64,000 nt of DNA from contig JAUWJD010000004.1 in the NCBI GenBank assembly GCA_030607875.1, positions 1-64,000 of the forward strand, given 5' to 3'. This DNA is from Chloroflexota bacterium (lineage in GTDB: Bacteria > Chloroflexota > Anaerolineae > UBA2200). The translations under genes were made by a program, and so were the position numbers. Below are positions 1 through 64,000 of the stretch, in pieces (the first letter of the stretch is position 1; every line of letters begins with the position of its first letter). Under the pieces are notes generated by a model. It did not search any database, was not told where the DNA came from, and saw only the letters and a list, made by a program, of their open reading frames with translations.

Positions 1-678
1 CCCGCACCCCCGCTCACAACCCGTCCCAGCCTGGAGTACCAGCATGCCTTCGACCTGTGCGCGGTGGAGGCCCGCCATGAGGAAGGGGCGGTGGCCGTCT
101 TTGCGGCTAGTCACTTCTACGCGCGAGAGTTGCTCAAACGCCTGGATGGCATAGAGTGTAGACTCGTTCCAATAGGCGGCTGGTGTTCATCCACAGGGGA
201 CATTGGCGAACTGTTGGGGCCCGAAGTGAACCAGGTCAACGTTGAAACGTTTGAACGTTTCAACGTTCCAACGAACATAGCCCTGTGGGCTGAGCCACAG
301 ATGGAAGACGGGCCGCAGGTCCTGAAGCACATCGCCCAGCTGTTGCTCCCAGGTGCAAAGCTGTACGTCGTTGTCTCTGACTGGCTGGCGGCCTTTCTTC
401 CGGAGTGGCGGCGCGAGGATCGCCGACCGGGACGGCGATCCGCCGGTCTGCGGCGAACTCTGTCCTGGCTGCGGCAAGCGCACTTTGATGTCGAAAAGCC
501 GTACGGCTTTCACGGCCCGTGCAGCATCCTCTGGGGTTTTGCCTCACGCGGTCTGGCGCGTCTGGGCCGGGACGATTGGGCCGACCGCTGCCACTTCCAG
601 ATGCGCGCCCAGTACGTCGTCCGCGGACGGCAGGCGCTTTTCGCCCCCGTTGCGGTGGCCGTGGCTAGGAGGAAGTAG
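1..678 (+). CDS. Hypothetical protein, possibly a degenerate SAM-methyltransferase-like protein; 5' end probably outside window
   Basis: Frame open from base 1 through the GTG at 64 to the stop at 678; contains an in-frame AACGTT repeat array (VNVETFERFNVPT). Confidence 0.55.
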   Translation, partial: PAPPLTTRPSLEYQHAFDLCAVEARHEEGAVAVFAASHFYARELLKRLDGIECRLVPIGGWCSSTGDIGELLGPEVNQVNVETFERFNVPTNIALWAEPQMEDGPQVLKHIAQLLLPGAKLYVVVSDWLAAFLPEWRREDRRPGRRSAGLRRTLSWLRQAHFDVEKPYGFHGPCSILWGFASRGLARLGRDDWADRCHFQMRAQYVVRGRQALFAPVAVAVARRK

Positions 679-687
679 GACCTCAGA

Positions 688-1584
688 ATGGTGCACTGCC
701 CAGTATGTTCAACGTTGGCCCGCAAACCGCTGGCACACGTTGGTGATTACACTGTGTATCAATGCTCGTCATGCCAGCTACGTTTCAGTGACCCAATGCA
801 GCACCCCGGCGCTCAGTGGTATGAGCAATCGCAGCTATACTTGGAGAGACGAGAGAGAACGACAGCAGTTCCAATGTTCATCATTCGCCGAGACTGGAGA
901 TACCGGTCGTTCTTCTCACTGAAGCTCAATCCCGGGGCAGAGTTGCTCGAGGTAGGGTGCGGCAGTGGAATGTTTTTGAGACTGGCGGCGGAACAAGGAT
1001 ACAAGATCACCGGAATAGACAATGATCCCTCCGCTGTACACGCAGCAGGTAAAGTCTACGGAATGAATGAGGTGCAGGCCCTCTCCGCAGAAGAGCTTCT
1101 GTCAGATCCCTGGCGTCGCTCCTTCGACGTCATCTGCCTGTTCGATGTATTGGAACATCTGGAAGAGCCCGCAGAAGTAGTCCGGGGGCTTGGCGAGATG
1201 CTTGCCGCAGGGGGACATCTGGTGTGCACCGTGCCGAGCCACCAACGCTGGCCGCAGTGGTTCGCCGAAGATGTGGACGTGCCACCGCATCATCTCACCT
1301 TGTGGAGCCAAACTGCGCTCAAGATATGCTTCGAAGGCGCAGGTCTGAAGCTTGCCACCATCCTAAGGAGCCCACTCCTGGGCGATAACCTGTTGCACCA
1401 GGCCAGCCTGCGGTGGAAGGCACTTCAGCGGCTGGACATTGTAGGGATGGCACTTCGAGCTGCAGGTCAGTTTGTGGTGATGCCAGTGATAGCACGCGTG
1501 CTGTCGCTCATGCCAAACGCGGGCGGCTTCACCTTATTGGGAGTCGCTTACAAAGCAGGTGACGGGCCAAGGCATGAACAGTGA
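688..1584 (+). CDS. Class I SAM-dependent methyltransferase with N-terminal Cys4 zinc-ribbon-like region
   Basis: CPVCS...CSSC plus motif LLEVGCGSGMFLRLAAEQG and FDVICLFDVLEHLEEP. Confidence 0.85.
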   Translation: MVHCPVCSTLARKPLAHVGDYTVYQCSSCQLRFSDPMQHPGAQWYEQSQLYLERRERTTAVPMFIIRRDWRYRSFFSLKLNPGAELLEVGCGSGMFLRLAAEQGYKITGIDNDPSAVHAAGKVYGMNEVQALSAEELLSDPWRRSFDVICLFDVLEHLEEPAEVVRGLGEMLAAGGHLVCTVPSHQRWPQWFAEDVDVPPHHLTLWSQTALKICFEGAGLKLATILRSPLLGDNLLHQASLRWKALQRLDIVGMALRAAGQFVVMPVIARVLSLMPNAGGFTLLGVAYKAGDGPRHEQ

Positions 1585-3013
1585 CACCAGCGTGAAAGCC
1601 ATAGCCGCTCTGGATTCCTGGCTGGAGACCATGCGTGGCCCCGATGGCTACGGCGGGCCAGTAGCTCACTGGTGGCAGAACTGCCTGCAGTTCACCGGGG
1701 CCGGATTGGACTGGCGCTATGAAGGCATCGTCAGCGGCTATCTGAACCTGTACTGCAAGACCGGTGAGCAGGGATGGCTGGCCAAAGCCCGCAGAGCCGG
1801 GGACGACCTGCTGCAAGGGCAACTGCCCACCGGGAACTACCGCCACTCGTGTTTTGAGCTGAACCCTTACACCGGCGGCACGCCCCACGAGGCCGCCTGC
1901 GACTTGGCCTTGCTGCACCTGGCAAAGGCGCTGCGCGAGCAGGGCGACCCGGCCTGCCAAACCTACCTGGCCACGGCGGAACGCAACATCCGCGGCTACT
2001 ACATCGAGCGACTGTGGGACGCCGAGGCCCAGTCGTTCCGCGACCATCCCCGCATTCCGTCCTTCGTGCCCAACAAGGCCGCCACGCTGGTCGAGGCGCT
2101 CTTCAAGCTGGCGGCTTTGAGCGGCGAAGGGGCATGGATCGAGATCTACGCCCTGCCCACGCTGGAGGCCGTGCTGGCCCATCAGGTACAGGGAGGCCCT
2201 CTGGACGGGGCCATCTACCAGTACAGCCACCAGGGGCGACTCGTGCGCAAGTTCTTCCCCTTCTACATCGCCCGCTGTGTGCCGGGGCTGCTGGCCGGGT
2301 ACGAGCACAGCAACGATGAGCATAGTCGAAGGGAGCGCTATCTGGACGCCGCCCGGCGAGCGATGGCCTTTGTGTTACGCTGGCGCTACGAGGACGGCAG
2401 CTTCCCCCAGGTGGTCTACCGCGGCGGGCGGGTCAACCGCTACCCCCAATGGGTGGCTGGCGTGGGAGACATCCTGCGGGCCATGGCGCTGCTAGAAGCG
2501 TACGGCCTTGAGGCCGACCCAGAGCCCACTCGGCAGTGGTTGCTGCAGGGCCAAGAGCCGAGCGGTGGCTTCCGCACCGCGCGGGGGTTTGCCTCGCAGA
2601 TCTCGCAGCGTGAACCAGGAGAGCTGCCCGAATTCCGCGACCTGCTGCCCGTAGTGGGTTGGAACGACAAAGCCTTCCGCTATCTGACGGAGGTCTTGCC
2701 GGCAGGCTCTGGAATTGCGGGCCAAGAGCGCTATCAACGGATCGCCTTCGGCGAAACCCCCGTCCAGCGAGGACCAGTTGCGGACAAACGGAGGGCTGCC
2801 AGCGTCGATCCGTTTATCCGTTTCCCATCCGTTGACAGCGCCGTTGACAGCCACCCACCGCTCGAGCGCGAGTGTTTGCTGCGCGGTCAGGATCTTCGAT
2901 ATCGAGAGGACGAAGCAAGCATCGAGCTGCGCCGAGGCGCAAAGCTTCTTTACCGCTGGAAAAAGGGTGAGGCCTGGGCCCAGGTTTGTACGCCGGAGAT
3001 GCTGTGGAAGTAG
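1574..3013 (+). CDS. Hypothetical protein, alpha/alpha-toroid-like (terpene cyclase/six-hairpin-like repeats)
   Basis: Long ORF in operon; repeated helical segments with W/G motifs; ATG at 1574 preferred over GTG at 1559. Confidence 0.6.
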   Translation: MNSDTSVKAIAALDSWLETMRGPDGYGGPVAHWWQNCLQFTGAGLDWRYEGIVSGYLNLYCKTGEQGWLAKARRAGDDLLQGQLPTGNYRHSCFELNPYTGGTPHEAACDLALLHLAKALREQGDPACQTYLATAERNIRGYYIERLWDAEAQSFRDHPRIPSFVPNKAATLVEALFKLAALSGEGAWIEIYALPTLEAVLAHQVQGGPLDGAIYQYSHQGRLVRKFFPFYIARCVPGLLAGYEHSNDEHSRRERYLDAARRAMAFVLRWRYEDGSFPQVVYRGGRVNRYPQWVAGVGDILRAMALLEAYGLEADPEPTRQWLLQGQEPSGGFRTARGFASQISQREPGELPEFRDLLPVVGWNDKAFRYLTEVLPAGSGIAGQERYQRIAFGETPVQRGPVADKRRAASVDPFIRFPSVDSAVDSHPPLERECLLRGQDLRYREDEASIELRRGAKLLYRWKKGEAWAQVCTPEMLWK

Positions 3014-3023
3014 CGGTGCAGGT

Positions 3024-4151
3024 ATGAAGGTCTTGTGGGAGTCGCTCAATGCGCAAGCAGGCTGGGTCTTTTTCCTGGGACTGACTGCGGTTTCGCTGTG
3101 GTTTTGTTGGAAGCGGCGCCAGGATCAGGCGCTGGCCCGACGCTTGCAGACGGAAAAGTCGGAACCGGTGGAGTGGGTGCCTGGGCCCAAGGTCAGCGTG
3201 CTGGTGGCGGCCTGGAACGAGGCGGACGTCATCGCGGAACACATCGAGTCTTTCCTGCGGCTGCGTTACCCCAACAGGGAATTGATCTTGTGTGCTGGAG
3301 GCAATGACGGTACTTGCGAAATCGCGAGCCAGCACGCTGGCGGGCAGGTGCTGCTGCTGGAGCAGCAGCCGGGGGAAGGAAAGCAGCGCGCACTGCAGCG
3401 CTGCCTGGAAAAAGCCGGCGGGGAGATCATTTTCCTCACCGATGCCGACTGCCTGCTGGACGACGATACCTTCGGCCGCACGCTGGCCCCGCTGCTGGAG
3501 GGGGAAGACGTGACAACGGGCACTTCGCGGCCCTTGCGGTCGCAACTGCACAACCCCTTCGTGGCCCACCAATGGTACACCAACCTCTTCGTGGACGCAC
3601 GGCGGCCAGAGTTTATCAGCGGAATCCTGGGCCGAAATTGTGCGCTGAAGCGGGAGGCGCTGCAGCAAATTGGTGGATTTGGCGCGCAGGTGTATACCGG
3701 CACGGATTATCACACCGCCAAGCTTCTGCTGCGGCACGGTTTTGACATGCGCTATGTGCAGGACAGCGCTGTGCAGACCCGATACCCGGCGACGTTTCGC
3801 TCCTACTGGCGTCGCCAATCGCGCTGGGTGCGCAACCTGATGGTACACGGACCAGCTTTCGGAGCCTACGACGAGCTGGCCATGGCCTTGCGCACGTCCC
3901 TGGTGGGATGGACGATGCTTCTGCTGCCACTCATCTCGCTCGCCGCAGGTCCGATTGTGCTCGCAGTCTGGGGTGTGCTGCTCGGACACGCCTTCCTGGC
4001 CAAGCTGCGCTATGCCCACTTTGCGCGTCTCTACCAGGGCATCGAAATCCCCTTGAAGCAGTATCTGCTCATTCCGCTGTACTCATTTGTGGACTTTATC
4101 GCCTGGAGCCTGCCGTTGCTCGACATGCTTATCCGCAGGCATCAATGGTGA
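3024..4151 (+). CDS. Glycosyltransferase family 2 membrane protein
   Basis: KVSVLVAAWNEADVIAEHIESFL, DAD motif (FLTDADCLLDDD), QSRWVRN, C-terminal TM helices; ATG at 3024. Confidence 0.85.
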   Translation: MKVLWESLNAQAGWVFFLGLTAVSLWFCWKRRQDQALARRLQTEKSEPVEWVPGPKVSVLVAAWNEADVIAEHIESFLRLRYPNRELILCAGGNDGTCEIASQHAGGQVLLLEQQPGEGKQRALQRCLEKAGGEIIFLTDADCLLDDDTFGRTLAPLLEGEDVTTGTSRPLRSQLHNPFVAHQWYTNLFVDARRPEFISGILGRNCALKREALQQIGGFGAQVYTGTDYHTAKLLLRHGFDMRYVQDSAVQTRYPATFRSYWRRQSRWVRNLMVHGPAFGAYDELAMALRTSLVGWTMLLLPLISLAAGPIVLAVWGVLLGHAFLAKLRYAHFARLYQGIEIPLKQYLLIPLYSFVDFIAWSLPLLDMLIRRHQW

Positions 4152-4191
4152 GAATGGGAAGAGTACACCAATTGCATCAACTCCATATTTG

Positions 4192-4296
4192 TTTTTCGTG
4201 TCTTTCGTTCTTCTTCGTGTTTTTCGTGTACCTTCTTGTACTTCGTTTTCCTTCGTGTTTTTCGTTTTTCTTCGTGTATTTCGTGTACTCTTTCAG
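4192..4296 (+). repeat. Degenerate TTCGTGTTTTTCGTG-type tandem repeat
   Basis: Reiterated TTCGTGT / TTTTTCGTG / TTCTTCGTG units immediately upstream of the GT4 start codon. Confidence 0.8.
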
Positions 4297-4305
4297 GGGT
4301 GCGAC

Positions 4306-5433
4306 GTGAAGATCGCGCTAGTCACCAAGCCAGACAAACAGATGACCGGACTGCTGCGCTATGCCCTGAGCATCTACGATGCCTTGAGGGCAAGAGGAGT
4401 GGACGTGGCACTGCTCCATCCCAGGGTGCCGGGCGCGATGGCGCGGCTGGGCAGAGTCTTGAACTTGGACGCCGAGGCCGTCTTTTCCTCCTATCCGCTG
4501 TCTGCCCATCTCCCTGGAGCCTCCATCTGCCACCTGGCCAGCCAGACCCTGGCCACGCTGCTGCTCTTCCAGCGCCTGCCGCGCACCGTGGTCACAGTAC
4601 ATGACATCATCCCCTATTGGGTGCGCGACCACAAAGCCTTGAGCACGTACCGCAATGCCTTCGAGCGGCTTGCTGACCGGCTGGCGCTGCGGGCACTGCG
4701 CCGTGCCGATGCGCTGATCGCCATTTCCAATTTCACCAAATCGTGTATAATAGAGGCCCTCGACTACCCAGCGGAGCGCATTCACGTGATCCATCGAGCG
4801 GTGGACAGGGAGGTCTTCCGACCTCTTTCGGTGCCGCCAGCGTTCCGGCAGAAATACGGGCTGGACAAGGATCAACGATACGTGCTCTACGTGGGCTCGG
4901 AAGATCCGCGCAAGAACCTCGAGACGTTGATCAAAGCATTTGCCGCCGTACAAGAACGTTTGCCAGCGGCCAGGTGGATCAAGGCTGGATCGGCGTACTT
5001 TGCCGCGGAACGCGAGAAGCTGTTGGCGTGGGTGGCGGAGTTGGGACTAGAAGGGAAGGTGCGTTTCCTGGATCAGGTACCTGATGAGGATTTGCCCCTG
5101 CTGTACAACGCAGTGGAGGTCTTCGTGCTGCCCTCGTTCTATGAGGGGTTCGGCCTCCCCGCGCTGGAGGCCATGAGCTGCGGCACGCCGGTGATCGCCT
5201 CCAACCGGGCCTCGCTGCCCGAGGTGGTGGGCGAAGGGGGCGTGTTGGTGGATCCGCAGGACGAGCAGGAGATGGCACAGCGAATCGTCGAACTCATCGC
5301 CAAGCCCGAGCGACGCGCCGCCGCGTCGCAAGCAGCATTGCAGCAGGCCGATCGCTTCTCGCTGGAGCGCCAGGCGAGCGAGACCGTGGGCGTTTACAAA
5401 GAGGCGAGGTCCCCCCAGAGCGACGCATGTTGA
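4306..5433 (+). CDS. Glycosyltransferase family 4 (group 1)
   Basis: [62 protein letters not shown] at 4306 gives a canonical N-terminus [15 protein letters not shown]. Confidence 0.88.
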
Positions 5434-6158
5434 GCAAGTACACTAGGCTTCTCTACCGAGCAGTCGAATGGCTATATGATTGGTCCAATGTGTACTTCAT
5501 CGCGCGCTACCGGCATGTCTTCGGCAACCTACCGCCCTGCCACAAAGGAACCACCCTGGAGGTTGGCTGCGGGGATAGCCTGCTGTGGACCTCGCGTCTC
5601 GCAGCTCGGAGCAGATTGCTCATAGCGATGGACCTAGCTGGAGACAGAGCCCGTAACGCAAAGCAACTGGCGAGCCGCCCGCACAGTCAGTTGCAGAATG
5701 TCGCATGGGTGGTAGCTGATGTGGTGGCGATGCCGTTCAGGTCGGGCTGTCTAGAGGCAGTTACTTGCATTGATGTCATTGAGCACATTCCGGATCACCA
5801 CACGGCAATGAGCGAGATCGCGAGAGTGATCACAGACTGTGGGAAAGCGGTTGTCACCACGATGCACGAAAATCGGCCTCACTACTTATATCCAGTTGTC
5901 TTTGCGGATCACGTCCGCGAGTACACCCCGGAATCGCTGGAACAGCTCTGTCACGAGGGGCGGATGAGGGTGGTCAAGCATTTCTCGTTCTATAAACCCC
6001 TAACGATGGTAATGCGAGAGTTGCAGGGAGTGATTCCCAGGTTCAAACTACCTTTGGTGACCCTCCTGGTGCGCCTGCCTGTTGCGCTGCTGGCATATGT
6101 CGGCGAAATCGATGCCAGGCCAGGAGGGGGGATTGGAGTGGTGATAGAGCCATGCTAG
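5427..6158 (+). CDS. Class I SAM-dependent methyltransferase
   Basis: TTLEVGCGDSLLWTSRL, AVTCIDVIEHIPDHHTAMSEIARV; overlaps previous stop. Confidence 0.82.
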   Translation: MLSKYTRLLYRAVEWLYDWSNVYFIARYRHVFGNLPPCHKGTTLEVGCGDSLLWTSRLAARSRLLIAMDLAGDRARNAKQLASRPHSQLQNVAWVVADVVAMPFRSGCLEAVTCIDVIEHIPDHHTAMSEIARVITDCGKAVVTTMHENRPHYLYPVVFADHVREYTPESLEQLCHEGRMRVVKHFSFYKPLTMVMRELQGVIPRFKLPLVTLLVRLPVALLAYVGEIDARPGGGIGVVIEPC

Positions 6159-6189
6159 TCGGAGCATCATGCATGGGGGCAACGGGGCC

Positions 6190-7368
6190 ATGACGGCAAC
6201 CAGCACCTATGGCGAAGGCGAACTCGTCAGCCGTATCCGGGAGCAGTTACAGGGCTTCTGGGGCAGGCAGGAGCTGCAGATCCTGGGCCTCAACCTGGCG
6301 CTGCACACGCTGGTGCAGCTCGTGGCCATGTTGTTCATGCCCTTGCCGTACTATTCGCGGCTGAGCCTGCACGACGGCAACATATACTTCCGCCTGGCGC
6401 AGAATCTGTGGCCTGCCCAGCCCCTGGCGCACCTCAGCTGGCACAAGCGGATCCTGCACATCGTCGTCAGCGGGTACGCCATCCCTTGGAACATGGAGTG
6501 GTCTTTCCTGGTCGTGGGGATAGTGGCCGCCTCCCTATCGGCAGTGTTCTTCTACAAGGTCGTCAGGCGCTACGCCGAGCATCCCTTTCGCCTGACGCTG
6601 CTATACAGCGCACTGCCCTGGCTCTTCTTCGCTGCCCATCACGGGCTGACCGAGCCGCTATTGATGCTCACGGTCCTGGCAGGCTTCTACTATTTCTTCG
6701 AGGAACGCTACGTGGCCTGCACCGTCGCTTTTGCCCTGGCGCTGCTGACCAAGGAATTGGCGGCTTTTCCAGCGCTGGCAGTGGGTCTGCTGATGATACG
6801 CCGGCGCGGCTGGCGACGAGCGCTGTGGTTCGGTGCCGCACTGATCCCGCTCATTGGGTTCTGCTTGCTGTACGGCCTGCGGTGGAACAACTGCACCTGG
6901 TGCCTGGGGATGGGCGAGTGGAACGCACCGGAGGGCTTTTTCTCGCTGCGCACAGGCCTGTACTGGATGGCGCAAGCGGTGATCAAGGGCACCAATTCCT
7001 CGGCCAACCCGGCCGTGGCATTGCTCTATGACGTCGGGAACCAGGTTCTCAACGGCCTCTCTTTGATCGTGTTGGCACTGGGCGTGTACCTCCTCTGGAG
7101 GAAGGGCCTCCGTGAACTCGCTTTCATCAACACGATACTGCTTGTCATGGTATTCTTCCTAGGCGAGTTGATGTACCAGTTCAACCACTGCGTCGGCCGC
7201 AAGTTCCTCCTGCTGTCCCCGGCGCTCGTTGCCTACGATCAATGGATAGGCAGCAACCGGCGGGCGCTACGCATTGGCTACTGGGTGCTGATTGCTGGGA
7301 TGCTGGCGTTGGGGATTCTTTGGACCTTCATATATGCCAAGTTCTTCCTGTTCTACAAGGTGTTCTGA
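6190..7368 (+). CDS. Multipass membrane protein, GT-C-like
   Basis: Many hydrophobic helices, located among glycosyltransferases. Confidence 0.6.
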   Translation: MTATSTYGEGELVSRIREQLQGFWGRQELQILGLNLALHTLVQLVAMLFMPLPYYSRLSLHDGNIYFRLAQNLWPAQPLAHLSWHKRILHIVVSGYAIPWNMEWSFLVVGIVAASLSAVFFYKVVRRYAEHPFRLTLLYSALPWLFFAAHHGLTEPLLMLTVLAGFYYFFEERYVACTVAFALALLTKELAAFPALAVGLLMIRRRGWRRALWFGAALIPLIGFCLLYGLRWNNCTWCLGMGEWNAPEGFFSLRTGLYWMAQAVIKGTNSSANPAVALLYDVGNQVLNGLSLIVLALGVYLLWRKGLRELAFINTILLVMVFFLGELMYQFNHCVGRKFLLLSPALVAYDQWIGSNRRALRIGYWVLIAGMLALGILWTFIYAKFFLFYKVF

Positions 7369-7427
7369 ACAGGCTGGCAAGGGACGTATGCTGCACCGCA
7401 GATTCCGTCCGGCACTTGGGGCATGGA

Positions 7428-8576
7428 ATGAGAATCGTCCTCTTTGATTTCATTTTCGACCAGGAAAGACCGGGAATCAGTGGGTTGAGCGATATCGTCT
7501 GGAATTGGGCCAGACATCTGGTGGCCATGGGGGACAGAGTGCACATCGTGGCCCCGTACCCCAAGTCTGCTCAGCCCCCAGAAGGTACCTTCGTCCACCG
7601 CTTTCCTGTGCCCCCAATCGGCTACCGCAACATCATTGGACACGTCCTGATCGTGCTTCGAGGATGGCTCGAGATTCAGAAGCTCGGCCGTGTGGACATC
7701 ATCCAGGCACCGGAGTACCTGTCGACAGGCGTGTTTGCCCTGCTGAGCAGAGACACTCCAGTGGTGTTGCGCGTACCGGGGAACATCTACGAACGAGTTG
7801 CACATGGCAATCCGTTCGACTGGTCCGTCACGCAAGTGTTGAAGGCAGCCGCTCGCGTATCGGCCCGGCGGTGCGCTCGCATCATTGTCACCAGTGAAGA
7901 CATGAGGTCATGGTGGGCCAAGACCGGGGCACCCGAGTCCAGAATGGTGCTGATCCCCACAGGAGTTGATGTTGAGTTATTTCGGCCCATCGTCAATGCT
8001 CGCACCTTGCTTGGGATACCTCGTGATCGGAAGGTCATTCTCTACGTGGGCCGTCTGTCCCATGAGAAGGGAATCCAACACCTACTGGAGGCTTTGCCTG
8101 CTGTTGATAAAGACACCCCTGACGTGGAACTGCACCTAGTAGGAGATGGAAAGCTTAGGAGCCATTTGCTGGAGTTGGCCAAGAAACTGCAGGTCGAAAA
8201 GCGAGTCACTTTCCACGGCTGGCTTGACCAGCCATCTCTGCCCATGTACTATTCAGCCGCCGATGTGACGGTATTGCCCTCTTTCACCGAGGGGCTCCCA
8301 CGGACGATGCTCGAGGCAATGGCTTGCGGCTCCCCATTCTTGGGAACGACGATTACGGGCGTAGTTGACCACGTGCAGGACGGTGAAACGGGATTTCTAG
8401 TACCGCCGGGGGATAGCAACGAACTTGCCCAGAAGCTCAGAATGGTCTTGAAGAATGCCACTCAGGCGCGTGAAATTGGCGAAAGAGGCCGCGAATATGT
8501 GCTCCGCAAGCTCGACTGGAGGGTGATTGTTCAGAGAATGCGGCAAGAAGTCTACCACAGAATCGGGCAGGACTAG
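7428..8576 (+). CDS. Glycosyltransferase family 4
   Basis: VILYVGRLSHEKGIQHLLEAL, VTVLPSFTEGLPRTMLEAMACGSPFLGT. Confidence 0.88.
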   Translation: MRIVLFDFIFDQERPGISGLSDIVWNWARHLVAMGDRVHIVAPYPKSAQPPEGTFVHRFPVPPIGYRNIIGHVLIVLRGWLEIQKLGRVDIIQAPEYLSTGVFALLSRDTPVVLRVPGNIYERVAHGNPFDWSVTQVLKAAARVSARRCARIIVTSEDMRSWWAKTGAPESRMVLIPTGVDVELFRPIVNARTLLGIPRDRKVILYVGRLSHEKGIQHLLEALPAVDKDTPDVELHLVGDGKLRSHLLELAKKLQVEKRVTFHGWLDQPSLPMYYSAADVTVLPSFTEGLPRTMLEAMACGSPFLGTTITGVVDHVQDGETGFLVPPGDSNELAQKLRMVLKNATQAREIGERGREYVLRKLDWRVIVQRMRQEVYHRIGQD

Positions 8577-8623
8577 GCCATCCGGCAGATGCTGGCTGCG
8601 GATTGAGAGCGAAAACAGGGCGA

Positions 8624-9814
8624 ATGCACATAGTGTTCATCGATTCAATATGCAACCCTCGGAGGCCGGGTGTTGGAGGAGTAAGCGACATCAACTGGTA
8701 TTTGGCCCGCGAACTGGTGCGGGCCAGCGATCGTGTGACAGTGGTTGGTGCCTATGAAGAGGGTGTGACGTCTCCGTATCCTGGGCCCGAGCTGGTAGTA
8801 GCACCTGGAACCGTGGTTCGCCGCAACAACATTGTCAAGCACGTAAGGCGCGCGATGCGGCTTGCCCGTGCCGCAAGGCAAGTCGATTCGGCAGACGTGT
8901 ATCATGTGCCGGACTCTATCACTGTTGCGGCGCTGGCTCTCCTGGGCCCAGGTAATAGAGTAGTCTGGCACGGCCACTCCAACGTCTATCATCATGCACA
9001 GCACGGCATTCCCTGGGACCGGAGCATGTACGAACTCATGCGGTTGGCAACGCACTTTGCTTCCACGCGCATTGCTCGGGTGATTGCCCTGGGCCCTAGC
9101 CTGGTGCCGTGGTGGGAGAGGTCCGGCTTTGCGCGCGAGCGCATTACTGTTGTACCCAACGGCGTCGATCTTAGCGATGAGGCCGCACAAGTATCAGAAC
9201 CGCTGGTTCCGGATTTGTGGAGTGGGCACGAGCACCGTCTGCTCTATGTTGGCCGGTTGTCCGCCGAGAAGGGCGGCTACGGCGAACTGATCGACGCTGT
9301 TGAGGCCCTCAGCAAGAGCATGTCCGTGGGCCTGCTGTTTCTTGGCCACGGTCCTTTGCGCGGTGAGTTGGAGAGAAAAATCGAGGAGCGTGGCCTGGCC
9401 AGGATAGTGGCCTGCATGGGCCACCAGCCGCGAGAGGTTGTGCAGCACGCCTACGCGACCGCAGACCTGGTTGTGCTGCCAAGCCGGGGAGAGATGATGC
9501 CGCGCGTGATGCTGGAGGCGTGGGCAGCAGGCGTGCCGTTTATGGCAAGTGCCGTAGGAGCGATCCCTGACTATTTGGTGGACGGTGAGAACGGGTTCTT
9601 GCTAGCCTCGATTGAGCCGGGCTATCTCGCTTCGAGGCTACGAGAGGCCCTGGGAGACTCCAAGCTGCGGGCGCAGGTAGCTGAACGGGGAAAAGATACA
9701 GCACGGGGAATGTCGTGGACCCACACAGCAGCGCGCTATCGGAAAGTGTATTGCTCTGTGATACGAGATATCGAGACTCAAAGTGGCTCCGTACTGGGCC
9801 GAAACAGGAGGTAG
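8624..9814 (+). CDS. Glycosyltransferase family 4
   Basis: RLLYVGRLSAEKGGYGELIDAV, LVVLPSRGEMMPRVMLEAWAAGVPFMAS. Confidence 0.87.
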   Translation: MHIVFIDSICNPRRPGVGGVSDINWYLARELVRASDRVTVVGAYEEGVTSPYPGPELVVAPGTVVRRNNIVKHVRRAMRLARAARQVDSADVYHVPDSITVAALALLGPGNRVVWHGHSNVYHHAQHGIPWDRSMYELMRLATHFASTRIARVIALGPSLVPWWERSGFARERITVVPNGVDLSDEAAQVSEPLVPDLWSGHEHRLLYVGRLSAEKGGYGELIDAVEALSKSMSVGLLFLGHGPLRGELERKIEERGLARIVACMGHQPREVVQHAYATADLVVLPSRGEMMPRVMLEAWAAGVPFMASAVGAIPDYLVDGENGFLLASIEPGYLASRLREALGDSKLRAQVAERGKDTARGMSWTHTAARYRKVYCSVIRDIETQSGSVLGRNRR

Positions 9815-9888
9815 CCGGTGGAAAGGCGGGGAAGGATCCTTGTGTGATGAGTTGTTGGCAGTCGGGTCAGCCGTGTATGCTACTGCAG

Positions 9889-10000
9889 AGTACTGCGTCA
9901 ACAGTTCGTCCCGCTCGACGGGACTGCTAAACTCCGGCAGTCGTTTCTATGTGATAATCGAGCCAAAGGGGCTTAGCAACCTTCGGCGCACGAAGCAGTA
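9889..10000 (+). repeat. Dispersed noncoding repeat, short copy (partner at 58893-59095, opposite orientation)
   Basis: GTACTGCGTCAACAGTTCGT ... GCTCGACGGGACTGCTAAACTC ... GATAATCGAGCCAAAGGGGCTT ... GCACGAAGCAGTA matches the reverse complement of 58893-59095 in the same block order. Confidence 0.82.
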
Positions 10001-10015
10001 AGAACAAGGGAGTGA

Positions 10016-11943
<1,928 letters not shown>

Positions 11944-11978
11944 TTACGCATTTCGCATTTCGAAATTGGAATTTGGAA
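11944..11978 (+). repeat. AATTCGCATTTCGAAATT-type repeat flanking the four-helix-bundle gene (left)
   Basis: TTACGCATTTCGCATTTCGAAATTGGAATTTGGAA. Confidence 0.6.
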
Positions 11979-11985
11979 CCTGCCC

Positions 11986-12342
11986 ATGGATAAGGCTGAA
12001 CTTGAACAGAGGACCAAGCGCTTTGCTTTGCGTGTCATTCGCTTTGTATCGGATCTGCCAAAAAGCAAGGTGACGAACGTACTGGGTTATCAACTGCTGA
12101 AATCGGCAACCTCCATTGGCGCCAACTACCGTGAGGCCAACCGGGCCGAGTCGCGTAACGACTTTATCCACAAGATCGCCATTGTCGAGAAGGAAGCATC
12201 TGAGACCCAATATTGGCTGGAGCTCCTTGAGGACACCGGCTTGGGTGATTCTCCCGAGCGTCGCTGGCTGCTCCAGGAAAGCGGGGAACTGCTGGCAATC
12301 TTCACGGCATCGGGCAAAACCGCCAAAGCGAGGCGTACCTGA
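11986..12342 (+). CDS. Four-helix-bundle protein (23S rRNA intervening-sequence/S23 family)
   Basis: FALRVIRFVSDLPKSKVTNVLGYQLLKSATSIGANYREANRAESRNDFIHKIAIVEKEASETQYWLELL is a family-typical sequence. Confidence 0.88.
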   Translation: MDKAELEQRTKRFALRVIRFVSDLPKSKVTNVLGYQLLKSATSIGANYREANRAESRNDFIHKIAIVEKEASETQYWLELLEDTGLGDSPERRWLLQESGELLAIFTASGKTAKARRT

Positions 12343-12390
12343 ATTGCGAATGTGCAATTTCGAAGTTCTAAATCACAAATTCGAGATTCT
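12343..12390 (+). repeat. AATTCGAAATT-type repeat flanking the four-helix-bundle gene (right)
   Basis: AATTGCGAATGTGCAATTTCGAAGTTCTAAATCACAAATTCGAGATTC. Confidence 0.6.
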
Positions 12391-12392
12391 CT

Positions 12393-12450
12393 GAGCCGAC
12401 CGAGGGCTACGCCGAGATCCACGGCCGGGTGGAGATCGAGCAAGTTCGAG
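12393..12450 (+). pseudogene. Internal fragment of wzt (EPTEGYAEIHGRV + VEIE) with internal deletion
   Basis: GAGCCGACCGAGGGCTACGCCGAGATCCACGGCCGGGTGGAGATCGAG matches intact wzt at about 14945-14985 joined to 15077-15090. Confidence 0.8.
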
Positions 12451-12476
12451 CAGTGATTTTCAGGGAGGTGTTAGCA

Positions 12477-12701
12477 GTGGATACGCAGACCAAGTCTTCA
12501 GATTTCCAAAGGGTTATCGAAGATGTTGAGACGTTGCCCATTGACGATCAATTGCTACTGATCGAAATCATCCGCCAGCGCTTGATCCAGCATCGGCGTT
12601 CCGAGCTCATTACAGAAGTCGCCGAAGCACGTGAGGCCTACCAGACAGGGAATGTGCGACGAGGCACGGTAGAGGATTTGCTCAAGGAACTGGACACGTG
12701 A
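12477..12701 (+). CDS. Putative antitoxin of a RelB-type TA pair
   Basis: Small ORF ending EVAEAREAYQTGNVRRGTVEDLLKELDT, directly upstream of a RelE/YafQ-like toxin; ORF can extend to 12429 in frame with the wzt remnant. Confidence 0.65.
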   Translation: MDTQTKSSDFQRVIEDVETLPIDDQLLLIEIIRQRLIQHRRSELITEVAEAREAYQTGNVRRGTVEDLLKELDT

Positions 12702-12982
12702 AGACCCTGGTCTGGAGTTCCAGCTTCATCCGTGCATTTCGGCGTGCGGTCCGCCGACAGCCTGGATTGCGTGCCAGGGCTGTGAATACCCTCCGACAGT
12801 TAGCAGAGGATCCGTTTCACCCTTCGCTGCACAGCCACAAACTGAAAGGGCAAATGGCCGGTGTCTGGGCATGCACGGTGGATTATGACAACCGCATCCT
12901 CTTCGAGTTCGTCGAGAATCCCGAATCGGGTCAAGAGGAAATCCACCTGCTGACAATGGGGACTCACGATGAGGTGTACTAG
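12698..12982 (+). CDS. Type II toxin, RelE/YafQ-like
   Basis: SSSFIRAFRRAVRRQPGLRARAVNTLRQLAEDPFHPSLHSHKLKGQMAGVWACTVDYDNRILFEF. Confidence 0.8.
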   Translation: MKTLVWSSSFIRAFRRAVRRQPGLRARAVNTLRQLAEDPFHPSLHSHKLKGQMAGVWACTVDYDNRILFEFVENPESGQEEIHLLTMGTHDEVY

Positions 12983-13007
12983 ATGATTGGGTGGGACCAG
13001 GAGGACC

Positions 13008-13099
13008 GTGACCGACATCGTCATCCGTGTTGAAAACCTGAGCAAACGCTGCCGCAGACTGCGTTCAACGTTCCAACGTTCTAACGTTCAAACGTTCCA
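13008..13099 (+). pseudogene. wzt 5' remnant A (VTDIVIRVENLSKRCRRLRSTFQRSNVQTFQ)
   Basis: Near-identical to wzt codons 1-15 (MTNIAIRVENLSKRY) joined by a roughly 70-bp deletion to the CCGCAGACTGCGTTCAACG repeat region. Confidence 0.88.
13062..13099 (+). repeat. AACGTT repeat array
   Basis: GTTCAACGTTCCAACGTTCTAACGTTCAAACGTTCCAG. Confidence 0.9.
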
Positions 13100-13152
13100 G
13101 GGATATGGCCTCTCAGCAAAAGTCCTTGGGAAAAACAAAGGAGGTGTGAGCG

Positions 13153-13413
13153 ATGGGTACAATGGTCCTGGAAATCCCCGATGAACTGGCTAAAGCTCTT
13201 CGCGTGCCACCCGAGGAGAGATTGCCTCGATTGTGCCGCGAACTGGCGGTGCGGTTGTATCAAAAGGGCTTGTTGTCTTTCGGCAAGGCTCGCGAGTTGG
13301 CCGGGATGAGCAAATGGGAATTCCACGTCTTATTAGGCGAGGAAGGGATCGTCCGCCGCTATGACGTGGAAGAGTTGGAAGAAGATTTGAGGACATTGGA
13401 GGCTCTCGCTTGA
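13153..13413 (+). CDS. UPF0175 family protein (antitoxin)
   Basis: LEIPDELAKALRVPPEERLPRLCRELAVRLYQKGLLSFGKARELAGMSKWEFHVLLGEEGI. Confidence 0.88.
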   Translation: MGTMVLEIPDELAKALRVPPEERLPRLCRELAVRLYQKGLLSFGKARELAGMSKWEFHVLLGEEGIVRRYDVEELEEDLRTLEALA

Positions 13414-13907
13414 AAGCAGTGGCGAATTCGTCTGTCCTCATCGCTCTGAGCAGGATTGGGCAACTTGAGCTGTTATCCCGCCGATTCCCAGAGGGCCTCC
13501 TCATCCCTCGAGCTGTTTGGCGTGAGGTTGTGGAAGCAGGGAAGGGACAACCTGGGGCGGCAGAGGTTGCGGCCGCCTCATGGATCACGGTGTACGCGGT
13601 GAAAGATCAGAATATAGTATCTCTACTCCGCACAGAGTTGGATGAAGGGGAGGCGGAAGCAATTGCCCTGGGCCATGAGCAACAAGCAGAGGTGGTCTTG
13701 CTGGATGAAAAGGATGCTCGTCGAGCTGCGCGACGGCTGGGCCTGGCCGTTCTGGGTACGGTGGGTGTCCTGATCTGGGCTAAACGTGCTGGGCTGATCG
13801 CCAGCCTTCGAGACCAATTGGATGTGTTGCAGACGCAGGGGAAGTTTCGCCTGAGCGCGGCCGTTTATGAAAAAGCCTTGCGCGTTGTGGGGGAAGTTGA
13901 ATCATGA
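13410..13907 (+). CDS. DUF3368 PIN-like toxin
   Basis: VANSSVLIALSRIGQLELL, ELDEGEAEAIALGHEQQAEVVLLDEKDARRAARRLGLAVLGTVGVL. Confidence 0.88.
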   Translation: MKAVANSSVLIALSRIGQLELLSRRFPEGLLIPRAVWREVVEAGKGQPGAAEVAAASWITVYAVKDQNIVSLLRTELDEGEAEAIALGHEQQAEVVLLDEKDARRAARRLGLAVLGTVGVLIWAKRAGLIASLRDQLDVLQTQGKFRLSAAVYEKALRVVGEVES

Positions 13908-14074
13908 CCAACGTCGCCATCCGCGTCGAGAACCTGAGCAAACGCTATCCCAGACTTGGAAGAATCTCGAATTTGGGATTGCGAATTGCGAATCGTGAAG
14001 TGGACAATCCGAAATCCGAAATCCACAATCCGCAATTCATTTGCGCCCCCAAGACGTCTCCTTTGAGGAGGTGA
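13904..14074 (+). pseudogene. wzt remnant B: 5' start + AATTCGCAAT repeat + EFIWALKDVSFE-equivalent nucleotides; open as a 56-aa mini-ORF
   Basis: ATGACCAACGTCGCCATCCGCGTCGAGAACCTGAGCAAACGCTA...; ATTCATTTGCGCCCCCAAGACGTCTCCTTTGAGG resembles wzt ATTCATCTGGGCCTTGAAAGACGTCTCTTTCGAGG. Confidence 0.85.
13961..14038 (+). repeat. AATTCGCAAT/AATCCGAAATCC repeat array
   Basis: AATCTCGAATTTGGGATTGCGAATTGCGAATCG...CAATCCGAAATCCGAAATCCACAATCCGCAATTC. Confidence 0.75.
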
Positions 14075-14078
14075 CAGC

Positions 14079-14327
14079 ATGTTGTTGCAGTACATTCAGA
14101 CCGCACTGGAATGTGCCCATTATGAAATCATCGAAGACGAAGAACCGTTTTATGGCCAAGTACCACCGCTAGCCGGGGTCTGGGCGACCGGTAAGACTCT
14201 GGAAGAATGTCGTCGCCAGCTGGCCGAGGCAATTGAGGACTGGGTGCTGTTTAGCATTGCCAAGGGATTGCCGATACCGGCTCTAGGGCAGGTAGTCATC
14301 CACCTGCCAGAGACGGCGCCAGCCTAG
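14079..14327 (+). CDS. hicB: HicB family antitoxin
   Basis: ALECAHYEIIEDEEPFYGQVPPLAGVWATGKTLEECRRQLAEAIEDWVLFSIAKGLPIP. Confidence 0.88.
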   Translation: MLLQYIQTALECAHYEIIEDEEPFYGQVPPLAGVWATGKTLEECRRQLAEAIEDWVLFSIAKGLPIPALGQVVIHLPETAPA

Positions 14328-14549
14328 ATGCCGCGTCTCACGCCTGTTTCACGTCGTGAACTGATTCAGCGTCTGCAAAGGCTGAGGTTTGAAGGTCCCT
14401 ACACAGGTGGGCGGCACCAGTTTATGCTCCGCGGGGAGCACCGCTTGATTCTGCCCAACCCGCATCGGGAAGAGATCAGCACAGACCTGTTGGCTCGGCT
14501 TCTGCGACAGTCCGGCATTACACGAGAAGAATGGCAATCCTCGTCTTGA
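14328..14549 (+). CDS. hicA: HicA family toxin
   Basis: VSRRELIQRLQRLRFEGPYTGGRHQFMLRGEHRLILPNPHREEISTDLLARLLRQSGITREEW. Confidence 0.88.
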   Translation: MPRLTPVSRRELIQRLQRLRFEGPYTGGRHQFMLRGEHRLILPNPHREEISTDLLARLLRQSGITREEWQSSS

Positions 14550-14556
14550 GGCATTT

Positions 14557-14658
14557 ATGACCAACATCGCCATCCGTGTTGAGAACCTGAGCAAACGCTA
14601 CCGCAGACTGCGTTTCAACGTTCTAACGTTCAAACGTTCCAACGTGATAACGTTATGA
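14557..14658 (+). pseudogene. wzt 5' remnant C, open as a 33-aa mini-ORF overlapping the wzt start
   Basis: MTNIAIRVENLSKRYRRLRFNVLTFKRSNVITL*; its TGA overlaps the ATG of intact wzt at 14655. Confidence 0.88.
14611..14654 (+). repeat. AACGTT repeat array
   Basis: CGTTTCAACGTTCTAACGTTCAAACGTTCCAACGTGATAACGTT. Confidence 0.9.
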
Positions 14659-15941
14659 CCAACATCGCCATCCGCGTCGAGAACCTGAGCAAACGCTACC
14701 GCATCGGCGAGCGCGAGCCCTACGGGGCTCTCCGCGACGTGCTCACCAATGCCATGACCGCTCCCTTCCGCAGACTGCGTTCAACGCTCCAACGTTCCAA
14801 CGTTGAAACGTTCAAACGTTCCAACGAATTCATCTGGGCCTTGAAAGACGTCTCTTTCGAGGTCAAACGCGGCGAGGTCATCGGCATCATCGGCCGCAAC
14901 GGTGCGGGCAAGACCACGCTGTTAAAGATCCTCTCGCGCATCACCGAGCCCACGGAGGGCTATGCCGAAATCCACGGCCGCGTGGGCTCCTTGCTGGAGG
15001 TGGGCACCGGCTTCCACCCCGAGCTGACCGGGCGGGAGAACGTGTACCTCAACGGCGCCATCCTGGGGATGAGGAAGGTGGAGATCGAGCGCAAGTTCGA
15101 CGAAATTGTGGCTTTTGCCGAGATCGAGAGGTTCCTGGATACGCCAGTCAAGCGTTACTCCAGCGGCATGTTCGTGCGCCTGGCCTTTGCCGTGGCCGCG
15201 CACCTGGAGCCGGAGATCCTGCTGGTGGACGAGGTGCTCGCCGTGGGGGATGCGGCCTTCCAGAAGAAGTGCCTGGGGAAGATGGGGGATGTGGCCAAGG
15301 AAGGGAGAACAGTTCTGTTTGTGAGCCATCAGATGAACGCGATCCGGACGCTGTGCCGTAAATGCTTGTTGCTCACACAAGGCAAGATCACCGATTATGG
15401 CGATGTTGAGCGTGTTATCCCTAGATATTTGCAGCTGGATTCGACTGAGAACGAATGGATCTCTGATGGTAAGTCACGGGTCAGCAACCCCTACTTCAAT
15501 CCTACACGCTTTGCAATCGTTGACCGACAGCTCAACTGCATTTCGCGAGCGATTAGGGCAGACGAGGAATTTGGCGTTCTAATCGAAGGTGTCACAGATA
15601 GTATCAATATCTCACTCACGGTTGGATTCGCGGTTTACGCCGCGAGCGGGGAATTGTTGTTTTGGGCATTGCATACTGACAGAAAACCTGAGATGTGGCC
15701 GGCGATCAGGACAGGGCACAATAAGCTTGTTTGCTGGATTCCGAGGCATTTTGTAAATGAGGGTGACTATAGGATTGAGCTCATCGTGAGTCTGCACTAT
15801 GTAGCTTGGCTCAGTCAGCCCGGAGTGAATGCGCCTTCAGTTCATATTGCTGTGAGAGGTGGCTTGAGCGAATCGCCGTACTGGATGATGGCGCGTCCAG
15901 GCCTCCTGGCACCCGTACTTCCATTCACATCCATTGGGTGA
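14655..15941 (+). CDS. wzt: Polysaccharide ABC transporter ATP-binding protein (Wzt-like, C-terminal substrate-binding extension)
   Basis: Walker A GRNGAGKTTLLK, signature KRYSSGMFVRLAF, Walker B ILLVDEVLAVGD, about 170-aa C-terminal beta domain. Confidence 0.93.
   Translation: MTNIAIRVENLSKRYRIGEREPYGALRDVLTNAMTAPFRRLRSTLQRSNVETFKRSNEFIWALKDVSFEVKRGEVIGIIGRNGAGKTTLLKILSRITEPTEGYAEIHGRVGSLLEVGTGFHPELTGRENVYLNGAILGMRKVEIERKFDEIVAFAEIERFLDTPVKRYSSGMFVRLAFAVAAHLEPEILLVDEVLAVGDAAFQKKCLGKMGDVAKEGRTVLFVSHQMNAIRTLCRKCLLLTQGKITDYGDVERVIPRYLQLDSTENEWISDGKSRVSNPYFNPTRFAIVDRQLNCISRAIRADEEFGVLIEGVTDSINISLTVGFAVYAASGELLFWALHTDRKPEMWPAIRTGHNKLVCWIPRHFVNEGDYRIELIVSLHYVAWLSQPGVNAPSVHIAVRGGLSESPYWMMARPGLLAPVLPFTSIG
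14778..14826 (+). repeat. AACGTT repeat array inside the wzt coding sequence
   Basis: GCGTTCAACGCTCCAACGTTCCAACGTTGAAACGTTCAAACGTTCCAACG, translated RSTLQRSNVETFKRSN. Confidence 0.9.
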
Positions 15942-15945
15942 AACC

Positions 15946-16599
15946 ATGAAAGCGCTCAAAGCTGTTGTAAAGCGAACCATTCTTGGTAGGATCTGGGGGG
16001 AGCTGAGACGAGCTATGGAAAGCGCAAGAGAGGTCAGGCGTTGGGAAAAGTCTGGGAGGCCTGTTCCGCCCCCGCATCCGGTCAAAGTTCGAACTGTTAA
16101 GGCTTATGCGGCGCGCTTTGGCACGCCAGTATTAGTTGAAACCGGCACTTATTATGGAGACATGGTCTTTGCGGTGAGAAGCATCTTCCGCACGATTCTG
16201 TCAATAGAGCTAGACGAGGATCTCTACCGGAAGGCAAAGGCAAGGTTCGCGCACTTTGGGCATATCCACATCATGTCTGGAGATAGTGGCAGAGTGTTGC
16301 CCAAAATACTGCCAGGGATCAACCAGCGATGCCTATTCTGGTTGGACGCCCACTATTCGGGCGGAGTCAGCGCCCGAGGCAACACGGACACGCCGATTAT
16401 GGAGGAACTGCAGCACATTCTGGCGTATCCCGTCATCGATCCTGTCATACTGATTGATGACGCGCGTCTTTGTGTGGGCCGAGCCAGCTATCCAACTCTC
16501 GATGAGTTGCGTAGATTCGTTTCTTGCGTACGTCCGGATTGGGTTTTTGAAGTTCGAGACGACATCGTCCGGATCCATAGACCCTCTCAGATCTTATGA
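15946..16599 (+). CDS. Class I SAM methyltransferase-like / polysaccharide biosynthesis protein
   Basis: LVETGTYYGDMVFAVRSIFRTILSIELDEDLYRKAKARF, FWLDAHYSGG. Confidence 0.7.
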   Translation: MKALKAVVKRTILGRIWGELRRAMESAREVRRWEKSGRPVPPPHPVKVRTVKAYAARFGTPVLVETGTYYGDMVFAVRSIFRTILSIELDEDLYRKAKARFAHFGHIHIMSGDSGRVLPKILPGINQRCLFWLDAHYSGGVSARGNTDTPIMEELQHILAYPVIDPVILIDDARLCVGRASYPTLDELRRFVSCVRPDWVFEVRDDIVRIHRPSQIL

Positions 16600-17384
16600 G
16601 TACCCCTGTGGCTCTCATCAAGCGTGTGCTCAAGACCACACCAGCGGCCCAAGGTATCAAGCGGTGCGTATCTCAACTCGTGGCGCAGCTTCGTTTTCAG
16701 CAGGAGTTCATGAGATTCAAGAGCCTAGCTTCTAGGAGTGCAACCCAGCGTTTTACCGTTCGCTGGCAAGACCGATACCCGTGTCTAGGTGACAAGACCG
16801 CCATCACCGGGTTCGATCACCATTACATTTACCACACAGCCTGGGCGGCGCGAATTGTGGCCCAAACCCGTCCGGTGCGCCATGTAGATATTTCCTCTAG
16901 TTTGTACTTCTGCGCTTTGGTTTCCGCCTTCATCCCGGTCCAGTTCTACGAGTACCGCCCTGCTGACCTCCACCTAGGCAATCTGTCCTCCGAACTCGCT
17001 GACCTGCTGGCCTTGCCGTTTGCCAATGCCAGCATTAATTCGCTTTCTTGTATGCACGTGGTTGAGCACATTGGCCTTGGGCGCTACGGTGACCCACTCG
17101 ATCCGGACGGTGATTTGAAAGCGATAGCCGAACTCAAGCGGGTGCTGGCAAATGGAGGTTCGTTGTTGTTCGTCGTCCCGGTTGGCAAACCCAAAATCAT
17201 GTTCAATGCACATCGCATTTATTCCTACTCCCAGATCGCCAGCGCTTTTGCAGACCTGCAATTGCAGCAATTCGCCCTGATCACCGACAATGGACAAGAA
17301 GGCCTGATAGAGAACGCTCCTACTGAAATGGCGGATGCTCAAACGTATGGCTGCGGGTGTTTTTGGTTCACCCGGCGTGATTGA
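16596..17384 (+). CDS. DUF268-like SAM-methyltransferase-fold protein
   Basis: HVDISSSLYFCALVSAFIPVQFYEYRPADL, SLSCMHVVEHIGLGRYGDPLDPDGDLKAIAELKRVL. Confidence 0.75.
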   Translation: MSTPVALIKRVLKTTPAAQGIKRCVSQLVAQLRFQQEFMRFKSLASRSATQRFTVRWQDRYPCLGDKTAITGFDHHYIYHTAWAARIVAQTRPVRHVDISSSLYFCALVSAFIPVQFYEYRPADLHLGNLSSELADLLALPFANASINSLSCMHVVEHIGLGRYGDPLDPDGDLKAIAELKRVLANGGSLLFVVPVGKPKIMFNAHRIYSYSQIASAFADLQLQQFALITDNGQEGLIENAPTEMADAQTYGCGCFWFTRRD

Positions 17385-17756
17385 CTCAACGCACCTTGCC
17401 CGCCACTGGGCGCTGACCATTTTCTAGAGAAACTGTCTCATGCTCAGCAACGGGTGCTGTCCATATGAGACGTGCCTGGCTTCCATGGAAAAACTGGGGT
17501 TTCGAGAATTAGGGATAGTGACAAATGTCCCCATATGGGTTTTTATCAAAACAGTACTTGGGTATCTACAGTATTCAGGTGGAAGCATGTAAGTTGCCCC
17601 CTTATCCTCCATACGAAAGGCAGCTTGAAGCTGCTAAAGAATTCGTAGAGTTGAGTCTGGTAGATCGTCGTGTACCATCTGAAATGAGGCTGTTGGATTT
17701 GTGGCTTCAGGAGCTAACCCGAAAGAAGTCTGTTGGTTAGGGGATTGGAGTGTTCA

Positions 17757-18662
17757 ATGCAAACCATGATTATTGTAAGATTGAAAGGCGGGCTAGGCAA
17801 CCAACTTTTCCAATATGCTGTTGGTCGCCGTATAGCAATTGACAAAGGTGTTCCCTTGAAACTGGATATTTCTGGTTTTGATGTTCATCGGACACCTGAA
17901 AACGTTACTCCACGGCGGTATGAACTGCATCACTTTAACATCTCAGCAGAGATAGCTTCAGGCGAAGAAGTAGCTCTGGTAACCGGTTCAAACCTTCATG
18001 GATATCAAGGGTACCTTTGGCATTTTTTTCAAAGACTACTTCCATACTATAAACGATCTATCGTGCCGGAAAGGGGTGCCGCATTCGATCCCAACCTCCT
18101 CAGGGTGTCGAGAAATGTCTACTTGGACGGCTATTGGGCCAGTGAAAAGTACTTTGGAGACATTGCCCCCGTCATCCGTCAAGATTTCACTTTCAAGTAC
18201 CTCTTGGAGGGGGCAAATGCGGAACTGGCAGACAGGATAGCGGAGTGCAATTCTGTCAGTTTGCACATCCGACGTGGCGATTTCGTAAGCAATCCTGTCA
18301 TCCATGCATTCCATGGAGTCTTATCGTTGGACTATTATCTGGCTGCTGCCAAGAGAATCAAAGAACTAGTCACGTCTCCGCACTTCTTTGTGTTCTCAGA
18401 TGATATTGCATGGGGGAAAGATAACTTGGTTATTGGTGCACCAGTTACCTTTGTTGAGGGCAATCAAGGAGAGAGAGACGATGAGGATCTGCGTTTGATG
18501 AGTCTGTGCAAGCATCATATCATTGCGAACAGCACCTTTAGCTGGTGGGGAGCTTGGTTGAGCAAACACGAAGAAAAGATCGTCATTGCTCCGAGAAGAT
18601 GGGCAAACCATCCATCGCTAGATACGCAAGATTTGTTCCCTGCAAACTGGCACCAGCTCTAG
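17757..18662 (+). CDS. Alpha-1,2-fucosyltransferase (GT11)
   Basis: IIVRLKGGLGNQLFQYAVGRRIA, SLHIRRGDFV, SWWGAWL motif. Confidence 0.92.
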   Translation: MQTMIIVRLKGGLGNQLFQYAVGRRIAIDKGVPLKLDISGFDVHRTPENVTPRRYELHHFNISAEIASGEEVALVTGSNLHGYQGYLWHFFQRLLPYYKRSIVPERGAAFDPNLLRVSRNVYLDGYWASEKYFGDIAPVIRQDFTFKYLLEGANAELADRIAECNSVSLHIRRGDFVSNPVIHAFHGVLSLDYYLAAAKRIKELVTSPHFFVFSDDIAWGKDNLVIGAPVTFVEGNQGERDDEDLRLMSLCKHHIIANSTFSWWGAWLSKHEEKIVIAPRRWANHPSLDTQDLFPANWHQL

Positions 18663-18675
18663 GTAGACTCCTTGA

Positions 18676-19371
18676 ATGAGAAACAACATCTCTAGGACGG
18701 GTTTGTACCATCAGGTGAAAAGAAAACTAGTGGTGTGGGGCACTTCTGGGCACGCGCTGGTGGTGGCAGATATCATTCGTCTACGAGATGAGTTTGAGAT
18801 CGTTGGTTTCGTCGATGATGTGAATCTGGAGTGCCGCAACACAGAGTTCGGCGGGGCTGTTGTCTTGGGAGGGCAGGAACAACTGGATGTTCTCCAGCAG
18901 ATGGGGGTCAAATACCTGATTCTCGCATTTGGAGATTGTGAGGCGCGGCTGCGACTGTCCAACGTGGTTCGTGCAAAAGGTTTCCGTCTGGTCACGGCTA
19001 TTCACCCTCAAGCGGTGGTTGCGGCTGACGTAGCAATAGGTCCAGGTACTGTAATTGTTGCTGGCGCGGTTGTAAACCCTGGCTCGAGGATTGGTGAGAA
19101 CGCAATCATTAACACTGGCGCAATTGTTGATCATGAGTGTGTTGTTGAGGACGGGGTACACATTGGTCCAGGTGCACACTTAGGCGGCAAAGTCACGGTA
19201 GGGCGAGGGGCATGGGTGGGAATCGGAGCAATAGTAAGGGATCGTGTACGAGTTGGCGCACATTCAATAATAGGGGCTGGCGCTGTCGTCTTAAATGATA
19301 TCCCAGATGGTGTCGTAGCCTACGGAGTGCCAGCTAAGGTCATCAAGAGGGTTACGTCTAGTGATCACTAA
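18676..19371 (+). CDS. NeuD-family sugar O-acetyltransferase (left-handed beta-helix)
   Basis: KLVVWGTSGHALVVADIIRL and hexapeptide repeats GTVIVAGAVVNPGSRIGENAIINTGAIVDHECVVEDGVHIGPGAHL. Confidence 0.88.
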   Translation: MRNNISRTGLYHQVKRKLVVWGTSGHALVVADIIRLRDEFEIVGFVDDVNLECRNTEFGGAVVLGGQEQLDVLQQMGVKYLILAFGDCEARLRLSNVVRAKGFRLVTAIHPQAVVAADVAIGPGTVIVAGAVVNPGSRIGENAIINTGAIVDHECVVEDGVHIGPGAHLGGKVTVGRGAWVGIGAIVRDRVRVGAHSIIGAGAVVLNDIPDGVVAYGVPAKVIKRVTSSDH

Positions 19372-20605
19372 AGAGCGATTAAGCGACTTGGTCGTTTTTG
19401 GAGGTACTCCCGCATTCCAGGAGGAACTGCATGTTGGGCGTCCCAATATTGGCAACCGAGAGCGCCTCCTCCGGCGCATCAACGATCTCCTGGATCGGCG
19501 GTGGTTGACAAACAACGGCCCCTATGTGCAGGAATTCGAGCGTCAAGTGGCTGATATGCTCGGCGTCAGGCATTGCGTCGCCATGTGCAATGGAACTGTT
19601 GCTTTGGAGATCGCCATCAGGGCTCTGGGACTTGCAGGGGAAGTCATTATCCCTTCGATGACCTTTATTGCTACTGCGCACGCGCTGCAATGGCAAGGGA
19701 TAACGCCGGTGTTCTGCGACATCGATCCACATACGTATAATCTCAACCCTTCGCGGCTCGAGGAAATGATCACACCTCGCACAACCGGGATCATCGGCGT
19801 GCATCTCTGGGGTCGCCCCTGCGACGTCGAAGGGCTCTCTGAGGTCGCTCAGAAGCATAATCTAAAGCTCCTGTACGACGCGGCTCATGCATTCGGATGC
19901 TCATACAAGGGGCGCAGGATTGGTAATTTCGGTAATGCCGAGGTGTTCAGTTTCCACGCCACCAAGTTCTTCAACACCTTCGAGGGCGGCGCAGTCGTTA
20001 CGAATAATGATGAGCTAGCAGCCAAAATTCGCCTAATGAAGAACTTCGGCTTTGCCGGATACGACAATGTTATCTACATTGGTACCAACGGGAAAATGAG
20101 CGAGGTATCAGCGGCGATGGGGCTGACATCATTGGAGAGTCTGGATGAGTTCATCGCTGTCAATCATCGGAACTACAAGCAGTACCAGCAAGAACTGGCG
20201 GACGTGCCAGGTGTGCGTTTATTGACTTACGATGAAAGTGAGAAGCGCAACTACCAGTACATTGTTGTCGAGATTGACAGGGCGGTTACCAAGGTCGGCA
20301 GGGATCAATTACACGAACTACTCTGGGCAGAGAACGTTCTAGCAAGGCGCTACTTCCATCCTGGCTGCCATCGTATGGAGCCATATCGCTCTTACTTCCC
20401 TCATGCCGGACTTCTCCTGCCCGAGACTGAGAGGATTGTGAAACGTGTACTATGTCTGCCGACCGGTACGGCTGTCAGTCCTCGAGACATAAGAGTGATG
20501 TGTCAGATCATTCAGTTGGTAGTGACAAGAGGTGACGAGGTAAGGGATAGATTAGAGCACCGCGCCATTGGGGAGCTGCACGGGCACTCGCATGAGAGAC
20601 TATAG
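19361..20605 (+). CDS. DegT/DnrJ/EryC1/StrS family aminotransferase
   Basis: VRHCVAMCNGTVALEIAIRALGLAGEVIIPSMTFIATAHAL, FSFHATKFFNTFEGGAVVTN. Confidence 0.92.
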   Translation: MITKERLSDLVVFGGTPAFQEELHVGRPNIGNRERLLRRINDLLDRRWLTNNGPYVQEFERQVADMLGVRHCVAMCNGTVALEIAIRALGLAGEVIIPSMTFIATAHALQWQGITPVFCDIDPHTYNLNPSRLEEMITPRTTGIIGVHLWGRPCDVEGLSEVAQKHNLKLLYDAAHAFGCSYKGRRIGNFGNAEVFSFHATKFFNTFEGGAVVTNNDELAAKIRLMKNFGFAGYDNVIYIGTNGKMSEVSAAMGLTSLESLDEFIAVNHRNYKQYQQELADVPGVRLLTYDESEKRNYQYIVVEIDRAVTKVGRDQLHELLWAENVLARRYFHPGCHRMEPYRSYFPHAGLLLPETERIVKRVLCLPTGTAVSPRDIRVMCQIIQLVVTRGDEVRDRLEHRAIGELHGHSHERL

Positions 20606-20638
20606 CCTTGTCACTCGCTGGCATCATCGGGTGAATCT

Positions 20639-21580
20639 GTGAAGCTAAGTGTAGCAATGATAACCTATAATCATAAGAGATATCTTGCTCAGGCAATAGA
20701 CAGCATCCTGATGCAGACAGTGAACTTTGACTATGAGGTGGTCATTGGTGAAGACTGCTCTACAGATAGCACACGAGAGGTTGCGATTGGCTTTCAGAGA
20801 AGGTTCCCCGACAGAATCCATCTGGAATTGCGTGAGAGGAATCTAGGCGTAATCACGAACTTTGTGAAAACACTCCAGGCGTGCCAAGGTCAGTATATCG
20901 CTTTGCTGGAGGGCGATGACTATTGGGTTTCTGACCATAAGCTGCAAAAGCAGGTGGATTTCTTGGACGACTACCCCGAATGCGCTATCTGCTTTCACAA
21001 TGCAACGAACGTTTACGAGGACAGCAATCAGGAACCGCACAACTGCGTGCCCGCAGATCAGAAGGAAATATCGACTTTAAAAGATCTGTTAGTATCGAAC
21101 TTCATTCCGACCTGCTCGGTGATGTTTCGGAGAAGTCTGTTCAGCGAGTTTCCTGACTGGTATCATCTATTGGAGATGGGAGATTGGCCGCTTCACATGC
21201 TTAATGCCCAACACGGAAAAATCGGGTACATCAATGAAGTCATGGCTGCTCATAGAGTTCATTCCAGAGGTATATGGTCGAAGACGAGCACTATCCAGCA
21301 TTTGCAGCAGATCATCAGGATGTACGAGTACATAAATGGTCATTGGGGCCACAGGTATGAGAGGATTATCAGAACAAGTGTATCCCGGCACCGTTTTCTA
21401 CTAGCCGTGGCGTATGCGAATGGTGGGGATATTGCCAGTGCCAGAACCAACCTTATCAGGAGTATCAGAGAATGTCCCCTTAATGGGCAGATAGGATTTG
21501 CTGATTTGTCCGCAATGGTGCTGAGGTTGTATGCTCCAGGCCTTCACAAAGCTCTTAGAAACTTCTGGCTATCGGCATAA
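20639..21580 (+). CDS. Glycosyltransferase family 2
   Basis: LSVAMITYNHKRYLAQAIDSILMQTVNFDYEVVIGEDCSTDSTREV, EGDDYW. Confidence 0.9.
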   Translation: MKLSVAMITYNHKRYLAQAIDSILMQTVNFDYEVVIGEDCSTDSTREVAIGFQRRFPDRIHLELRERNLGVITNFVKTLQACQGQYIALLEGDDYWVSDHKLQKQVDFLDDYPECAICFHNATNVYEDSNQEPHNCVPADQKEISTLKDLLVSNFIPTCSVMFRRSLFSEFPDWYHLLEMGDWPLHMLNAQHGKIGYINEVMAAHRVHSRGIWSKTSTIQHLQQIIRMYEYINGHWGHRYERIIRTSVSRHRFLLAVAYANGGDIASARTNLIRSIRECPLNGQIGFADLSAMVLRLYAPGLHKALRNFWLSA

Positions 21581-21688
21581 TAGGGCAATGCTGCTGGTCT
21601 GTGCATGATTTGCTGAGCTTTGGGTTGAGTAGAGCGATTGGCTTCATGGAAGTTAAGATCTGAAGCCTACCAGCGAGGTCAAAGTAGG

Positions 21689-24223
21689 ATGCCCATCAAT
21701 CGAAAAGGGCGGATTGTCGCCTTCGGAGTTGTGCTAGCTCTCACATTGGGTACCACGTTTCCATCTGCCACCCACGCGCAGGAGAGCGAGGAGTGTACGG
21801 TTTCCTTCCAGGACTTGGACCAAGACGGTCAGCCGGATATGGCGGTGATCCAGTGCCCATTCTCTGGCAGTGACGGCGATGCCGTCCGTGTTTACGACCG
21901 GGCTGGGAACATGCAAGTCACCGAGAGGTGGGAGACATCGGTGGACTTTGAAGACGACGTCTGGGTATTTGATGCAGCTGGCGACGGGACAGCGAATCTA
22001 GTCATCGCTTTCCACCGCGATGGCGATGAGCTTGTTGCTGAGCTCTACGATGATCAAGATGATGATGCGGAGGTTCGCTATACGGTTACGAATGGTGTGC
22101 TGGCTGTTCAAGAGAGTGCGTATCCCACCGTACGGGTCGTGGCTCCAGACGGATGGTGGCTTCAAGATGCCACAATCAACTACAATCTGAACATTGAGGT
22201 CGATGGAGTGGCTCGTGCGTCATTTCACTCGCCAATCGGAATTCTTGTCCAGAACCGGCCAGAGCTGGCCCGGGGACTGCTGAACGGAAGGGTGGATTGC
22301 CTCATTCATGTTCGTGACACCGACTACGACGGGCGTCCGGACCACGACATCAGGCAGGTTTATCCTCCCCCGCCTTTCCCTGATTACTACGGAACGGAAC
22401 TCACGGTGAACACTCAGCACAATGAGATTTGCTTCACCGACTTTGCCTTCTGGCCTCATTTGGGAACGTATACAGGTTACATCAAGCCCTACGCAGGCAG
22501 CGTGCCACCCATCCAGATCGACTGGGGGGCCTCGCGGATTGCTGTTGTGGCGGAGTTTGTTGCTTCGCGGGGCCATGACTCAAACTGGTTCATCTACTCG
22601 ATGGCCAAGTTCGGGTACGATGATCGAACCTTCGCCAATTTTGAGAATCCCTTTGCCTTCTATGACCTGGCAGCTGACCGAGACGGGTATCCAGAGTTGA
22701 TGATACGGATGGAGTACTCCCGGTCGAATGCCCCGGACCGTCAATTCCGCCAGCCAATGCAGATGATCAGGTTCTCTTGGGATCAGGACAACAATCAGAG
22801 TCTGGACTACAAACTGGGGCTTTATGGACGCCACGAGATAATACAACTGGTCACTTTCCCCGACTTTGCGGTGCGCACCGTGCCCTATCCCGAGTATCCG
22901 GATTGGGTCATCGGCCGCAACTGGGATGCGGCCTTCTTCGTTGCGGTTGAGGCCGGGCGGTATTGGTCCACTGAAGGCATATATGAAGGCTCGGACAGGG
23001 AATGGCGGGATTCCTACATAACCGGCCTTACGAACGAGCCATCGCTGGCGCGGACACAGGACACCCGCCAAGGCCTGCGTCTGGAGTATACGCCGCAGTT
23101 ACTACAGCAAGCCTGGCTGTACTTCAGCCCAATAGATTGCAAGCTGCACTTGCGGCACGCCTGGGGAGGGGTGTGGAACATTGATGACGTGCAGCGAGTG
23201 CGGTTCGAGGACCTGGACGGCGATGGCTACCTGGACCAGTGGACTCTCACTGTTGGGTCGGAAGAAATAGAGGATTCTGAGGAGGGAGAGGAAGAACAGC
23301 AAGCCCCGGAGCAACTGGTGAAGTCGTTGCAGGTGGTTGAGGGCTTCTTGGTATATGGCGACAAGCAGCGGGCCAAGCTTATCCACAGCCAGACCTCTCC
23401 CAGTCTCTTTGAAACCCTCCCGCCTCGCAACCATGCGGAATGGCTCGCCCTGGGCAAGCAACTGGACCGGCACCGGCAGGATTTTGCCCCGCACGATTTC
23501 CTGGGTATGATGGGCCAGTTTCGGGGCCCGACGACGGAGATCGAAGGCAGCAGCCTGGAGGATTTCAGGCTGACCGAAGATGGGTTTCGCTTCGTACTCA
23601 ACCTGCAGCCAGGGTTCCGCGTTGTGTCCGATGAGAACGCCGTGGACGTGGCACACCTGGCGGATGGCGTCTACCTGGTCACCTATGACGGCGTCTTTCG
23701 CGCGCAGGCCCTCACTCCACCGCACATCACCGGGGAGATTTCGTGCGAGCCGCCCGTGCCGCAACAGATGGCCTGGGTTACAATCCAGGCTGTGCTGCAC
23801 AACGACGGGCTGCGGGACGTGCAATCCTTGCCGGTGCGCCTCTACGCTGCCAGGGAGGGGGGCGAGCCCTTCCTGCTCAAGGAGACACAGGTAGCAGTCC
23901 CAGGAGGTGGAGACCATGCACGCGTGTACGACTGGCCACCGCGAGAGCCTGGCCGGTGGACGGTATGGGTAGAAGCCGATGCCGCAGAGGCAGTTCCGGC
24001 CGGAGTGCAGTTGGGCTCCGTGGTCAGCCTGGGGGTAGAGGTTCAGCCAGCGCCCATGCCAGACATGTTTCGACCCACGGGTCGCTACGACGGTGTGGGC
24101 CTCACCTGGCCGGTGGCACTCTTGCTTGCGAGGGCGGGCCTGGCGGCCATCTCTGTCCTGGGGATGATCTGGATACGAGCTACAGATACAACGGTGGTGG
24201 AGCCGACGTCTGAGGAGTCGTGA
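21689..24223 (+). CDS. Large secreted protein, C-terminal TM anchor, CARDB/FG-GAP-like acidic regions
   Basis: Signal peptide MPINRKGRIVAFGVVLALTLGTTFPSATHAQ; FQDLDQDGQPDMAVIQ, DLDGDGYLDQWTL; C-terminal hydrophobic helix. Confidence 0.65.
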   Translation: MPINRKGRIVAFGVVLALTLGTTFPSATHAQESEECTVSFQDLDQDGQPDMAVIQCPFSGSDGDAVRVYDRAGNMQVTERWETSVDFEDDVWVFDAAGDGTANLVIAFHRDGDELVAELYDDQDDDAEVRYTVTNGVLAVQESAYPTVRVVAPDGWWLQDATINYNLNIEVDGVARASFHSPIGILVQNRPELARGLLNGRVDCLIHVRDTDYDGRPDHDIRQVYPPPPFPDYYGTELTVNTQHNEICFTDFAFWPHLGTYTGYIKPYAGSVPPIQIDWGASRIAVVAEFVASRGHDSNWFIYSMAKFGYDDRTFANFENPFAFYDLAADRDGYPELMIRMEYSRSNAPDRQFRQPMQMIRFSWDQDNNQSLDYKLGLYGRHEIIQLVTFPDFAVRTVPYPEYPDWVIGRNWDAAFFVAVEAGRYWSTEGIYEGSDREWRDSYITGLTNEPSLARTQDTRQGLRLEYTPQLLQQAWLYFSPIDCKLHLRHAWGGVWNIDDVQRVRFEDLDGDGYLDQWTLTVGSEEIEDSEEGEEEQQAPEQLVKSLQVVEGFLVYGDKQRAKLIHSQTSPSLFETLPPRNHAEWLALGKQLDRHRQDFAPHDFLGMMGQFRGPTTEIEGSSLEDFRLTEDGFRFVLNLQPGFRVVSDENAVDVAHLADGVYLVTYDGVFRAQALTPPHITGEISCEPPVPQQMAWVTIQAVLHNDGLRDVQSLPVRLYAAREGGEPFLLKETQVAVPGGGDHARVYDWPPREPGRWTVWVEADAAEAVPAGVQLGSVVSLGVEVQPAPMPDMFRPTGRYDGVGLTWPVALLLARAGLAAISVLGMIWIRATDTTVVEPTSEES

Positions 24224-24230
24224 CCGAGCG

Positions 24231-25514
24231 ATGAAGAGCATAGAAGACAATTGGACTCGGATATGGGCCGCTAACCGCTGGTGGATTGCCATCTTCTTGT
24301 TGGCGCTCACCGTTCGGATCGTGTACGCGTTTTGGGCCGCACGGGTGGACCCCTTCTTGCGGGACAATCCGCTGCACGGAGATGCCGCTTCCTACGACCG
24401 CATCGTGCGCAGCCTGCTGGCGGGCGGCGGATTCGCTGAGCGACCGGGCTCGCCGACGGCCTTCTGGCCGCCGCTCTATCCCCTGTTGCTGGCTGCATGG
24501 TACCGCGTCTGCGGCTACAGCTTGCTGGCGGCGCGCTTGCTGCAGGCGGTCCTCGGCGCGGTGGCTGTGGCCGTCACATCTCTGGCCGCACGCAGCGTCT
24601 TTGGGCGGCGTGTGGCCATCCTCACGGGGTTGGGCATGGCCTGTTACCCGCACCTGGTCTACTTTGGCGCGTGGCTGATCCCCGAGGCCCTGTACCTGGC
24701 CCTGTTAGCGCTGACGGTGTGCGTCGCTGTGCGGCTGCAAAGCCTCCCCCGTCGCATGGGCTTTGCAGCTCTGGGCCTTCTGTTGGGGTGGGCCACCCTG
24801 GCCAAGCCAGCGACGTTGATGCTCCTCCCGTTGGTCGTTTGGTGGCTGTGGATCGCTCCCCCGCCGCGGCCCACGCGGGCCAGGCTCGTGCAGTGCCTGT
24901 GGCTGCTGGCCCTGGCTGTGGTGGTCATCGCGCCGTGGACGGTGCGCAACTATCAGGTCTTTCAAACGTTTGTGCCCGTCTCCACCAACGGCGGCTACAC
25001 CTTCTACGGAGCCAACAATGCCGATGCCTTCGGTGGCCATCGCGAAGCATTCCCGCCCCCTCTGCCGGCGTTCGCCGAACCCCAAGCAGAGCAGGAATAC
25101 TACCGCCGGGGGATGGAGTGGATCGTTGGACATCCGGGTGACTTTGCCCGGCTGGCCCTGCGCAAACTGGTGCGGCTGTTCTCGCCCCTCTCGGTGGCCA
25201 GCTATGAGCAGGATTACCCCTTGCCCCTGGCCGGCCTGGTGAGGGGGATATACACCGCTTTTCTCATCCTGGCGCTTGTGGGAGCTCTATGGTCGCTGCC
25301 CCGCTGGCGCGAGGTCGCTATCTTCTACGCGCTGATTGTGCGCGTGCTGCTGGGCACGGTGATCTTCTATGGCGATGCCCGCTACACCATGCCGATGGTG
25401 CCCTCCCTGGTCGTCTTCGCCAGCGTCGCCTTGGTCCTTGTCTATGACAGGCTGCGCGCCCGGAGAGCACCTTTGGCAGCCGAAGCCATGCGCACCCGTG
25501 GAGGCCACCACTGA
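24231..25514 (+). CDS. GT-C (GT39/ArnT-like) membrane glycosyltransferase
   Basis: ALTVRIVYAFWAARVDPFLRDNPLHGDAASYDRIVRSLLAGGGFAERPGSPTAFWPPLYPLLLA. Confidence 0.8.
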   Translation: MKSIEDNWTRIWAANRWWIAIFLLALTVRIVYAFWAARVDPFLRDNPLHGDAASYDRIVRSLLAGGGFAERPGSPTAFWPPLYPLLLAAWYRVCGYSLLAARLLQAVLGAVAVAVTSLAARSVFGRRVAILTGLGMACYPHLVYFGAWLIPEALYLALLALTVCVAVRLQSLPRRMGFAALGLLLGWATLAKPATLMLLPLVVWWLWIAPPPRPTRARLVQCLWLLALAVVVIAPWTVRNYQVFQTFVPVSTNGGYTFYGANNADAFGGHREAFPPPLPAFAEPQAEQEYYRRGMEWIVGHPGDFARLALRKLVRLFSPLSVASYEQDYPLPLAGLVRGIYTAFLILALVGALWSLPRWREVAIFYALIVRVLLGTVIFYGDARYTMPMVPSLVVFASVALVLVYDRLRARRAPLAAEAMRTRGGHH

Positions 25515-27106
25515 TGACGCCCCCCCGCACGTCCCGCAGGTCGGCCCAATGGCTGCTGGTGTTGCTCGTGCTGGTGTATGCCGCACTGGCTGGGTCCTAC
25601 TTCGTGCTGCGCTACGCGGGACAGTGGATTGAGTCTGACACCGCCAACCTGACCCTGGCAACAGCCGCCATAGCCGGCGAGGGAACGCTCGTGCCCGCAC
25701 AGCGCCAGTATGGCCTGGGCTTTGCCTATCAGGCGCTCTCGACATTCATTACCTCCGTCACCGCGCTGTCTCTAGTGCAATTGCAGTTTCTGATCTATCC
25801 CGTCGTCGCGGGCGGCCTGAGCGTGATCGCCTTTGTCATGTACCGCACACTCACTGGAGACACCACAGCCGGCGCTCTGGCTGCGCTCTTCCTCTTCCTG
25901 CAGCCCGATTTCCTGTTCGTCATCTTTCGTGGCTCGCACGAGAAGGTGACCTGGCTGGCGACGATGCTGGCAATGCTCTTGCTAGCCAAGAGCTTCCGTG
26001 CGACGGGCCAACTCTCCCGTTTCTCCGCCTACGTCGGCTTGTTCTACCTGGCCACGCTGGCAATAAGCGCCAGCAATGTCTTTTTCGGGTCGTCGTTCAT
26101 CATCGCTGTAGCTGTCAGCCTGGTGGCCGGTTCTGCGTTGCTGCAGATTTGGCGGCGCCAGGGGACAGGCAAGATACCACAGCCAATAGTAGCACGATTG
26201 GTGTACATTGTCGCTTCCGGCATGGTGCTCTGGTTTCTAAACACCTTTTATCTCTATCGTCCGGCGATGCGGGTTTTCTGGGACTTGCGCACCGCGGCGG
26301 ACAAGACCGCGGCCGTGACTTTGGGACTTGAACCTGCCTACGATCCATATGCTGTTGTCGCATCGGGATGGGTGAGCCGGAGAGCTTATCTCGGGCTCAC
26401 ACTGCCAACCTGGGTGGCGGCGCTTGCTTCCTTTGCAGTATGGGCTCGCATGGGGATACACCTGCTGCGGAGTCGGGGCCTGCTTGATCATCCACGGCAG
26501 TTGCTGTTGTGGCTGCTCTACGGAGGCTTTGGAACCCAGCTGGCGGCCAGCACAATACTATCACATGCTGGCGGCGTTTCGGGCAATCTGCAAGTCCGTA
26601 TCTTCCCGTCCGTCATGCTGCTGGGCTTTCCGCTGCTCGCGGCAGGCGCCCTGAGGACGTGGCGAGGTGAGAGCGCGGGCTTGAGGAACCGCGCGCTGGC
26701 GCTCGCCTTCGTCTTGATGGTCGTCTGGGCGAGCGGAGCGTCCCTGCTGAAGATGACCAACGATCCCTGGCTAAGTCAGTACTGGACGTTCTGGACGGCA
26801 CCTGAAGATCGGGCGGTGGGGTGGGCCGAGGCCCATCTGCGGTACAGGAGCGTTTGGCTCGGCCTGGAGGGCGTGCGGCTTAGCGCATATGCAGTTGGCA
26901 GCGGCTTTGGCAATCAGACGGGCAATGACTATGACGCAGGACCCGTTAATCCAGAAACGCGCGATCTCATTGTGTCCGACGTAGATCAAACGATGAGCAT
27001 CAGGAAGCTGATTCCCATGCCCGACGTTCGTGGCGAGCACCGAGTATACGATAACGGTATGGTGGTTCAATATCACAAGCGCCCGCGGACACCCTACCAA
27101 CACTAG
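25514..27106 (+). CDS. Multipass membrane protein (GT-C-like)
   Basis: Start overlaps previous stop; many hydrophobic segments. Confidence 0.6.
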   Translation: MTPPRTSRRSAQWLLVLLVLVYAALAGSYFVLRYAGQWIESDTANLTLATAAIAGEGTLVPAQRQYGLGFAYQALSTFITSVTALSLVQLQFLIYPVVAGGLSVIAFVMYRTLTGDTTAGALAALFLFLQPDFLFVIFRGSHEKVTWLATMLAMLLLAKSFRATGQLSRFSAYVGLFYLATLAISASNVFFGSSFIIAVAVSLVAGSALLQIWRRQGTGKIPQPIVARLVYIVASGMVLWFLNTFYLYRPAMRVFWDLRTAADKTAAVTLGLEPAYDPYAVVASGWVSRRAYLGLTLPTWVAALASFAVWARMGIHLLRSRGLLDHPRQLLLWLLYGGFGTQLAASTILSHAGGVSGNLQVRIFPSVMLLGFPLLAAGALRTWRGESAGLRNRALALAFVLMVVWASGASLLKMTNDPWLSQYWTFWTAPEDRAVGWAEAHLRYRSVWLGLEGVRLSAYAVGSGFGNQTGNDYDAGPVNPETRDLIVSDVDQTMSIRKLIPMPDVRGEHRVYDNGMVVQYHKRPRTPYQH

Positions 27107-27173
27107 GAGCAAATCGTCAACTACAGTGTGCAGAACCAAATGGCGACACCACCTATCCAGTCGGAGAGCATGG

Positions 27174-28799
27174 ATGAACATTCGAAAGAAGCTTAGCGCC
27201 GTCGCTTCTTGGACACGCCCCCACTGGGGGAGCTGTGTTCTTGTGGCGCTTCTAGGCCTGAGCCTGTTGCCGCTCTTGGTTTACCGATTTCCTCCTTTCC
27301 ACGACTATCCTCCCTGGGTATTCCAGGGCTATCTGCTACGTCTGACACACACGGATCCCGAAGCAGTGTTTCGCCACTATGCGCTGGTCCGCACCCCAGT
27401 GCCCTACAGCGCATGGCCAATCGTGGCGTGGGCGCTCAGTTTTCTGGTTCACTCGCCCGAGCTCGTGGGGAAGGCCTTCTTCGTGTTGACCACTCTCGTC
27501 TTCGTAGGTGGGGCCAGCTATCTCATTCGCTCTGTGCAGGGCTATCCCACAGCGCTTGAGTTCCTGCCCCTTGTCTGGGTGTACGACCGGTACGCGTACG
27601 ACGGCCTTCTCAACTATCACCTGTCCGCAGGCCTGTGCCTATTGGCAGTTGGATATCTGCACCGGATAACGAGCGGCGGTCAGGAGCTGCCTTCCAATCG
27701 TTCGCTGTTTCTGCTCTCCGGCTTGAGTGTAGTGACGTACCTGTCCCACCTTATGGGCTGGTTGCCGCTGTGTCTCGCTGTAGCTGTGTACTCCTGTCTC
27801 ATCTGTCTGCGGCAACGTTCCCTGAAAGGCACCCGCGTCGTACTTTCGCTTCTGCCAGCCGTGTTGCTTCTGAGCTGGTACACGTTCAGTCGTGTGGGTA
27901 CAGTAGGTGTCGTCCTGTACTCCTCTTTGGTCGCAAAGCTATATGCATGGGCGCCCGTGTTGTTGCTGTTCTTCAGGCTGGAGCCCTTCGGCATCCAGCC
28001 CCCCATTGCGCTTGTGCTGAATCTAGGCGCTCTGGTGGCGATAGTTGCCATTATAGCAGCGTTCGCAGAGCGCCAGGCCGGGATCACAGGCCGCATATTC
28101 CTCCATGCGGCTCCAATCACCTCGGCGCTGGTTTGCCTGGCCTGTGCCGCGCTCATCCCGTTCATCTGGTTCGGTGGCTTGGCCGGCCCCGCCGCGCGGT
28201 TCATCCAACCAGCTTTCTGGCTTGGCCTCGCGTCCCTGCGGTATCGCTCGCGCACGCGCAAGCAGGTGCTGCTGGTGGTCATGCTGGTCGCGTTCGTACT
28301 CGTAGTGAACGTGACGCAGTTCGCTCGAGTTCAGCCGCTGCTTACTGAGGTATACGAGACTCTGGACACCGTGATACCAGCAGACGCAAGAGTGTTATCG
28401 GTGTCATTGCGCAGTCCGCCACTGTCTCTGCGGGACGCCACTCGCGACACGGGCCTAGCGAGCTTCACAGTGGGAATGCCACTGCTAGACTACTTCGATC
28501 TATATCGTTTCATGTCGCAGGGTAGGCACCACGCTGACCTGGGCATGTTTGGCACCGGGTGGCTCAGCAACAGGCAAGCCGACGAGCCACCACAATTAAG
28601 GCTTGCAGTGATATCGAACAGGGATCTCCAGGAATCAGCCAAGGCAATACTGAGACAAGCGGAAACCTACGACTTCATTGAACTCTTCGGTTACTGCGAT
28701 GACGTTCGTGGAGTTGAGACACTGCTTGCTCCCACTTTCTCGCCCGTGGCACAGGGTCAACACTTCTCGGTGCTTTCGCGGAACTGGGAGCCGTTGTGA
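27174..28799 (+). CDS. Multipass membrane protein (GT-C-like)
   Basis: ATG at 27174 gives MNIRKKLSAVASW...; many TM helices; operon context. Confidence 0.6.
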   Translation: MNIRKKLSAVASWTRPHWGSCVLVALLGLSLLPLLVYRFPPFHDYPPWVFQGYLLRLTHTDPEAVFRHYALVRTPVPYSAWPIVAWALSFLVHSPELVGKAFFVLTTLVFVGGASYLIRSVQGYPTALEFLPLVWVYDRYAYDGLLNYHLSAGLCLLAVGYLHRITSGGQELPSNRSLFLLSGLSVVTYLSHLMGWLPLCLAVAVYSCLICLRQRSLKGTRVVLSLLPAVLLLSWYTFSRVGTVGVVLYSSLVAKLYAWAPVLLLFFRLEPFGIQPPIALVLNLGALVAIVAIIAAFAERQAGITGRIFLHAAPITSALVCLACAALIPFIWFGGLAGPAARFIQPAFWLGLASLRYRSRTRKQVLLVVMLVAFVLVVNVTQFARVQPLLTEVYETLDTVIPADARVLSVSLRSPPLSLRDATRDTGLASFTVGMPLLDYFDLYRFMSQGRHHADLGMFGTGWLSNRQADEPPQLRLAVISNRDLQESAKAILRQAETYDFIELFGYCDDVRGVETLLAPTFSPVAQGQHFSVLSRNWEPL

Positions 28800-30124
28800 C
28801 TTCACGACTGAAGGTGGCGCTGCTCACCTATGCCCTTGACCGGCCTCTCTCAGGCATCGGCCGTTACACACTAGAGCTAGTCCGGGCGCTGGTCCGTCTG
28901 AAAGACCGTCCCCAACTTGTGTTATTGGCCGCAGGTAACGTTGGTACTCTGGCAGAAGCTAGCGACCTCCAGCGCGTATCGCTGCTTGCTTGCAGCAGAC
29001 TGCCCGGTCTGGTGACGCTAGGCAATGTTCTGATTCCGTTCTTGGCGCGGCGTTCACGTGCGAATGTCGTACACGACCCCACTGGGGTGACACCTCTTTT
29101 CTTTGGCGCTGACGGTGCGCGGACCGTAGTTACGGTCCATGACGTCTTCGCCTGGAGTTTTCCGGGGCACAGCACGCTGCTGGACACGTTGATCTATCGC
29201 CGCTGGCTGCCGCGGGTGCTGCCCCGTGTGGATGCGGTGATCACCGACAGCGAGACATCAAGAGCAGACATCGTTCGCTATCTGCGAATAGCGGCTGACA
29301 AAGTGACCATGATCTACCCAGGAGTAAGCCCCGCCTATGGCCCCGTTTCCCCGCAGCAAGCGACTACGGTTGCGGCGCGGTACGACCTTGCGGCAGGCTA
29401 CATCCTCTTCGTCGGCTCCGTCGAGGAGCGCAAGAACCTGCGGCGGCTGCTCCGTGCTTATGCCCAACTGCAGCAGCGAGGGGAGCGGCGGCCGCTGGTT
29501 GTGGTCGGCGCGCGCAAGTGGAAGTATTCCCGAATCATGCAGACGGTGGAGGAGCTCGACCTGCAGCAACGCGTGATCTTTGCCGGCTACGTGCCCGATG
29601 CCGACCTGCCGGCCATCTACAGCGCGGCCGACCTCTTTGTCTTCCCTTCCCTCTACGAGGGCTTTGGCCTGCCGCCGCTGGAGGCCATGGCCTGCGGCAC
29701 GCCGGTGGTCTGCTCGCATGCCGCCTCGCTGCCGGAAGTGGTCGGCGATGCCGCGATCACCGTGGACCCGTACGATGTGCAAGGCCTGGCAGAGGCCATG
29801 CACCGCGTGCTGGCCGACAGCGACCTGCGAGACGAGCTGCGCCACAAGGGCCTGGCCCGCGCCAAACACTTCTCCTGGGAAAAGACAGCGCGGCAGACCA
29901 TTGAGGTGTACGAGAAGGTGCTTGGGGTGATAGGCACCCGGCGCACACAGCGCACAGAGGCAACAGAGGGAGCAGAGGGAGCAGAGCCAACAGTGCCCAC
30001 AGAGACCACAGGGGCTATTGGCCCTACAGAGACTACAGACACTACACAGCCCGCGATTCCGCCTGCCTGCCAGCGTGGAGGCAGCCAAATCAACACTCGA
30101 CCAAAGCGACCAGCGATCCCATGA
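28796..30124 (+). CDS. Glycosyltransferase family 4 with repeat-encoded C-terminal tail
   Basis: [62 protein letters not shown]. Confidence 0.9.
   Translation: MTSRLKVALLTYALDRPLSGIGRYTLELVRALVRLKDRPQLVLLAAGNVGTLAEASDLQRVSLLACSRLPGLVTLGNVLIPFLARRSRANVVHDPTGVTPLFFGADGARTVVTVHDVFAWSFPGHSTLLDTLIYRRWLPRVLPRVDAVITDSETSRADIVRYLRIAADKVTMIYPGVSPAYGPVSPQQATTVAARYDLAAGYILFVGSVEERKNLRRLLRAYAQLQQRGERRPLVVVGARKWKYSRIMQTVEELDLQQRVIFAGYVPDADLPAIYSAADLFVFPSLYEGFGLPPLEAMACGTPVVCSHAASLPEVVGDAAITVDPYDVQGLAEAMHRVLADSDLRDELRHKGLARAKHFSWEKTARQTIEVYEKVLGVIGTRRTQRTEATEGAEGAEPTVPTETTGAIGPTETTDTTQPAIPPACQRGGSQINTRPKRPAIP
29936..30050 (+). repeat. ACAGAG(G/A)-type degenerate repeat within the GT4 3' coding end
   Basis: GCACACAGCGCACAGAGGCAACAGAGGGAGCAGAGGGAGCAGAGCC...CACAGAGACCACAGG...CTACAGAGACTACAGACACTACACAG. 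Confidence 0.8.
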
Positions 30125-30888
30125 CCACCCGTGATGGCATGAAAGCGCTCATCCTGGCCGGCGGGCTGGGCACCCGCCTGCAATCGGTGCTAAAAGACCG
30201 CCCCAAGCCCATGGCCAAGGCAGGCGGCAAGCCCTTCCTGGAGTACCTGGTCGAGCAATTGCGCGCTCAAGGCTTCAGGGAGTTGGTCTTTTGCCTGGGT
30301 CACCTGGCCGACCAGGTGCACCACTATTTCGGAGATGGGCAGCCCTGGGGCGTGCAGATCGACTATTCTGTCGAGACCCAGCTCCTGGGCACTGCCGGGG
30401 CAATCAAAAATGCACAGCACTTTATCGACGCAACGTTTCTGGTGCTGAACGGCGACTCCTACCTCGACACCGATCTGCGATCTGTGGTACAATCCCACCG
30501 GCGCAGGCACAATGCCAACCCGCGCACCGTGGGAACCATTGCCGCCGTAGCCGTGGACGAGGCCGCCGCCTATGGCACCTTGGAGCTGGGTCCCCAGATG
30601 CGCATCGTCCGCTTCCGTGAAAAGGCCAGCACAGGTTGGGACTGGATCAACGGCGGTGCCTACGTGCTGGAACCGCAGCTCCTGGACTTTATCCCCGCCG
30701 GCCAGGTGGTATCCATCGAAAGGGAGACCTTCCCACTTGTCCTGCAGCGCGGATACCGCCTCTACGCCTACCCGGTGGAGGGCTTTTTTGTGGACATCGG
30801 AACACCAGAGGGTTATCGTTCTTTCCAACGCTACATTGATCACAATCAACACAAACATCACAAAGGTCCCTCATGCCCACAAGAATGA
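30121..30888 (+). CDS. hddC: D-glycero-alpha-D-manno-heptose 1-phosphate guanylyltransferase-like nucleotidyltransferase
   Basis: KALILAGGLGTRLQSVLKDRPKPMAKAGGKPFLEYLVEQL; adjacent to hddA/gmhA/gmhB. Confidence 0.85.
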   Translation: MTTRDGMKALILAGGLGTRLQSVLKDRPKPMAKAGGKPFLEYLVEQLRAQGFRELVFCLGHLADQVHHYFGDGQPWGVQIDYSVETQLLGTAGAIKNAQHFIDATFLVLNGDSYLDTDLRSVVQSHRRRHNANPRTVGTIAAVAVDEAAAYGTLELGPQMRIVRFREKASTGWDWINGGAYVLEPQLLDFIPAGQVVSIERETFPLVLQRGYRLYAYPVEGFFVDIGTPEGYRSFQRYIDHNQHKHHKGPSCPQE

Positions 30889-30970
30889 AACGTGAAACGT
30901 GACGAGTGAGCGGTGAAGCGGGAAACTGCTAACCGGTAACCGCCAACTGCTAACCGCCAACTGCTAACTA
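30884..30970 (+). repeat. GTGAAACGTGA and AACTGCTAACCG(CC) short repeats
   Basis: GAATGAAACGTGAAACGTGACGAGTGAGCGGTGAAGCGGGAAACTGCTAACCGGTAACCGCCAACTGCTAACCGCCAACTGCTAACTAC. Confidence 0.85.
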
Positions 30971-30988
30971 CAAGAAGGAGTTCTGGCA

Positions 30989-32005
30989 ATGATCTTCCGC
31001 AGCAAAGCGCCGCTGCGCATCAGCTTCGCCGGCGGCGGCACCGAGGTGGAGCCTTACCTCTCGGAACGGGGCGGGGTCGTGCTCAGCACCAGCATCGACA
31101 AGTACGCCTACGCCTCCCTGCGCTTCCGCGACGACCGCCAGATCACCGTCACCTCGCTGGACTATGACGTGGTGGCCAAGTACGACCTGGATCAGCCACT
31201 CACCTACGACGGCCAGTTGGACCTGGTCAAGGCGGCCATCCGCCGGTTGAACCCCCAGGACAGCGGCCAGGGGCTGGATGTCTTCCTGCACAGCGACGCC
31301 CCGCCCGGCTCCGGCCTGGGTTCCTCGTCCACCGTGGTGGTGGCCCTCATCGGCCTGTTCAAGCAGTGGTTGCACCTGCCCCTGACCCACTACGAGATCG
31401 CCGACCTGGCCTACCAGATCGAGCGCGTCGACCTGGGCATCAAGGGCGGCAAGCAGGACCAATACGCCGCCACTTTCGGCGGGTTCAACTATATCGAGTT
31501 CGACCGCGACGCCACCATCGTCAACCCGCTGCGGGTGCCGCCCGACGTGCTGAACGAACTACACTACAACCTGCTCTTGTGCTATACTGGCAAGACCCGC
31601 CTCTCGGCGCGCATCATCGACACCCAGGTGGAAGGATACGTGCGACGCGAGGAAGAGGTGCTGCGGGCCATGGACGAGCTAAAGCGCATCGCCACCGCGC
31701 TGAAGGACGCCCTGCTGCAGGGCCGCCTGAACGATTTTGGTGCCCTGCTGCACCAGGCCTGGATGAACAAGAAGAAGATGGCCGCCCAGATCAGCAACCC
31801 CGGCATTGACCAGTTGTACGAGACAGCGCGCAAACACGGAGCACTGGGGGGCAAGATTTCGGGGGCCGGTGGCGGGGGCTACATGTTCTTCTACTGCCCA
31901 TTCGAAAGGAAGCACGTCGTGGCCGAGCAACTGGAGCGCTTGGGTGCGCGGGTGGTGGACTTTAACTTCGACCTGCATGGGTTGATGACCTGGGAGGTGC
32001 GATGA
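30989..32005 (+). CDS. hddA: D-glycero-alpha-D-manno-heptose 7-phosphate kinase-like GHMP kinase
   Basis: KAPLRISFAGGGTEVEPYLSERGGVVLSTSIDKYAY, DAPPGSGLGSSSTVVVALIGLFKQW. Confidence 0.9.
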   Translation: MIFRSKAPLRISFAGGGTEVEPYLSERGGVVLSTSIDKYAYASLRFRDDRQITVTSLDYDVVAKYDLDQPLTYDGQLDLVKAAIRRLNPQDSGQGLDVFLHSDAPPGSGLGSSSTVVVALIGLFKQWLHLPLTHYEIADLAYQIERVDLGIKGGKQDQYAATFGGFNYIEFDRDATIVNPLRVPPDVLNELHYNLLLCYTGKTRLSARIIDTQVEGYVRREEEVLRAMDELKRIATALKDALLQGRLNDFGALLHQAWMNKKKMAAQISNPGIDQLYETARKHGALGGKISGAGGGGYMFFYCPFERKHVVAEQLERLGARVVDFNFDLHGLMTWEVR

Positions 32006-32598
32006 GCGGTCCTGGCAAGGTATCCGCTGAAGTGATCATCCGCCGCTCCATCCGCGAGAGCATCGCGGTCAAGGAGCAGCTTCTGCAAGAACACACCGCG
32101 CTCATCGCCCGCCTGGCCGGCATCCTGGTGGACGCCTTCCGCAGTGGCCACAAACTTGTCCTCTTCGGCAACGGCGGAAGCGCCGCCGATGCGCAGCACG
32201 TGGCTGGTGAGCTAGTCAACCGCTTCCTGATGGACCGCGACGCCCTGCCAGCCATCGCCCTCACCACCAACACCTCCGTCCTGACCGCCATCAGCAACGA
32301 TGCCGGCTTTGAGCATATCTTTAGCCGCCAGGTGCAGGCTCTGGTGCAGCAGGGGGACGTGGCGGTGGGCATCAGCACCAGCGGCAACTCGCCCAACGTC
32401 ATCAAGGGCATTTTCGCTGCCAGGGAGAAGGGCGCCATCACCGTCGGCTTCAGCGGGCGCAGCGGCGGGAAGCTCAAAGAGCAGGTCGATGTCTGCCTCT
32501 GCGTGCCGTCAGATAGTACCCCGCGCATTCAGGAAGCGCACATCACCGTCTGGCACGCCATCTGCCAGGTCGGGGAGCAGGAGCTGTTCGGCCGATGA
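32002..32598 (+). CDS. gmhA: Sedoheptulose 7-phosphate isomerase (phosphoheptose isomerase)
   Basis: LVLFGNGGSAADAQHVAGELVNRF, VGISTSGNSPNVIKGI. Confidence 0.92.
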   Translation: MSGPGKVSAEVIIRRSIRESIAVKEQLLQEHTALIARLAGILVDAFRSGHKLVLFGNGGSAADAQHVAGELVNRFLMDRDALPAIALTTNTSVLTAISNDAGFEHIFSRQVQALVQQGDVAVGISTSGNSPNVIKGIFAAREKGAITVGFSGRSGGKLKEQVDVCLCVPSDSTPRIQEAHITVWHAICQVGEQELFGR

Positions 32599-33149
32599 AG
32601 TGGGCTGTTTTTCTCGATCGCGACGGGACGATCAACGAGGAAGTGCAGTACCTCCACGACCCGCACCAATTGCGCCTTCTCCCCGGCGCGCGGGTAGCCA
32701 TCCGTCTGCTCAACCAGGCCGGGGTCCCGGCCATCCTGGTCACCAACCAGGCTGGCATCGGCCGGGGCTACTACTCTGAAGCCGCCATGAGCGAGCTCCA
32801 TCGGGAACTGGCCAGGAGGTTGGCGGCTCAGGGTGCCCATCTGGATGCCACCTACCACTGTCCCCACCATCCGGACCAGGAATGCGCCTGCCGCAAGCCC
32901 CAGCCAGGGATGTTGGTGCAGGCTGCGGAAGAGCACGGCATTGACCTGCAGCGCTCCTTTGTCGTCGGCGACAAGGTCAGCGACCTGGAGGCGGGATGGC
33001 GGGCCGGTTGCCGCACGGTGCTGGTGTTGACCGGATACGGTGTGCAGGCACGAGAAGCGTTCAAGGACTATCACTTCCAGCCCGATCACATTGTCCCAGG
33101 TCTGCTGGAAGCCGTGTTGTGGATTCTGGCGCAAGAAGGCTGCCAATGA
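32595..33149 (+). CDS. gmhB: D-glycero-D-manno-heptose 1,7-bisphosphate phosphatase (HAD-IIIA)
   Basis: AVFLDRDGTINEEVQYLHDP, VTNQAGIGRGYYSE, CPHHPDQECACRKPQPGML, VVGDKVSDLEAG. Confidence 0.93.
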   Translation: MKWAVFLDRDGTINEEVQYLHDPHQLRLLPGARVAIRLLNQAGVPAILVTNQAGIGRGYYSEAAMSELHRELARRLAAQGAHLDATYHCPHHPDQECACRKPQPGMLVQAAEEHGIDLQRSFVVGDKVSDLEAGWRAGCRTVLVLTGYGVQAREAFKDYHFQPDHIVPGLLEAVLWILAQEGCQ

Positions 33150-34252
33150 GTCAGGGCCAGGGTCAGGGATTGTTATCCCTGGCTGACGGTGGAAAGCTGT
33201 CACGCCCTCCCGCAGCATCTTCCCCGTCAGGGTGCCTCCTTGGTCTCTCGACAAAGGAGGGAAGTCGCCCCTCTGCGCCGTTCGCCTCGCTCCGACGAGC
33301 AGGCCCTTCGACGGCGTCGCTCGCCCCGTCTCGAAACGACAGGACGGAGGCGGCCCGAACGGCGTGCCCTCAGGCGCTCGTTGCCGGTCAAGCATCAGAC
33401 CCTGATGGGTCTTCTCAACTTCAGACGGCGAATTCCCCTGTGCCTGCCCTGTCTCACCTTGGTCTTTGCGCCAAAGGCGTAAACGGGGACGACAGGACTG
33501 AGGCGCCACAGGTGCAGGCATTCGCCGGCCATCTCGCCGGCCATCCTGTTGCCGGTCAAGGTCCAGACCCTGAGGGGTCTTCTCAGCTTCAGACGGCGAA
33601 TTCATTCGCCGGCCATCCCGCCGGCCATATCGCCGGCCATCTCGCCAACCACCTCCAAACCCACAAAATAGCCATCCTGGCGCTTGTGGCTGCTCTTCTG
33701 CTGCTGGCCTCCCACAGCCTGTGGCTTCCCAGCATTGGCCGCCTCCTCGTGGTGTCCGACCCGCTGCAAGCAACCGACGCCATTGTGGTGCTGGCCGGCG
33801 GTGGACGCCACAGAGTGGCCGGAGGGGCCGAACTGTTCCATGCGGGCTATGCACCCTGGTTCATCGTCACCAACAGCCCGCTGAACACCCCTGGCATCCG
33901 CGTTTCCTATGCCGAACTGATGAAGACCGAGGCGGTGTGGCAGGGCGTTCCTAAAGACCGCATCCTGACGGCACCAGGGATGGTGCGGACCACTTACGAG
34001 GAGGCGCTGGCGGTGCGGCAGTTGGCGGAGCAGCGGGGCTTGTTTTCCCTGACCGTCGTCACCGACCCCTTCCACACCCGCCGGGCGCGGTGGGCTTTCC
34101 AGGACGCCTTTCGCGGCACAGGCATCACCGTGATGGTTCAACCCAGCGAGAGCTGGTACAACGCCGACTCCTGGTGGCAGGACCGGGACACGCTGCGCGA
34201 GACCTGGACGGAGTATCTGAAATGGATCCTGTATTGGATTGGGTATCGTTAG
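33146..34252 (+). CDS. YdcF-family (DUF218) protein with long repeat-encoded N-terminal extension
   Basis: TDAIVVLAGGGRHRVAGGAELFHAGYAPWFIVTNS...; N-terminal about 170 aa low complexity from DNA repeats; real start may be downstream. Confidence 0.75.
   Translation: MSQGQGQGLLSLADGGKLSRPPAASSPSGCLLGLSTKEGSRPSAPFASLRRAGPSTASLAPSRNDRTEAARTACPQALVAGQASDPDGSSQLQTANSPVPALSHLGLCAKGVNGDDRTEAPQVQAFAGHLAGHPVAGQGPDPEGSSQLQTANSFAGHPAGHIAGHLANHLQTHKIAILALVAALLLLASHSLWLPSIGRLLVVSDPLQATDAIVVLAGGGRHRVAGGAELFHAGYAPWFIVTNSPLNTPGIRVSYAELMKTEAVWQGVPKDRILTAPGMVRTTYEEALAVRQLAEQRGLFSLTVVTDPFHTRRARWAFQDAFRGTGITVMVQPSESWYNADSWWQDRDTLRETWTEYLKWILYWIGYR
33380..33435 (+). repeat. Split-hairpin repeat, copy 1
   Basis: GTTGCCGGTCAAGCATCAGACCCTGATGGGTCTTCTCAACTTCAGACGGCGAATTC. 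Confidence 0.85.
33548..33603 (+). repeat. Split-hairpin repeat, copy 2
   Basis: GTTGCCGGTCAAGGTCCAGACCCTGAGGGGTCTTCTCAGCTTCAGACGGCGAATTC. Confidence 0.85.
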
Positions 34253-34351
34253 GTGACCAGCCTTCTGAGTGGCGCCCTGTCATCGCGAGGAGCGCAGCCA
34301 TCTACATAGTCCTTGTAGCGCCCTGTCTCGATCATCTACACCACGACGACT

Positions 34352-34433
34352 TGTCATCGCGAGGAGCGCAGCGACGAAGCGATCTCCCTGCCTCTGCAAA
34401 GCTGAGATTGCTTCACTGCGTTCGCAATGACAC
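34352..34433 (+). repeat. Palindromic TGTCATCGCGAGGAGCGCAGCGACGAAGCGATCTC...GAGATTGCTTCACTGCGTTCGCAATGACA element
   Basis: Arms are inverted repeats; matches the element at 34792-34880. Confidence 0.85.
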
Positions 34434-34493
34434 GGGGGACCGGTTCGCCGGCTGGCTGCGTTGGGCGCCTCGCAATTGCAGTAAGGTAGCTGT

Positions 34494-34787
34494 TTGACGA
34501 TGAGCAGGGAATACTACGTCTACATCATGACCAACAAACACAACACCGTGCTGTATACGGGGGTCACCAATAATCTAGCGCGCAGGGTCTGTGAGCACAA
34601 ACAAGGACTGGGCGGCCGGTTTACTAGCAAGTACAAGATTAGGAAACTGGTCTACTACGAAGTCACGACAGATGTGCGCGCTGCGATAGCGAGGGAGAAG
34701 CAGATCAAGAGCGGCTCACGGAGAAAGAAGATCGATCTTGTGAACGGCATGAATCCGCAGTGGAAGGATCTCTATGATGAGATCTGA
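34494..34787 (+). CDS. GIY-YIG nuclease family protein
   Basis: YYVYIMTNKHNTVLYTGVTNNLARRVCEHKQGLGGRFTSKYKIRKLVYYEVTTDVRAAIAREKQIKSGSRRKKIDLVNGMNPQWKDLYDEI. Confidence 0.95.
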   Translation: MTMSREYYVYIMTNKHNTVLYTGVTNNLARRVCEHKQGLGGRFTSKYKIRKLVYYEVTTDVRAAIAREKQIKSGSRRKKIDLVNGMNPQWKDLYDEI

Positions 34788-34791
34788 CCGC

Positions 34792-34880
34792 CTGTCATCG
34801 CGAGGAGCGTAGCGACGTGGCGATCTCCTGGCCTCAGTGGGGCGGAGATTGCTTCACTGCGTTCACAGGTGACATGACAG
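34792..34880 (+). repeat. Second palindromic element flanking the GIY-YIG gene
   Basis: CCTGTCATCGCGAGGAGCGTAGCGACGTGGCGATCTCC...GGAGATTGCTTCACTGCGTTCACAGGTGACATGACAG. Confidence 0.85.
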
Positions 34881-34941
34881 GCGGCTTCGCAGACGGCCTG
34901 CGTTGCCAAACCTTGCTGCTCGGCAAAATGGTCGGATGTGG

Positions 34942-34947
34942 TATAAT
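34942..34947 (+). promoter_or_regulatory. Candidate -10 box (TATAAT) upstream of the DUF1616 gene
   Basis: GATGTGGTATAATGGGCACTC in intergenic DNA; no well-spaced -35 box seen. Confidence 0.45.
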
Positions 34948-35009
34948 GGGCACTCGCGGGTGCAAGGCCCGCACATGTGGAGGCTTACCACAGGCACTAG
35001 GCGGATTAC

Positions 35010-35882
35010 TTGACATTGAATATCAAGAACGAATTCATCCCCATCCTGCTCATCGGCCTGGTCTTGCTCGCGCTTATCGCCGCGGGCGTCGAGGGGCTGC
35101 CAGCGCCGCTGCCCATGCTGCGCCTGCTCCTGGGGCTGGCCTACGTGCTCCTGGTCCCCGGCTACGCGCTGCAGGCGGCACTGTTCCCCCGCGCCGACGA
35201 CCTGGATGGCCCGGAGCGGCTGGCGCTGTCCTTCGGCCTGAGCGTGGCCGTCGTCCCACCCATGGCCCTGCTGCTGGACGCACTTCCGTGGGGCATCCGG
35301 CTGTGGCCCATCGTCGTAATGGAAGCCCTGTTCATCCTGGCCTGCTCCGCCCTGGCATGGTTCCGCCGCCAGCGGCTGACGGAAGAGCAGCGTCCGGTCT
35401 TGGCCGTCGAATTCGCCCCGCGCACCTGGTGGGCCACGCAGGACCGCACCAGCCGCCTGCTCTACAGCATGCTGGCCCTGGCCCTACTGATGGCGGCCGT
35501 TGCCGCTACGGCCATCATAGTCACGCCCAAGCCTGGCGAGCGCCTCACCGAGTTCTACATCCTGGGTCCCGAGGGGCTAGCCGAGAACTACCCCCGCCAG
35601 GCCACCGCCGGCCAGCCTGTCACCGTGACCATGGGCATCGCCAACCACGAGGGCCTGCCAGCCGAGTACCGGGTGGAGGTCCACGACAGCACTGGCCTCA
35701 TCGGTCACGCCGGGCCGCTGCGTCTGGACGCCGAGGAAACGGACGAGCGGCCGGTGAGCTTTGTGCCCGCTGAGGTAGGAGATGACGTGAAGGTGGAGTT
35801 TCTGCTGTACCGCGATGGGGGAGTACAACCCTACCGCACCTTGCATCTGTGGATCAAGGTCGTAGAGGAGACCACACAGTGA
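35010..35882 (+). CDS. DUF1616-like membrane protein
   Basis: TM segments followed by EFYILGPEGLAENYPRQATAGQPVTVTMGIANHEGLPAEYRVEV; TTG start. Confidence 0.8.
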   Translation: MTLNIKNEFIPILLIGLVLLALIAAGVEGLPAPLPMLRLLLGLAYVLLVPGYALQAALFPRADDLDGPERLALSFGLSVAVVPPMALLLDALPWGIRLWPIVVMEALFILACSALAWFRRQRLTEEQRPVLAVEFAPRTWWATQDRTSRLLYSMLALALLMAAVAATAIIVTPKPGERLTEFYILGPEGLAENYPRQATAGQPVTVTMGIANHEGLPAEYRVEVHDSTGLIGHAGPLRLDAEETDERPVSFVPAEVGDDVKVEFLLYRDGGVQPYRTLHLWIKVVEETTQ

Positions 35883-36667
35883 GTATGCTTTCGCGGCTTC
35901 TGGAGGTGGACGAGGACACCCGCCCGGCTCTCAGGGTGGCTCTGGGTTACTTGGCTGCGGTGACGGTAGCCGAAGTGCTCACCGCATTTTTCGAACCGCG
36001 CGCGGGCTTGGTGCTGCACGGCATCCTGCTGCTGGTGATGCTCCTGCACACTGCCCTGTCCTGGGAGCAGCCAACCTACAAACTCCTGTTGACCCTGGCC
36101 TTCGCCCCCCTCATCCGGCTGCTGAGTCTCTCCCTGCCCCTGGCGGGTCTCCCCTTGGTCTACTGGTACTTGCTCACCAGCGTGCCCCTCTTTGTCGCTG
36201 TCCTCATGGCCATGCGCACGCTGCAGTTCACATGGCGGTCGGTAGGTGTGAACCTGCGGGCCCTACTGCTTCAGCTTGTGGTGGGCCTCAGCGGTGCGCT
36301 GTTTGGATACATAGAATACCACATCCTGCGGCCTGCACCGTTGGCCAAAGCCTTTACCTGGCAGCAGCTTTGGCTGCCGGCGCTCATCCTGCTGGTCAGC
36401 ACGGGCTTCCTGGAGGAGCTCATTTTCCGTGGTCTGATACAACAGGCCACAAAGGAGACCCTGGGGCAGTTCAGCGTCCTATACGTAGCTGCGATCTTCG
36501 CTGTGCTTCACGTAGGCTACAAGTCACTGGTGGACATCATCTTTGTCTTTGGCGTGGCGCTCTTCTTCGGTTACGTGGCGGACAAGACGGAGAGCATCCT
36601 GGGAGTCAGTCTATCCCACGGGCTGACCAACATCGTGCTTTTTCTGGTGGCGCCGTTTGTGCTGTAA
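35879..36667 (+). CDS. CPBP family intramembrane metalloprotease
   Basis: STGFLEELIFRGLIQQATKE (EExxxR), SLSHGLTNIVLFLVAPF. Confidence 0.88.
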   Translation: MSMLSRLLEVDEDTRPALRVALGYLAAVTVAEVLTAFFEPRAGLVLHGILLLVMLLHTALSWEQPTYKLLLTLAFAPLIRLLSLSLPLAGLPLVYWYLLTSVPLFVAVLMAMRTLQFTWRSVGVNLRALLLQLVVGLSGALFGYIEYHILRPAPLAKAFTWQQLWLPALILLVSTGFLEELIFRGLIQQATKETLGQFSVLYVAAIFAVLHVGYKSLVDIIFVFGVALFFGYVADKTESILGVSLSHGLTNIVLFLVAPFVL

Positions 36668-37075
36668 GCCAGTATGTGCTGCAAAGCATGCCCAGCGAAT
36701 GGAATTCGCCGCCCGGAGATGAACAATGCCCTCAGGGACAGTGTCCTTGAGAGCTAGATCAATCCCCTGAGGGGGATTCTCAGCTTCAGACAGGGATTGA
36801 AATCCCTGGCTCCGTGATGCCAAACTGTCCCACGGGCTGACCAACATCGTGCTCTTCCTGGTGGCGCCGTTTGTGCTGTAAGCCAGTATGTGCTGCAAAG
36901 CATGACCAGCGAATGGAATTCTCCCGCCGGAGATGAACAATGCCCTCAGGCATTGTGTCCTTGAGAGCTAGATCAATCCCCTGAGGGGGATTCTCGGCTT
37001 CAGACAGGGCTACGTCCCGCCATTAGTCAGGCGGGGATTTCAATCCCTGGCTCTCTCTGGCTCCGCGATGCCAAA
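36615..37075 (+). repeat. Direct tandem duplication (about 214-bp offset) of the CPBP gene 3' end plus downstream hairpin repeats
   Basis: CCCACGGGCTGACCAACATCGTGCT(T/C)TT(T/C)CTGGTGGCGCCGTTTGTGCTGTAAGCCAGTATGTGCTGCAAAGCATG begins at 36615 and again at 36829. Confidence 0.92.
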
Positions 37076-37082
37076 CAAAAAA

Positions 37083-37108
37083 GGCCGTGCACCCTTCTGT
37101 GCACGGCC
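37083..37108 (-). terminator. Rho-independent terminator for the small minus-strand gene
   Basis: GGCCGTGCAC-CCTTCT-GTGCACGGCC perfect 10-bp stem; A-tract on + strand left of it reads as a T-tract on the minus strand. Confidence 0.8.
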
Positions 37109-37133
37109 CGTATACCAGTGAATCAAATAAGCG

Positions 37134-37403
37134 TCAGCGCAACACCTGGGCTATCCTCGTCACCGCAATCATTCCGAAGGTCATCAGCAGGGGCACGACA
37201 GCGACATCGAGAGTGCGCCCCAAAGCCTTGAAGCGCGGGGTATCCGCAGCCAGCACCAGCTCCTTCTGCAGCAGGAGCACGAACAGCACCAGAATGCTCA
37301 CCAGAGCCAGCGAAGCCGCAAAGGTCACTGTGGTGACAGTGGTTGTCGTCGATGTCACCGATGTGATGGTCGTAACGGTTGTAGTCGTAACAGTTGAGAT
37401 CAT
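37134..37403 (-). CDS. Small membrane protein with Thr/Val-rich N-terminus (89 aa)
   Basis: MISTVTTTTVTTITSVTSTTTTVTTVTFAASLALVSILVLFVLLLQKELVLAADTPRFKALGRTLDVAVVPLLMTFGMIAVTRIAQVLR; upstream TATACT and downstream terminator on the same strand. Confidence 0.65.
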   Translation of the reverse strand: MISTVTTTTVTTITSVTSTTTTVTTVTFAASLALVSILVLFVLLLQKELVLAADTPRFKALGRTLDVAVVPLLMTFGMIAVTRIAQVLR

Positions 37404-37661
37404 CTTGCTATTCCTTGGATGCAGTATAGCATAGAACGAAACCTGTGCCAAATGCAACAACAAACAGGACGCACGCACCGCGCCTGTCCAACTACGATAG
37501 CCGACAAAGATGAAAATTAGATGAAATTCCGCCTGTCGCACATTACAGTTCTGTAAGGTAAGGACGGGCATTCAGACGCGAATCGTGAACTTCGCTCATG
37601 CGGTGCTGCGATTACCGCAGACGGTCCAAATCGACTCTAGCGCCAGCAAGGTCACAGGGCC

Positions 37662-39767
37662 ATGATCCCAAAACGCAACGATCCAATCGATGACTATCCA
37701 GACAGCTCCGAAGGACGCCCCCCCTGGGCCAGCACGGGCCTCTGGCTAACACTGCAGCGTTTCGCTGGATGGGTCGCACAGCACGAACTGTGGATCCTGG
37801 CGGCCGCTGCGCCTTTCCTCCTCTTTCCCAGCCGCTGGACCGTCCTGGCCTTCTCCGTGATCGTCGCTTCCTGGCTTTGCCGCTGGATCGCCCAGGGAAG
37901 GCTCAGCGTACCGACGCCAGGAGATGCGCCCATCGCCCTGCTGCTGTTCACGACCGCGATCGGCCTCTACGCCTCGGTGGATCCATCTTCGAGCCTTGCG
38001 GGCCTGTGGCGCATCGTGCTGGGCGTGGCAGTCTTTTACGGCCTGGCCCACGGGCTGCGGAGTGAGGCACGGCGGCGATGGCTGCCCATAGTCCTGATCT
38101 TCTGCAGCCTGGCACTGGCACTGGTCACCCTGATAGGCACAGAATGGGCCAGCGTGCGATTGTTGCGCCTGCCCCAGATATACGAGCATCTTCCCAGATG
38201 GATTCGGGACATCCAGGATCAGAACGCCTTTCACCCACGGATCATGGGCATGGCGCTGGCAACATGGTTGCCCATCCCCCTCGCTCTGCTGCTGTTCAGC
38301 CGCAACAAGCGTCAGCGTGCATGGGCGGGCCTGGCGGTTTTGGTCATGGGCTTGACCCTCTTGCTCACCCAATCCCTGCAGGCCACCGTCGGAGTTGCGT
38401 GCGCCGTGTTGTTCCTGGCCGTGTGCTGGAATCGCCGGTTCCTGCTGACTGTGCCGCTCTTGCTGGGGGCCTTGCTGTTGGGTCTCAGGATGTATGGTCC
38501 CCAGCAGGCCGCCAAGGCCCTTCTGTCCCTGGACCATCCCCTCGGCATTGCGGTGGTTCTGCGGCTGGACATGTGGAGCCGCGCGCTCGCTATGATTCAC
38601 GACATGCCCTATACCGGCATCGGACTGGACACCTTCCCGGTGATCCAGAGCCAGTTCTACCCCGGCGTGATGATCGGCCCGGAGCCGCACGCTCACAACC
38701 TGTTCCTGCAGCTCGCTTTGGACCTGGGCCTGCCGGGCCTCTTTGCTTTCCTGTGGCTCCTTGTCAGCCTCGGCTATGCAGCGTTCAACGCATACCGCAA
38801 GTGCAGTGAGCCAGATACGCGCGCCCTTCTGCTGGGTGCGGTTGGCGGTGCTGTGTCCTACGTGGCTTCAGGGCTGCTGGATACCATCTGGACGGCCAAG
38901 CCCTCCGTCCTGCTTTGGTTCATCCTGGGCCTTTTCGCTGCAGTGTCTGCAGCCGTCGCTCGCTCCGACGAGCCCCGCGCGTCGCGGAGGTTGCCGGCAT
39001 GGGTGCACCGAACCACTCCTCTGTTTCTGCTGTTGGTTCTTCTGATCCCTGGCCTCTTGGTCACTCGTGCTGGCCCCGCTCTCAACCTGGCCACCGTTCG
39101 GGCCCACAAGCTCCTGCTCTCCGCCCAAGCGGGCCAGGGTCCTTCACGCCAGGCTCTTTCGTCGCTGGCTGAAGAACTCACCGAGGTCGCACGCGTGGAT
39201 GTGGACAATGCTCATGTCCACAGCTTGTTGGGCCGCGTTCTTGCCTGGCAGGGCGAGTACGCAGCCGCCATCGAGGCCTTTCACACACGGGTGCAGATTG
39301 ACGGTAAGAACGCAACCGCGCGTTACGACCCTTCTGAGAGCCTGCGCCGGCGCCTGCTGGCCCAGGGGGGACCGGATCAGTGGGAGGACACCGTGCGAAT
39401 CTACTCGCAGTGGACCAGCCGCTTCCCGCAACGCGCAGAGCACTATGTGCTGATCGCGCTAGTACGGGACCGACATCAGGACAACCCCCGAGGCGCTGCT
39501 GCGGTTCTGAATTCAGGAATAGAGCGCGGAGCAGAGCCCCAGGGGCTTCTCCTATATTACCTGGAGACTATGCAAAAACCAGCCGAAGCGGCTGTTTCTC
39601 GCATAGTCTCTCGACTTCATTCGGATAAGAACACCCTCCTGACAGAACCCCGCACGACTGCCACTCTGCACGTCCATGGCTTCCAGCAACGCCAATCATT
39701 TTCCACCTTCCTGCTACCAAAAAGCTACCCTTTGTTTATGCTTATATGCTATACTATCGCAAAGTAA
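37662..39767 (+). CDS. O-antigen ligase/polymerase (Wzy/WaaL)-like membrane protein with TPR-like C-terminus
   Basis: Many TM helices; TGIGLDTFPVIQSQFYPGVMIGPEPHAHNLFLQLALDLGLPGLFAFLWLL. Confidence 0.85.
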   Translation: MIPKRNDPIDDYPDSSEGRPPWASTGLWLTLQRFAGWVAQHELWILAAAAPFLLFPSRWTVLAFSVIVASWLCRWIAQGRLSVPTPGDAPIALLLFTTAIGLYASVDPSSSLAGLWRIVLGVAVFYGLAHGLRSEARRRWLPIVLIFCSLALALVTLIGTEWASVRLLRLPQIYEHLPRWIRDIQDQNAFHPRIMGMALATWLPIPLALLLFSRNKRQRAWAGLAVLVMGLTLLLTQSLQATVGVACAVLFLAVCWNRRFLLTVPLLLGALLLGLRMYGPQQAAKALLSLDHPLGIAVVLRLDMWSRALAMIHDMPYTGIGLDTFPVIQSQFYPGVMIGPEPHAHNLFLQLALDLGLPGLFAFLWLLVSLGYAAFNAYRKCSEPDTRALLLGAVGGAVSYVASGLLDTIWTAKPSVLLWFILGLFAAVSAAVARSDEPRASRRLPAWVHRTTPLFLLLVLLIPGLLVTRAGPALNLATVRAHKLLLSAQAGQGPSRQALSSLAEELTEVARVDVDNAHVHSLLGRVLAWQGEYAAAIEAFHTRVQIDGKNATARYDPSESLRRRLLAQGGPDQWEDTVRIYSQWTSRFPQRAEHYVLIALVRDRHQDNPRGAAAVLNSGIERGAEPQGLLLYYLETMQKPAEAAVSRIVSRLHSDKNTLLTEPRTTATLHVHGFQQRQSFSTFLLPKSYPLFMLICYTIAK

Positions 39768-39894
39768 TCTCGGCGATGCGTCCATCCGACGAGTCATGAT
39801 CTATGTCAGCAAGATTGAAACACGATTTCCGGACACTGGCTCCGGTCTAGAACGCCGAGAAGGGATTCGGCATACATTTACAGGAGGTCAAAGC

Positions 39895-42261
39895 ATGAGA
39901 CTGAGCAAGACTGTTCTGATTGTGATGGTCCTTTTAGCGCTGCTGGTGTCATTTGGCGCCGGCAACCTGACGGCGCAGCCAACTGCGCAGCAGGGTTCGG
40001 ACAGCAGGTTGACCGGGTTCCCGGATTCGACGCCCTACACAGATCCGGTCACAGGCGGGTTCTTCCCCAACAGCGGCAAGTTCATCAACGTCACCCGTGG
40101 CCTGGCCAGCCTTGGCGACGTCGGCGAGGGTCAGAGGGTCTTTAACCTGTCCCTTGCCATCCCCGCTAGCCTGACCGCCTTCGAACTGGAGGTCTTTGAT
40201 GGTGACATGGGTGGCAAGTGGGACCGGCTTCCGACAGGCACTCCCGATCAGCTCACCTTCCGCCTGTACGCTGATCCCCTGCTCACGGGGGCGTCTGACG
40301 TACAGCTGTACCCCGAGTGGGCTGCCACGTCGATGCTGGACGACGATTGGTGCACCTTGAACGAAAGCGGTGACTGTGAGGCAGGGGCCTTGATTACCCA
40401 GCACGATGCGGCCTACAATGAAGATGAAGACACCTACTACTACCACCTCATCGCCACCTGGAACACCATCGACAACACCGATGAGCAGAACGTGTTCAAG
40501 GTGCGCGTGCGAGGCACGCCCTTCCTGCTGGCAGGCAGCACCATCGGCTTCGAGGGCTTTGGCTGCAATCTGGAGCACCCCTTGTGCACGCCCGACTTTC
40601 TCTGGTACAGCGCCTACGACGGCATCTTCGAGTTCGATTTCGTGGTGCCAGTCCTCGGCCCACCGCACCCGCTGGGCGTGATTGAGCTCTACGATGGCGA
40701 CTTTGACCTGGTGCCCGACACGGACGATTTCAACTCACTGTCGGACCCCTCGTGCCGAGGAGCTGCCGCTGATCCGGATGGCCCGGGGCCCAAGGTCCCT
40801 GATCCGCTGAACGGACCGTGGTACACCGTGCTCGATCCGGCTACAGGCTTGCCAAGCTGCGGCTTCCCGCCCTTCCAGACCTCTCCGGACACCTGGGTCG
40901 AGGGCGCCAACACTGGCAACCCTCCAGACGACCAGCCGTGGCCTCTCTTCCTGTGGGAACCGGACATCTGGTACGAGGTCATAGGCCCGAACAACGAGAC
41001 GGCGGCGAACCATAACGTGTCCGGAAACCAGGAGTGGGAGCTGTTCCGCATCGGACTGACCGGGGCTCCGGACGAGGACGCAACGATGTCCTCCTTGCCG
41101 GCCGGCGCCTACCGCTGGCGCATTCAGGGCGTGGATGCACTGAACACGCTGTTCGTGCACCTGAAATACAACCTCTTGCCCTCGCTACCCAAGCTGGGCA
41201 ACACGGTATGGTTCGACAAAGACCGGGACGGGTACTGGGATGCGACGCCAGAGGAGCCCGGCATTGTTGGCGTAGTGCTCAACCTGTACGTCGACGTGGA
41301 CGGGGACGGACAGCTAGACCTTGATGGCCGTACTCCCGATCAGCTCATAGACAGCACGTCCACCGGTGCAGACGGGCAGTACTGGTTCTACGACATCCCC
41401 ATCGGCGTGGTCAACACCTACTGGCTGGTTGAAGTCGCTCCGGAGAACTTTTATGCGGGTGGCCCGCTTGAAACCCTAGCGCCGACGATAGACCGCTCCA
41501 CCGTAGCGGGTGATCATTACAACCGCTCGTCGCCATGGGCAGTGACCATGCCTCCGACTAACGTCGACTACATCGTGGCTGACTTTGGATATGTCGATCA
41601 GGGTGATTTCTGTGTCTGGGATCCGGACGATCCTGATAACGGGGCCACCGGCGGTTGGTGGATCAACTCGGATGCGGAAGGCAACCCGCAATCGGTCACC
41701 ATCCGCACCACGCTGGCCCGCACTTTCGCGGACACGGCCTACGGCACCAACGCGCACCTCACAGGCTGGCCAGGACAGGGGCGCAGGTTCAAGCACATCT
41801 GGACCTCTGACAATCTAGAGATGGAGCTGCTGAACGGCAATGGCGAGGTTGTCATGGAGTTCGGCATAGACTTGCTCGAGCGCACAGACGACCCCAACTT
41901 CCCATCGGGCGTTGCAACGGCGGGCGTCACTGGCGGCGATGGCTACCTTGCGGTCGGTGATCTCGCTCACGTACTGAACTACGAAACATCTATGAGCCTG
42001 AATGTCAACGACTCTGGGTGCTTTGACCCAACCACCTCACCGGAGGTAACCGTAGACCCAGAAACCGGAGAATACACCTCCGAGGCTTGTCCGGCGTGGT
42101 TTTGGGACACCTGGTATGAGATCACGATTGACCTTGCGGCCTTTGGCGATTCTGGCTTTGGTGATGCGATTGTGACGACACTGCATTCAAGCCCGAGCAA
42201 GACCGGTGAGGAAAAGCCCGACATTGATCCCTGCCCGCCTGATTGGCGCGATTGGCTATAA
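39895..42261 (+). CDS. Secreted surface protein with SdrD B-like (Cna-B-like) domain
   Basis: RBS AGGAGG at about 39882, signal peptide MRLSKTVLIVMVLLALLVSFGAGNLTAQ; LGNTVWFDKDRDGYWDATPEEPGIVGVVLNLYVDVDGDG...GADGQYWFYDIPIG. Confidence 0.82.
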   Translation: MRLSKTVLIVMVLLALLVSFGAGNLTAQPTAQQGSDSRLTGFPDSTPYTDPVTGGFFPNSGKFINVTRGLASLGDVGEGQRVFNLSLAIPASLTAFELEVFDGDMGGKWDRLPTGTPDQLTFRLYADPLLTGASDVQLYPEWAATSMLDDDWCTLNESGDCEAGALITQHDAAYNEDEDTYYYHLIATWNTIDNTDEQNVFKVRVRGTPFLLAGSTIGFEGFGCNLEHPLCTPDFLWYSAYDGIFEFDFVVPVLGPPHPLGVIELYDGDFDLVPDTDDFNSLSDPSCRGAAADPDGPGPKVPDPLNGPWYTVLDPATGLPSCGFPPFQTSPDTWVEGANTGNPPDDQPWPLFLWEPDIWYEVIGPNNETAANHNVSGNQEWELFRIGLTGAPDEDATMSSLPAGAYRWRIQGVDALNTLFVHLKYNLLPSLPKLGNTVWFDKDRDGYWDATPEEPGIVGVVLNLYVDVDGDGQLDLDGRTPDQLIDSTSTGADGQYWFYDIPIGVVNTYWLVEVAPENFYAGGPLETLAPTIDRSTVAGDHYNRSSPWAVTMPPTNVDYIVADFGYVDQGDFCVWDPDDPDNGATGGWWINSDAEGNPQSVTIRTTLARTFADTAYGTNAHLTGWPGQGRRFKHIWTSDNLEMELLNGNGEVVMEFGIDLLERTDDPNFPSGVATAGVTGGDGYLAVGDLAHVLNYETSMSLNVNDSGCFDPTTSPEVTVDPETGEYTSEACPAWFWDTWYEITIDLAAFGDSGFGDAIVTTLHSSPSKTGEEKPDIDPCPPDWRDWL

Positions 42262-42400
42262 TAGAGCGAAGCAGGATCTGTATCGTCGCCGAAAAAGCCG
42301 GGAAGGCACGCTAGCAGCTTTCAGATTAGGGCAGTCGCTTTTGCGCAGGTCAAGGATCTAGTACGGGGCTGCTGGACTTGCCGCGCTCTGCAAACATCAT

Positions 42401-42442
42401 GCAACGGGCAGGCTTGAATCTAGATTTGAGCCTGCCCGTTGC
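42401..42442. terminator. Long near-perfect inverted repeat between the surface-protein gene and the RiPP cluster (terminator or processing hairpin)
   Basis: GCAACGGGCAGGCT-TGAATCTAGATTTG-AGCCTGCCCGTTGC: 14-bp perfect stem with inner AATCT/AGATT; no T-tract follows. Confidence 0.6.
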
Positions 42443-42638
42443 ATTAGCTCTCAGTGCACTGTTCACAACCAAGTCACGTTGTCTGTTTCAGGAATTGACA
42501 AAGCCCGGGCTTCCAGCTAGAATTCGGCAGCATCGGCACAGGCCGATGTGGTGCTTGGCTTGCTTCTCCAATGGCTGCACGATCCAGTGAGTGCGTCACC
42601 TTGGTGGCGAGCGACACAATGGCGAAATCGAGACAGTG

Positions 42639-42920
42639 ATGGCAACCCTTGAGTCAACAATCCGGCTTCCCAGAGATGTCCTGTTTCGCGACCTGGGTGG
42701 CGAGGCGGTGCTGCTGAACCTGGAAAACGGCAAATACTACGGGCTGGACGACGTCGGCACTCGCATGTGGTCCTTGCTCGCCGAGCATGGCCGGGTAGAG
42801 CGGGCCTATCAGGCTCTGCTAGGCGAGTACGACGTGGATGAGGAACAGCTCCTCCGGGATCTGCTGCGATTGATCGATGAGCTGGCACACAATGGATTGC
42901 TTCAAGTTAACGAGACATAG
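42639..42920 (+). CDS. PqqD family protein (RiPP recognition element, lasso B1-like)
   Basis: IRLPRDVLFRDLGGEAVLLNLENGKYYGLDDVGTRMWSLLAEHGRVERAYQALLGEYDVDEEQLLRDLLRLIDELAHNGLL. Confidence 0.92.
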   Translation: MATLESTIRLPRDVLFRDLGGEAVLLNLENGKYYGLDDVGTRMWSLLAEHGRVERAYQALLGEYDVDEEQLLRDLLRLIDELAHNGLLQVNET

Positions 42921-43356
42921 GCTGCGCACGGTGCTTACCCTCTCACCGCACGACTGGTGGATGCTGGTCCAGACATGGACCCTGCTGCTGGCCGTTGATC
43001 TGGGCCTGCGCGTCCTGCCGTTGCGAAGGGTGCAGGCACTGCTTTCGCTGAGACACAAGGATGCCAGGTATCCCTACCCTGCCGAATTGTCTGCTGTCAC
43101 TCAACACTTGTGGAGGCTGGTTGACATTGCCGCGCGCCATCACCTGTACCGCATGACTTGCCTGCGGCGTTCGGTGGTGCTACAATGGTTGCTGAGAAGG
43201 CGTGGCATTCCTGCCGATCTGCGGATTGGCGTTCGCAAGGAATCGGAGGTCCTGCGTGCACATGCCTGGCTGGAGGTTCAAGCCAAGCCCATTGGCGATC
43301 CAGAGACCATCGCCGCGTGCTATGCGCCCTTGGTAACCTGGGAGGCCGACCGATGA
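42877..43356 (+). CDS. Lasso peptide biosynthesis B2 protein (transglutaminase-like leader protease)
   Basis: MTCLRRSVVLQWLLRRRGIPADLRIGVRKESEVLRAHAWLEV (Cys and His of the B2 fold). Confidence 0.9.
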   Translation: MSWHTMDCFKLTRHRLRTVLTLSPHDWWMLVQTWTLLLAVDLGLRVLPLRRVQALLSLRHKDARYPYPAELSAVTQHLWRLVDIAARHHLYRMTCLRRSVVLQWLLRRRGIPADLRIGVRKESEVLRAHAWLEVQAKPIGDPETIAACYAPLVTWEADR

Positions 43357-45329
43357 GCGGCATCTGTGGTATCGTCAAGCTAGATGGTGCGCGGGTTGAA
43401 CCGCAGTTGCTGCGCAAAATGGCGGATGGGGCGGCCTATCGTGGACCGGATGGGATCCGGCACTGGGTGCAAGGGCCTGCTGGGTTTGCCCATCTAGCCT
43501 TTCACACCACTCCCGAATCTGCGCGTGAGCGCCAGCCCCTCCTGAGCGATGATGGCCGCTATTGTCTCGTCACGGATGCCCGCATCGACAACCGCGATGA
43601 CCTTATCCCTTTGCTTTATGCCAAGGGTCTTCTGAAATCGAAGTTGCCGACAGACGCGGACATCATCTTCGCTGCGTATAGCCAATGGGGCGAAGATTGC
43701 GCTCAGTATCTCATTGGCGACTATGCCTTTGCGCTATGGAACGCGCCGAACCAGCGGTTGTTCGCGGCCCGCGACGTCATGGGGATCCGACAACTGTACT
43801 ACACTGTACGCGATGGTACCCTGTACTTCGCTACGACTATCGGCAGTCTCATCGCCGCCCTTCCCAGCCGGCCCGCACTGAACGGACCGTTCGTAGAGGA
43901 CTTTTTGCGTTGTCGGTGGAACAGATGGGTACACGAGACGGTGTATGCGGGCATCTACCGTTTGCCGCCTGCACATTCCCTGGTGAGCACTGAGAAGGAA
44001 GTGCGGCTGCGGCAGTACTACACGCTGGGGTCTCGGCCCCCGCCCGCGTATCAGACGGACGAAGAGTGGATCCTGGCCTTTCGCGAGCTATTGAACAAGG
44101 TCCTGGTAGCACAGTTGCGCAGCCAGACTCCGGTCGGTATCCTGGTCAGCGGCGGCCTGGATTCGTCCGCAGTTGCCAGCGTCGCTCATGATATCAGCCA
44201 ACGGCGCGAAGTACCAATGATCAAACTCATCACCTGTCTGTTTGACCATACACCAAGCGCCGATGAACGGGAGTTCTTCCACGAGGTGGAAGCTTACTGT
44301 CCCGACTTTGAATCCCACACCTTTCTGGGTGACGAGCTGTGGGGTTTTCGCGATGTCGGTGCGGAAAGCGGTTATCCCCTGGACGAGCCGGACATTTATG
44401 TACTGCGAGCGCAAACAATGGCGCTCTTTGGCGCAGTTGCCAGCAGTGGCTGCCGCGTGGCGTTGAGCGGAGACTGGGCCAATGGCACCTTGGGCGACGC
44501 GGTTTATGCCACCCCCCGTGCACTGAGAGCAGTTGATCTGAGGACACTGCCATCTGAGATCAAACACTTTAAGAGATTCAGCAAGGAAAGCTGGGTCAGG
44601 CTGTTGTTGAGAGCCTACGCGCCGGAGACTCTGCTGCGCCTGTACCGCAAAGTCATCGATCCCAAGCGCGGGTTATTCGGTCCTTCGCCTACGCCCTGGG
44701 TCCGGCCGTTGGATGATAGTCTCAACCAACGGCAGACAGGTGCCAGGAGTACCAGGCTTCACCGCCCGGATGGACTATCGATTTCCGGAGAGGCCATCCT
44801 GCAGTGGTCAACGCGCGCCTATGACTTTGCCCGGGTGAGTGCGGTAGATGTGAGCACCGCGTTCGCGGGCATTGAGTGGCGGCTGCCGTACCTCGATCGC
44901 CGCATTGTGGAGTTCGCCTTGCGCATGCCGCAGCACATGGCCTGCTCCAATGGCATGAACCGAGTTATTCTACGGCAGAGCATGCGCGGTTCGCTCCCCG
45001 AAAGCGTGCGTTTGCGCATGGATAAGCCCGGCTTGGTGGAACTCGTCTACCGTGGTTTTGAACGTGAGAGAAATCGTGTAGAATGTCTACTAAATGAGCC
45101 GCGTCTCGCAACGTTGGGTTTTATTGATGGTGCGACGCTCCGTGACGAGGTTCACAGGCTGTGGCCAGAAGGAGACAGCAACGATTATCGATTTCGACAT
45201 TGCCTTCCCAGCCTGCTTATGGAGGCCTGGTTGCGCCATGCTTTCCCAACGGTAGATGACATTACTGTTGGCTGTAACGGGTACAATGGCGTTGCGAACC
45301 AGCTATGGAACGAAGGAGGGACATCATGA
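43353..45329 (+). CDS. Asparagine-synthase-like protein (lasso cyclase type)
   Basis: MSGICGIVKLDG, AYRGPDG, PVGILVSGGLDSSAVASVAHDIS. Confidence 0.9.
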   Translation: MSGICGIVKLDGARVEPQLLRKMADGAAYRGPDGIRHWVQGPAGFAHLAFHTTPESARERQPLLSDDGRYCLVTDARIDNRDDLIPLLYAKGLLKSKLPTDADIIFAAYSQWGEDCAQYLIGDYAFALWNAPNQRLFAARDVMGIRQLYYTVRDGTLYFATTIGSLIAALPSRPALNGPFVEDFLRCRWNRWVHETVYAGIYRLPPAHSLVSTEKEVRLRQYYTLGSRPPPAYQTDEEWILAFRELLNKVLVAQLRSQTPVGILVSGGLDSSAVASVAHDISQRREVPMIKLITCLFDHTPSADEREFFHEVEAYCPDFESHTFLGDELWGFRDVGAESGYPLDEPDIYVLRAQTMALFGAVASSGCRVALSGDWANGTLGDAVYATPRALRAVDLRTLPSEIKHFKRFSKESWVRLLLRAYAPETLLRLYRKVIDPKRGLFGPSPTPWVRPLDDSLNQRQTGARSTRLHRPDGLSISGEAILQWSTRAYDFARVSAVDVSTAFAGIEWRLPYLDRRIVEFALRMPQHMACSNGMNRVILRQSMRGSLPESVRLRMDKPGLVELVYRGFERERNRVECLLNEPRLATLGFIDGATLRDEVHRLWPEGDSNDYRFRHCLPSLLMEAWLRHAFPTVDDITVGCNGYNGVANQLWNEGGTS

Positions 45330-45502
45330 GAGAGCCAGAGCGTCCGCTGGACCAAGAGACTGGGCAAGAACCTGAGCCAAAGTCAAGACTGCCGTATGCG
45401 CCGCCGAAGCTTCACGAATACGGACAGCTCTCAGAGTTGGTTCAGTACGCACCGTCCGAATATCCAAACGAAGCGATTGCCGGGTCTTGGTCTACGTTCT
45501 GA
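45326..45502 (+). CDS. Candidate lasso peptide precursor (58 aa)
   Basis: GGAGG RBS, ATGA overlap with the cyclase; leader YAPPKLHEYGQLSEL fits YxxPxLxxxG; candidate core YAPSEYPNEAIAGSWSTF. Confidence 0.75.
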   Translation: MREPERPLDQETGQEPEPKSRLPYAPPKLHEYGQLSELVQYAPSEYPNEAIAGSWSTF

Positions 45503-45524
45503 CATACCTCTTGTCTGTGCGTAG

Positions 45525-46508
45525 ATGAAATCGGAGTCTCTGCGGCGCGAGCCAGCACAGAACATCGTAGGCCTGAGTGCCTGTGTTCAGGACTGCAGCC
45601 TGCAATTGACATACCGGCAGACCGAGAGTGCGGTGAAGCGACTGGCAGCCCGGTTCATCGCGGCCTTTGGTCGCAGTGAGCTGGGGGGGTTTTGCTACAT
45701 GGCGATTCCTCGAGGCGGCCTATTCGTTTTAGGTATGCTGTCATACGTGCTCGACCTGAGTCGTGAAAGCTTGCTGCCACCGCCTCCCGATCTCCCCCTG
45801 GTGGTGGTTGACGACTGTTGCTTCTCCGGAGCGCGTTTCCACCACGTGCTGCAACTGGTTGAGAACGAGCAGGTCATCTTCGCTCATCTCTATTCTCATC
45901 CCGATTTGCGCGCGGCCATCGAGCATCAGGAGCCCCGAGTGGTTGCCTGCCTGGCAGCGCACGACCTGCGTGACCTGGCTCGGGAACGCTACCCCAATGA
46001 AGAAGAGTACCGTGCCTGGCAGGAGCGCTGGCGCCAGCGGCTGCCAGGTTCACGCTATTGGATTGGCCTGCCGGAGCTCGTTATCTTCCCGTGGAACGAG
46101 CCGGACCGTCCTGTCTGGAACCCACTCACAGAGGAGTTGGAAGACAACTGGCGGTTGACGGCGCCGGACCGCTGTCTCAAGAACTGGGCTCGCCTGGGGG
46201 CACCACCAAGCACAGAAGCGCAGCCAACCCTGCGCAGCCCAGATGCAGTTGCCTTCAGTGTGGGTAACGGCAAGGTCATCCTCTGTGACCTGCAAACCGA
46301 ACAAGTATACGGCCTGGAGGACGTTGCCGCCGACATGTGGCGCGCCCTGACTGCGTATGGCGACCTGGATGTGGCTGCCGAATACTTGCTGAGCCAGTAC
46401 GAGGTGGACCAGACCAGACTGCGCAAGGATTTGAGAGCATTTGCGGACCATTTGCTGGCCAAGGGACTGTTAGAGCGAGTGCATGAGCCAGGCAACAGCA
46501 AGCCCTAA
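45525..46508 (+). CDS. Phosphoribosyltransferase-PqqD fusion protein
   Basis: N-terminal PRTase features (YMAIPRGGLFVLGMLS and PRPP-loop-like LVVVDDCCFSGARF); C-terminal PqqD (VILCDLQTEQVYGLEDVAADMWRALTAYGDLDVAAEYLLSQYEVDQTRLRKDL). Confidence 0.82.
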   Translation: MKSESLRREPAQNIVGLSACVQDCSLQLTYRQTESAVKRLAARFIAAFGRSELGGFCYMAIPRGGLFVLGMLSYVLDLSRESLLPPPPDLPLVVVDDCCFSGARFHHVLQLVENEQVIFAHLYSHPDLRAAIEHQEPRVVACLAAHDLRDLARERYPNEEEYRAWQERWRQRLPGSRYWIGLPELVIFPWNEPDRPVWNPLTEELEDNWRLTAPDRCLKNWARLGAPPSTEAQPTLRSPDAVAFSVGNGKVILCDLQTEQVYGLEDVAADMWRALTAYGDLDVAAEYLLSQYEVDQTRLRKDLRAFADHLLAKGLLERVHEPGNSKP

Positions 46509-47502
46509 GCCAGAGAATGGCACGTTTCCACCTGCCTCGGCGACCTACCGTATCTTCGGTCTCACCCTGGCTAGCGACTTCCCCTTCGCCAACCGGCTTG
46601 CACCAGGTCTCGGTGTCCCCGACCTGACCTTCACCTGCGTCACCGCAGCCCCACTCCCCAGCAGCTGGGAGCAGGCCACGCCCGCCTACACGAGTTCCTA
46701 CCGTACTGACGACGGCGAGAGCATCTTCTACCTCTACCAGTTGGACGCCTGCGACGTGCTGCGCTTCACCCGCGTTGCTGACTTCTACCTCTGGCCTGAC
46801 CGCATTATCTGCCACCTGCTGGATCCCGACTACGAGTATCTCGTGGAGATCCGCTTGCTCGGGCCGGTGCTCTCCTTCTGGCTGGAGCGCCAAGGGGTCC
46901 CTGCTCTCCACGCCTCGGCCGTTGTGGTGGAGGATCGCGCCGCAGCATTCCTTTCCAGCAACAGCGGTGGTAAGAGCGTGCTGGCGGCCATGTTGATGCA
47001 GGCTGGCTACCCACTGCTCACCGATGACATCCTCCCCGTGGAGCAGAGCCACGGCGCGTTCCTCGGCCGACCTGGCTATCCCCAGATGCGCCTCTGGCCC
47101 GACGAAGCCCATTACTTCCTGGGCCGCTACCAGGATCTGGAGCTCGTACATCCCTCGTACTCCAAGCGTCGCGTCCCTGTGGGCCCTCCCGCCTTTGGCA
47201 CCTTCTGCCCTGAATCGAAGCCCCTGGCTTGCCTATACCTGCCGCAGAGGCGTAGTGCGGCAGAGGGGGATACGGAGATCGAGATCACGCCCGTCTCACG
47301 CCGGGATGCGCTGATCGAACTGGTCCGCCACTCCTTTGCGGCATCGATCGTGGAGCAGTTGGGACTACAACAGCAGCGCCTGGATCTATTCGCCCAGATG
47401 GTGCGGCTGGTCCCCGTGCGCCGGCTCGTCTACCCTTCCGGTTTCGAACACCTGGCCCTCGTGCGGGAGGCGATACTCCAGGATTTGGAGACGCTGTCCT
47501 AG
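46483..47502 (+). CDS. HPr kinase/phosphorylase-like protein (RiPP-associated kinase type)
   Basis: ASATYRIFGLTLASDFPF..., HASAVVVEDRAAAFLSSNSGGKSVLAAMLMQAGYPLLTDDILPV. Confidence 0.82.
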   Translation: MSQATASPKPENGTFPPASATYRIFGLTLASDFPFANRLAPGLGVPDLTFTCVTAAPLPSSWEQATPAYTSSYRTDDGESIFYLYQLDACDVLRFTRVADFYLWPDRIICHLLDPDYEYLVEIRLLGPVLSFWLERQGVPALHASAVVVEDRAAAFLSSNSGGKSVLAAMLMQAGYPLLTDDILPVEQSHGAFLGRPGYPQMRLWPDEAHYFLGRYQDLELVHPSYSKRRVPVGPPAFGTFCPESKPLACLYLPQRRSAAEGDTEIEITPVSRRDALIELVRHSFAASIVEQLGLQQQRLDLFAQMVRLVPVRRLVYPSGFEHLALVREAILQDLETLS

Positions 47503-47542
47503 CCACACACAGCGCTACGCCGGGTCAGTAGCACACCACTCA

Positions 47543-49426
47543 CTAGCCGCCCCGCCCCACTCTGGGCAGGAACTGTTCCAGTAGCAGCGGCGGGCCCAGG
47601 TGATACTCGGGCGCATCCCACTGCCGCCCGGCGCACCAACCTCCGAAAGAGTCCCCCAGGTCAACCCAAGGTTCCAACCGTCCTTCCACAACACTCACGG
47701 CCCCGCCCTCAATCTGTAACTTCACCACCTCGATCTGAAGGGGTCCCGCCGCAGTGCCAACCCTGCTTGTGTCCGTCAAGGTGACAGTCACCGTCTGAGC
47801 CAGCGGCTGACGCTGGAGTGGCATGGACCAGGTCCGCTCCGCTGCGCTCAGGCTAGCCATCGTTGTGGTGTAGACCCTTTGCTGCGTCTGCACCTGAACT
47901 TGCACATCCACGGGCAAAAGCCCATCGTTGGAAATCGTCAGCGTCAGTGTGTCCGCGCTTGCACCTACTCTGCTCAGCCCCACGTTTGGTGTCGCCGCCA
48001 GGAGGTACAAGCTCCAGTGCAGCCAGCGATGCACCGTCAGTGGAATCTCGTCCGGCGGCGGGTTGAATGCCTCACCGAGACTCAAGCCGACAGTGTAGGT
48101 ATTCGTCATCGTGATGCGCTGCGTAAACGACAGCGAGCTGGCGCCGTACACCTCGGGTGTCCAGGCCAGAATCCCCTGCTCGTACAGCCAGTCCATGACG
48201 TTGCCGGGTCCGGCGTACAGCCCCCGCGCCGTCCAGGTGTGGGGTGCGCCATGGAAGCCGTTCGCCTCGGTAAGCTGGCTGCCCTTGCGTGACAGCATCT
48301 CGTACCAGAACACGTCTGGCAGCTCGGCCTCGGCGGACCAGCCCCAGGGATGCAGCAGCGTATCGGTGCCGGATTGAAAGTCGCAAGCCATCACGATGTT
48401 GGGCCGCGCCAGCACGAAATCCCGGACGGCGCGGGTCTCTGGTTCGGAGAAGGCCACCGGGCCATGGTAAGTGTCCGCCCTGGGATCCTCATTGCCCAGC
48501 TCCCAGTGGCTGTCAAAATTGCGGTTGGGATCCACGCCGCCGGGCGGGTCCTCCCCGGCCAACCCGTCCCCATCGTTGTCTACCTGGACGACCTTTCTAC
48601 GCTCATTATCAAAGATCCCCACAAACGTACGGCTCACCAGGTGAGCTTGCCAGCCTTCGGCGAAGGGGGCATCGGGATGCTCTGCCACCCAGTCGGCATC
48701 GAATTCGTAGTGATACACGTCGTAGGTGCCATAGCCCGCCTCCTCGCGCCCATCCTCGTCGTACAGACCATCTCCATCGTCATCGCTGGCCGTCGGGTTG
48801 GCCGTCTTGCGCTGCCTCTGATCCGCATCCAGGAAGATGTCGTTGCCGTCGGGGTTCACGCAGGGGACGGCGTACACCGTCCGCGTGTCCAGCAGGTGGG
48901 TGATCAGCGGGTCACTGCCGTACTGCGAGGCCAGGTACCATAGGAGGTACAGCACCACCGGGCTGCTCACAGCCTCGCGGGCGTGGATCCCACCCTCTAC
49001 GTACAGCGCCGGCCGGCTGTCTGGCCCGCCCGTTGCCTGGTTGCTGATCCGTACCGCCATGATCGGCCGCTCTTGCCATGACCGGCCGATTTCCCTTGCT
49101 TCCACCAGCCCAGGATAGGCGCTCTGTAGTTGATTCAGGAACGCCACTATCTCCGCGGAGGTCGGGTAGTGGGTGAAATCCACCACGAAGGACGGATCGG
49201 GGAGGGGGATGTCTGCCGACCGGTGGGTGAGCATCGGACGCGAGAGCTGCTGGCCATGCTCACGTCGGTACAGATCATCAAGGCCTTCGATCCAGCGAAA
49301 ACGGTCGATGGGTGCCCGAGGCTGGGCCTGACCACGGGCCGGGCTGAGACAGAGACCCGCGATGATCGCGAGGATCAGAGCGCTCAACAGCAGATAGCGA
49401 TTCCTCAAAAGCTCAAGTGTGGCCAT
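47543..49426 (-). CDS. M14 family zinc carboxypeptidase, secreted
   Basis: YVEGGIHAREAVSSPVVLYLLWYLASQYG (HxxE), VPCVNPDGND, signal peptide. Confidence 0.88.
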   Translation of the reverse strand: MATLELLRNRYLLLSALILAIIAGLCLSPARGQAQPRAPIDRFRWIEGLDDLYRREHGQQLSRPMLTHRSADIPLPDPSFVVDFTHYPTSAEIVAFLNQLQSAYPGLVEAREIGRSWQERPIMAVRISNQATGGPDSRPALYVEGGIHAREAVSSPVVLYLLWYLASQYGSDPLITHLLDTRTVYAVPCVNPDGNDIFLDADQRQRKTANPTASDDDGDGLYDEDGREEAGYGTYDVYHYEFDADWVAEHPDAPFAEGWQAHLVSRTFVGIFDNERRKVVQVDNDGDGLAGEDPPGGVDPNRNFDSHWELGNEDPRADTYHGPVAFSEPETRAVRDFVLARPNIVMACDFQSGTDTLLHPWGWSAEAELPDVFWYEMLSRKGSQLTEANGFHGAPHTWTARGLYAGPGNVMDWLYEQGILAWTPEVYGASSLSFTQRITMTNTYTVGLSLGEAFNPPPDEIPLTVHRWLHWSLYLLAATPNVGLSRVGASADTLTLTISNDGLLPVDVQVQVQTQQRVYTTTMASLSAAERTWSMPLQRQPLAQTVTVTLTDTSRVGTAAGPLQIEVVKLQIEGGAVSVVEGRLEPWVDLGDSFGGWCAGRQWDAPEYHLGPPLLLEQFLPRVGRGG

Positions 49427-49889
49427 ACCTTCTCTTCGTCTCTACACCATCCTTCGTGCACCCGTACACCGATGAAGCTCGCTCCCATTATACCACCGCA
49501 ACTCCACACGTCAACACCTGGTGGCGGAAGGTAGTGTGTCCTTCGTACCGACGTAGCTCGATTGCTGTGTCACTGCGCTCTCTTATGTAGTATAGGGGCT
49601 TGTCCCCGTCCGTGACTTCCATAAAGGGCTATGCTACATACCCTGCTTTGCACCAGAGACCCAAAGACCGCGGACGAGACGGTCTGCCTGCCATCATGTC
49701 TTGTGACAGTAGGCTGCTCGCCACTCGGCAGGTCTTCTCACACCAGGGTGGGCATGGTGTTTCCCATCTGCTCTCGGAACCCGATTTCCTGAGCCAAAGA
49801 CCCACTATCCGGCGGAATGCCCAAAAGTGTGGTACAATAGGACATATCCGTACCGGAGGGATAGGCCGCACGCCAGTGGCGGGCACCCA

Positions 49890-51131
49890 ATGAACCGGCC
49901 CAGCCCTCGGCAAGGTCAGCCAAGGAGAATCTTGTCCAAACCATACAAATCCCCGACAGCAGGCACTCGTCCCGAAACCGATCTGCTTCTCTGCTGTGCC
50001 CAGGTCTGCGCGGATTCTGAAAGGGCCGAGCGCATCAGGGCGCTGCTCCGAGAAGACCTGGACTGGGAATACCTGCTTCAGACAGCGCAGCAGCACGCTA
50101 CGATGCCAATCCTGTATCAAAGCCTGACCACTGCTTGTCCGCAAGCCGTTCCCAAAGCTGTCTTGGATCAGCTCCGGGAGCATTTCTACAGCAACACACG
50201 GCGCAACTTTGCCCTCACCGGAGAACTGCTCAAATGTCTGAATCTGCTTGAGGCCCACGGCATCCCCGCCGTGCCGTACCGGGGGCCTGTGCTGGCAGCT
50301 TCCGTCTACGGCGACTTTAACCTGCGTCAGTTCGGTGATCTGGACATCCTGGTGCACAAGAAGGACGTCATGCGGGCCCAAGACCTGCTTATATCCCAGG
50401 GTTACCGGCCCGAATTCCAACTCAACCGCGCACAGGAGGCAGCCTACCTTCGGGCCCAGTCCGAGCACAAAGTTGTGCTCGATGAGGGCCCGGTTATCGT
50501 GGAGATCCACTGGCGACTCACAGAGGGATACTTCTCCTTCCCGCTCGACCCAGAGCAACTGTGGGAGCGCCTGGAGCCGGTATCGCTTGCTGGCAAAGAA
50601 GTGCAGACCTTCTCGCCCGAGGACTTGCTCCTGATCCTGTGCGTGCACGGCACCAAACACCTGTGGGAGCGGCTGGGGTGGATCTGTGACGTGGCCAAGC
50701 TGGTGTGCGCTCATGAAGCGATGAACTGGCAATGGGTTATGGAGCAGGCCTGCGCACTGGGCAGTGCACGGATGCTCTTCCTCGGCCTTTTCCTGGCCAA
50801 CGATCTCCTGGGTGCAGCCCTTCCGGCAGAGGTATTGCAAAGGGCGCAGGCCGACCCAATGGTTGTTTCGCTCGCCCGGCAGGTGCGACAATGGCTCTTT
50901 CTTGATCCCAGCGAGCGGCCTGGAAGCCTGGAAAGCTGCCTCTTCCACCTCAGAGCGAGAGAACGAACGCAGGACAGAGTACGATACTGCGTCCGCCTGG
51001 CTGTGACGACAACGCCTGGAGACTGGGCCCTCGTGCGGCTGCCGTCATCTCTGTTCCCTCTCTACTACGTGCTGCGGCCGATCCGGCTGGCGGGGAAGTA
51101 TGGACTGGAACTATTGAAGCGCTTACTCTGA
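49890..51131 (+). CDS. Nucleotidyltransferase family protein (PF14907-like), RiPP-associated
   Basis: LLEAHGIPAVPYRGPVLAASVYGDFNLRQFGDLDILVHKKDVMRAQDLLISQGY, IVEIHWRLTEGYFSF. Confidence 0.87.
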   Translation: MNRPSPRQGQPRRILSKPYKSPTAGTRPETDLLLCCAQVCADSERAERIRALLREDLDWEYLLQTAQQHATMPILYQSLTTACPQAVPKAVLDQLREHFYSNTRRNFALTGELLKCLNLLEAHGIPAVPYRGPVLAASVYGDFNLRQFGDLDILVHKKDVMRAQDLLISQGYRPEFQLNRAQEAAYLRAQSEHKVVLDEGPVIVEIHWRLTEGYFSFPLDPEQLWERLEPVSLAGKEVQTFSPEDLLLILCVHGTKHLWERLGWICDVAKLVCAHEAMNWQWVMEQACALGSARMLFLGLFLANDLLGAALPAEVLQRAQADPMVVSLARQVRQWLFLDPSERPGSLESCLFHLRARERTQDRVRYCVRLAVTTTPGDWALVRLPSSLFPLYYVLRPIRLAGKYGLELLKRLL

Positions 51132-51186
51132 TCAGAGGAATGCAGACCACGCCCCCCTGCCCGTGCGCAGCCGTCCGATAAACAAA

Positions 51187-51210
51187 AGCCCGCGGATTGC
51201 TCCGCGGGCT
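51187..51210. terminator. Bidirectional terminator hairpin between convergent genes
   Basis: AGCCCGCGG-ATTGCT-CCGCGGGCT with AACAAAA left and TTTG right. Confidence 0.8.
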
Positions 51211-51256
51211 TTGTGATCCGGGCAGGCCTCTTGTAGAGACGTAGCATACTACGTCT

Positions 51257-52528
51257 CTACGGTACGTTCTTTTTCACCACCGGCAGGTAGAGCTTGTACA
51301 CAATTGCCGGGCCTACTTCTGTCTCTGTAGGCGTCGGCCCCGCAGGTTCTGTCTCTGTAGGTGTCGGCCCCACAGGCTCTGTTGAGGTAGGTGTCGGCCC
51401 CACAGGCTCTGTCGGCGTAGCGGTTGGCGTCATCGTCGGCGTTGCTGTTGGGGTCGGCGTCGCTGTTGGTGTCTGCGTAGCGGTCGGTGTCGGCGCGGGC
51501 GGCAGGTACACAAAGGCCTCGTCCTCGGCATAGACGGTTGGCACTCCGGGGCTCTCCACCATCGCCATGTTGTACAAGTAGGTGCCAGCAGCCCAGCGAT
51601 AGGTGCTGGCCATGATCCACAGGTACACTCCCTCTCCTGGCTCCAATGTCCCCAGTTCCCAGGTCACCGTACGGGACGCCTCGTCAAAGACGCCCCCTTC
51701 GCTCACGCGTACCGTGTAAGGCGCAATCCCCTCCGGCAGGGTGTCCGTCACCACCACGTCGTGCGCTGCTGCGTCTGACTCGTTGTACACGTAGATATAG
51801 TACCAGAAGTTATAGGTGGCGACCACGTCACCATGAGGGCGGAACTTGGTGATACCAAGCCGCGCCTCCGGCCTGCTGGTGGGCGTCACGGTAGGTGTTG
51901 CCGTGCTCGTCGGCGTCGCAGTAGGTGTGGCCGTTGGCGTTGCTGTGCCTGTCGGTGTTGGCGTGCTCGTCGGTGTCGCCGTGCGCGTTGGCGTTGGAGT
52001 GGGTGTTTCGCAGTGGCGGAAGCAGGTGACATCAATCGCCTTGACCGCCTGAGCGAATTCAGCGGTGCTTACCCAGGCTGTGTTGGTGATACACTTGCCG
52101 GCAACCCACGTGTACGACCTGACCTTGATCCACCCGGTCCATGAGCCGTATGGACCCAAAGTGAACGGACCCCAGAACACCGAGTGCACCGTGGGACTGT
52201 ACACACCACCAGGGCTCACTTGCAGAACATAGACTTCGGCGGGCAAAGTATCTGTCACCATGACACTGGTGAAGGTATGGGTCGTGGGGTTGGTGACGTC
52301 GATGTAGTACCACAAGTTCCATCCAGCACAGTCGATATTGTCCCGGTTGTCCTTCGTGATTAGCAGTGGTGGAATCGTACCACCCTGTGCACTGCTCGGG
52401 AGCGCCCAGTCACCACTGCCCAGGAATGAGATAAGAACAAATGCTAGTGCCAGACCCAAAGTGAGTGCTAGCTTAGGGAGCCACCCTATCTCACGGACTT
52501 CTTCCCACACCGATCGAAGCTCTCCCAT
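51257..52528 (-). CDS. Surface protein with two DUF11-like domains and Thr-Pro-rich linkers
   Basis: MGELRSVWEE...TM; NLWYYIDVTNPTTHTFTSVMVTDTLPAEVYVLQVSPGGVY; TPTPTPTRTATPTSTPTPTGTATPTATPT; related second domain FWYYIYVYNESDAAAHDVVVTDTLPEGIAPYTV. Confidence 0.8.
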   Translation of the reverse strand: MGELRSVWEEVREIGWLPKLALTLGLALAFVLISFLGSGDWALPSSAQGGTIPPLLITKDNRDNIDCAGWNLWYYIDVTNPTTHTFTSVMVTDTLPAEVYVLQVSPGGVYSPTVHSVFWGPFTLGPYGSWTGWIKVRSYTWVAGKCITNTAWVSTAEFAQAVKAIDVTCFRHCETPTPTPTRTATPTSTPTPTGTATPTATPTATPTSTATPTVTPTSRPEARLGITKFRPHGDVVATYNFWYYIYVYNESDAAAHDVVVTDTLPEGIAPYTVRVSEGGVFDEASRTVTWELGTLEPGEGVYLWIMASTYRWAAGTYLYNMAMVESPGVPTVYAEDEAFVYLPPAPTPTATQTPTATPTPTATPTMTPTATPTEPVGPTPTSTEPVGPTPTETEPAGPTPTETEVGPAIVYKLYLPVVKKNVP

Positions 52529-53485
52529 CGTCAATTCCCCCTTCCCATGTTGGAGTCGTGACCCCTGCTCCAAGCTTCCGGTGAACAGTATAGCACACGA
52601 AGATGAAAAAAAGATGAACAGAAGCAACTCTGACCAAGGTCCTGAGCTCTCGCCAAGTCGTCGTTCGGCACGCCGTCAAGTTCGCTTGCCTGTCTGCAAA
52701 GAAAAAGGCGCTGCCCCAGCATCTTATCGTACGCAATCTTATACCATATTCTGAGAATTGTCAAGTTCAGACTCGGTTCCACAGCGTGTTGGTAGTCTGT
52801 GCGGTAGAGTATTCATCTCTCAGCAGATTCGAGCACGGTCATCCAACGCCGCGCAAAGGCCGGCCTCGAACTTCCCGGAATGGCGCAGGCGAACCAGCCG
52901 ACGGTGTTTGGCGCTGCTTTTTGAACTCGTCACGGTAGCGCCCTGGCGGCAACGAACTGCCTGCGCCCAATTCCCTGAGGGAAAGATGCACTATCAGACC
53001 AACACGCCGATAGTCAGAACGCCCGAAATGTAGTACAATTGCTTCTGCCATTGGTGCCTCTCCCTGGGCGGGTTCGCTTGTTAGGGAACAGGCTCACTTA
53101 TCACAGTCACCCTTGGCTTACAAGACAGCATTTATGCAGTTCGATTGGGTGCAAAGCGCCGGAAAACAGGATCATGACCATCAGCCACGCCACGGGAACC
53201 TCGACCTTTCTCAAGTCTGCGCTCGTCGTGGCGCAGAGCTGTTATCCCTTTGGCTGCTTCGACGATCCGCTGATCGTGTTTCCAAATGCGATCATCCGCT
53301 GCCGCCCTCGCAGACAGCTTGGATGCTTGGTAGGCTCCAAACGCCGAGCGTGCCAGAAAGCATATACCTGCGGGCTTGTCGGTACAACTCGGCCTGGAGA
53401 CGAAGGCGATTGGCCGTCATTCCGTCGTACGCCCCGCAGCAGGCTTCATCGATGAGAACTGCCATATTGGGGAGATGCTAAGGTC

Positions 53486-55270
53486 ATGAACCCACAGATT
53501 CTGCTTATGCTGGGCACCGTGTTGGCAGCGGTGGTGCTGTTTTCCTGGGACAGGTTACCCACCGATGCAACAGCGCTGGGCATCCTTCTTTTTCTGATCC
53601 TCACAGGTCTGCTGCCGCCCGAGAAGGCGTTCGCCGGTTTCGGCAGTGACGTCGTGGTGATGATGCTGGGTCTGCTGATCCTGATGGCAGCGCTGGCCCG
53701 AACGGGCGTGACCGACTTTGCCGCACGTGCGCTTCTGCACTGGGGCAACCAGAGTTCCAACCAGCTCCTTCTCGTGGTGATGATCGCCGCAGTGTCCCTG
53801 GGCGCGTTCATGAGCAACACCGCAGCTACTGCATTCTTCCTCCCCATCATCATCGGGTTGGCCCGCCGTGCCAAGATCAGCGCGGCAAAGCTGCTGATGC
53901 CGCTGGCCTTTGCATCGATTCTGGCCAGTTCCATCACTCTCGTGAGCACCTCCACCAACATCATCGTTAGCGGTCTGATGACAGAGCACAACATGCCACC
54001 TATGGGCATGTTCGAGCTGGCGCCGGTCGGCCTGCCCATTGCCATCGTTGGGGTAGTCTACATGTTTGTGCTAGGCCAGCGCCTGGTTCCAGACCGCATC
54101 CCCACGGAACAGATCGAGGACTGGAGCGTACGCCTGTACTTGACCGAAATCCTGATCCTGCCTAATTCGTCCCTGATCGGAAAAACGCTTGCGGAATCGG
54201 GCATGGGACGCGACCTCAACCTGACAGTGCTGCGCATAGCCCGAGGCAAGACCCTCTCCCTGGTGCCAAAAGCAAGCACCCGCCTGAAAAAGGGAGACGT
54301 GCTGTTAGTTGAGGGCGAACGCGAAAGCATCCTGCAGGTAAAAGAGGTGGCTGGCATCGGCATCAAGGCAGACGTCGAGCTTCCCCACCCTGACCTGAAC
54401 ACCGAGGAAATCGGGCTGACCGAAGTCATTCTGCTGCCAGGCTCACCGCTGATCGGGCGAACGCTGAAGGGCCTCCGTTTCCGAGAACAGTATAGCCTAC
54501 AGGCTCTGGCGATCAACCGGCACGGTGCAAGGCTGATGCGTAAAATGAGCCGCATCCGTCTGAGAATGGGCGACGTGCTGGTGGTGCAAGGTGATCGCGC
54601 GCAGATTGCGGCATTGGAGAGGCAAGGCACCTTCCGCATCCTGGGATCAATCGACGAGAAGCTGCTCAACAGAGAGCGTGCTCCACTTGCGCTGGCCATC
54701 TTTGGCGGGGTGCTGGCTGTGGCGACGTTCAATTGGGTCTCGCTGCCAGTAGCAACGCTGCTGGGAGCGATGCTCGTCTTTGTGACACGCTGCATCACAC
54801 CTGAAGAAGCGTATGGCCAGGTCAACTGGAAGGCGCTGATTCTGATCGCCTCCATGCTGGGCCTGGGCGCAGCGATGCAGGCTACTGATACGGCAGAGTT
54901 CCTGGCCGCGCAGGCTGTAAAGGTCGTGGGACACTCACAGCCGGTCTGGATGCTCAGCGCGTTCTTTGCCTTGACGGTGCTGCTCACTCAGCCGATGTCC
55001 AACCAGGCCGCAGCGGTTGTCGTCCTGCCGGTGGCCATACAAACGGCCACGCAACTAGGCCTGAACCCGCGCAGTTTCGCCATGATGGTCGCACTGGCCG
55101 CAAGCTGCTCCTTCCTGACCCCGCTAGAGCCGTCTTGCTTGCTTGTCTACGGGCCCGGACGTTACCGGTTTGTAGATTTCGTCAAGGTTGGACTGCCGCT
55201 GACTCTGCTGATCTACATCATCTCCATCACCATGGTCCCATTGTTCTGGCCTGTCCAGGCGCTGCCATGA
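53486..55270 (+). CDS. SLC13/DASS family permease with TrkA-C (RCK_C) domains
   Basis: AAVSLGAFMSNTAATAFFLPIIIGLARR, FASILASSITLVSTSTNIIVSGLM; two central GxxL-type RCK_C repeats. Confidence 0.9.
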   Translation: MNPQILLMLGTVLAAVVLFSWDRLPTDATALGILLFLILTGLLPPEKAFAGFGSDVVVMMLGLLILMAALARTGVTDFAARALLHWGNQSSNQLLLVVMIAAVSLGAFMSNTAATAFFLPIIIGLARRAKISAAKLLMPLAFASILASSITLVSTSTNIIVSGLMTEHNMPPMGMFELAPVGLPIAIVGVVYMFVLGQRLVPDRIPTEQIEDWSVRLYLTEILILPNSSLIGKTLAESGMGRDLNLTVLRIARGKTLSLVPKASTRLKKGDVLLVEGERESILQVKEVAGIGIKADVELPHPDLNTEEIGLTEVILLPGSPLIGRTLKGLRFREQYSLQALAINRHGARLMRKMSRIRLRMGDVLVVQGDRAQIAALERQGTFRILGSIDEKLLNRERAPLALAIFGGVLAVATFNWVSLPVATLLGAMLVFVTRCITPEEAYGQVNWKALILIASMLGLGAAMQATDTAEFLAAQAVKVVGHSQPVWMLSAFFALTVLLTQPMSNQAAAVVVLPVAIQTATQLGLNPRSFAMMVALAASCSFLTPLEPSCLLVYGPGRYRFVDFVKVGLPLTLLIYIISITMVPLFWPVQALP

Positions 55271-55356
55271 GTCTGTGGAATGGTCAGTAGTTCGGGCGGA
55301 TAACCTCTCAATGGCGCAAGAGAGCATACCTGCTTTCGATGCGCGGAGATTTCTGC

Positions 55357-55362
55357 TATAAT
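55357..55362 (+). promoter_or_regulatory. Candidate -10 box for ppk2
   Basis: TTCGAT-(16 nt)-TATAAT upstream of the ppk2 ATG at 55429. Confidence 0.5.
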
Positions 55363-55428
55363 CTTTGGCATCCCGGAAGTTACAGCAGCTCTATCGCAGC
55401 ATCAACCGATTTGCAAGGAGACTCAATC

Positions 55429-56238
55429 ATGTCTGACCAACCCTTCACGCTCCCGACTGGTTCCAAGTTCCGTTTCAAAGAGTTCGATCCCGGCTGGACA
55501 GGGACGTTCAAGAGCAAGGGCGAAGCCAGAAAGCAGACAAAGCAGAACCTGGAGCGCCTGAACGAGCTTCAGGAAATGCTGTATGCGCAGAACAAGTCCG
55601 CCTTGCTCATCGTGCTACAGGGAATGGATACAGCAGGCAAGGATGGCGCGATCAAGCACGTGATGGGTGCCTTCAACCCCCAGGGGGTCCAGGTGACATC
55701 GTTCAAGGTGCCCACCGAAGAGGAATACGCCCACGACTTTCTGTGGCGCGTGCACAAGGCCACGCCCCGACGGCGCATGGTGGGCATCTTTAACCGCTCG
55801 CACTACGAAGACGTTCTGGCTGCGCGGGTGCTCCAAATCGTCCCCGAAGGGGTGTGGAGCAGGCGCTACGCGCACATCAATGACTTCGAACGGCTGCTGG
55901 CGGACAATGGTGTGGGCATTGCCAAGTTCTATCTGCACATCAGCCGAGAGGAGCAGGCGGAACGCTTGCGTGCACGCCAGCAAACGCCATCGAAACAGTG
56001 GAAGTTCTCACCGGGAGATTTGGAGCAGCGCAAGCTGTGGGATGACTACATCGCCGCGTTTGAAGACGCGCTGACAAAGTGCAACACCGAATACTCTCCG
56101 TGGCACGTCATCCCGGCAAACCGCAAATGGTACCGCAACCTGGCCATATCCGAAATCCTGGTACAGACGATGGCCAAAATGGATCTGCACTACCCAGATC
56201 CGGTGCCCGACATCGAATCCTACGTGATTCCGGAGTAG
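55429..56238 (+). CDS. ppk2: Polyphosphate kinase 2 family protein
   Basis: ALLIVLQGMDTAGKDGAIKHVMGAFNPQGVQVTSFKVPTEEEYAHDFLWRVHKATPRRRMVGIFNRSHYEDVLAARV. Confidence 0.95.
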   Translation: MSDQPFTLPTGSKFRFKEFDPGWTGTFKSKGEARKQTKQNLERLNELQEMLYAQNKSALLIVLQGMDTAGKDGAIKHVMGAFNPQGVQVTSFKVPTEEEYAHDFLWRVHKATPRRRMVGIFNRSHYEDVLAARVLQIVPEGVWSRRYAHINDFERLLADNGVGIAKFYLHISREEQAERLRARQQTPSKQWKFSPGDLEQRKLWDDYIAAFEDALTKCNTEYSPWHVIPANRKWYRNLAISEILVQTMAKMDLHYPDPVPDIESYVIPE

Positions 56239-56245
56239 AGCCTGA

Positions 56246-56276
56246 AGTGGCCGGCACTTGGCAAGTGCCGGCCACT
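56246..56276 (+). terminator. Hairpin downstream of ppk2
   Basis: AGTGGCCGGCACTTG-G-CAAGTGCCGGCCACT perfect 15-bp inverted repeat. Confidence 0.65.
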
Positions 56277-56315
56277 CCCCTGAGAAAGGCCTGTATTGAG
56301 AAAATGGAGGAAGGA

Positions 56316-57266
56316 ATGCCACGTACCGCTTTGTTCATGGACAGCACTACCGTCATGCCAGAGGGTTTTATCGAAAAGCACGGCGTCACCGTGATGCCTG
56401 TACCCATTTACGCTGGGGGAAAGGAATACCGAGACGGAGTGGACATCACACCCGATGAGTTCCTGTCTCTGTTGGAGACATCGAAGGAGCGTCCTTCCAC
56501 TGCAGTGCCAGGGCTGGGGGAATTTATGTCCTATTACGAGGGGCTGCTCAAAAAACACCACAACGTCGTCTATCCAGTACCCAGTTACAAGATCACGGGC
56601 CTTTTCGACGCTGCCATTCAAGCCGCAGAGCAGGTGCCAGGTGTCACCATCGTTGCTATCGACCCCCCCGAAGGGTTGGAAAAAGATCTGTATGCGCTTC
56701 GCTCCAACGATCCACAACTGGAGGCCCGGCTGGTTGGGATTCGCGAGTTGACGCCACCGATTATTGCAGTGATGAACACGGGCTTTGCTTCAGGCGCCTC
56801 TGGCCTTGTGGCGATGGCGGCCCTCACGGCGATGGGTGAAGGCCGACCAATGGCTGAGATCATCCGCAGCATGGTCACTGCCAAGCGAAACACCAACATC
56901 TACCTCATCCTCAACACGCTGGAGTACATTGTGGACCGGGTGGGGCATCTGCAGGCCTTTATGGGCACCTTGCTGAGGATAAAACCCATCCTGACCTTTA
57001 GAGGCGGGGACCTAGTGGATGCCGCCAGAGTGAGGGGCAAAGGGCAAGCCAAGCGAAGGATGATCGAGCTGCTGAAAGAGCGGGCAGGCAGCAGGCCAGT
57101 CGATCTCTATGCGCTGCACTCATTGGCCCAAGAGGAAGCCAAAGACCTCCTCGAACAAGCCAAATGCCACCTGAACGTCAGAAACTCATGGGTCGGCGGA
57201 ATCGGCGCATCCGTCAGCAGATACATCGGCAGGGGAGGCCTCGGCATCGCTTTCACAGTACTGTAG
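56316..57266 (+). CDS. DegV family protein (fatty-acid-binding)
   Basis: TALFMDSTTVMPEGFIEKHGVTVMPVPIYAGGKEYRDGVDITPDEFLSLLE, PSTAVPGLGEFMSYYEGLL. Confidence 0.93.
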   Translation: MPRTALFMDSTTVMPEGFIEKHGVTVMPVPIYAGGKEYRDGVDITPDEFLSLLETSKERPSTAVPGLGEFMSYYEGLLKKHHNVVYPVPSYKITGLFDAAIQAAEQVPGVTIVAIDPPEGLEKDLYALRSNDPQLEARLVGIRELTPPIIAVMNTGFASGASGLVAMAALTAMGEGRPMAEIIRSMVTAKRNTNIYLILNTLEYIVDRVGHLQAFMGTLLRIKPILTFRGGDLVDAARVRGKGQAKRRMIELLKERAGSRPVDLYALHSLAQEEAKDLLEQAKCHLNVRNSWVGGIGASVSRYIGRGGLGIAFTVL

Positions 57267-57386
57267 TCGCCTGACCTGCGCGCACTCTGCGCCGCTGGTC
57301 TTGCGGCTGCCCGATGCTTCCGGGCCGCATCGCAAGACCTTCCTGCCTTCACTGTGATGATACGTTGTTGAGGATTTGCCCCAGCA

Positions 57387-57713
57387 CTACTTCTCCCCAG
57401 ATTGCTCCTCAAGCCACGCTTCAGTGCCCACTTCACGGCGTCGCAGCAGGCTACTAATGCCCCTCTGCCGATGGGCGGCAAAAGTCACCTCATCCAGCTT
57501 CTCTGGATTCCAATCGAACCAGTGGCAAGGAAGCTCCTCACACCAACCACAATGTTCCAAGTGCTTTTCTTCCACACAGCACTGATAGCGCTCGCAGGTG
57601 CCCCAGAACATACGACCTTTCTGGGCCAAGCAACCGAAGCAGGTTCGCCCCAAGAAATCACAGGTGCCGCAGCGGTTGCCGCATACAGCAGCCAACTCTG
57701 GCTTGATGTCCAC
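57387..57713 (-). CDS. Cys-rich DUF3795-like protein
   Basis: CGNRCGTCDFLGRTCFGCLAQKGRMFWGTCERYQCCVEEKHLEHCGWCEELPCHWF. Confidence 0.8.
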   Translation of the reverse strand: MDIKPELAAVCGNRCGTCDFLGRTCFGCLAQKGRMFWGTCERYQCCVEEKHLEHCGWCEELPCHWFDWNPEKLDEVTFAAHRQRGISSLLRRREVGTEAWLEEQSGEK

Positions 57714-57755
57714 ATAGCCTCCAAGCTACCAAATGTAATCGATCGCCCCTTCTCG

Positions 57756-58691
57756 TCAGAGGGGCGGTCTTGGTTTCTCCAGGCACAGCTTCACCAGATC
57801 GTTGATCCGTGCCGTGCCGACGCACATCACTGTATCAGCCCCGCCCCAATATATCTTGACTGTGCCGTCATCCTCGGGGATGACTCCGCAAGTGAACACG
57901 ACGTTGTGTACGTACCCGGTCACCTCCCACGGGTCTTCCGGTTGCAGGATCCATTCGTCCGAGACGCCCAGAATCGTAGCCGGGTCTTTGAGGTCGTGAA
58001 GGGCAACGCCAAGCCGGTAAACGGAGCCATCCATGGTGGGAAAGACGCCGTGGTAGATGTGCAGCCAGCCATGCCCGGTCTCGAAAGGCGTGGCTCCGGG
58101 ACCGATCTTCATTTCATCCCAGTGATACTGTACAGGTTTCATCACCAGCCGAGAGTCCCCCCAGTGTACCAGGTCTGGAGAATAGGAGATCCAGATGGAC
58201 CAGGGGGAAATCTCGGAATGGGGCCGGTCCAGCCGGGCGTAGCGTCCGCCGAACTTGCGAGGAATGATAACCACGTTGCGGTAGTCTGCCTCCGTGATCA
58301 GTGAAACCCGCTCCACAGATTCAAAGTCTTTGGTTTGAGCCAGGCCGATGCGCACACCGTGCCTGGAGTAGGCGCTGTAGGTGATCAGATAGCGGCCCTC
58401 CATCGCGCAGATGCGCGGGTCTTCGATGCCATACTCCTCATAGATCGCAAAGACTCCTTCGCTAGCAGGCACCATGAATGGCTCTGGCCGCACACGGAAG
58501 TGAAAACCGTCGTCGCTCTCCGCCAGTCCAAGGATGGAGCGTCCGTTTCGCTGGTGAGAGCGAAAGAGCATCACGTACCGGCCGTCGTGCTTGACCATTC
58601 CCGCGTTGTGAACCGTCGCCACGGGATATGGCACGTCGTCCTTTGTGAGGATGGGGTTGCCCTTGTATCGCGTGACTATGGCTTCTATCAT
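57756..58691 (-). CDS. Glycoside hydrolase family 130 protein (mannoside phosphorylase-like)
   Basis: YKGNPILTKDDVPYPVATVHNAGMVKHDGRYVMLFR, GIEDPRICAMEGRYLITYSAYS, IGPGATPFETGHGWLHIYHGV. Confidence 0.92.
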   Translation of the reverse strand: MIEAIVTRYKGNPILTKDDVPYPVATVHNAGMVKHDGRYVMLFRSHQRNGRSILGLAESDDGFHFRVRPEPFMVPASEGVFAIYEEYGIEDPRICAMEGRYLITYSAYSRHGVRIGLAQTKDFESVERVSLITEADYRNVVIIPRKFGGRYARLDRPHSEISPWSIWISYSPDLVHWGDSRLVMKPVQYHWDEMKIGPGATPFETGHGWLHIYHGVFPTMDGSVYRLGVALHDLKDPATILGVSDEWILQPEDPWEVTGYVHNVVFTCGVIPEDDGTVKIYWGGADTVMCVGTARINDLVKLCLEKPRPPL

Positions 58692-58892
58692 TTCCATTTC
58701 TCCTCCCGACACTGACGAAAGGCAATTTTCTCCGCCATGTCCAACTCTTCAGGCAATTCGCTCTGACCGGCCTGTGCGCTCAACGCCAACAACCCTCCCA
58801 CTTCTGCACTCGGTACAGGACCTTTCTCCGACAAACTGCTAGGGGCTAGCCAGTCTGACCAGCCCCTCAAAAACACACGCTCACGTTGTTGC

Positions 58893-59095
58893 TACTGCTT
58901 CGTGCATCAGTTGCGAAACCCCTCTGGCTCGATTATCGCATGAAAACAACAGCCTGAGTTTAGCAATCCCGTCGAGCCGTCGCCTGCCTCTGGGTATCGT
59001 CTCCCCAGAGACGATGCGGCCTTGTCTTCGCCAAGATCTTCGACGAGAAGGGCATGCAGAGCACGAACTGTTGACGCAGTACCCTGTAATCGCAG
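58893..59095 (-). repeat. Dispersed noncoding repeat, long copy with internal insertion (partner at 9889-10000)
   Basis: Minus strand GTACTGCGTCAACAGTTCGT...GCTCGACGGGATTGCTAAACTC...GATAATCGAGCCAGAGGGGTTT...GCACGAAGCAGTA. Confidence 0.82.
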
Positions 59096-59115
59096 AGATG
59101 GTGATTCACGAAAGT

Positions 59116-59766
59116 TTAATATAGCCGCCGCAGCACAAAGATCGCGGCAATTGCTATCAGAACAACCGCCATCAACTGCGCGCCCAAGCACAACGACTGC
59201 CGCCAGGCGTTGACGTCCAGTACATCTGGCAACGCTGACCGCGTAGGACGGGCCAGAGTAGGTGTAGCTGTAGGTTGAGCAAGCGGTGACGTCGGAATGA
59301 TGAACGTGGGCGTGGCGGCGGGTGTGATCGTCGCCGTGGGTGTCGGAGTACGCGTTGGCTCTGGGGTGTCAGTCGGCGCCGCGTTGGCAACCAGGATGCC
59401 ATGCACAAGAACCTCTTGGTAGTTGCCGGTCTGATTGACAACTCGCAGGCGCAGGCTATAGCTGCCATCCGAAACGATGATTGTCTCCCAGGTCTCAAGA
59501 AGACCGTCGGCTACCTGCGTCTCATGTACAGAGCCGATCAACGTCCACTGCTCTGTGCCCTCTGCTGCGTAGTACACCTCGTACTTCCAGAATGCCGGAT
59601 CAATGGCGGTTCCCACAATGGGGACCGTGCCTCTCACCACTGCATTGTCACCTGGCGAATTGATGGTTGCCTGCGCTCCCTGCGGCAAAGGCTCAGCCGC
59701 GATTGTTGTCCAGGCCCAAGTGAGTGCAGTACATATCACCAAACTACAAACGAGTGTTTTTCTCAT
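59116..59766 (-). CDS. Secreted/anchored protein with Ig-like domain and Thr-Pro linker
   Basis: Signal peptide, INSPGDNAVVRGTVPIVGTAIDPAFWKYEVYYA, TPEPTRTPTPTATITPAATPT, C-terminal TM. Confidence 0.75.
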   Translation of the reverse strand: MRKTLVCSLVICTALTWAWTTIAAEPLPQGAQATINSPGDNAVVRGTVPIVGTAIDPAFWKYEVYYAAEGTEQWTLIGSVHETQVADGLLETWETIIVSDGSYSLRLRVVNQTGNYQEVLVHGILVANAAPTDTPEPTRTPTPTATITPAATPTFIIPTSPLAQPTATPTLARPTRSALPDVLDVNAWRQSLCLGAQLMAVVLIAIAAIFVLRRLY

Positions 59767-60037
59767 CTACGCCTCTCAGGTCGTTGCCTTCGTTCGAGCG
59801 GGCCGTGCTGCTTGTCGCTGAACAGGCCAAGTTTAGCACAAAACACGGGCGGTGACAAGCTGCCAGGAACACGTGGTGGTTGTGCCTATGGAGACAAGGG
59901 GTGGAGTGCAAAGGAGGTTCCTGTGGGTGTCAGGGGCCGGAAGGAAGATGCGCTGGCAGCGCAATAAAAGGGCGTGTTGACTTTTTGGAGGCGTTGGTCA
60001 ATCCTGGAACAGCGGCGCACGGCGAATGGATGTCCTC

Positions 60038-60778
60038 CTATCGCAGGATGATCTTTCTGAACTCCTCAGCGTAGTCAACACCGAGTTGGCGTCCGAGTTC
60101 CCGATTCCATTCGCGGACCCTTCTGTCTACAAAGTCTGGCTCAACCTGGCTGCGGTGCGCCTTGAGCGCAGCGATCTTCAGCTCAACCGTTTCCGTGATA
60201 TCCACCCAGGTGTCGGCCTCCGGTGATCCGTAGAGGTAGATCTCCTGAACTTTGTGTGGCTCCAATCCCTCTTCCAGCAGCTCGGGGAACACAAAGCGCG
60301 TACCAGCGGACGGGAAGATGGCATAGAGCGCTGCTTCGGCTGCGGCCCGATGGTCGGGGTGATTGATGTATGTATTGCGGTGGAAAATTCGTGTGGGATC
60401 CCCGCAAACCACAATGTCCGGCTTGTAGCGCCGGATGAGGCGGGTCAGTTCACGGCGCAGCTCCAGGGTGGGCTGAAGTGTGCCATCTTCATGATCCAGG
60501 AGAATGACAGTCTCGACCCCCAGGATGCGAGCTGCTTCCAGTTGCTCTGCACGCCGGATAGGAGCCATACGCTCTGGTGGCATGTCGGGCTCATTGCTGC
60601 CCCGGCTGCCATCGGTGCAAATCACATAGACAACTTGCGAGCCTTCCTTGATCCAACGCGCAACAGTTCCTGCGCAGATGAACTCGGGATCATCAGGGTG
60701 TGCAGCAATCACCATCCGCCTGTTGGGTTCGCTATGGGGTTGGGCGGATTGTGTCGGCTCTACTCCCTTTATTGCCAT
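60038..60778 (-). CDS. PIG-L family deacetylase
   Basis: RRMVIAAHPDDPEFICAGTVARWIKEGSQVVYVICTDGSRGSNEPDM, HPDHRAAAEAAL. Confidence 0.93.
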   Translation of the reverse strand: MAIKGVEPTQSAQPHSEPNRRMVIAAHPDDPEFICAGTVARWIKEGSQVVYVICTDGSRGSNEPDMPPERMAPIRRAEQLEAARILGVETVILLDHEDGTLQPTLELRRELTRLIRRYKPDIVVCGDPTRIFHRNTYINHPDHRAAAEAALYAIFPSAGTRFVFPELLEEGLEPHKVQEIYLYGSPEADTWVDITETVELKIAALKAHRSQVEPDFVDRRVREWNRELGRQLGVDYAEEFRKIILR

Positions 60779-62013
60779 AGCTCCTCGTAGACATTCAGGA
60801 TACGCTCCGCCACTGTTTGCCAGGTGTATCCCTGCGCCTTTTGACGGGCATTGACGGCCAGGCGTTCGCGCAGTTCGCCATCCAACAGGATGAGCCGCAG
60901 TTTCTCGGCCAGAGCATCTTCGTCCCCCGCTGGCACCAGAAAGCCTGTCACACCATCCTCGACAGTGTGCTGCAACCCCCCAACCCGCGAGGCGATGACT
61001 GGCGTGCAGCAGGCCATTGCTTCCAGTGCGACCAGCCCAAAAGATTCGTAGTGGGAAGGCACCACGCAGACTTCGGCAGCGGAGTAATAATAGGCCAGGG
61101 TGTCCTGCGCTCGCGAGCCGAGGAAGGCGACCAGATCGTGCAAGCCGACCTCATCCTTCAGCTTGTCCAGGCATTCGAGTTGGCCAGCGACGTCGGAGCC
61201 ATCGTCATCAGCGTCGCCCCCAATGATCGCCAGACACAGGTACTTGGCCAACTCAGGCTCCAGTTCCGTCAGCTTGCACATCGCTTTCAACAATGTATCC
61301 AGGCCTTTGAGCGGATCGAGCCGGCCGACGAACAGGACAAGGCGCTGATCCTGAGGTAGCTCGACCCCGATAGCAGTCATGGCTTCATCACGGGGCATGG
61401 GTCTGAACATGTCGAGGTCCACGCCTAGAGGGATGACGACGATTTTGTCAGGATCGGCGCCGTAGAGCTCTACCATCTGTGCTTTGTCCAGTGGGGTTGC
61501 GGCGACGATGCGATCAACTTCGTCCGTCAGTTCACCCTCTACACCGATGCGTGCGGCGGTCTCTTTCTCTTCCTCATTGCGGGCCACGGCGTCTTTCATG
61601 CGTCCCAGCGTGTGGAACATTTGTACTGTGGGCAGCGGGCATTCGCGCGCGAGTTCACGTGCCACCCACCCTGAGAGCCAGTAGTGGCTATGCAGCAAGT
61701 CGTAGGCAATGCCCTCACGCGCAGAGAACTCACGCAGGCCAGCCACAAATTGCGGCAGGTGGTCGTAGACCAGGTTCTTGTTGTATGGCTTCTCTGGCCC
61801 AGCCGGCAGATGGATCACCCGCACGTTGGGCCACAAGTCGCGTATGCGCTCGCTTGTTGGGTCTTGAAAACGGGTATAAATGTCCACGATCAGGCCTTGG
61901 GCACCCAACTCACGGCTCAACTCCCGCACATAGACATTCATGCCCCCGGTCTCTTTGCCTCCCAACGCGGCCATGGGGCAGGTATGAACGCTGAGCATGG
62001 CGATTCGGCGCAT
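60769..62013 (-). CDS. Glycosyltransferase family 4 (MshA/sucrose-phosphate-synthase-like)
   Basis: [85 protein letters not shown]. Confidence 0.92.
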
Positions 62014-62123
62014 GTTGATGTCGCCTCCTCTACAGCGAAAGTCTCTAACGCCAGTAGCATTAGAGACAAAGAGGGAATGGGATAGTGATCTCATCCCCTC
62101 TAGTGCGCTGTCTGAACAGGTGC

Positions 62124-63131
62124 CTACATCTTATCGCCGATATACTTGACCAGGTCGGCGATGCGGCAAGAGTAACCCCACTCGTTGTCGTACCAGGAGA
62201 GCACTTTGACCAAATTGGCAGTAACCCTCGTGGACAGCCCATCCACGATGGACGAGCGGGTATCCCCCTTGTAGTCTAATGAAACCAAGGGTTCCATGCT
62301 AATCCCCAGAATGCCCTTGAGCTTCCCCTCGGCCGCTTCCTCGTACGCCGCATTGACTTCCTCAACGGAGGTCTCCCTCTTCACCTCGGCGACAAAGTCA
62401 ACGATAGAGACCGTCGGCGTGGGGACACGAATTGCAAGCCCGTCGAACCTGCCCTTCAACTCCGGCATGACCACACCAACCGCTTTGGCTGCTCCGGTGG
62501 TGGTGGGTATCATGTTCAGGGCAGCGGCGCGCGTCCGCCGCAGGTCCCTGTGCGGAAGATCCAGAATGCGCTGGTCAGTGGTGTAGGAGTGGATGGTGGT
62601 CATCAGCCCACGCACGATGCCAAACTTGTCGTGCAAGACTTTAGCCGCAGGGGCGATGCAGTTGGTGGTGCAGGAGGCGTTCGAGATTACGTGATGCTTG
62701 GCAGGATCGTATTTCTCTTCGTTCACACCCAGCACAATAGTAATGTCCTCATTCTTGGCTGGTGCACTGATGATGACCTTCTTGGCTCCGGCGTGAATGT
62801 GTGCGACGGCCTTCTCCGCGTCACGAAAAACGCCAGTTGACTCAACTACGATATCCACACCCAGATCACCCCAGGGCAACTTTGCCGGATCTCGCTGTGC
62901 CATGACGATCAGTTTTTTGCCATTCACGCGCAGGTTGTCGCCGACTACCTCAACGGTGCCGGGGAAAGCACCATAGTTGGAGTCGTGGCTGAGCAGGTGT
63001 GCGTTCATCTTGGCATCGAACAAATCGTTGACGGCCACAACCTCGATATCCCCCGGATAGTAATCGAGCATGGCCTTGAAAGACTGCCGCCCAATGCGCC
63101 CGAAACCGTTGATTCCGACTCTGATTGTCAT
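62124..63131 (-). CDS. gap: Type I glyceraldehyde-3-phosphate dehydrogenase
   Basis: [51 protein letters not shown]. Confidence 0.98.
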
Positions 63132-63218
63132 TTCTTTTCCTCCGTTGTTGATGATCTCACCAGCCCAATGGCGGTGGAGTGTTGTGCCAATACCTCAGTA
63201 TCGATCAGGATGACTGTG

Positions 63219-64000
63219 CTACATCAGGCCCACAGGGAGCTTTATGCGAGACCTGCTTTGCCTCCGATGGCTGGCATAGATGCTCATGATGCTCTGCGCC
63301 AACTTCGTGGGGTCATGGCGCCATGGCGTCTCCTCATCCACCAGATCCGCAGGCCACAAGCGGTACGTCCCATCCGCTGTGGGCTTGACCATTTCTGCAT
63401 TCCAACTTGCTGGCTTTTGCACCTCCAGGTTATCGTTCACCAAAACGTAGTCAAAGAGGCTTTCCCCCACGTGACTGTACAGGGCTCGCACATGGTCGGC
63501 TGCATCGTAGTGATCCGTCTCGCCAGCCTGGGTGGCCAGGTTGCAGGCATAGATCTTTGGTGCTTCGGAAGCGCAGAGTGCTGCGGCAATATCCTTGACC
63601 AGCAGGTTGGGCAAGATGCTGGTGTACAGACTGCCTGGGCCCACGACAATCAGGTCCGCGTCGAGCAGAGCCTGCACCGACTCACCGTATCCCCGCGCAT
63701 CGCCTGGCTGCAGGAACACACGCTCGATCGGCGCCCCAGCCTTGGGAATGCTAGATTCCCCCTGCACCTGATATTGCCCGTTGTTGCCGTCCGTGTCCTC
63801 TGCCAGTTCGGCGCACAGGATGACACTCTGCATGGTGGAAGGTAAGATACGTCCACGAACAGCAAGCACCTTGCTGGATTGGCGAATGGCCTGTCCAAAA
63901 TCGCCAGTGACCCCGGCCATGGCAGCAATAAACAGATTGCCAAAGCTATGGCCATTGAGCCCCAGCCCCTCGCCAAAGCGGTACTGAAAGAGCAACGTCA
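63219..64000 (-). CDS. YvcK/CofD-like gluconeogenesis factor, 5' part outside window
   Basis: FQYRFGEGLGLNGHSFGNLFIAAMAGVTGDFGQAIRQSSKVLAVRGRILPST, ADLIVVGPGSLYTSILPNLLV. Confidence 0.92.
   Translation of the reverse strand, partial: TLLFQYRFGEGLGLNGHSFGNLFIAAMAGVTGDFGQAIRQSSKVLAVRGRILPSTMQSVILCAELAEDTDGNNGQYQVQGESSIPKAGAPIERVFLQPGDARGYGESVQALLDADLIVVGPGSLYTSILPNLLVKDIAAALCASEAPKIYACNLATQAGETDHYDAADHVRALYSHVGESLFDYVLVNDNLEVQKPASWNAEMVKPTADGTYRLWPADLVDEETPWRHDPTKLAQSIMSIYASHRRQSRSRIKLPVGLM

Follow-up and report, generated by a model that had tools for sequence, protein, structure and literature searches.

Does the region at 42639–51131 of the window (the whole 64,000-nucleotide stretch of DNA that we analyzed) encode a lasso-peptide pathway, as an earlier note had claimed, and what would a phosphoribosyltransferase (PRTase) fused to a RiPP recognition element (RRE) do in it? 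The first part has a well-supported answer: positions 42639–47502 form one operon encoding a genuine split lasso-peptide system of mostly familiar type, with an RRE (B1), a B2 peptidase, a cyclase, a 58-aa precursor, a PRTase-RRE fusion, and an HprK-like kinase. For the second, our main proposal, to which we give an even chance, is that this intact lasso operon contains a two-enzyme tailoring module, the kinase and then the PRTase acting on the leader-bound precursor at Ser14. All genes named in the earlier note were found, at about the positions and on the strands it gave:

42639–42920, + strand: B1, stand-alone PqqD-type RRE (PF05402, NF033536)
42877–43356, + strand: B2, transglutaminase-like leader peptidase (PF13471, NF033537)
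43353–45329, + strand: C, Asn-synthetase-like macrolactam cyclase (PF00733, NF033535)
45326–45502, + strand: A, 58-aa precursor (AAGGAGG, ATGA overlap, precursor at the equivalent place in L119 and L120)
45525–46508, + strand: PRTase-RRE fusion (PqqD above cut-off, PF00156 subthreshold, profile match to purine PRTase)
46483–47502, + strand: K, HprK-like peptide kinase (alignment with nine other HprK-like kinases; tree)
47543–49426, − strand: secreted M14 zinc carboxypeptidase, convergent, probable accessory gene (PF00246, 1.7e-56)
49827–51131: PF14907 gene (family match 3.6e-69)

The lasso reading was borne out by family matches, cyclase and precursor features, and orthologous clusters. B1 matched Pfam PqqD with 67 bits against a cut-off of 23.4 (E 1.5e-18) and the lasso_PqqD model NF033536 at 4e-17, and is 67–71% identical to its counterparts in G463 and G485, two relatives of the same family. 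B2 matched lasso_biosyn_B2 (NF033537) with 89 bits against a cut-off of 33 (E 2.8e-25) and PF13471 at 4e-22, also above cut-off, and Cys, His, and Asp motifs are seen in its translation; a discrete RRE and a B2 peptidase together give the split B1/B2 arrangement. The cyclase matched Asn_synthase (PF00733) at 4e-34 and the lasso cyclase model NF033535 at 1e-108, the latter yet under the model's cut-off. It begins with MSGIC and thus is without the Cys2 glutaminase nucleophile, keeps the ATP loop VSGGLDSS, and is 45–47% identical to its G485 and G463 orthologues. When the open reading frames of the window genome, G485, and G463 were read, no exporter gene was seen inside the cluster or close beside it, in agreement with the earlier note; the lack of one weighs against the main proposal.

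The precursor ATG overlaps the cyclase stop (ATGA) and is preceded by AAGGAGG. With the motif YAPPKLHEYG...VQ-YAPSEYPNE, the precursor has a leader matching the YxxPxLxxxG RRE-binding motif and a core (45446–45499, YAPSEYPNEAIAGSWSTF) with Glu9 as ring acceptor, and the macrolactam ring is predicted to join Tyr1 and Glu9. The earlier note had named homologous clusters lacking a precursor at this position as an observation against its reading; the relatives were compared, and they carry one there, of the classical T(−2)/G1/D8-9 type. Leader position −2 is Val, not Thr, in the window, while G485 and G463 both have Thr. Val/Ile(−2) has been described in further phosphorylated lasso precursors (PMC10368454), so Thr(−2) is not a strict family requirement. 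Val(−2) and Tyr1 are unusual for a lasso precursor and weigh against the main proposal.

The order B1-B2-C-A-PRT/RRE-K-(convergent)M14, precursor included, is repeated in G485 and G463. As the order recurs and dN/dS is low (about 0.1–0.15 for B1, PRT, K, and M14 between G485 and G463, with dS near saturation), the cluster is more than a chance assembly. Val(−2), Tyr1, and the absent exporter could instead be signs of lost function in a decaying cluster, and G438 and G503, of the same family and another genus, retain only B1 and B2 near the same flanking genes, with no cyclase found in either genome. However, every cluster gene of the window is intact, with overlapping starts, and the dN/dS values likewise speak against decay, which we regard as very improbable. 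The M14 orthologues, 66–67% identical, lie at the same place in G485 and G463, and no match was found in G438, G503, G520, or G410; the gene thus co-occurs with the full cluster, in 3 of 3 genomes versus 0 of 4 without it, and is probably an accessory gene of the cluster. The number of genomes is small, and the linkage could be plain local synteny.

That three transferases would be unusually many, as the earlier note had remarked, turned out true of one only. Across 48 surveyed loci with B2 and C, an HprK-like kinase is present in 40 and a PF14907 gene in 20, whereas the fusion occurs in 3. Kinase and PF14907 gene are known lasso-cluster company, as in paeninodin and pseudomycoidin (PMC9266682, PMC13381572), and PF14907 orthologues (65–66% identical) are present in both relatives. 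These observations would fit an ordinary phosphorylated, possibly glycosylated lasso cluster of that type, in which the PRTase is incidental or acts on a small molecule. We nevertheless find this account unlikely. In G485 and G463 the PF14907 orthologues adjoin a polysaccharide polymerase gene and are distant from the lasso genes; membership of the gene in the cluster, as the earlier note had it, is therefore unlikely, and here it probably belongs to the neighboring polysaccharide locus. Furthermore, the PRTase carries a fused RRE, its gene sits between those of the precursor and the kinase with its end overlapping the kinase start, and it is 65–66% identical to its G485 and G463 orthologues, against 45–47% for the cyclase.

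The unusual part of the cluster is thus the fusion, seemingly a leader-binding PRTase: the literature searched, including two RRE-fusion surveys searched by word, yielded no PRTase-RRE fusion or PRPP-using peptide tailoring. The protein has a type I PRTase-like domain (about aa 26–222) and a C-terminal PqqD RRE (about aa 240–317). The RRE part scored 43 bits (5.7e-11) and is above the PqqD cut-off in the window, L119, L120, and L102. The PRTase part retains both PRPP-binding loops (PRGG and LVVVDDCCFSG) and matched PF00156 at 0.0012 in the window and 1.8e-4 at best, both under the cut-off, while profile comparison with hhalign matched it to purine PRTase with 94% probability (at most 2.3% in a control of 150 random ORFs). 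It resembles Gpt-type purine PRTases (PDB 1vdm, 4z1o) in the PRGG region and the VVD-D/E-xxxTG loop of the profile comparison but is otherwise diverged in sequence, RRE-fused, and set in a RiPP context. A single-sequence structure model of the fusion had a pLDDT of 43, too low for fold assignment.

The fusion was found in 7 of 396 genomes of the class and adjoins an HprK-like kinase at six of the seven loci, the seventh being a short contig. Two of the fusion-kinase loci, in G507 and G703, are without lasso genes, and no convincing precursor ORF was seen beside the lasso-free pairs in L122 and L123. Neither the fusion nor its PRTase domain was recovered from collections of genome contigs, viral contigs, plasmids, and phages, where the scans picked up RRE or chance matches only; the genome-contig scan used exact short peptides and may miss relatives. 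In a profile search across the phylum, the window genome alone gave a clear member of the family; all other matches were weak, and some of these looked like ordinary PRTases.

PurR-type regulators have a PRTase fold. The domain under study, being below the Pfam cut-off, could be a noncatalytic PRPP sensor, which weighs against the main proposal: it would sense PRPP or a nucleotide, hold the leader, and gate the kinase or cyclase, the product being merely a phosphorylated lasso peptide. Such peptides are already known, the similarity to catalytic PRTases is weak, and a domain that regulates the kinase would be in keeping with the constant kinase partner. However, the domain has 38 invariant columns in seven relatives, including PRGG (62–65), V95-D96-D97, and G102-x-R104-F105, and the PPi loop and acidic PRPP pair are unchanged down to 34% identity; a sensor would not need an intact PPi loop, and we consider this role unlikely.

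The kinase is subthreshold by family models. Aligned with nine other HprK-like kinases, it shows invariant His143, Gly163-Lys164, and Asp182 and a nearly invariant Asp181, and so has the H-K-D-D residues of kinases at other lasso loci, which have been shown to be essential (PMC9266682, PMC10368454). Its first Walker A Gly is replaced by Ser, also in relatives L119–L121, which weighs against the main proposal. In a tree, kinases paired with PRT-RRE fall in two separate clades, indicating that the fusion-kinase pairing is not one inherited block. The core ends in Phe in the window and G485 and in Glu in G463; none has a C-terminal Ser. Ser14 is the sole Ser aligned across the three cores and the only Ser of the G463 core, and G13-S14 is invariant in all three (P = 0.0006, shuffling). 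Ser14 is present in 6 of 8 precursors of the window kinase's subclade, whereas among the remaining precursors 1 of 16 has it (Fisher 0.0013; permutation 2e-5). Ser14 (codon 45485–45487) is the predicted modified residue. Known lasso kinases target a C-terminal Ser or Ser3, not Ser14, which weighs against the main proposal.

From gene set and order, conservation, catalytic motifs, and the Ser14 pattern, all read from sequence, we infer the reactions, their order, and the site of the two-enzyme tailoring proposal. B1, serving B2 and C, would bind the YxxPxLxxxG leader, and the fusion protein would bind the same leader through its RRE. The kinase would first phosphorylate core Ser14, and the PRTase would then add 5-phosphoribosyl from PRPP there, most likely onto the phosphate. 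Possible precedents for a second group on a phosphate are PsmN, with hexose on the phosphoserine of pseudomycoidin, and DPPR synthase, which uses a lipid phosphate. B2 would cut the leader off after −1 and C close the macrolactam; an unlinked transporter would export the product, and the secreted M14 carboxypeptidase may then trim the tail back to Ser14.

Among known systems, the paeninodin type (PadeK, ThcoK; PMC9266682) shares the split B1/B2, the cyclase, the H-K-D-D HprK-like kinase, and the YxxPxL leader; here, in contrast, the core does not end in Ser, an internal Ser14 is predicted, −2 is Val, a PRTase-RRE fusion is added, and the ABC exporter is absent. In pseudomycoidin, a kinase (PsmK) acts and PsmN then adds hexose to the phosphoserine (PMC9266682), a succession like the one proposed here, although in our case the second step would fall to a PRTase that depends on PRPP and carries an RRE of its own, and the PF14907 gene probably belongs to a polysaccharide locus. 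The Bsf cluster (PMC10368454) shares an Ile/Val(−2) leader, a kinase on an internal Ser (predicted here), and B1-assisted phosphorylation but has no PRTase and uses Ser3 rather than the predicted Ser14. Linear polyphosphorylated peptides (PMC13381572) combine an RRE and an HprK-like kinase without a cyclase near polysaccharide loci, and may be compared with the pairs in G507 and G703, but with another leader peptidase and no mention of a PRTase domain.

Enzymes that carry a fused RRE usually have a ribosomal peptide as their substrate. More tentatively than for the module itself, we suggest that the PRTase-RRE could be a new class of RiPP tailoring enzyme, moving 5-phosphoribosyl from PRPP to the kinase-primed Ser14 of a lasso peptide to give a phosphoribosylated RiPP, and portable together with HprK-like kinases beyond lasso clusters. 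The suggestion is directly testable, since the cluster is defined, its partner kinase is conserved, and a single residue is the candidate; the comparison also predicts Ser14 as the target residue for one subclade of lasso kinases. The cluster may yield a ribose-phosphate-decorated peptide, and such a handle would give lasso peptides a new chemical group.

Positions 42639-47502 of the window, on a source contig of 132,617 bases from a draft genome that is 84% complete, hold six close-packed genes on the plus strand, listed here with the two genes beyond them.

Genes of the cluster and its flank
+ strand: B1, PqqD-type RRE (93 aa)
+ strand: B2, leader peptidase (Transglut_core3)
+ strand: C, Asn-synthetase-like cyclase
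ATG at 45326, + strand: A, precursor (58 aa), AAGGAGG in front, start sharing ATGA with the cyclase stop
45525-46508, + strand: PRT-RRE, PRTase-PqqD fusion (327 aa), 3' of the precursor
+ strand: K, HprK-like protein (339 aa), start inside the fusion gene
Opposite strand to the lasso operon: secreted M14 carboxypeptidase
49827-51131: PF14907 gene, past the M14 gene

The family assignments of B1, B2 and C and the precursor behind AAGGAGG bear out the lasso-type gene set claimed in the earlier note, and, judged by these families, the three proteins very probably make a lasso peptide. The cyclase begins MSGIC and so lacks the glutaminase Cys2 while retaining VSGGLDSS; loss of Cys2 is expected of lasso cyclases. 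The precursor carries an unusual Val at leader position -2, where Thr is classical. In this, and in an internal Ser as the kinase target (here predicted), the cluster resembles the Bsf-type phosphorylated lasso clusters, for which Ile/Val(-2) precursors are known (PMC10368454).

The comparison of homologous clusters proposed earlier showed the order B1-B2-C-A-PRT/RRE-K with convergent M14, precursor included, in G485 and G463, both members of the same family as the window genome. PRT-RRE, K and M14 are 65-68% identical to their window counterparts and B2 and C 45-49%; the precursor is little conserved except in the leader. Between the two relatives, dN/dS is ~0.1-0.15 for B1, PRT, K and M14, with dS near saturation for some. 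A third genus, represented by G438 and G503, retains B1 and B2 alone of the cluster, amid related flanking genes, and no cyclase, PRTase or M14 was found in either genome. Since M14 is present in 3/3 full-cluster genomes vs. 0/4 others, it tracks the full cluster, a pattern that is suggestive given the few genomes compared. B1 and B2 stand alone amid related flanks at L173:9252-10134 and L174:8991-9702, in same-family genomes where no cyclase was found; a relic and a cyclase-free use are possible readings.

The PF14907 gene, earlier claimed as part of the cluster, was dropped from it: in G485 and G463 the orthologues (65-66% identity) adjoin the gene for an O-antigen-ligase-type polymerase, where the polysaccharide locus ends, distant from the lasso genes, and the gene is therefore not counted. 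The lasso block of the window sits between the polymerase gene and the PF14907 gene, whose protein might, by analogy with PsmN, act in trans. The long polysaccharide biosynthesis locus immediately upstream (1-39767) contains glycosyltransferases, sugar nucleotide enzymes, an ABC exporter and a Wzy_C polymerase, the last assigned by family search and all others by eye; within it, a small gene pair at 12429-12982 looks, by eye, like a RelE/YafQ-type toxin-antitoxin module. A large secreted SdrD_B-like protein is encoded upstream of the cluster (39676-42261); G485 and G463 each have a homologue of it (38-39%) in the corresponding position, with a subtilisin-malectin protein next to it.

The remark that transferases are unusually many held for one of the three. 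Among 71 B2-containing loci taken across the phylum, 48 also had a cyclase, and of these 40 carried the HprK-like kinase, 20 the PF14907 gene and 3 the PRTase, so that only the PRTase is unusual. Paeninodin-like clusters typically have a kinase and a nucleotidyltransferase (PMC9266682, PMC13381572); the window has the kinase and, nearby, the PF14907 gene. The PRTase domain gave strong matches in 7/396 genomes of the class, and no clear family member besides the window's own was found in 399 genomes sampled phylum-wide. A literature search on lasso peptides or RiPPs and phosphoribosyl yielded nothing relevant, the sole co-mention concerning hisZ; the main text of two RRE surveys describes many fusions, phosphoribosyltransferase not among them, and a tabulated yet undiscussed one is possible.

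The RRE half scores far above the PqqD cut-off in the window, at L119 and L120 (the clusters of G485 and G463) and on the short contig L102, and matches weakly at L122 and L123, two loci without lasso genes. The N-terminal half falls under the Pfam PRTase cut-off in the window, 6/7 relatives match PF00156 weakly, and several PRTases are among the weak PDB matches. The family profile matched a Gpt-like purine PRTase with 94% probability across the PRGG region and PRPP loop (maximum 2.3% for 150 random ORFs), and PRGG, a V-D-D loop and G-x-R-F are invariant; structure prediction from the single fusion sequence gave no usable model. L128 (G105:C277) encodes a PRTase-like protein that has the motifs VPRGG and LLVDDMIVTG as well as LPWE and matches the fused domain well by profile (84%). 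We lean, with some reserve, towards the PRTase acting on the lasso peptide of this cluster.

With the core starting after the -1 residue, it reads YAPSEYPNEAIAGSWSTF in the window, GTGKKAPDSPFPGSQTTFFAPEKRRF in G485 and GTYKFGYKDANGGSYYPGFFEPKE in G463. All three share Gly-Ser at positions 13-14 (shuffle P 0.0006), Ser14 being the only Ser of the G463 core. Among the eight precursors that belong to this kinase subclade, six carry Ser14 and one Thr14, vs. 1/16 with Ser14 elsewhere among kinase-bearing clusters (Fisher 0.0013; 2e-5 by permutation with any position allowed). These P values are indicative only, because the subclade was picked on the basis of the kinase tree once the pattern in the three cores was known. 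That the PRTase acts at Ser14 is a tentative idea, and that it acts on the phosphate of Ser14 a more tentative one still. The very short predicted core at L194 (precursor 7069-7227, minus strand), GGAAGATDAALGKS, natively ends after 14 aa at Ser14, a predicted phospho-Ser, which makes it thinkable, as speculation, that the M14 enzyme would trim longer cores back to ...GS14.

At L122:8345-10234 and L123:914-2857, the PRTase-RRE gene and an HprK-like kinase gene are divergent, with no lasso B2 or cyclase nearby, no B2 match in either genome and no convincing precursor found; these pairs are possibly part of an undescribed peptide pathway. The kinase adjoins PRT-RRE in the window and at L119, L120, L121, L122 and L123; the seventh locus, L102, is a contig of 1.7 kb. 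In the kinase tree, the window kinase groups with those from L119, L120 and L121 in a single clade, and the L122 and L123 kinases belong to a second, divergent clade. The pairing has thus survived changes in the type of kinase, an argument that PRTase and kinase carry out a joint reaction.
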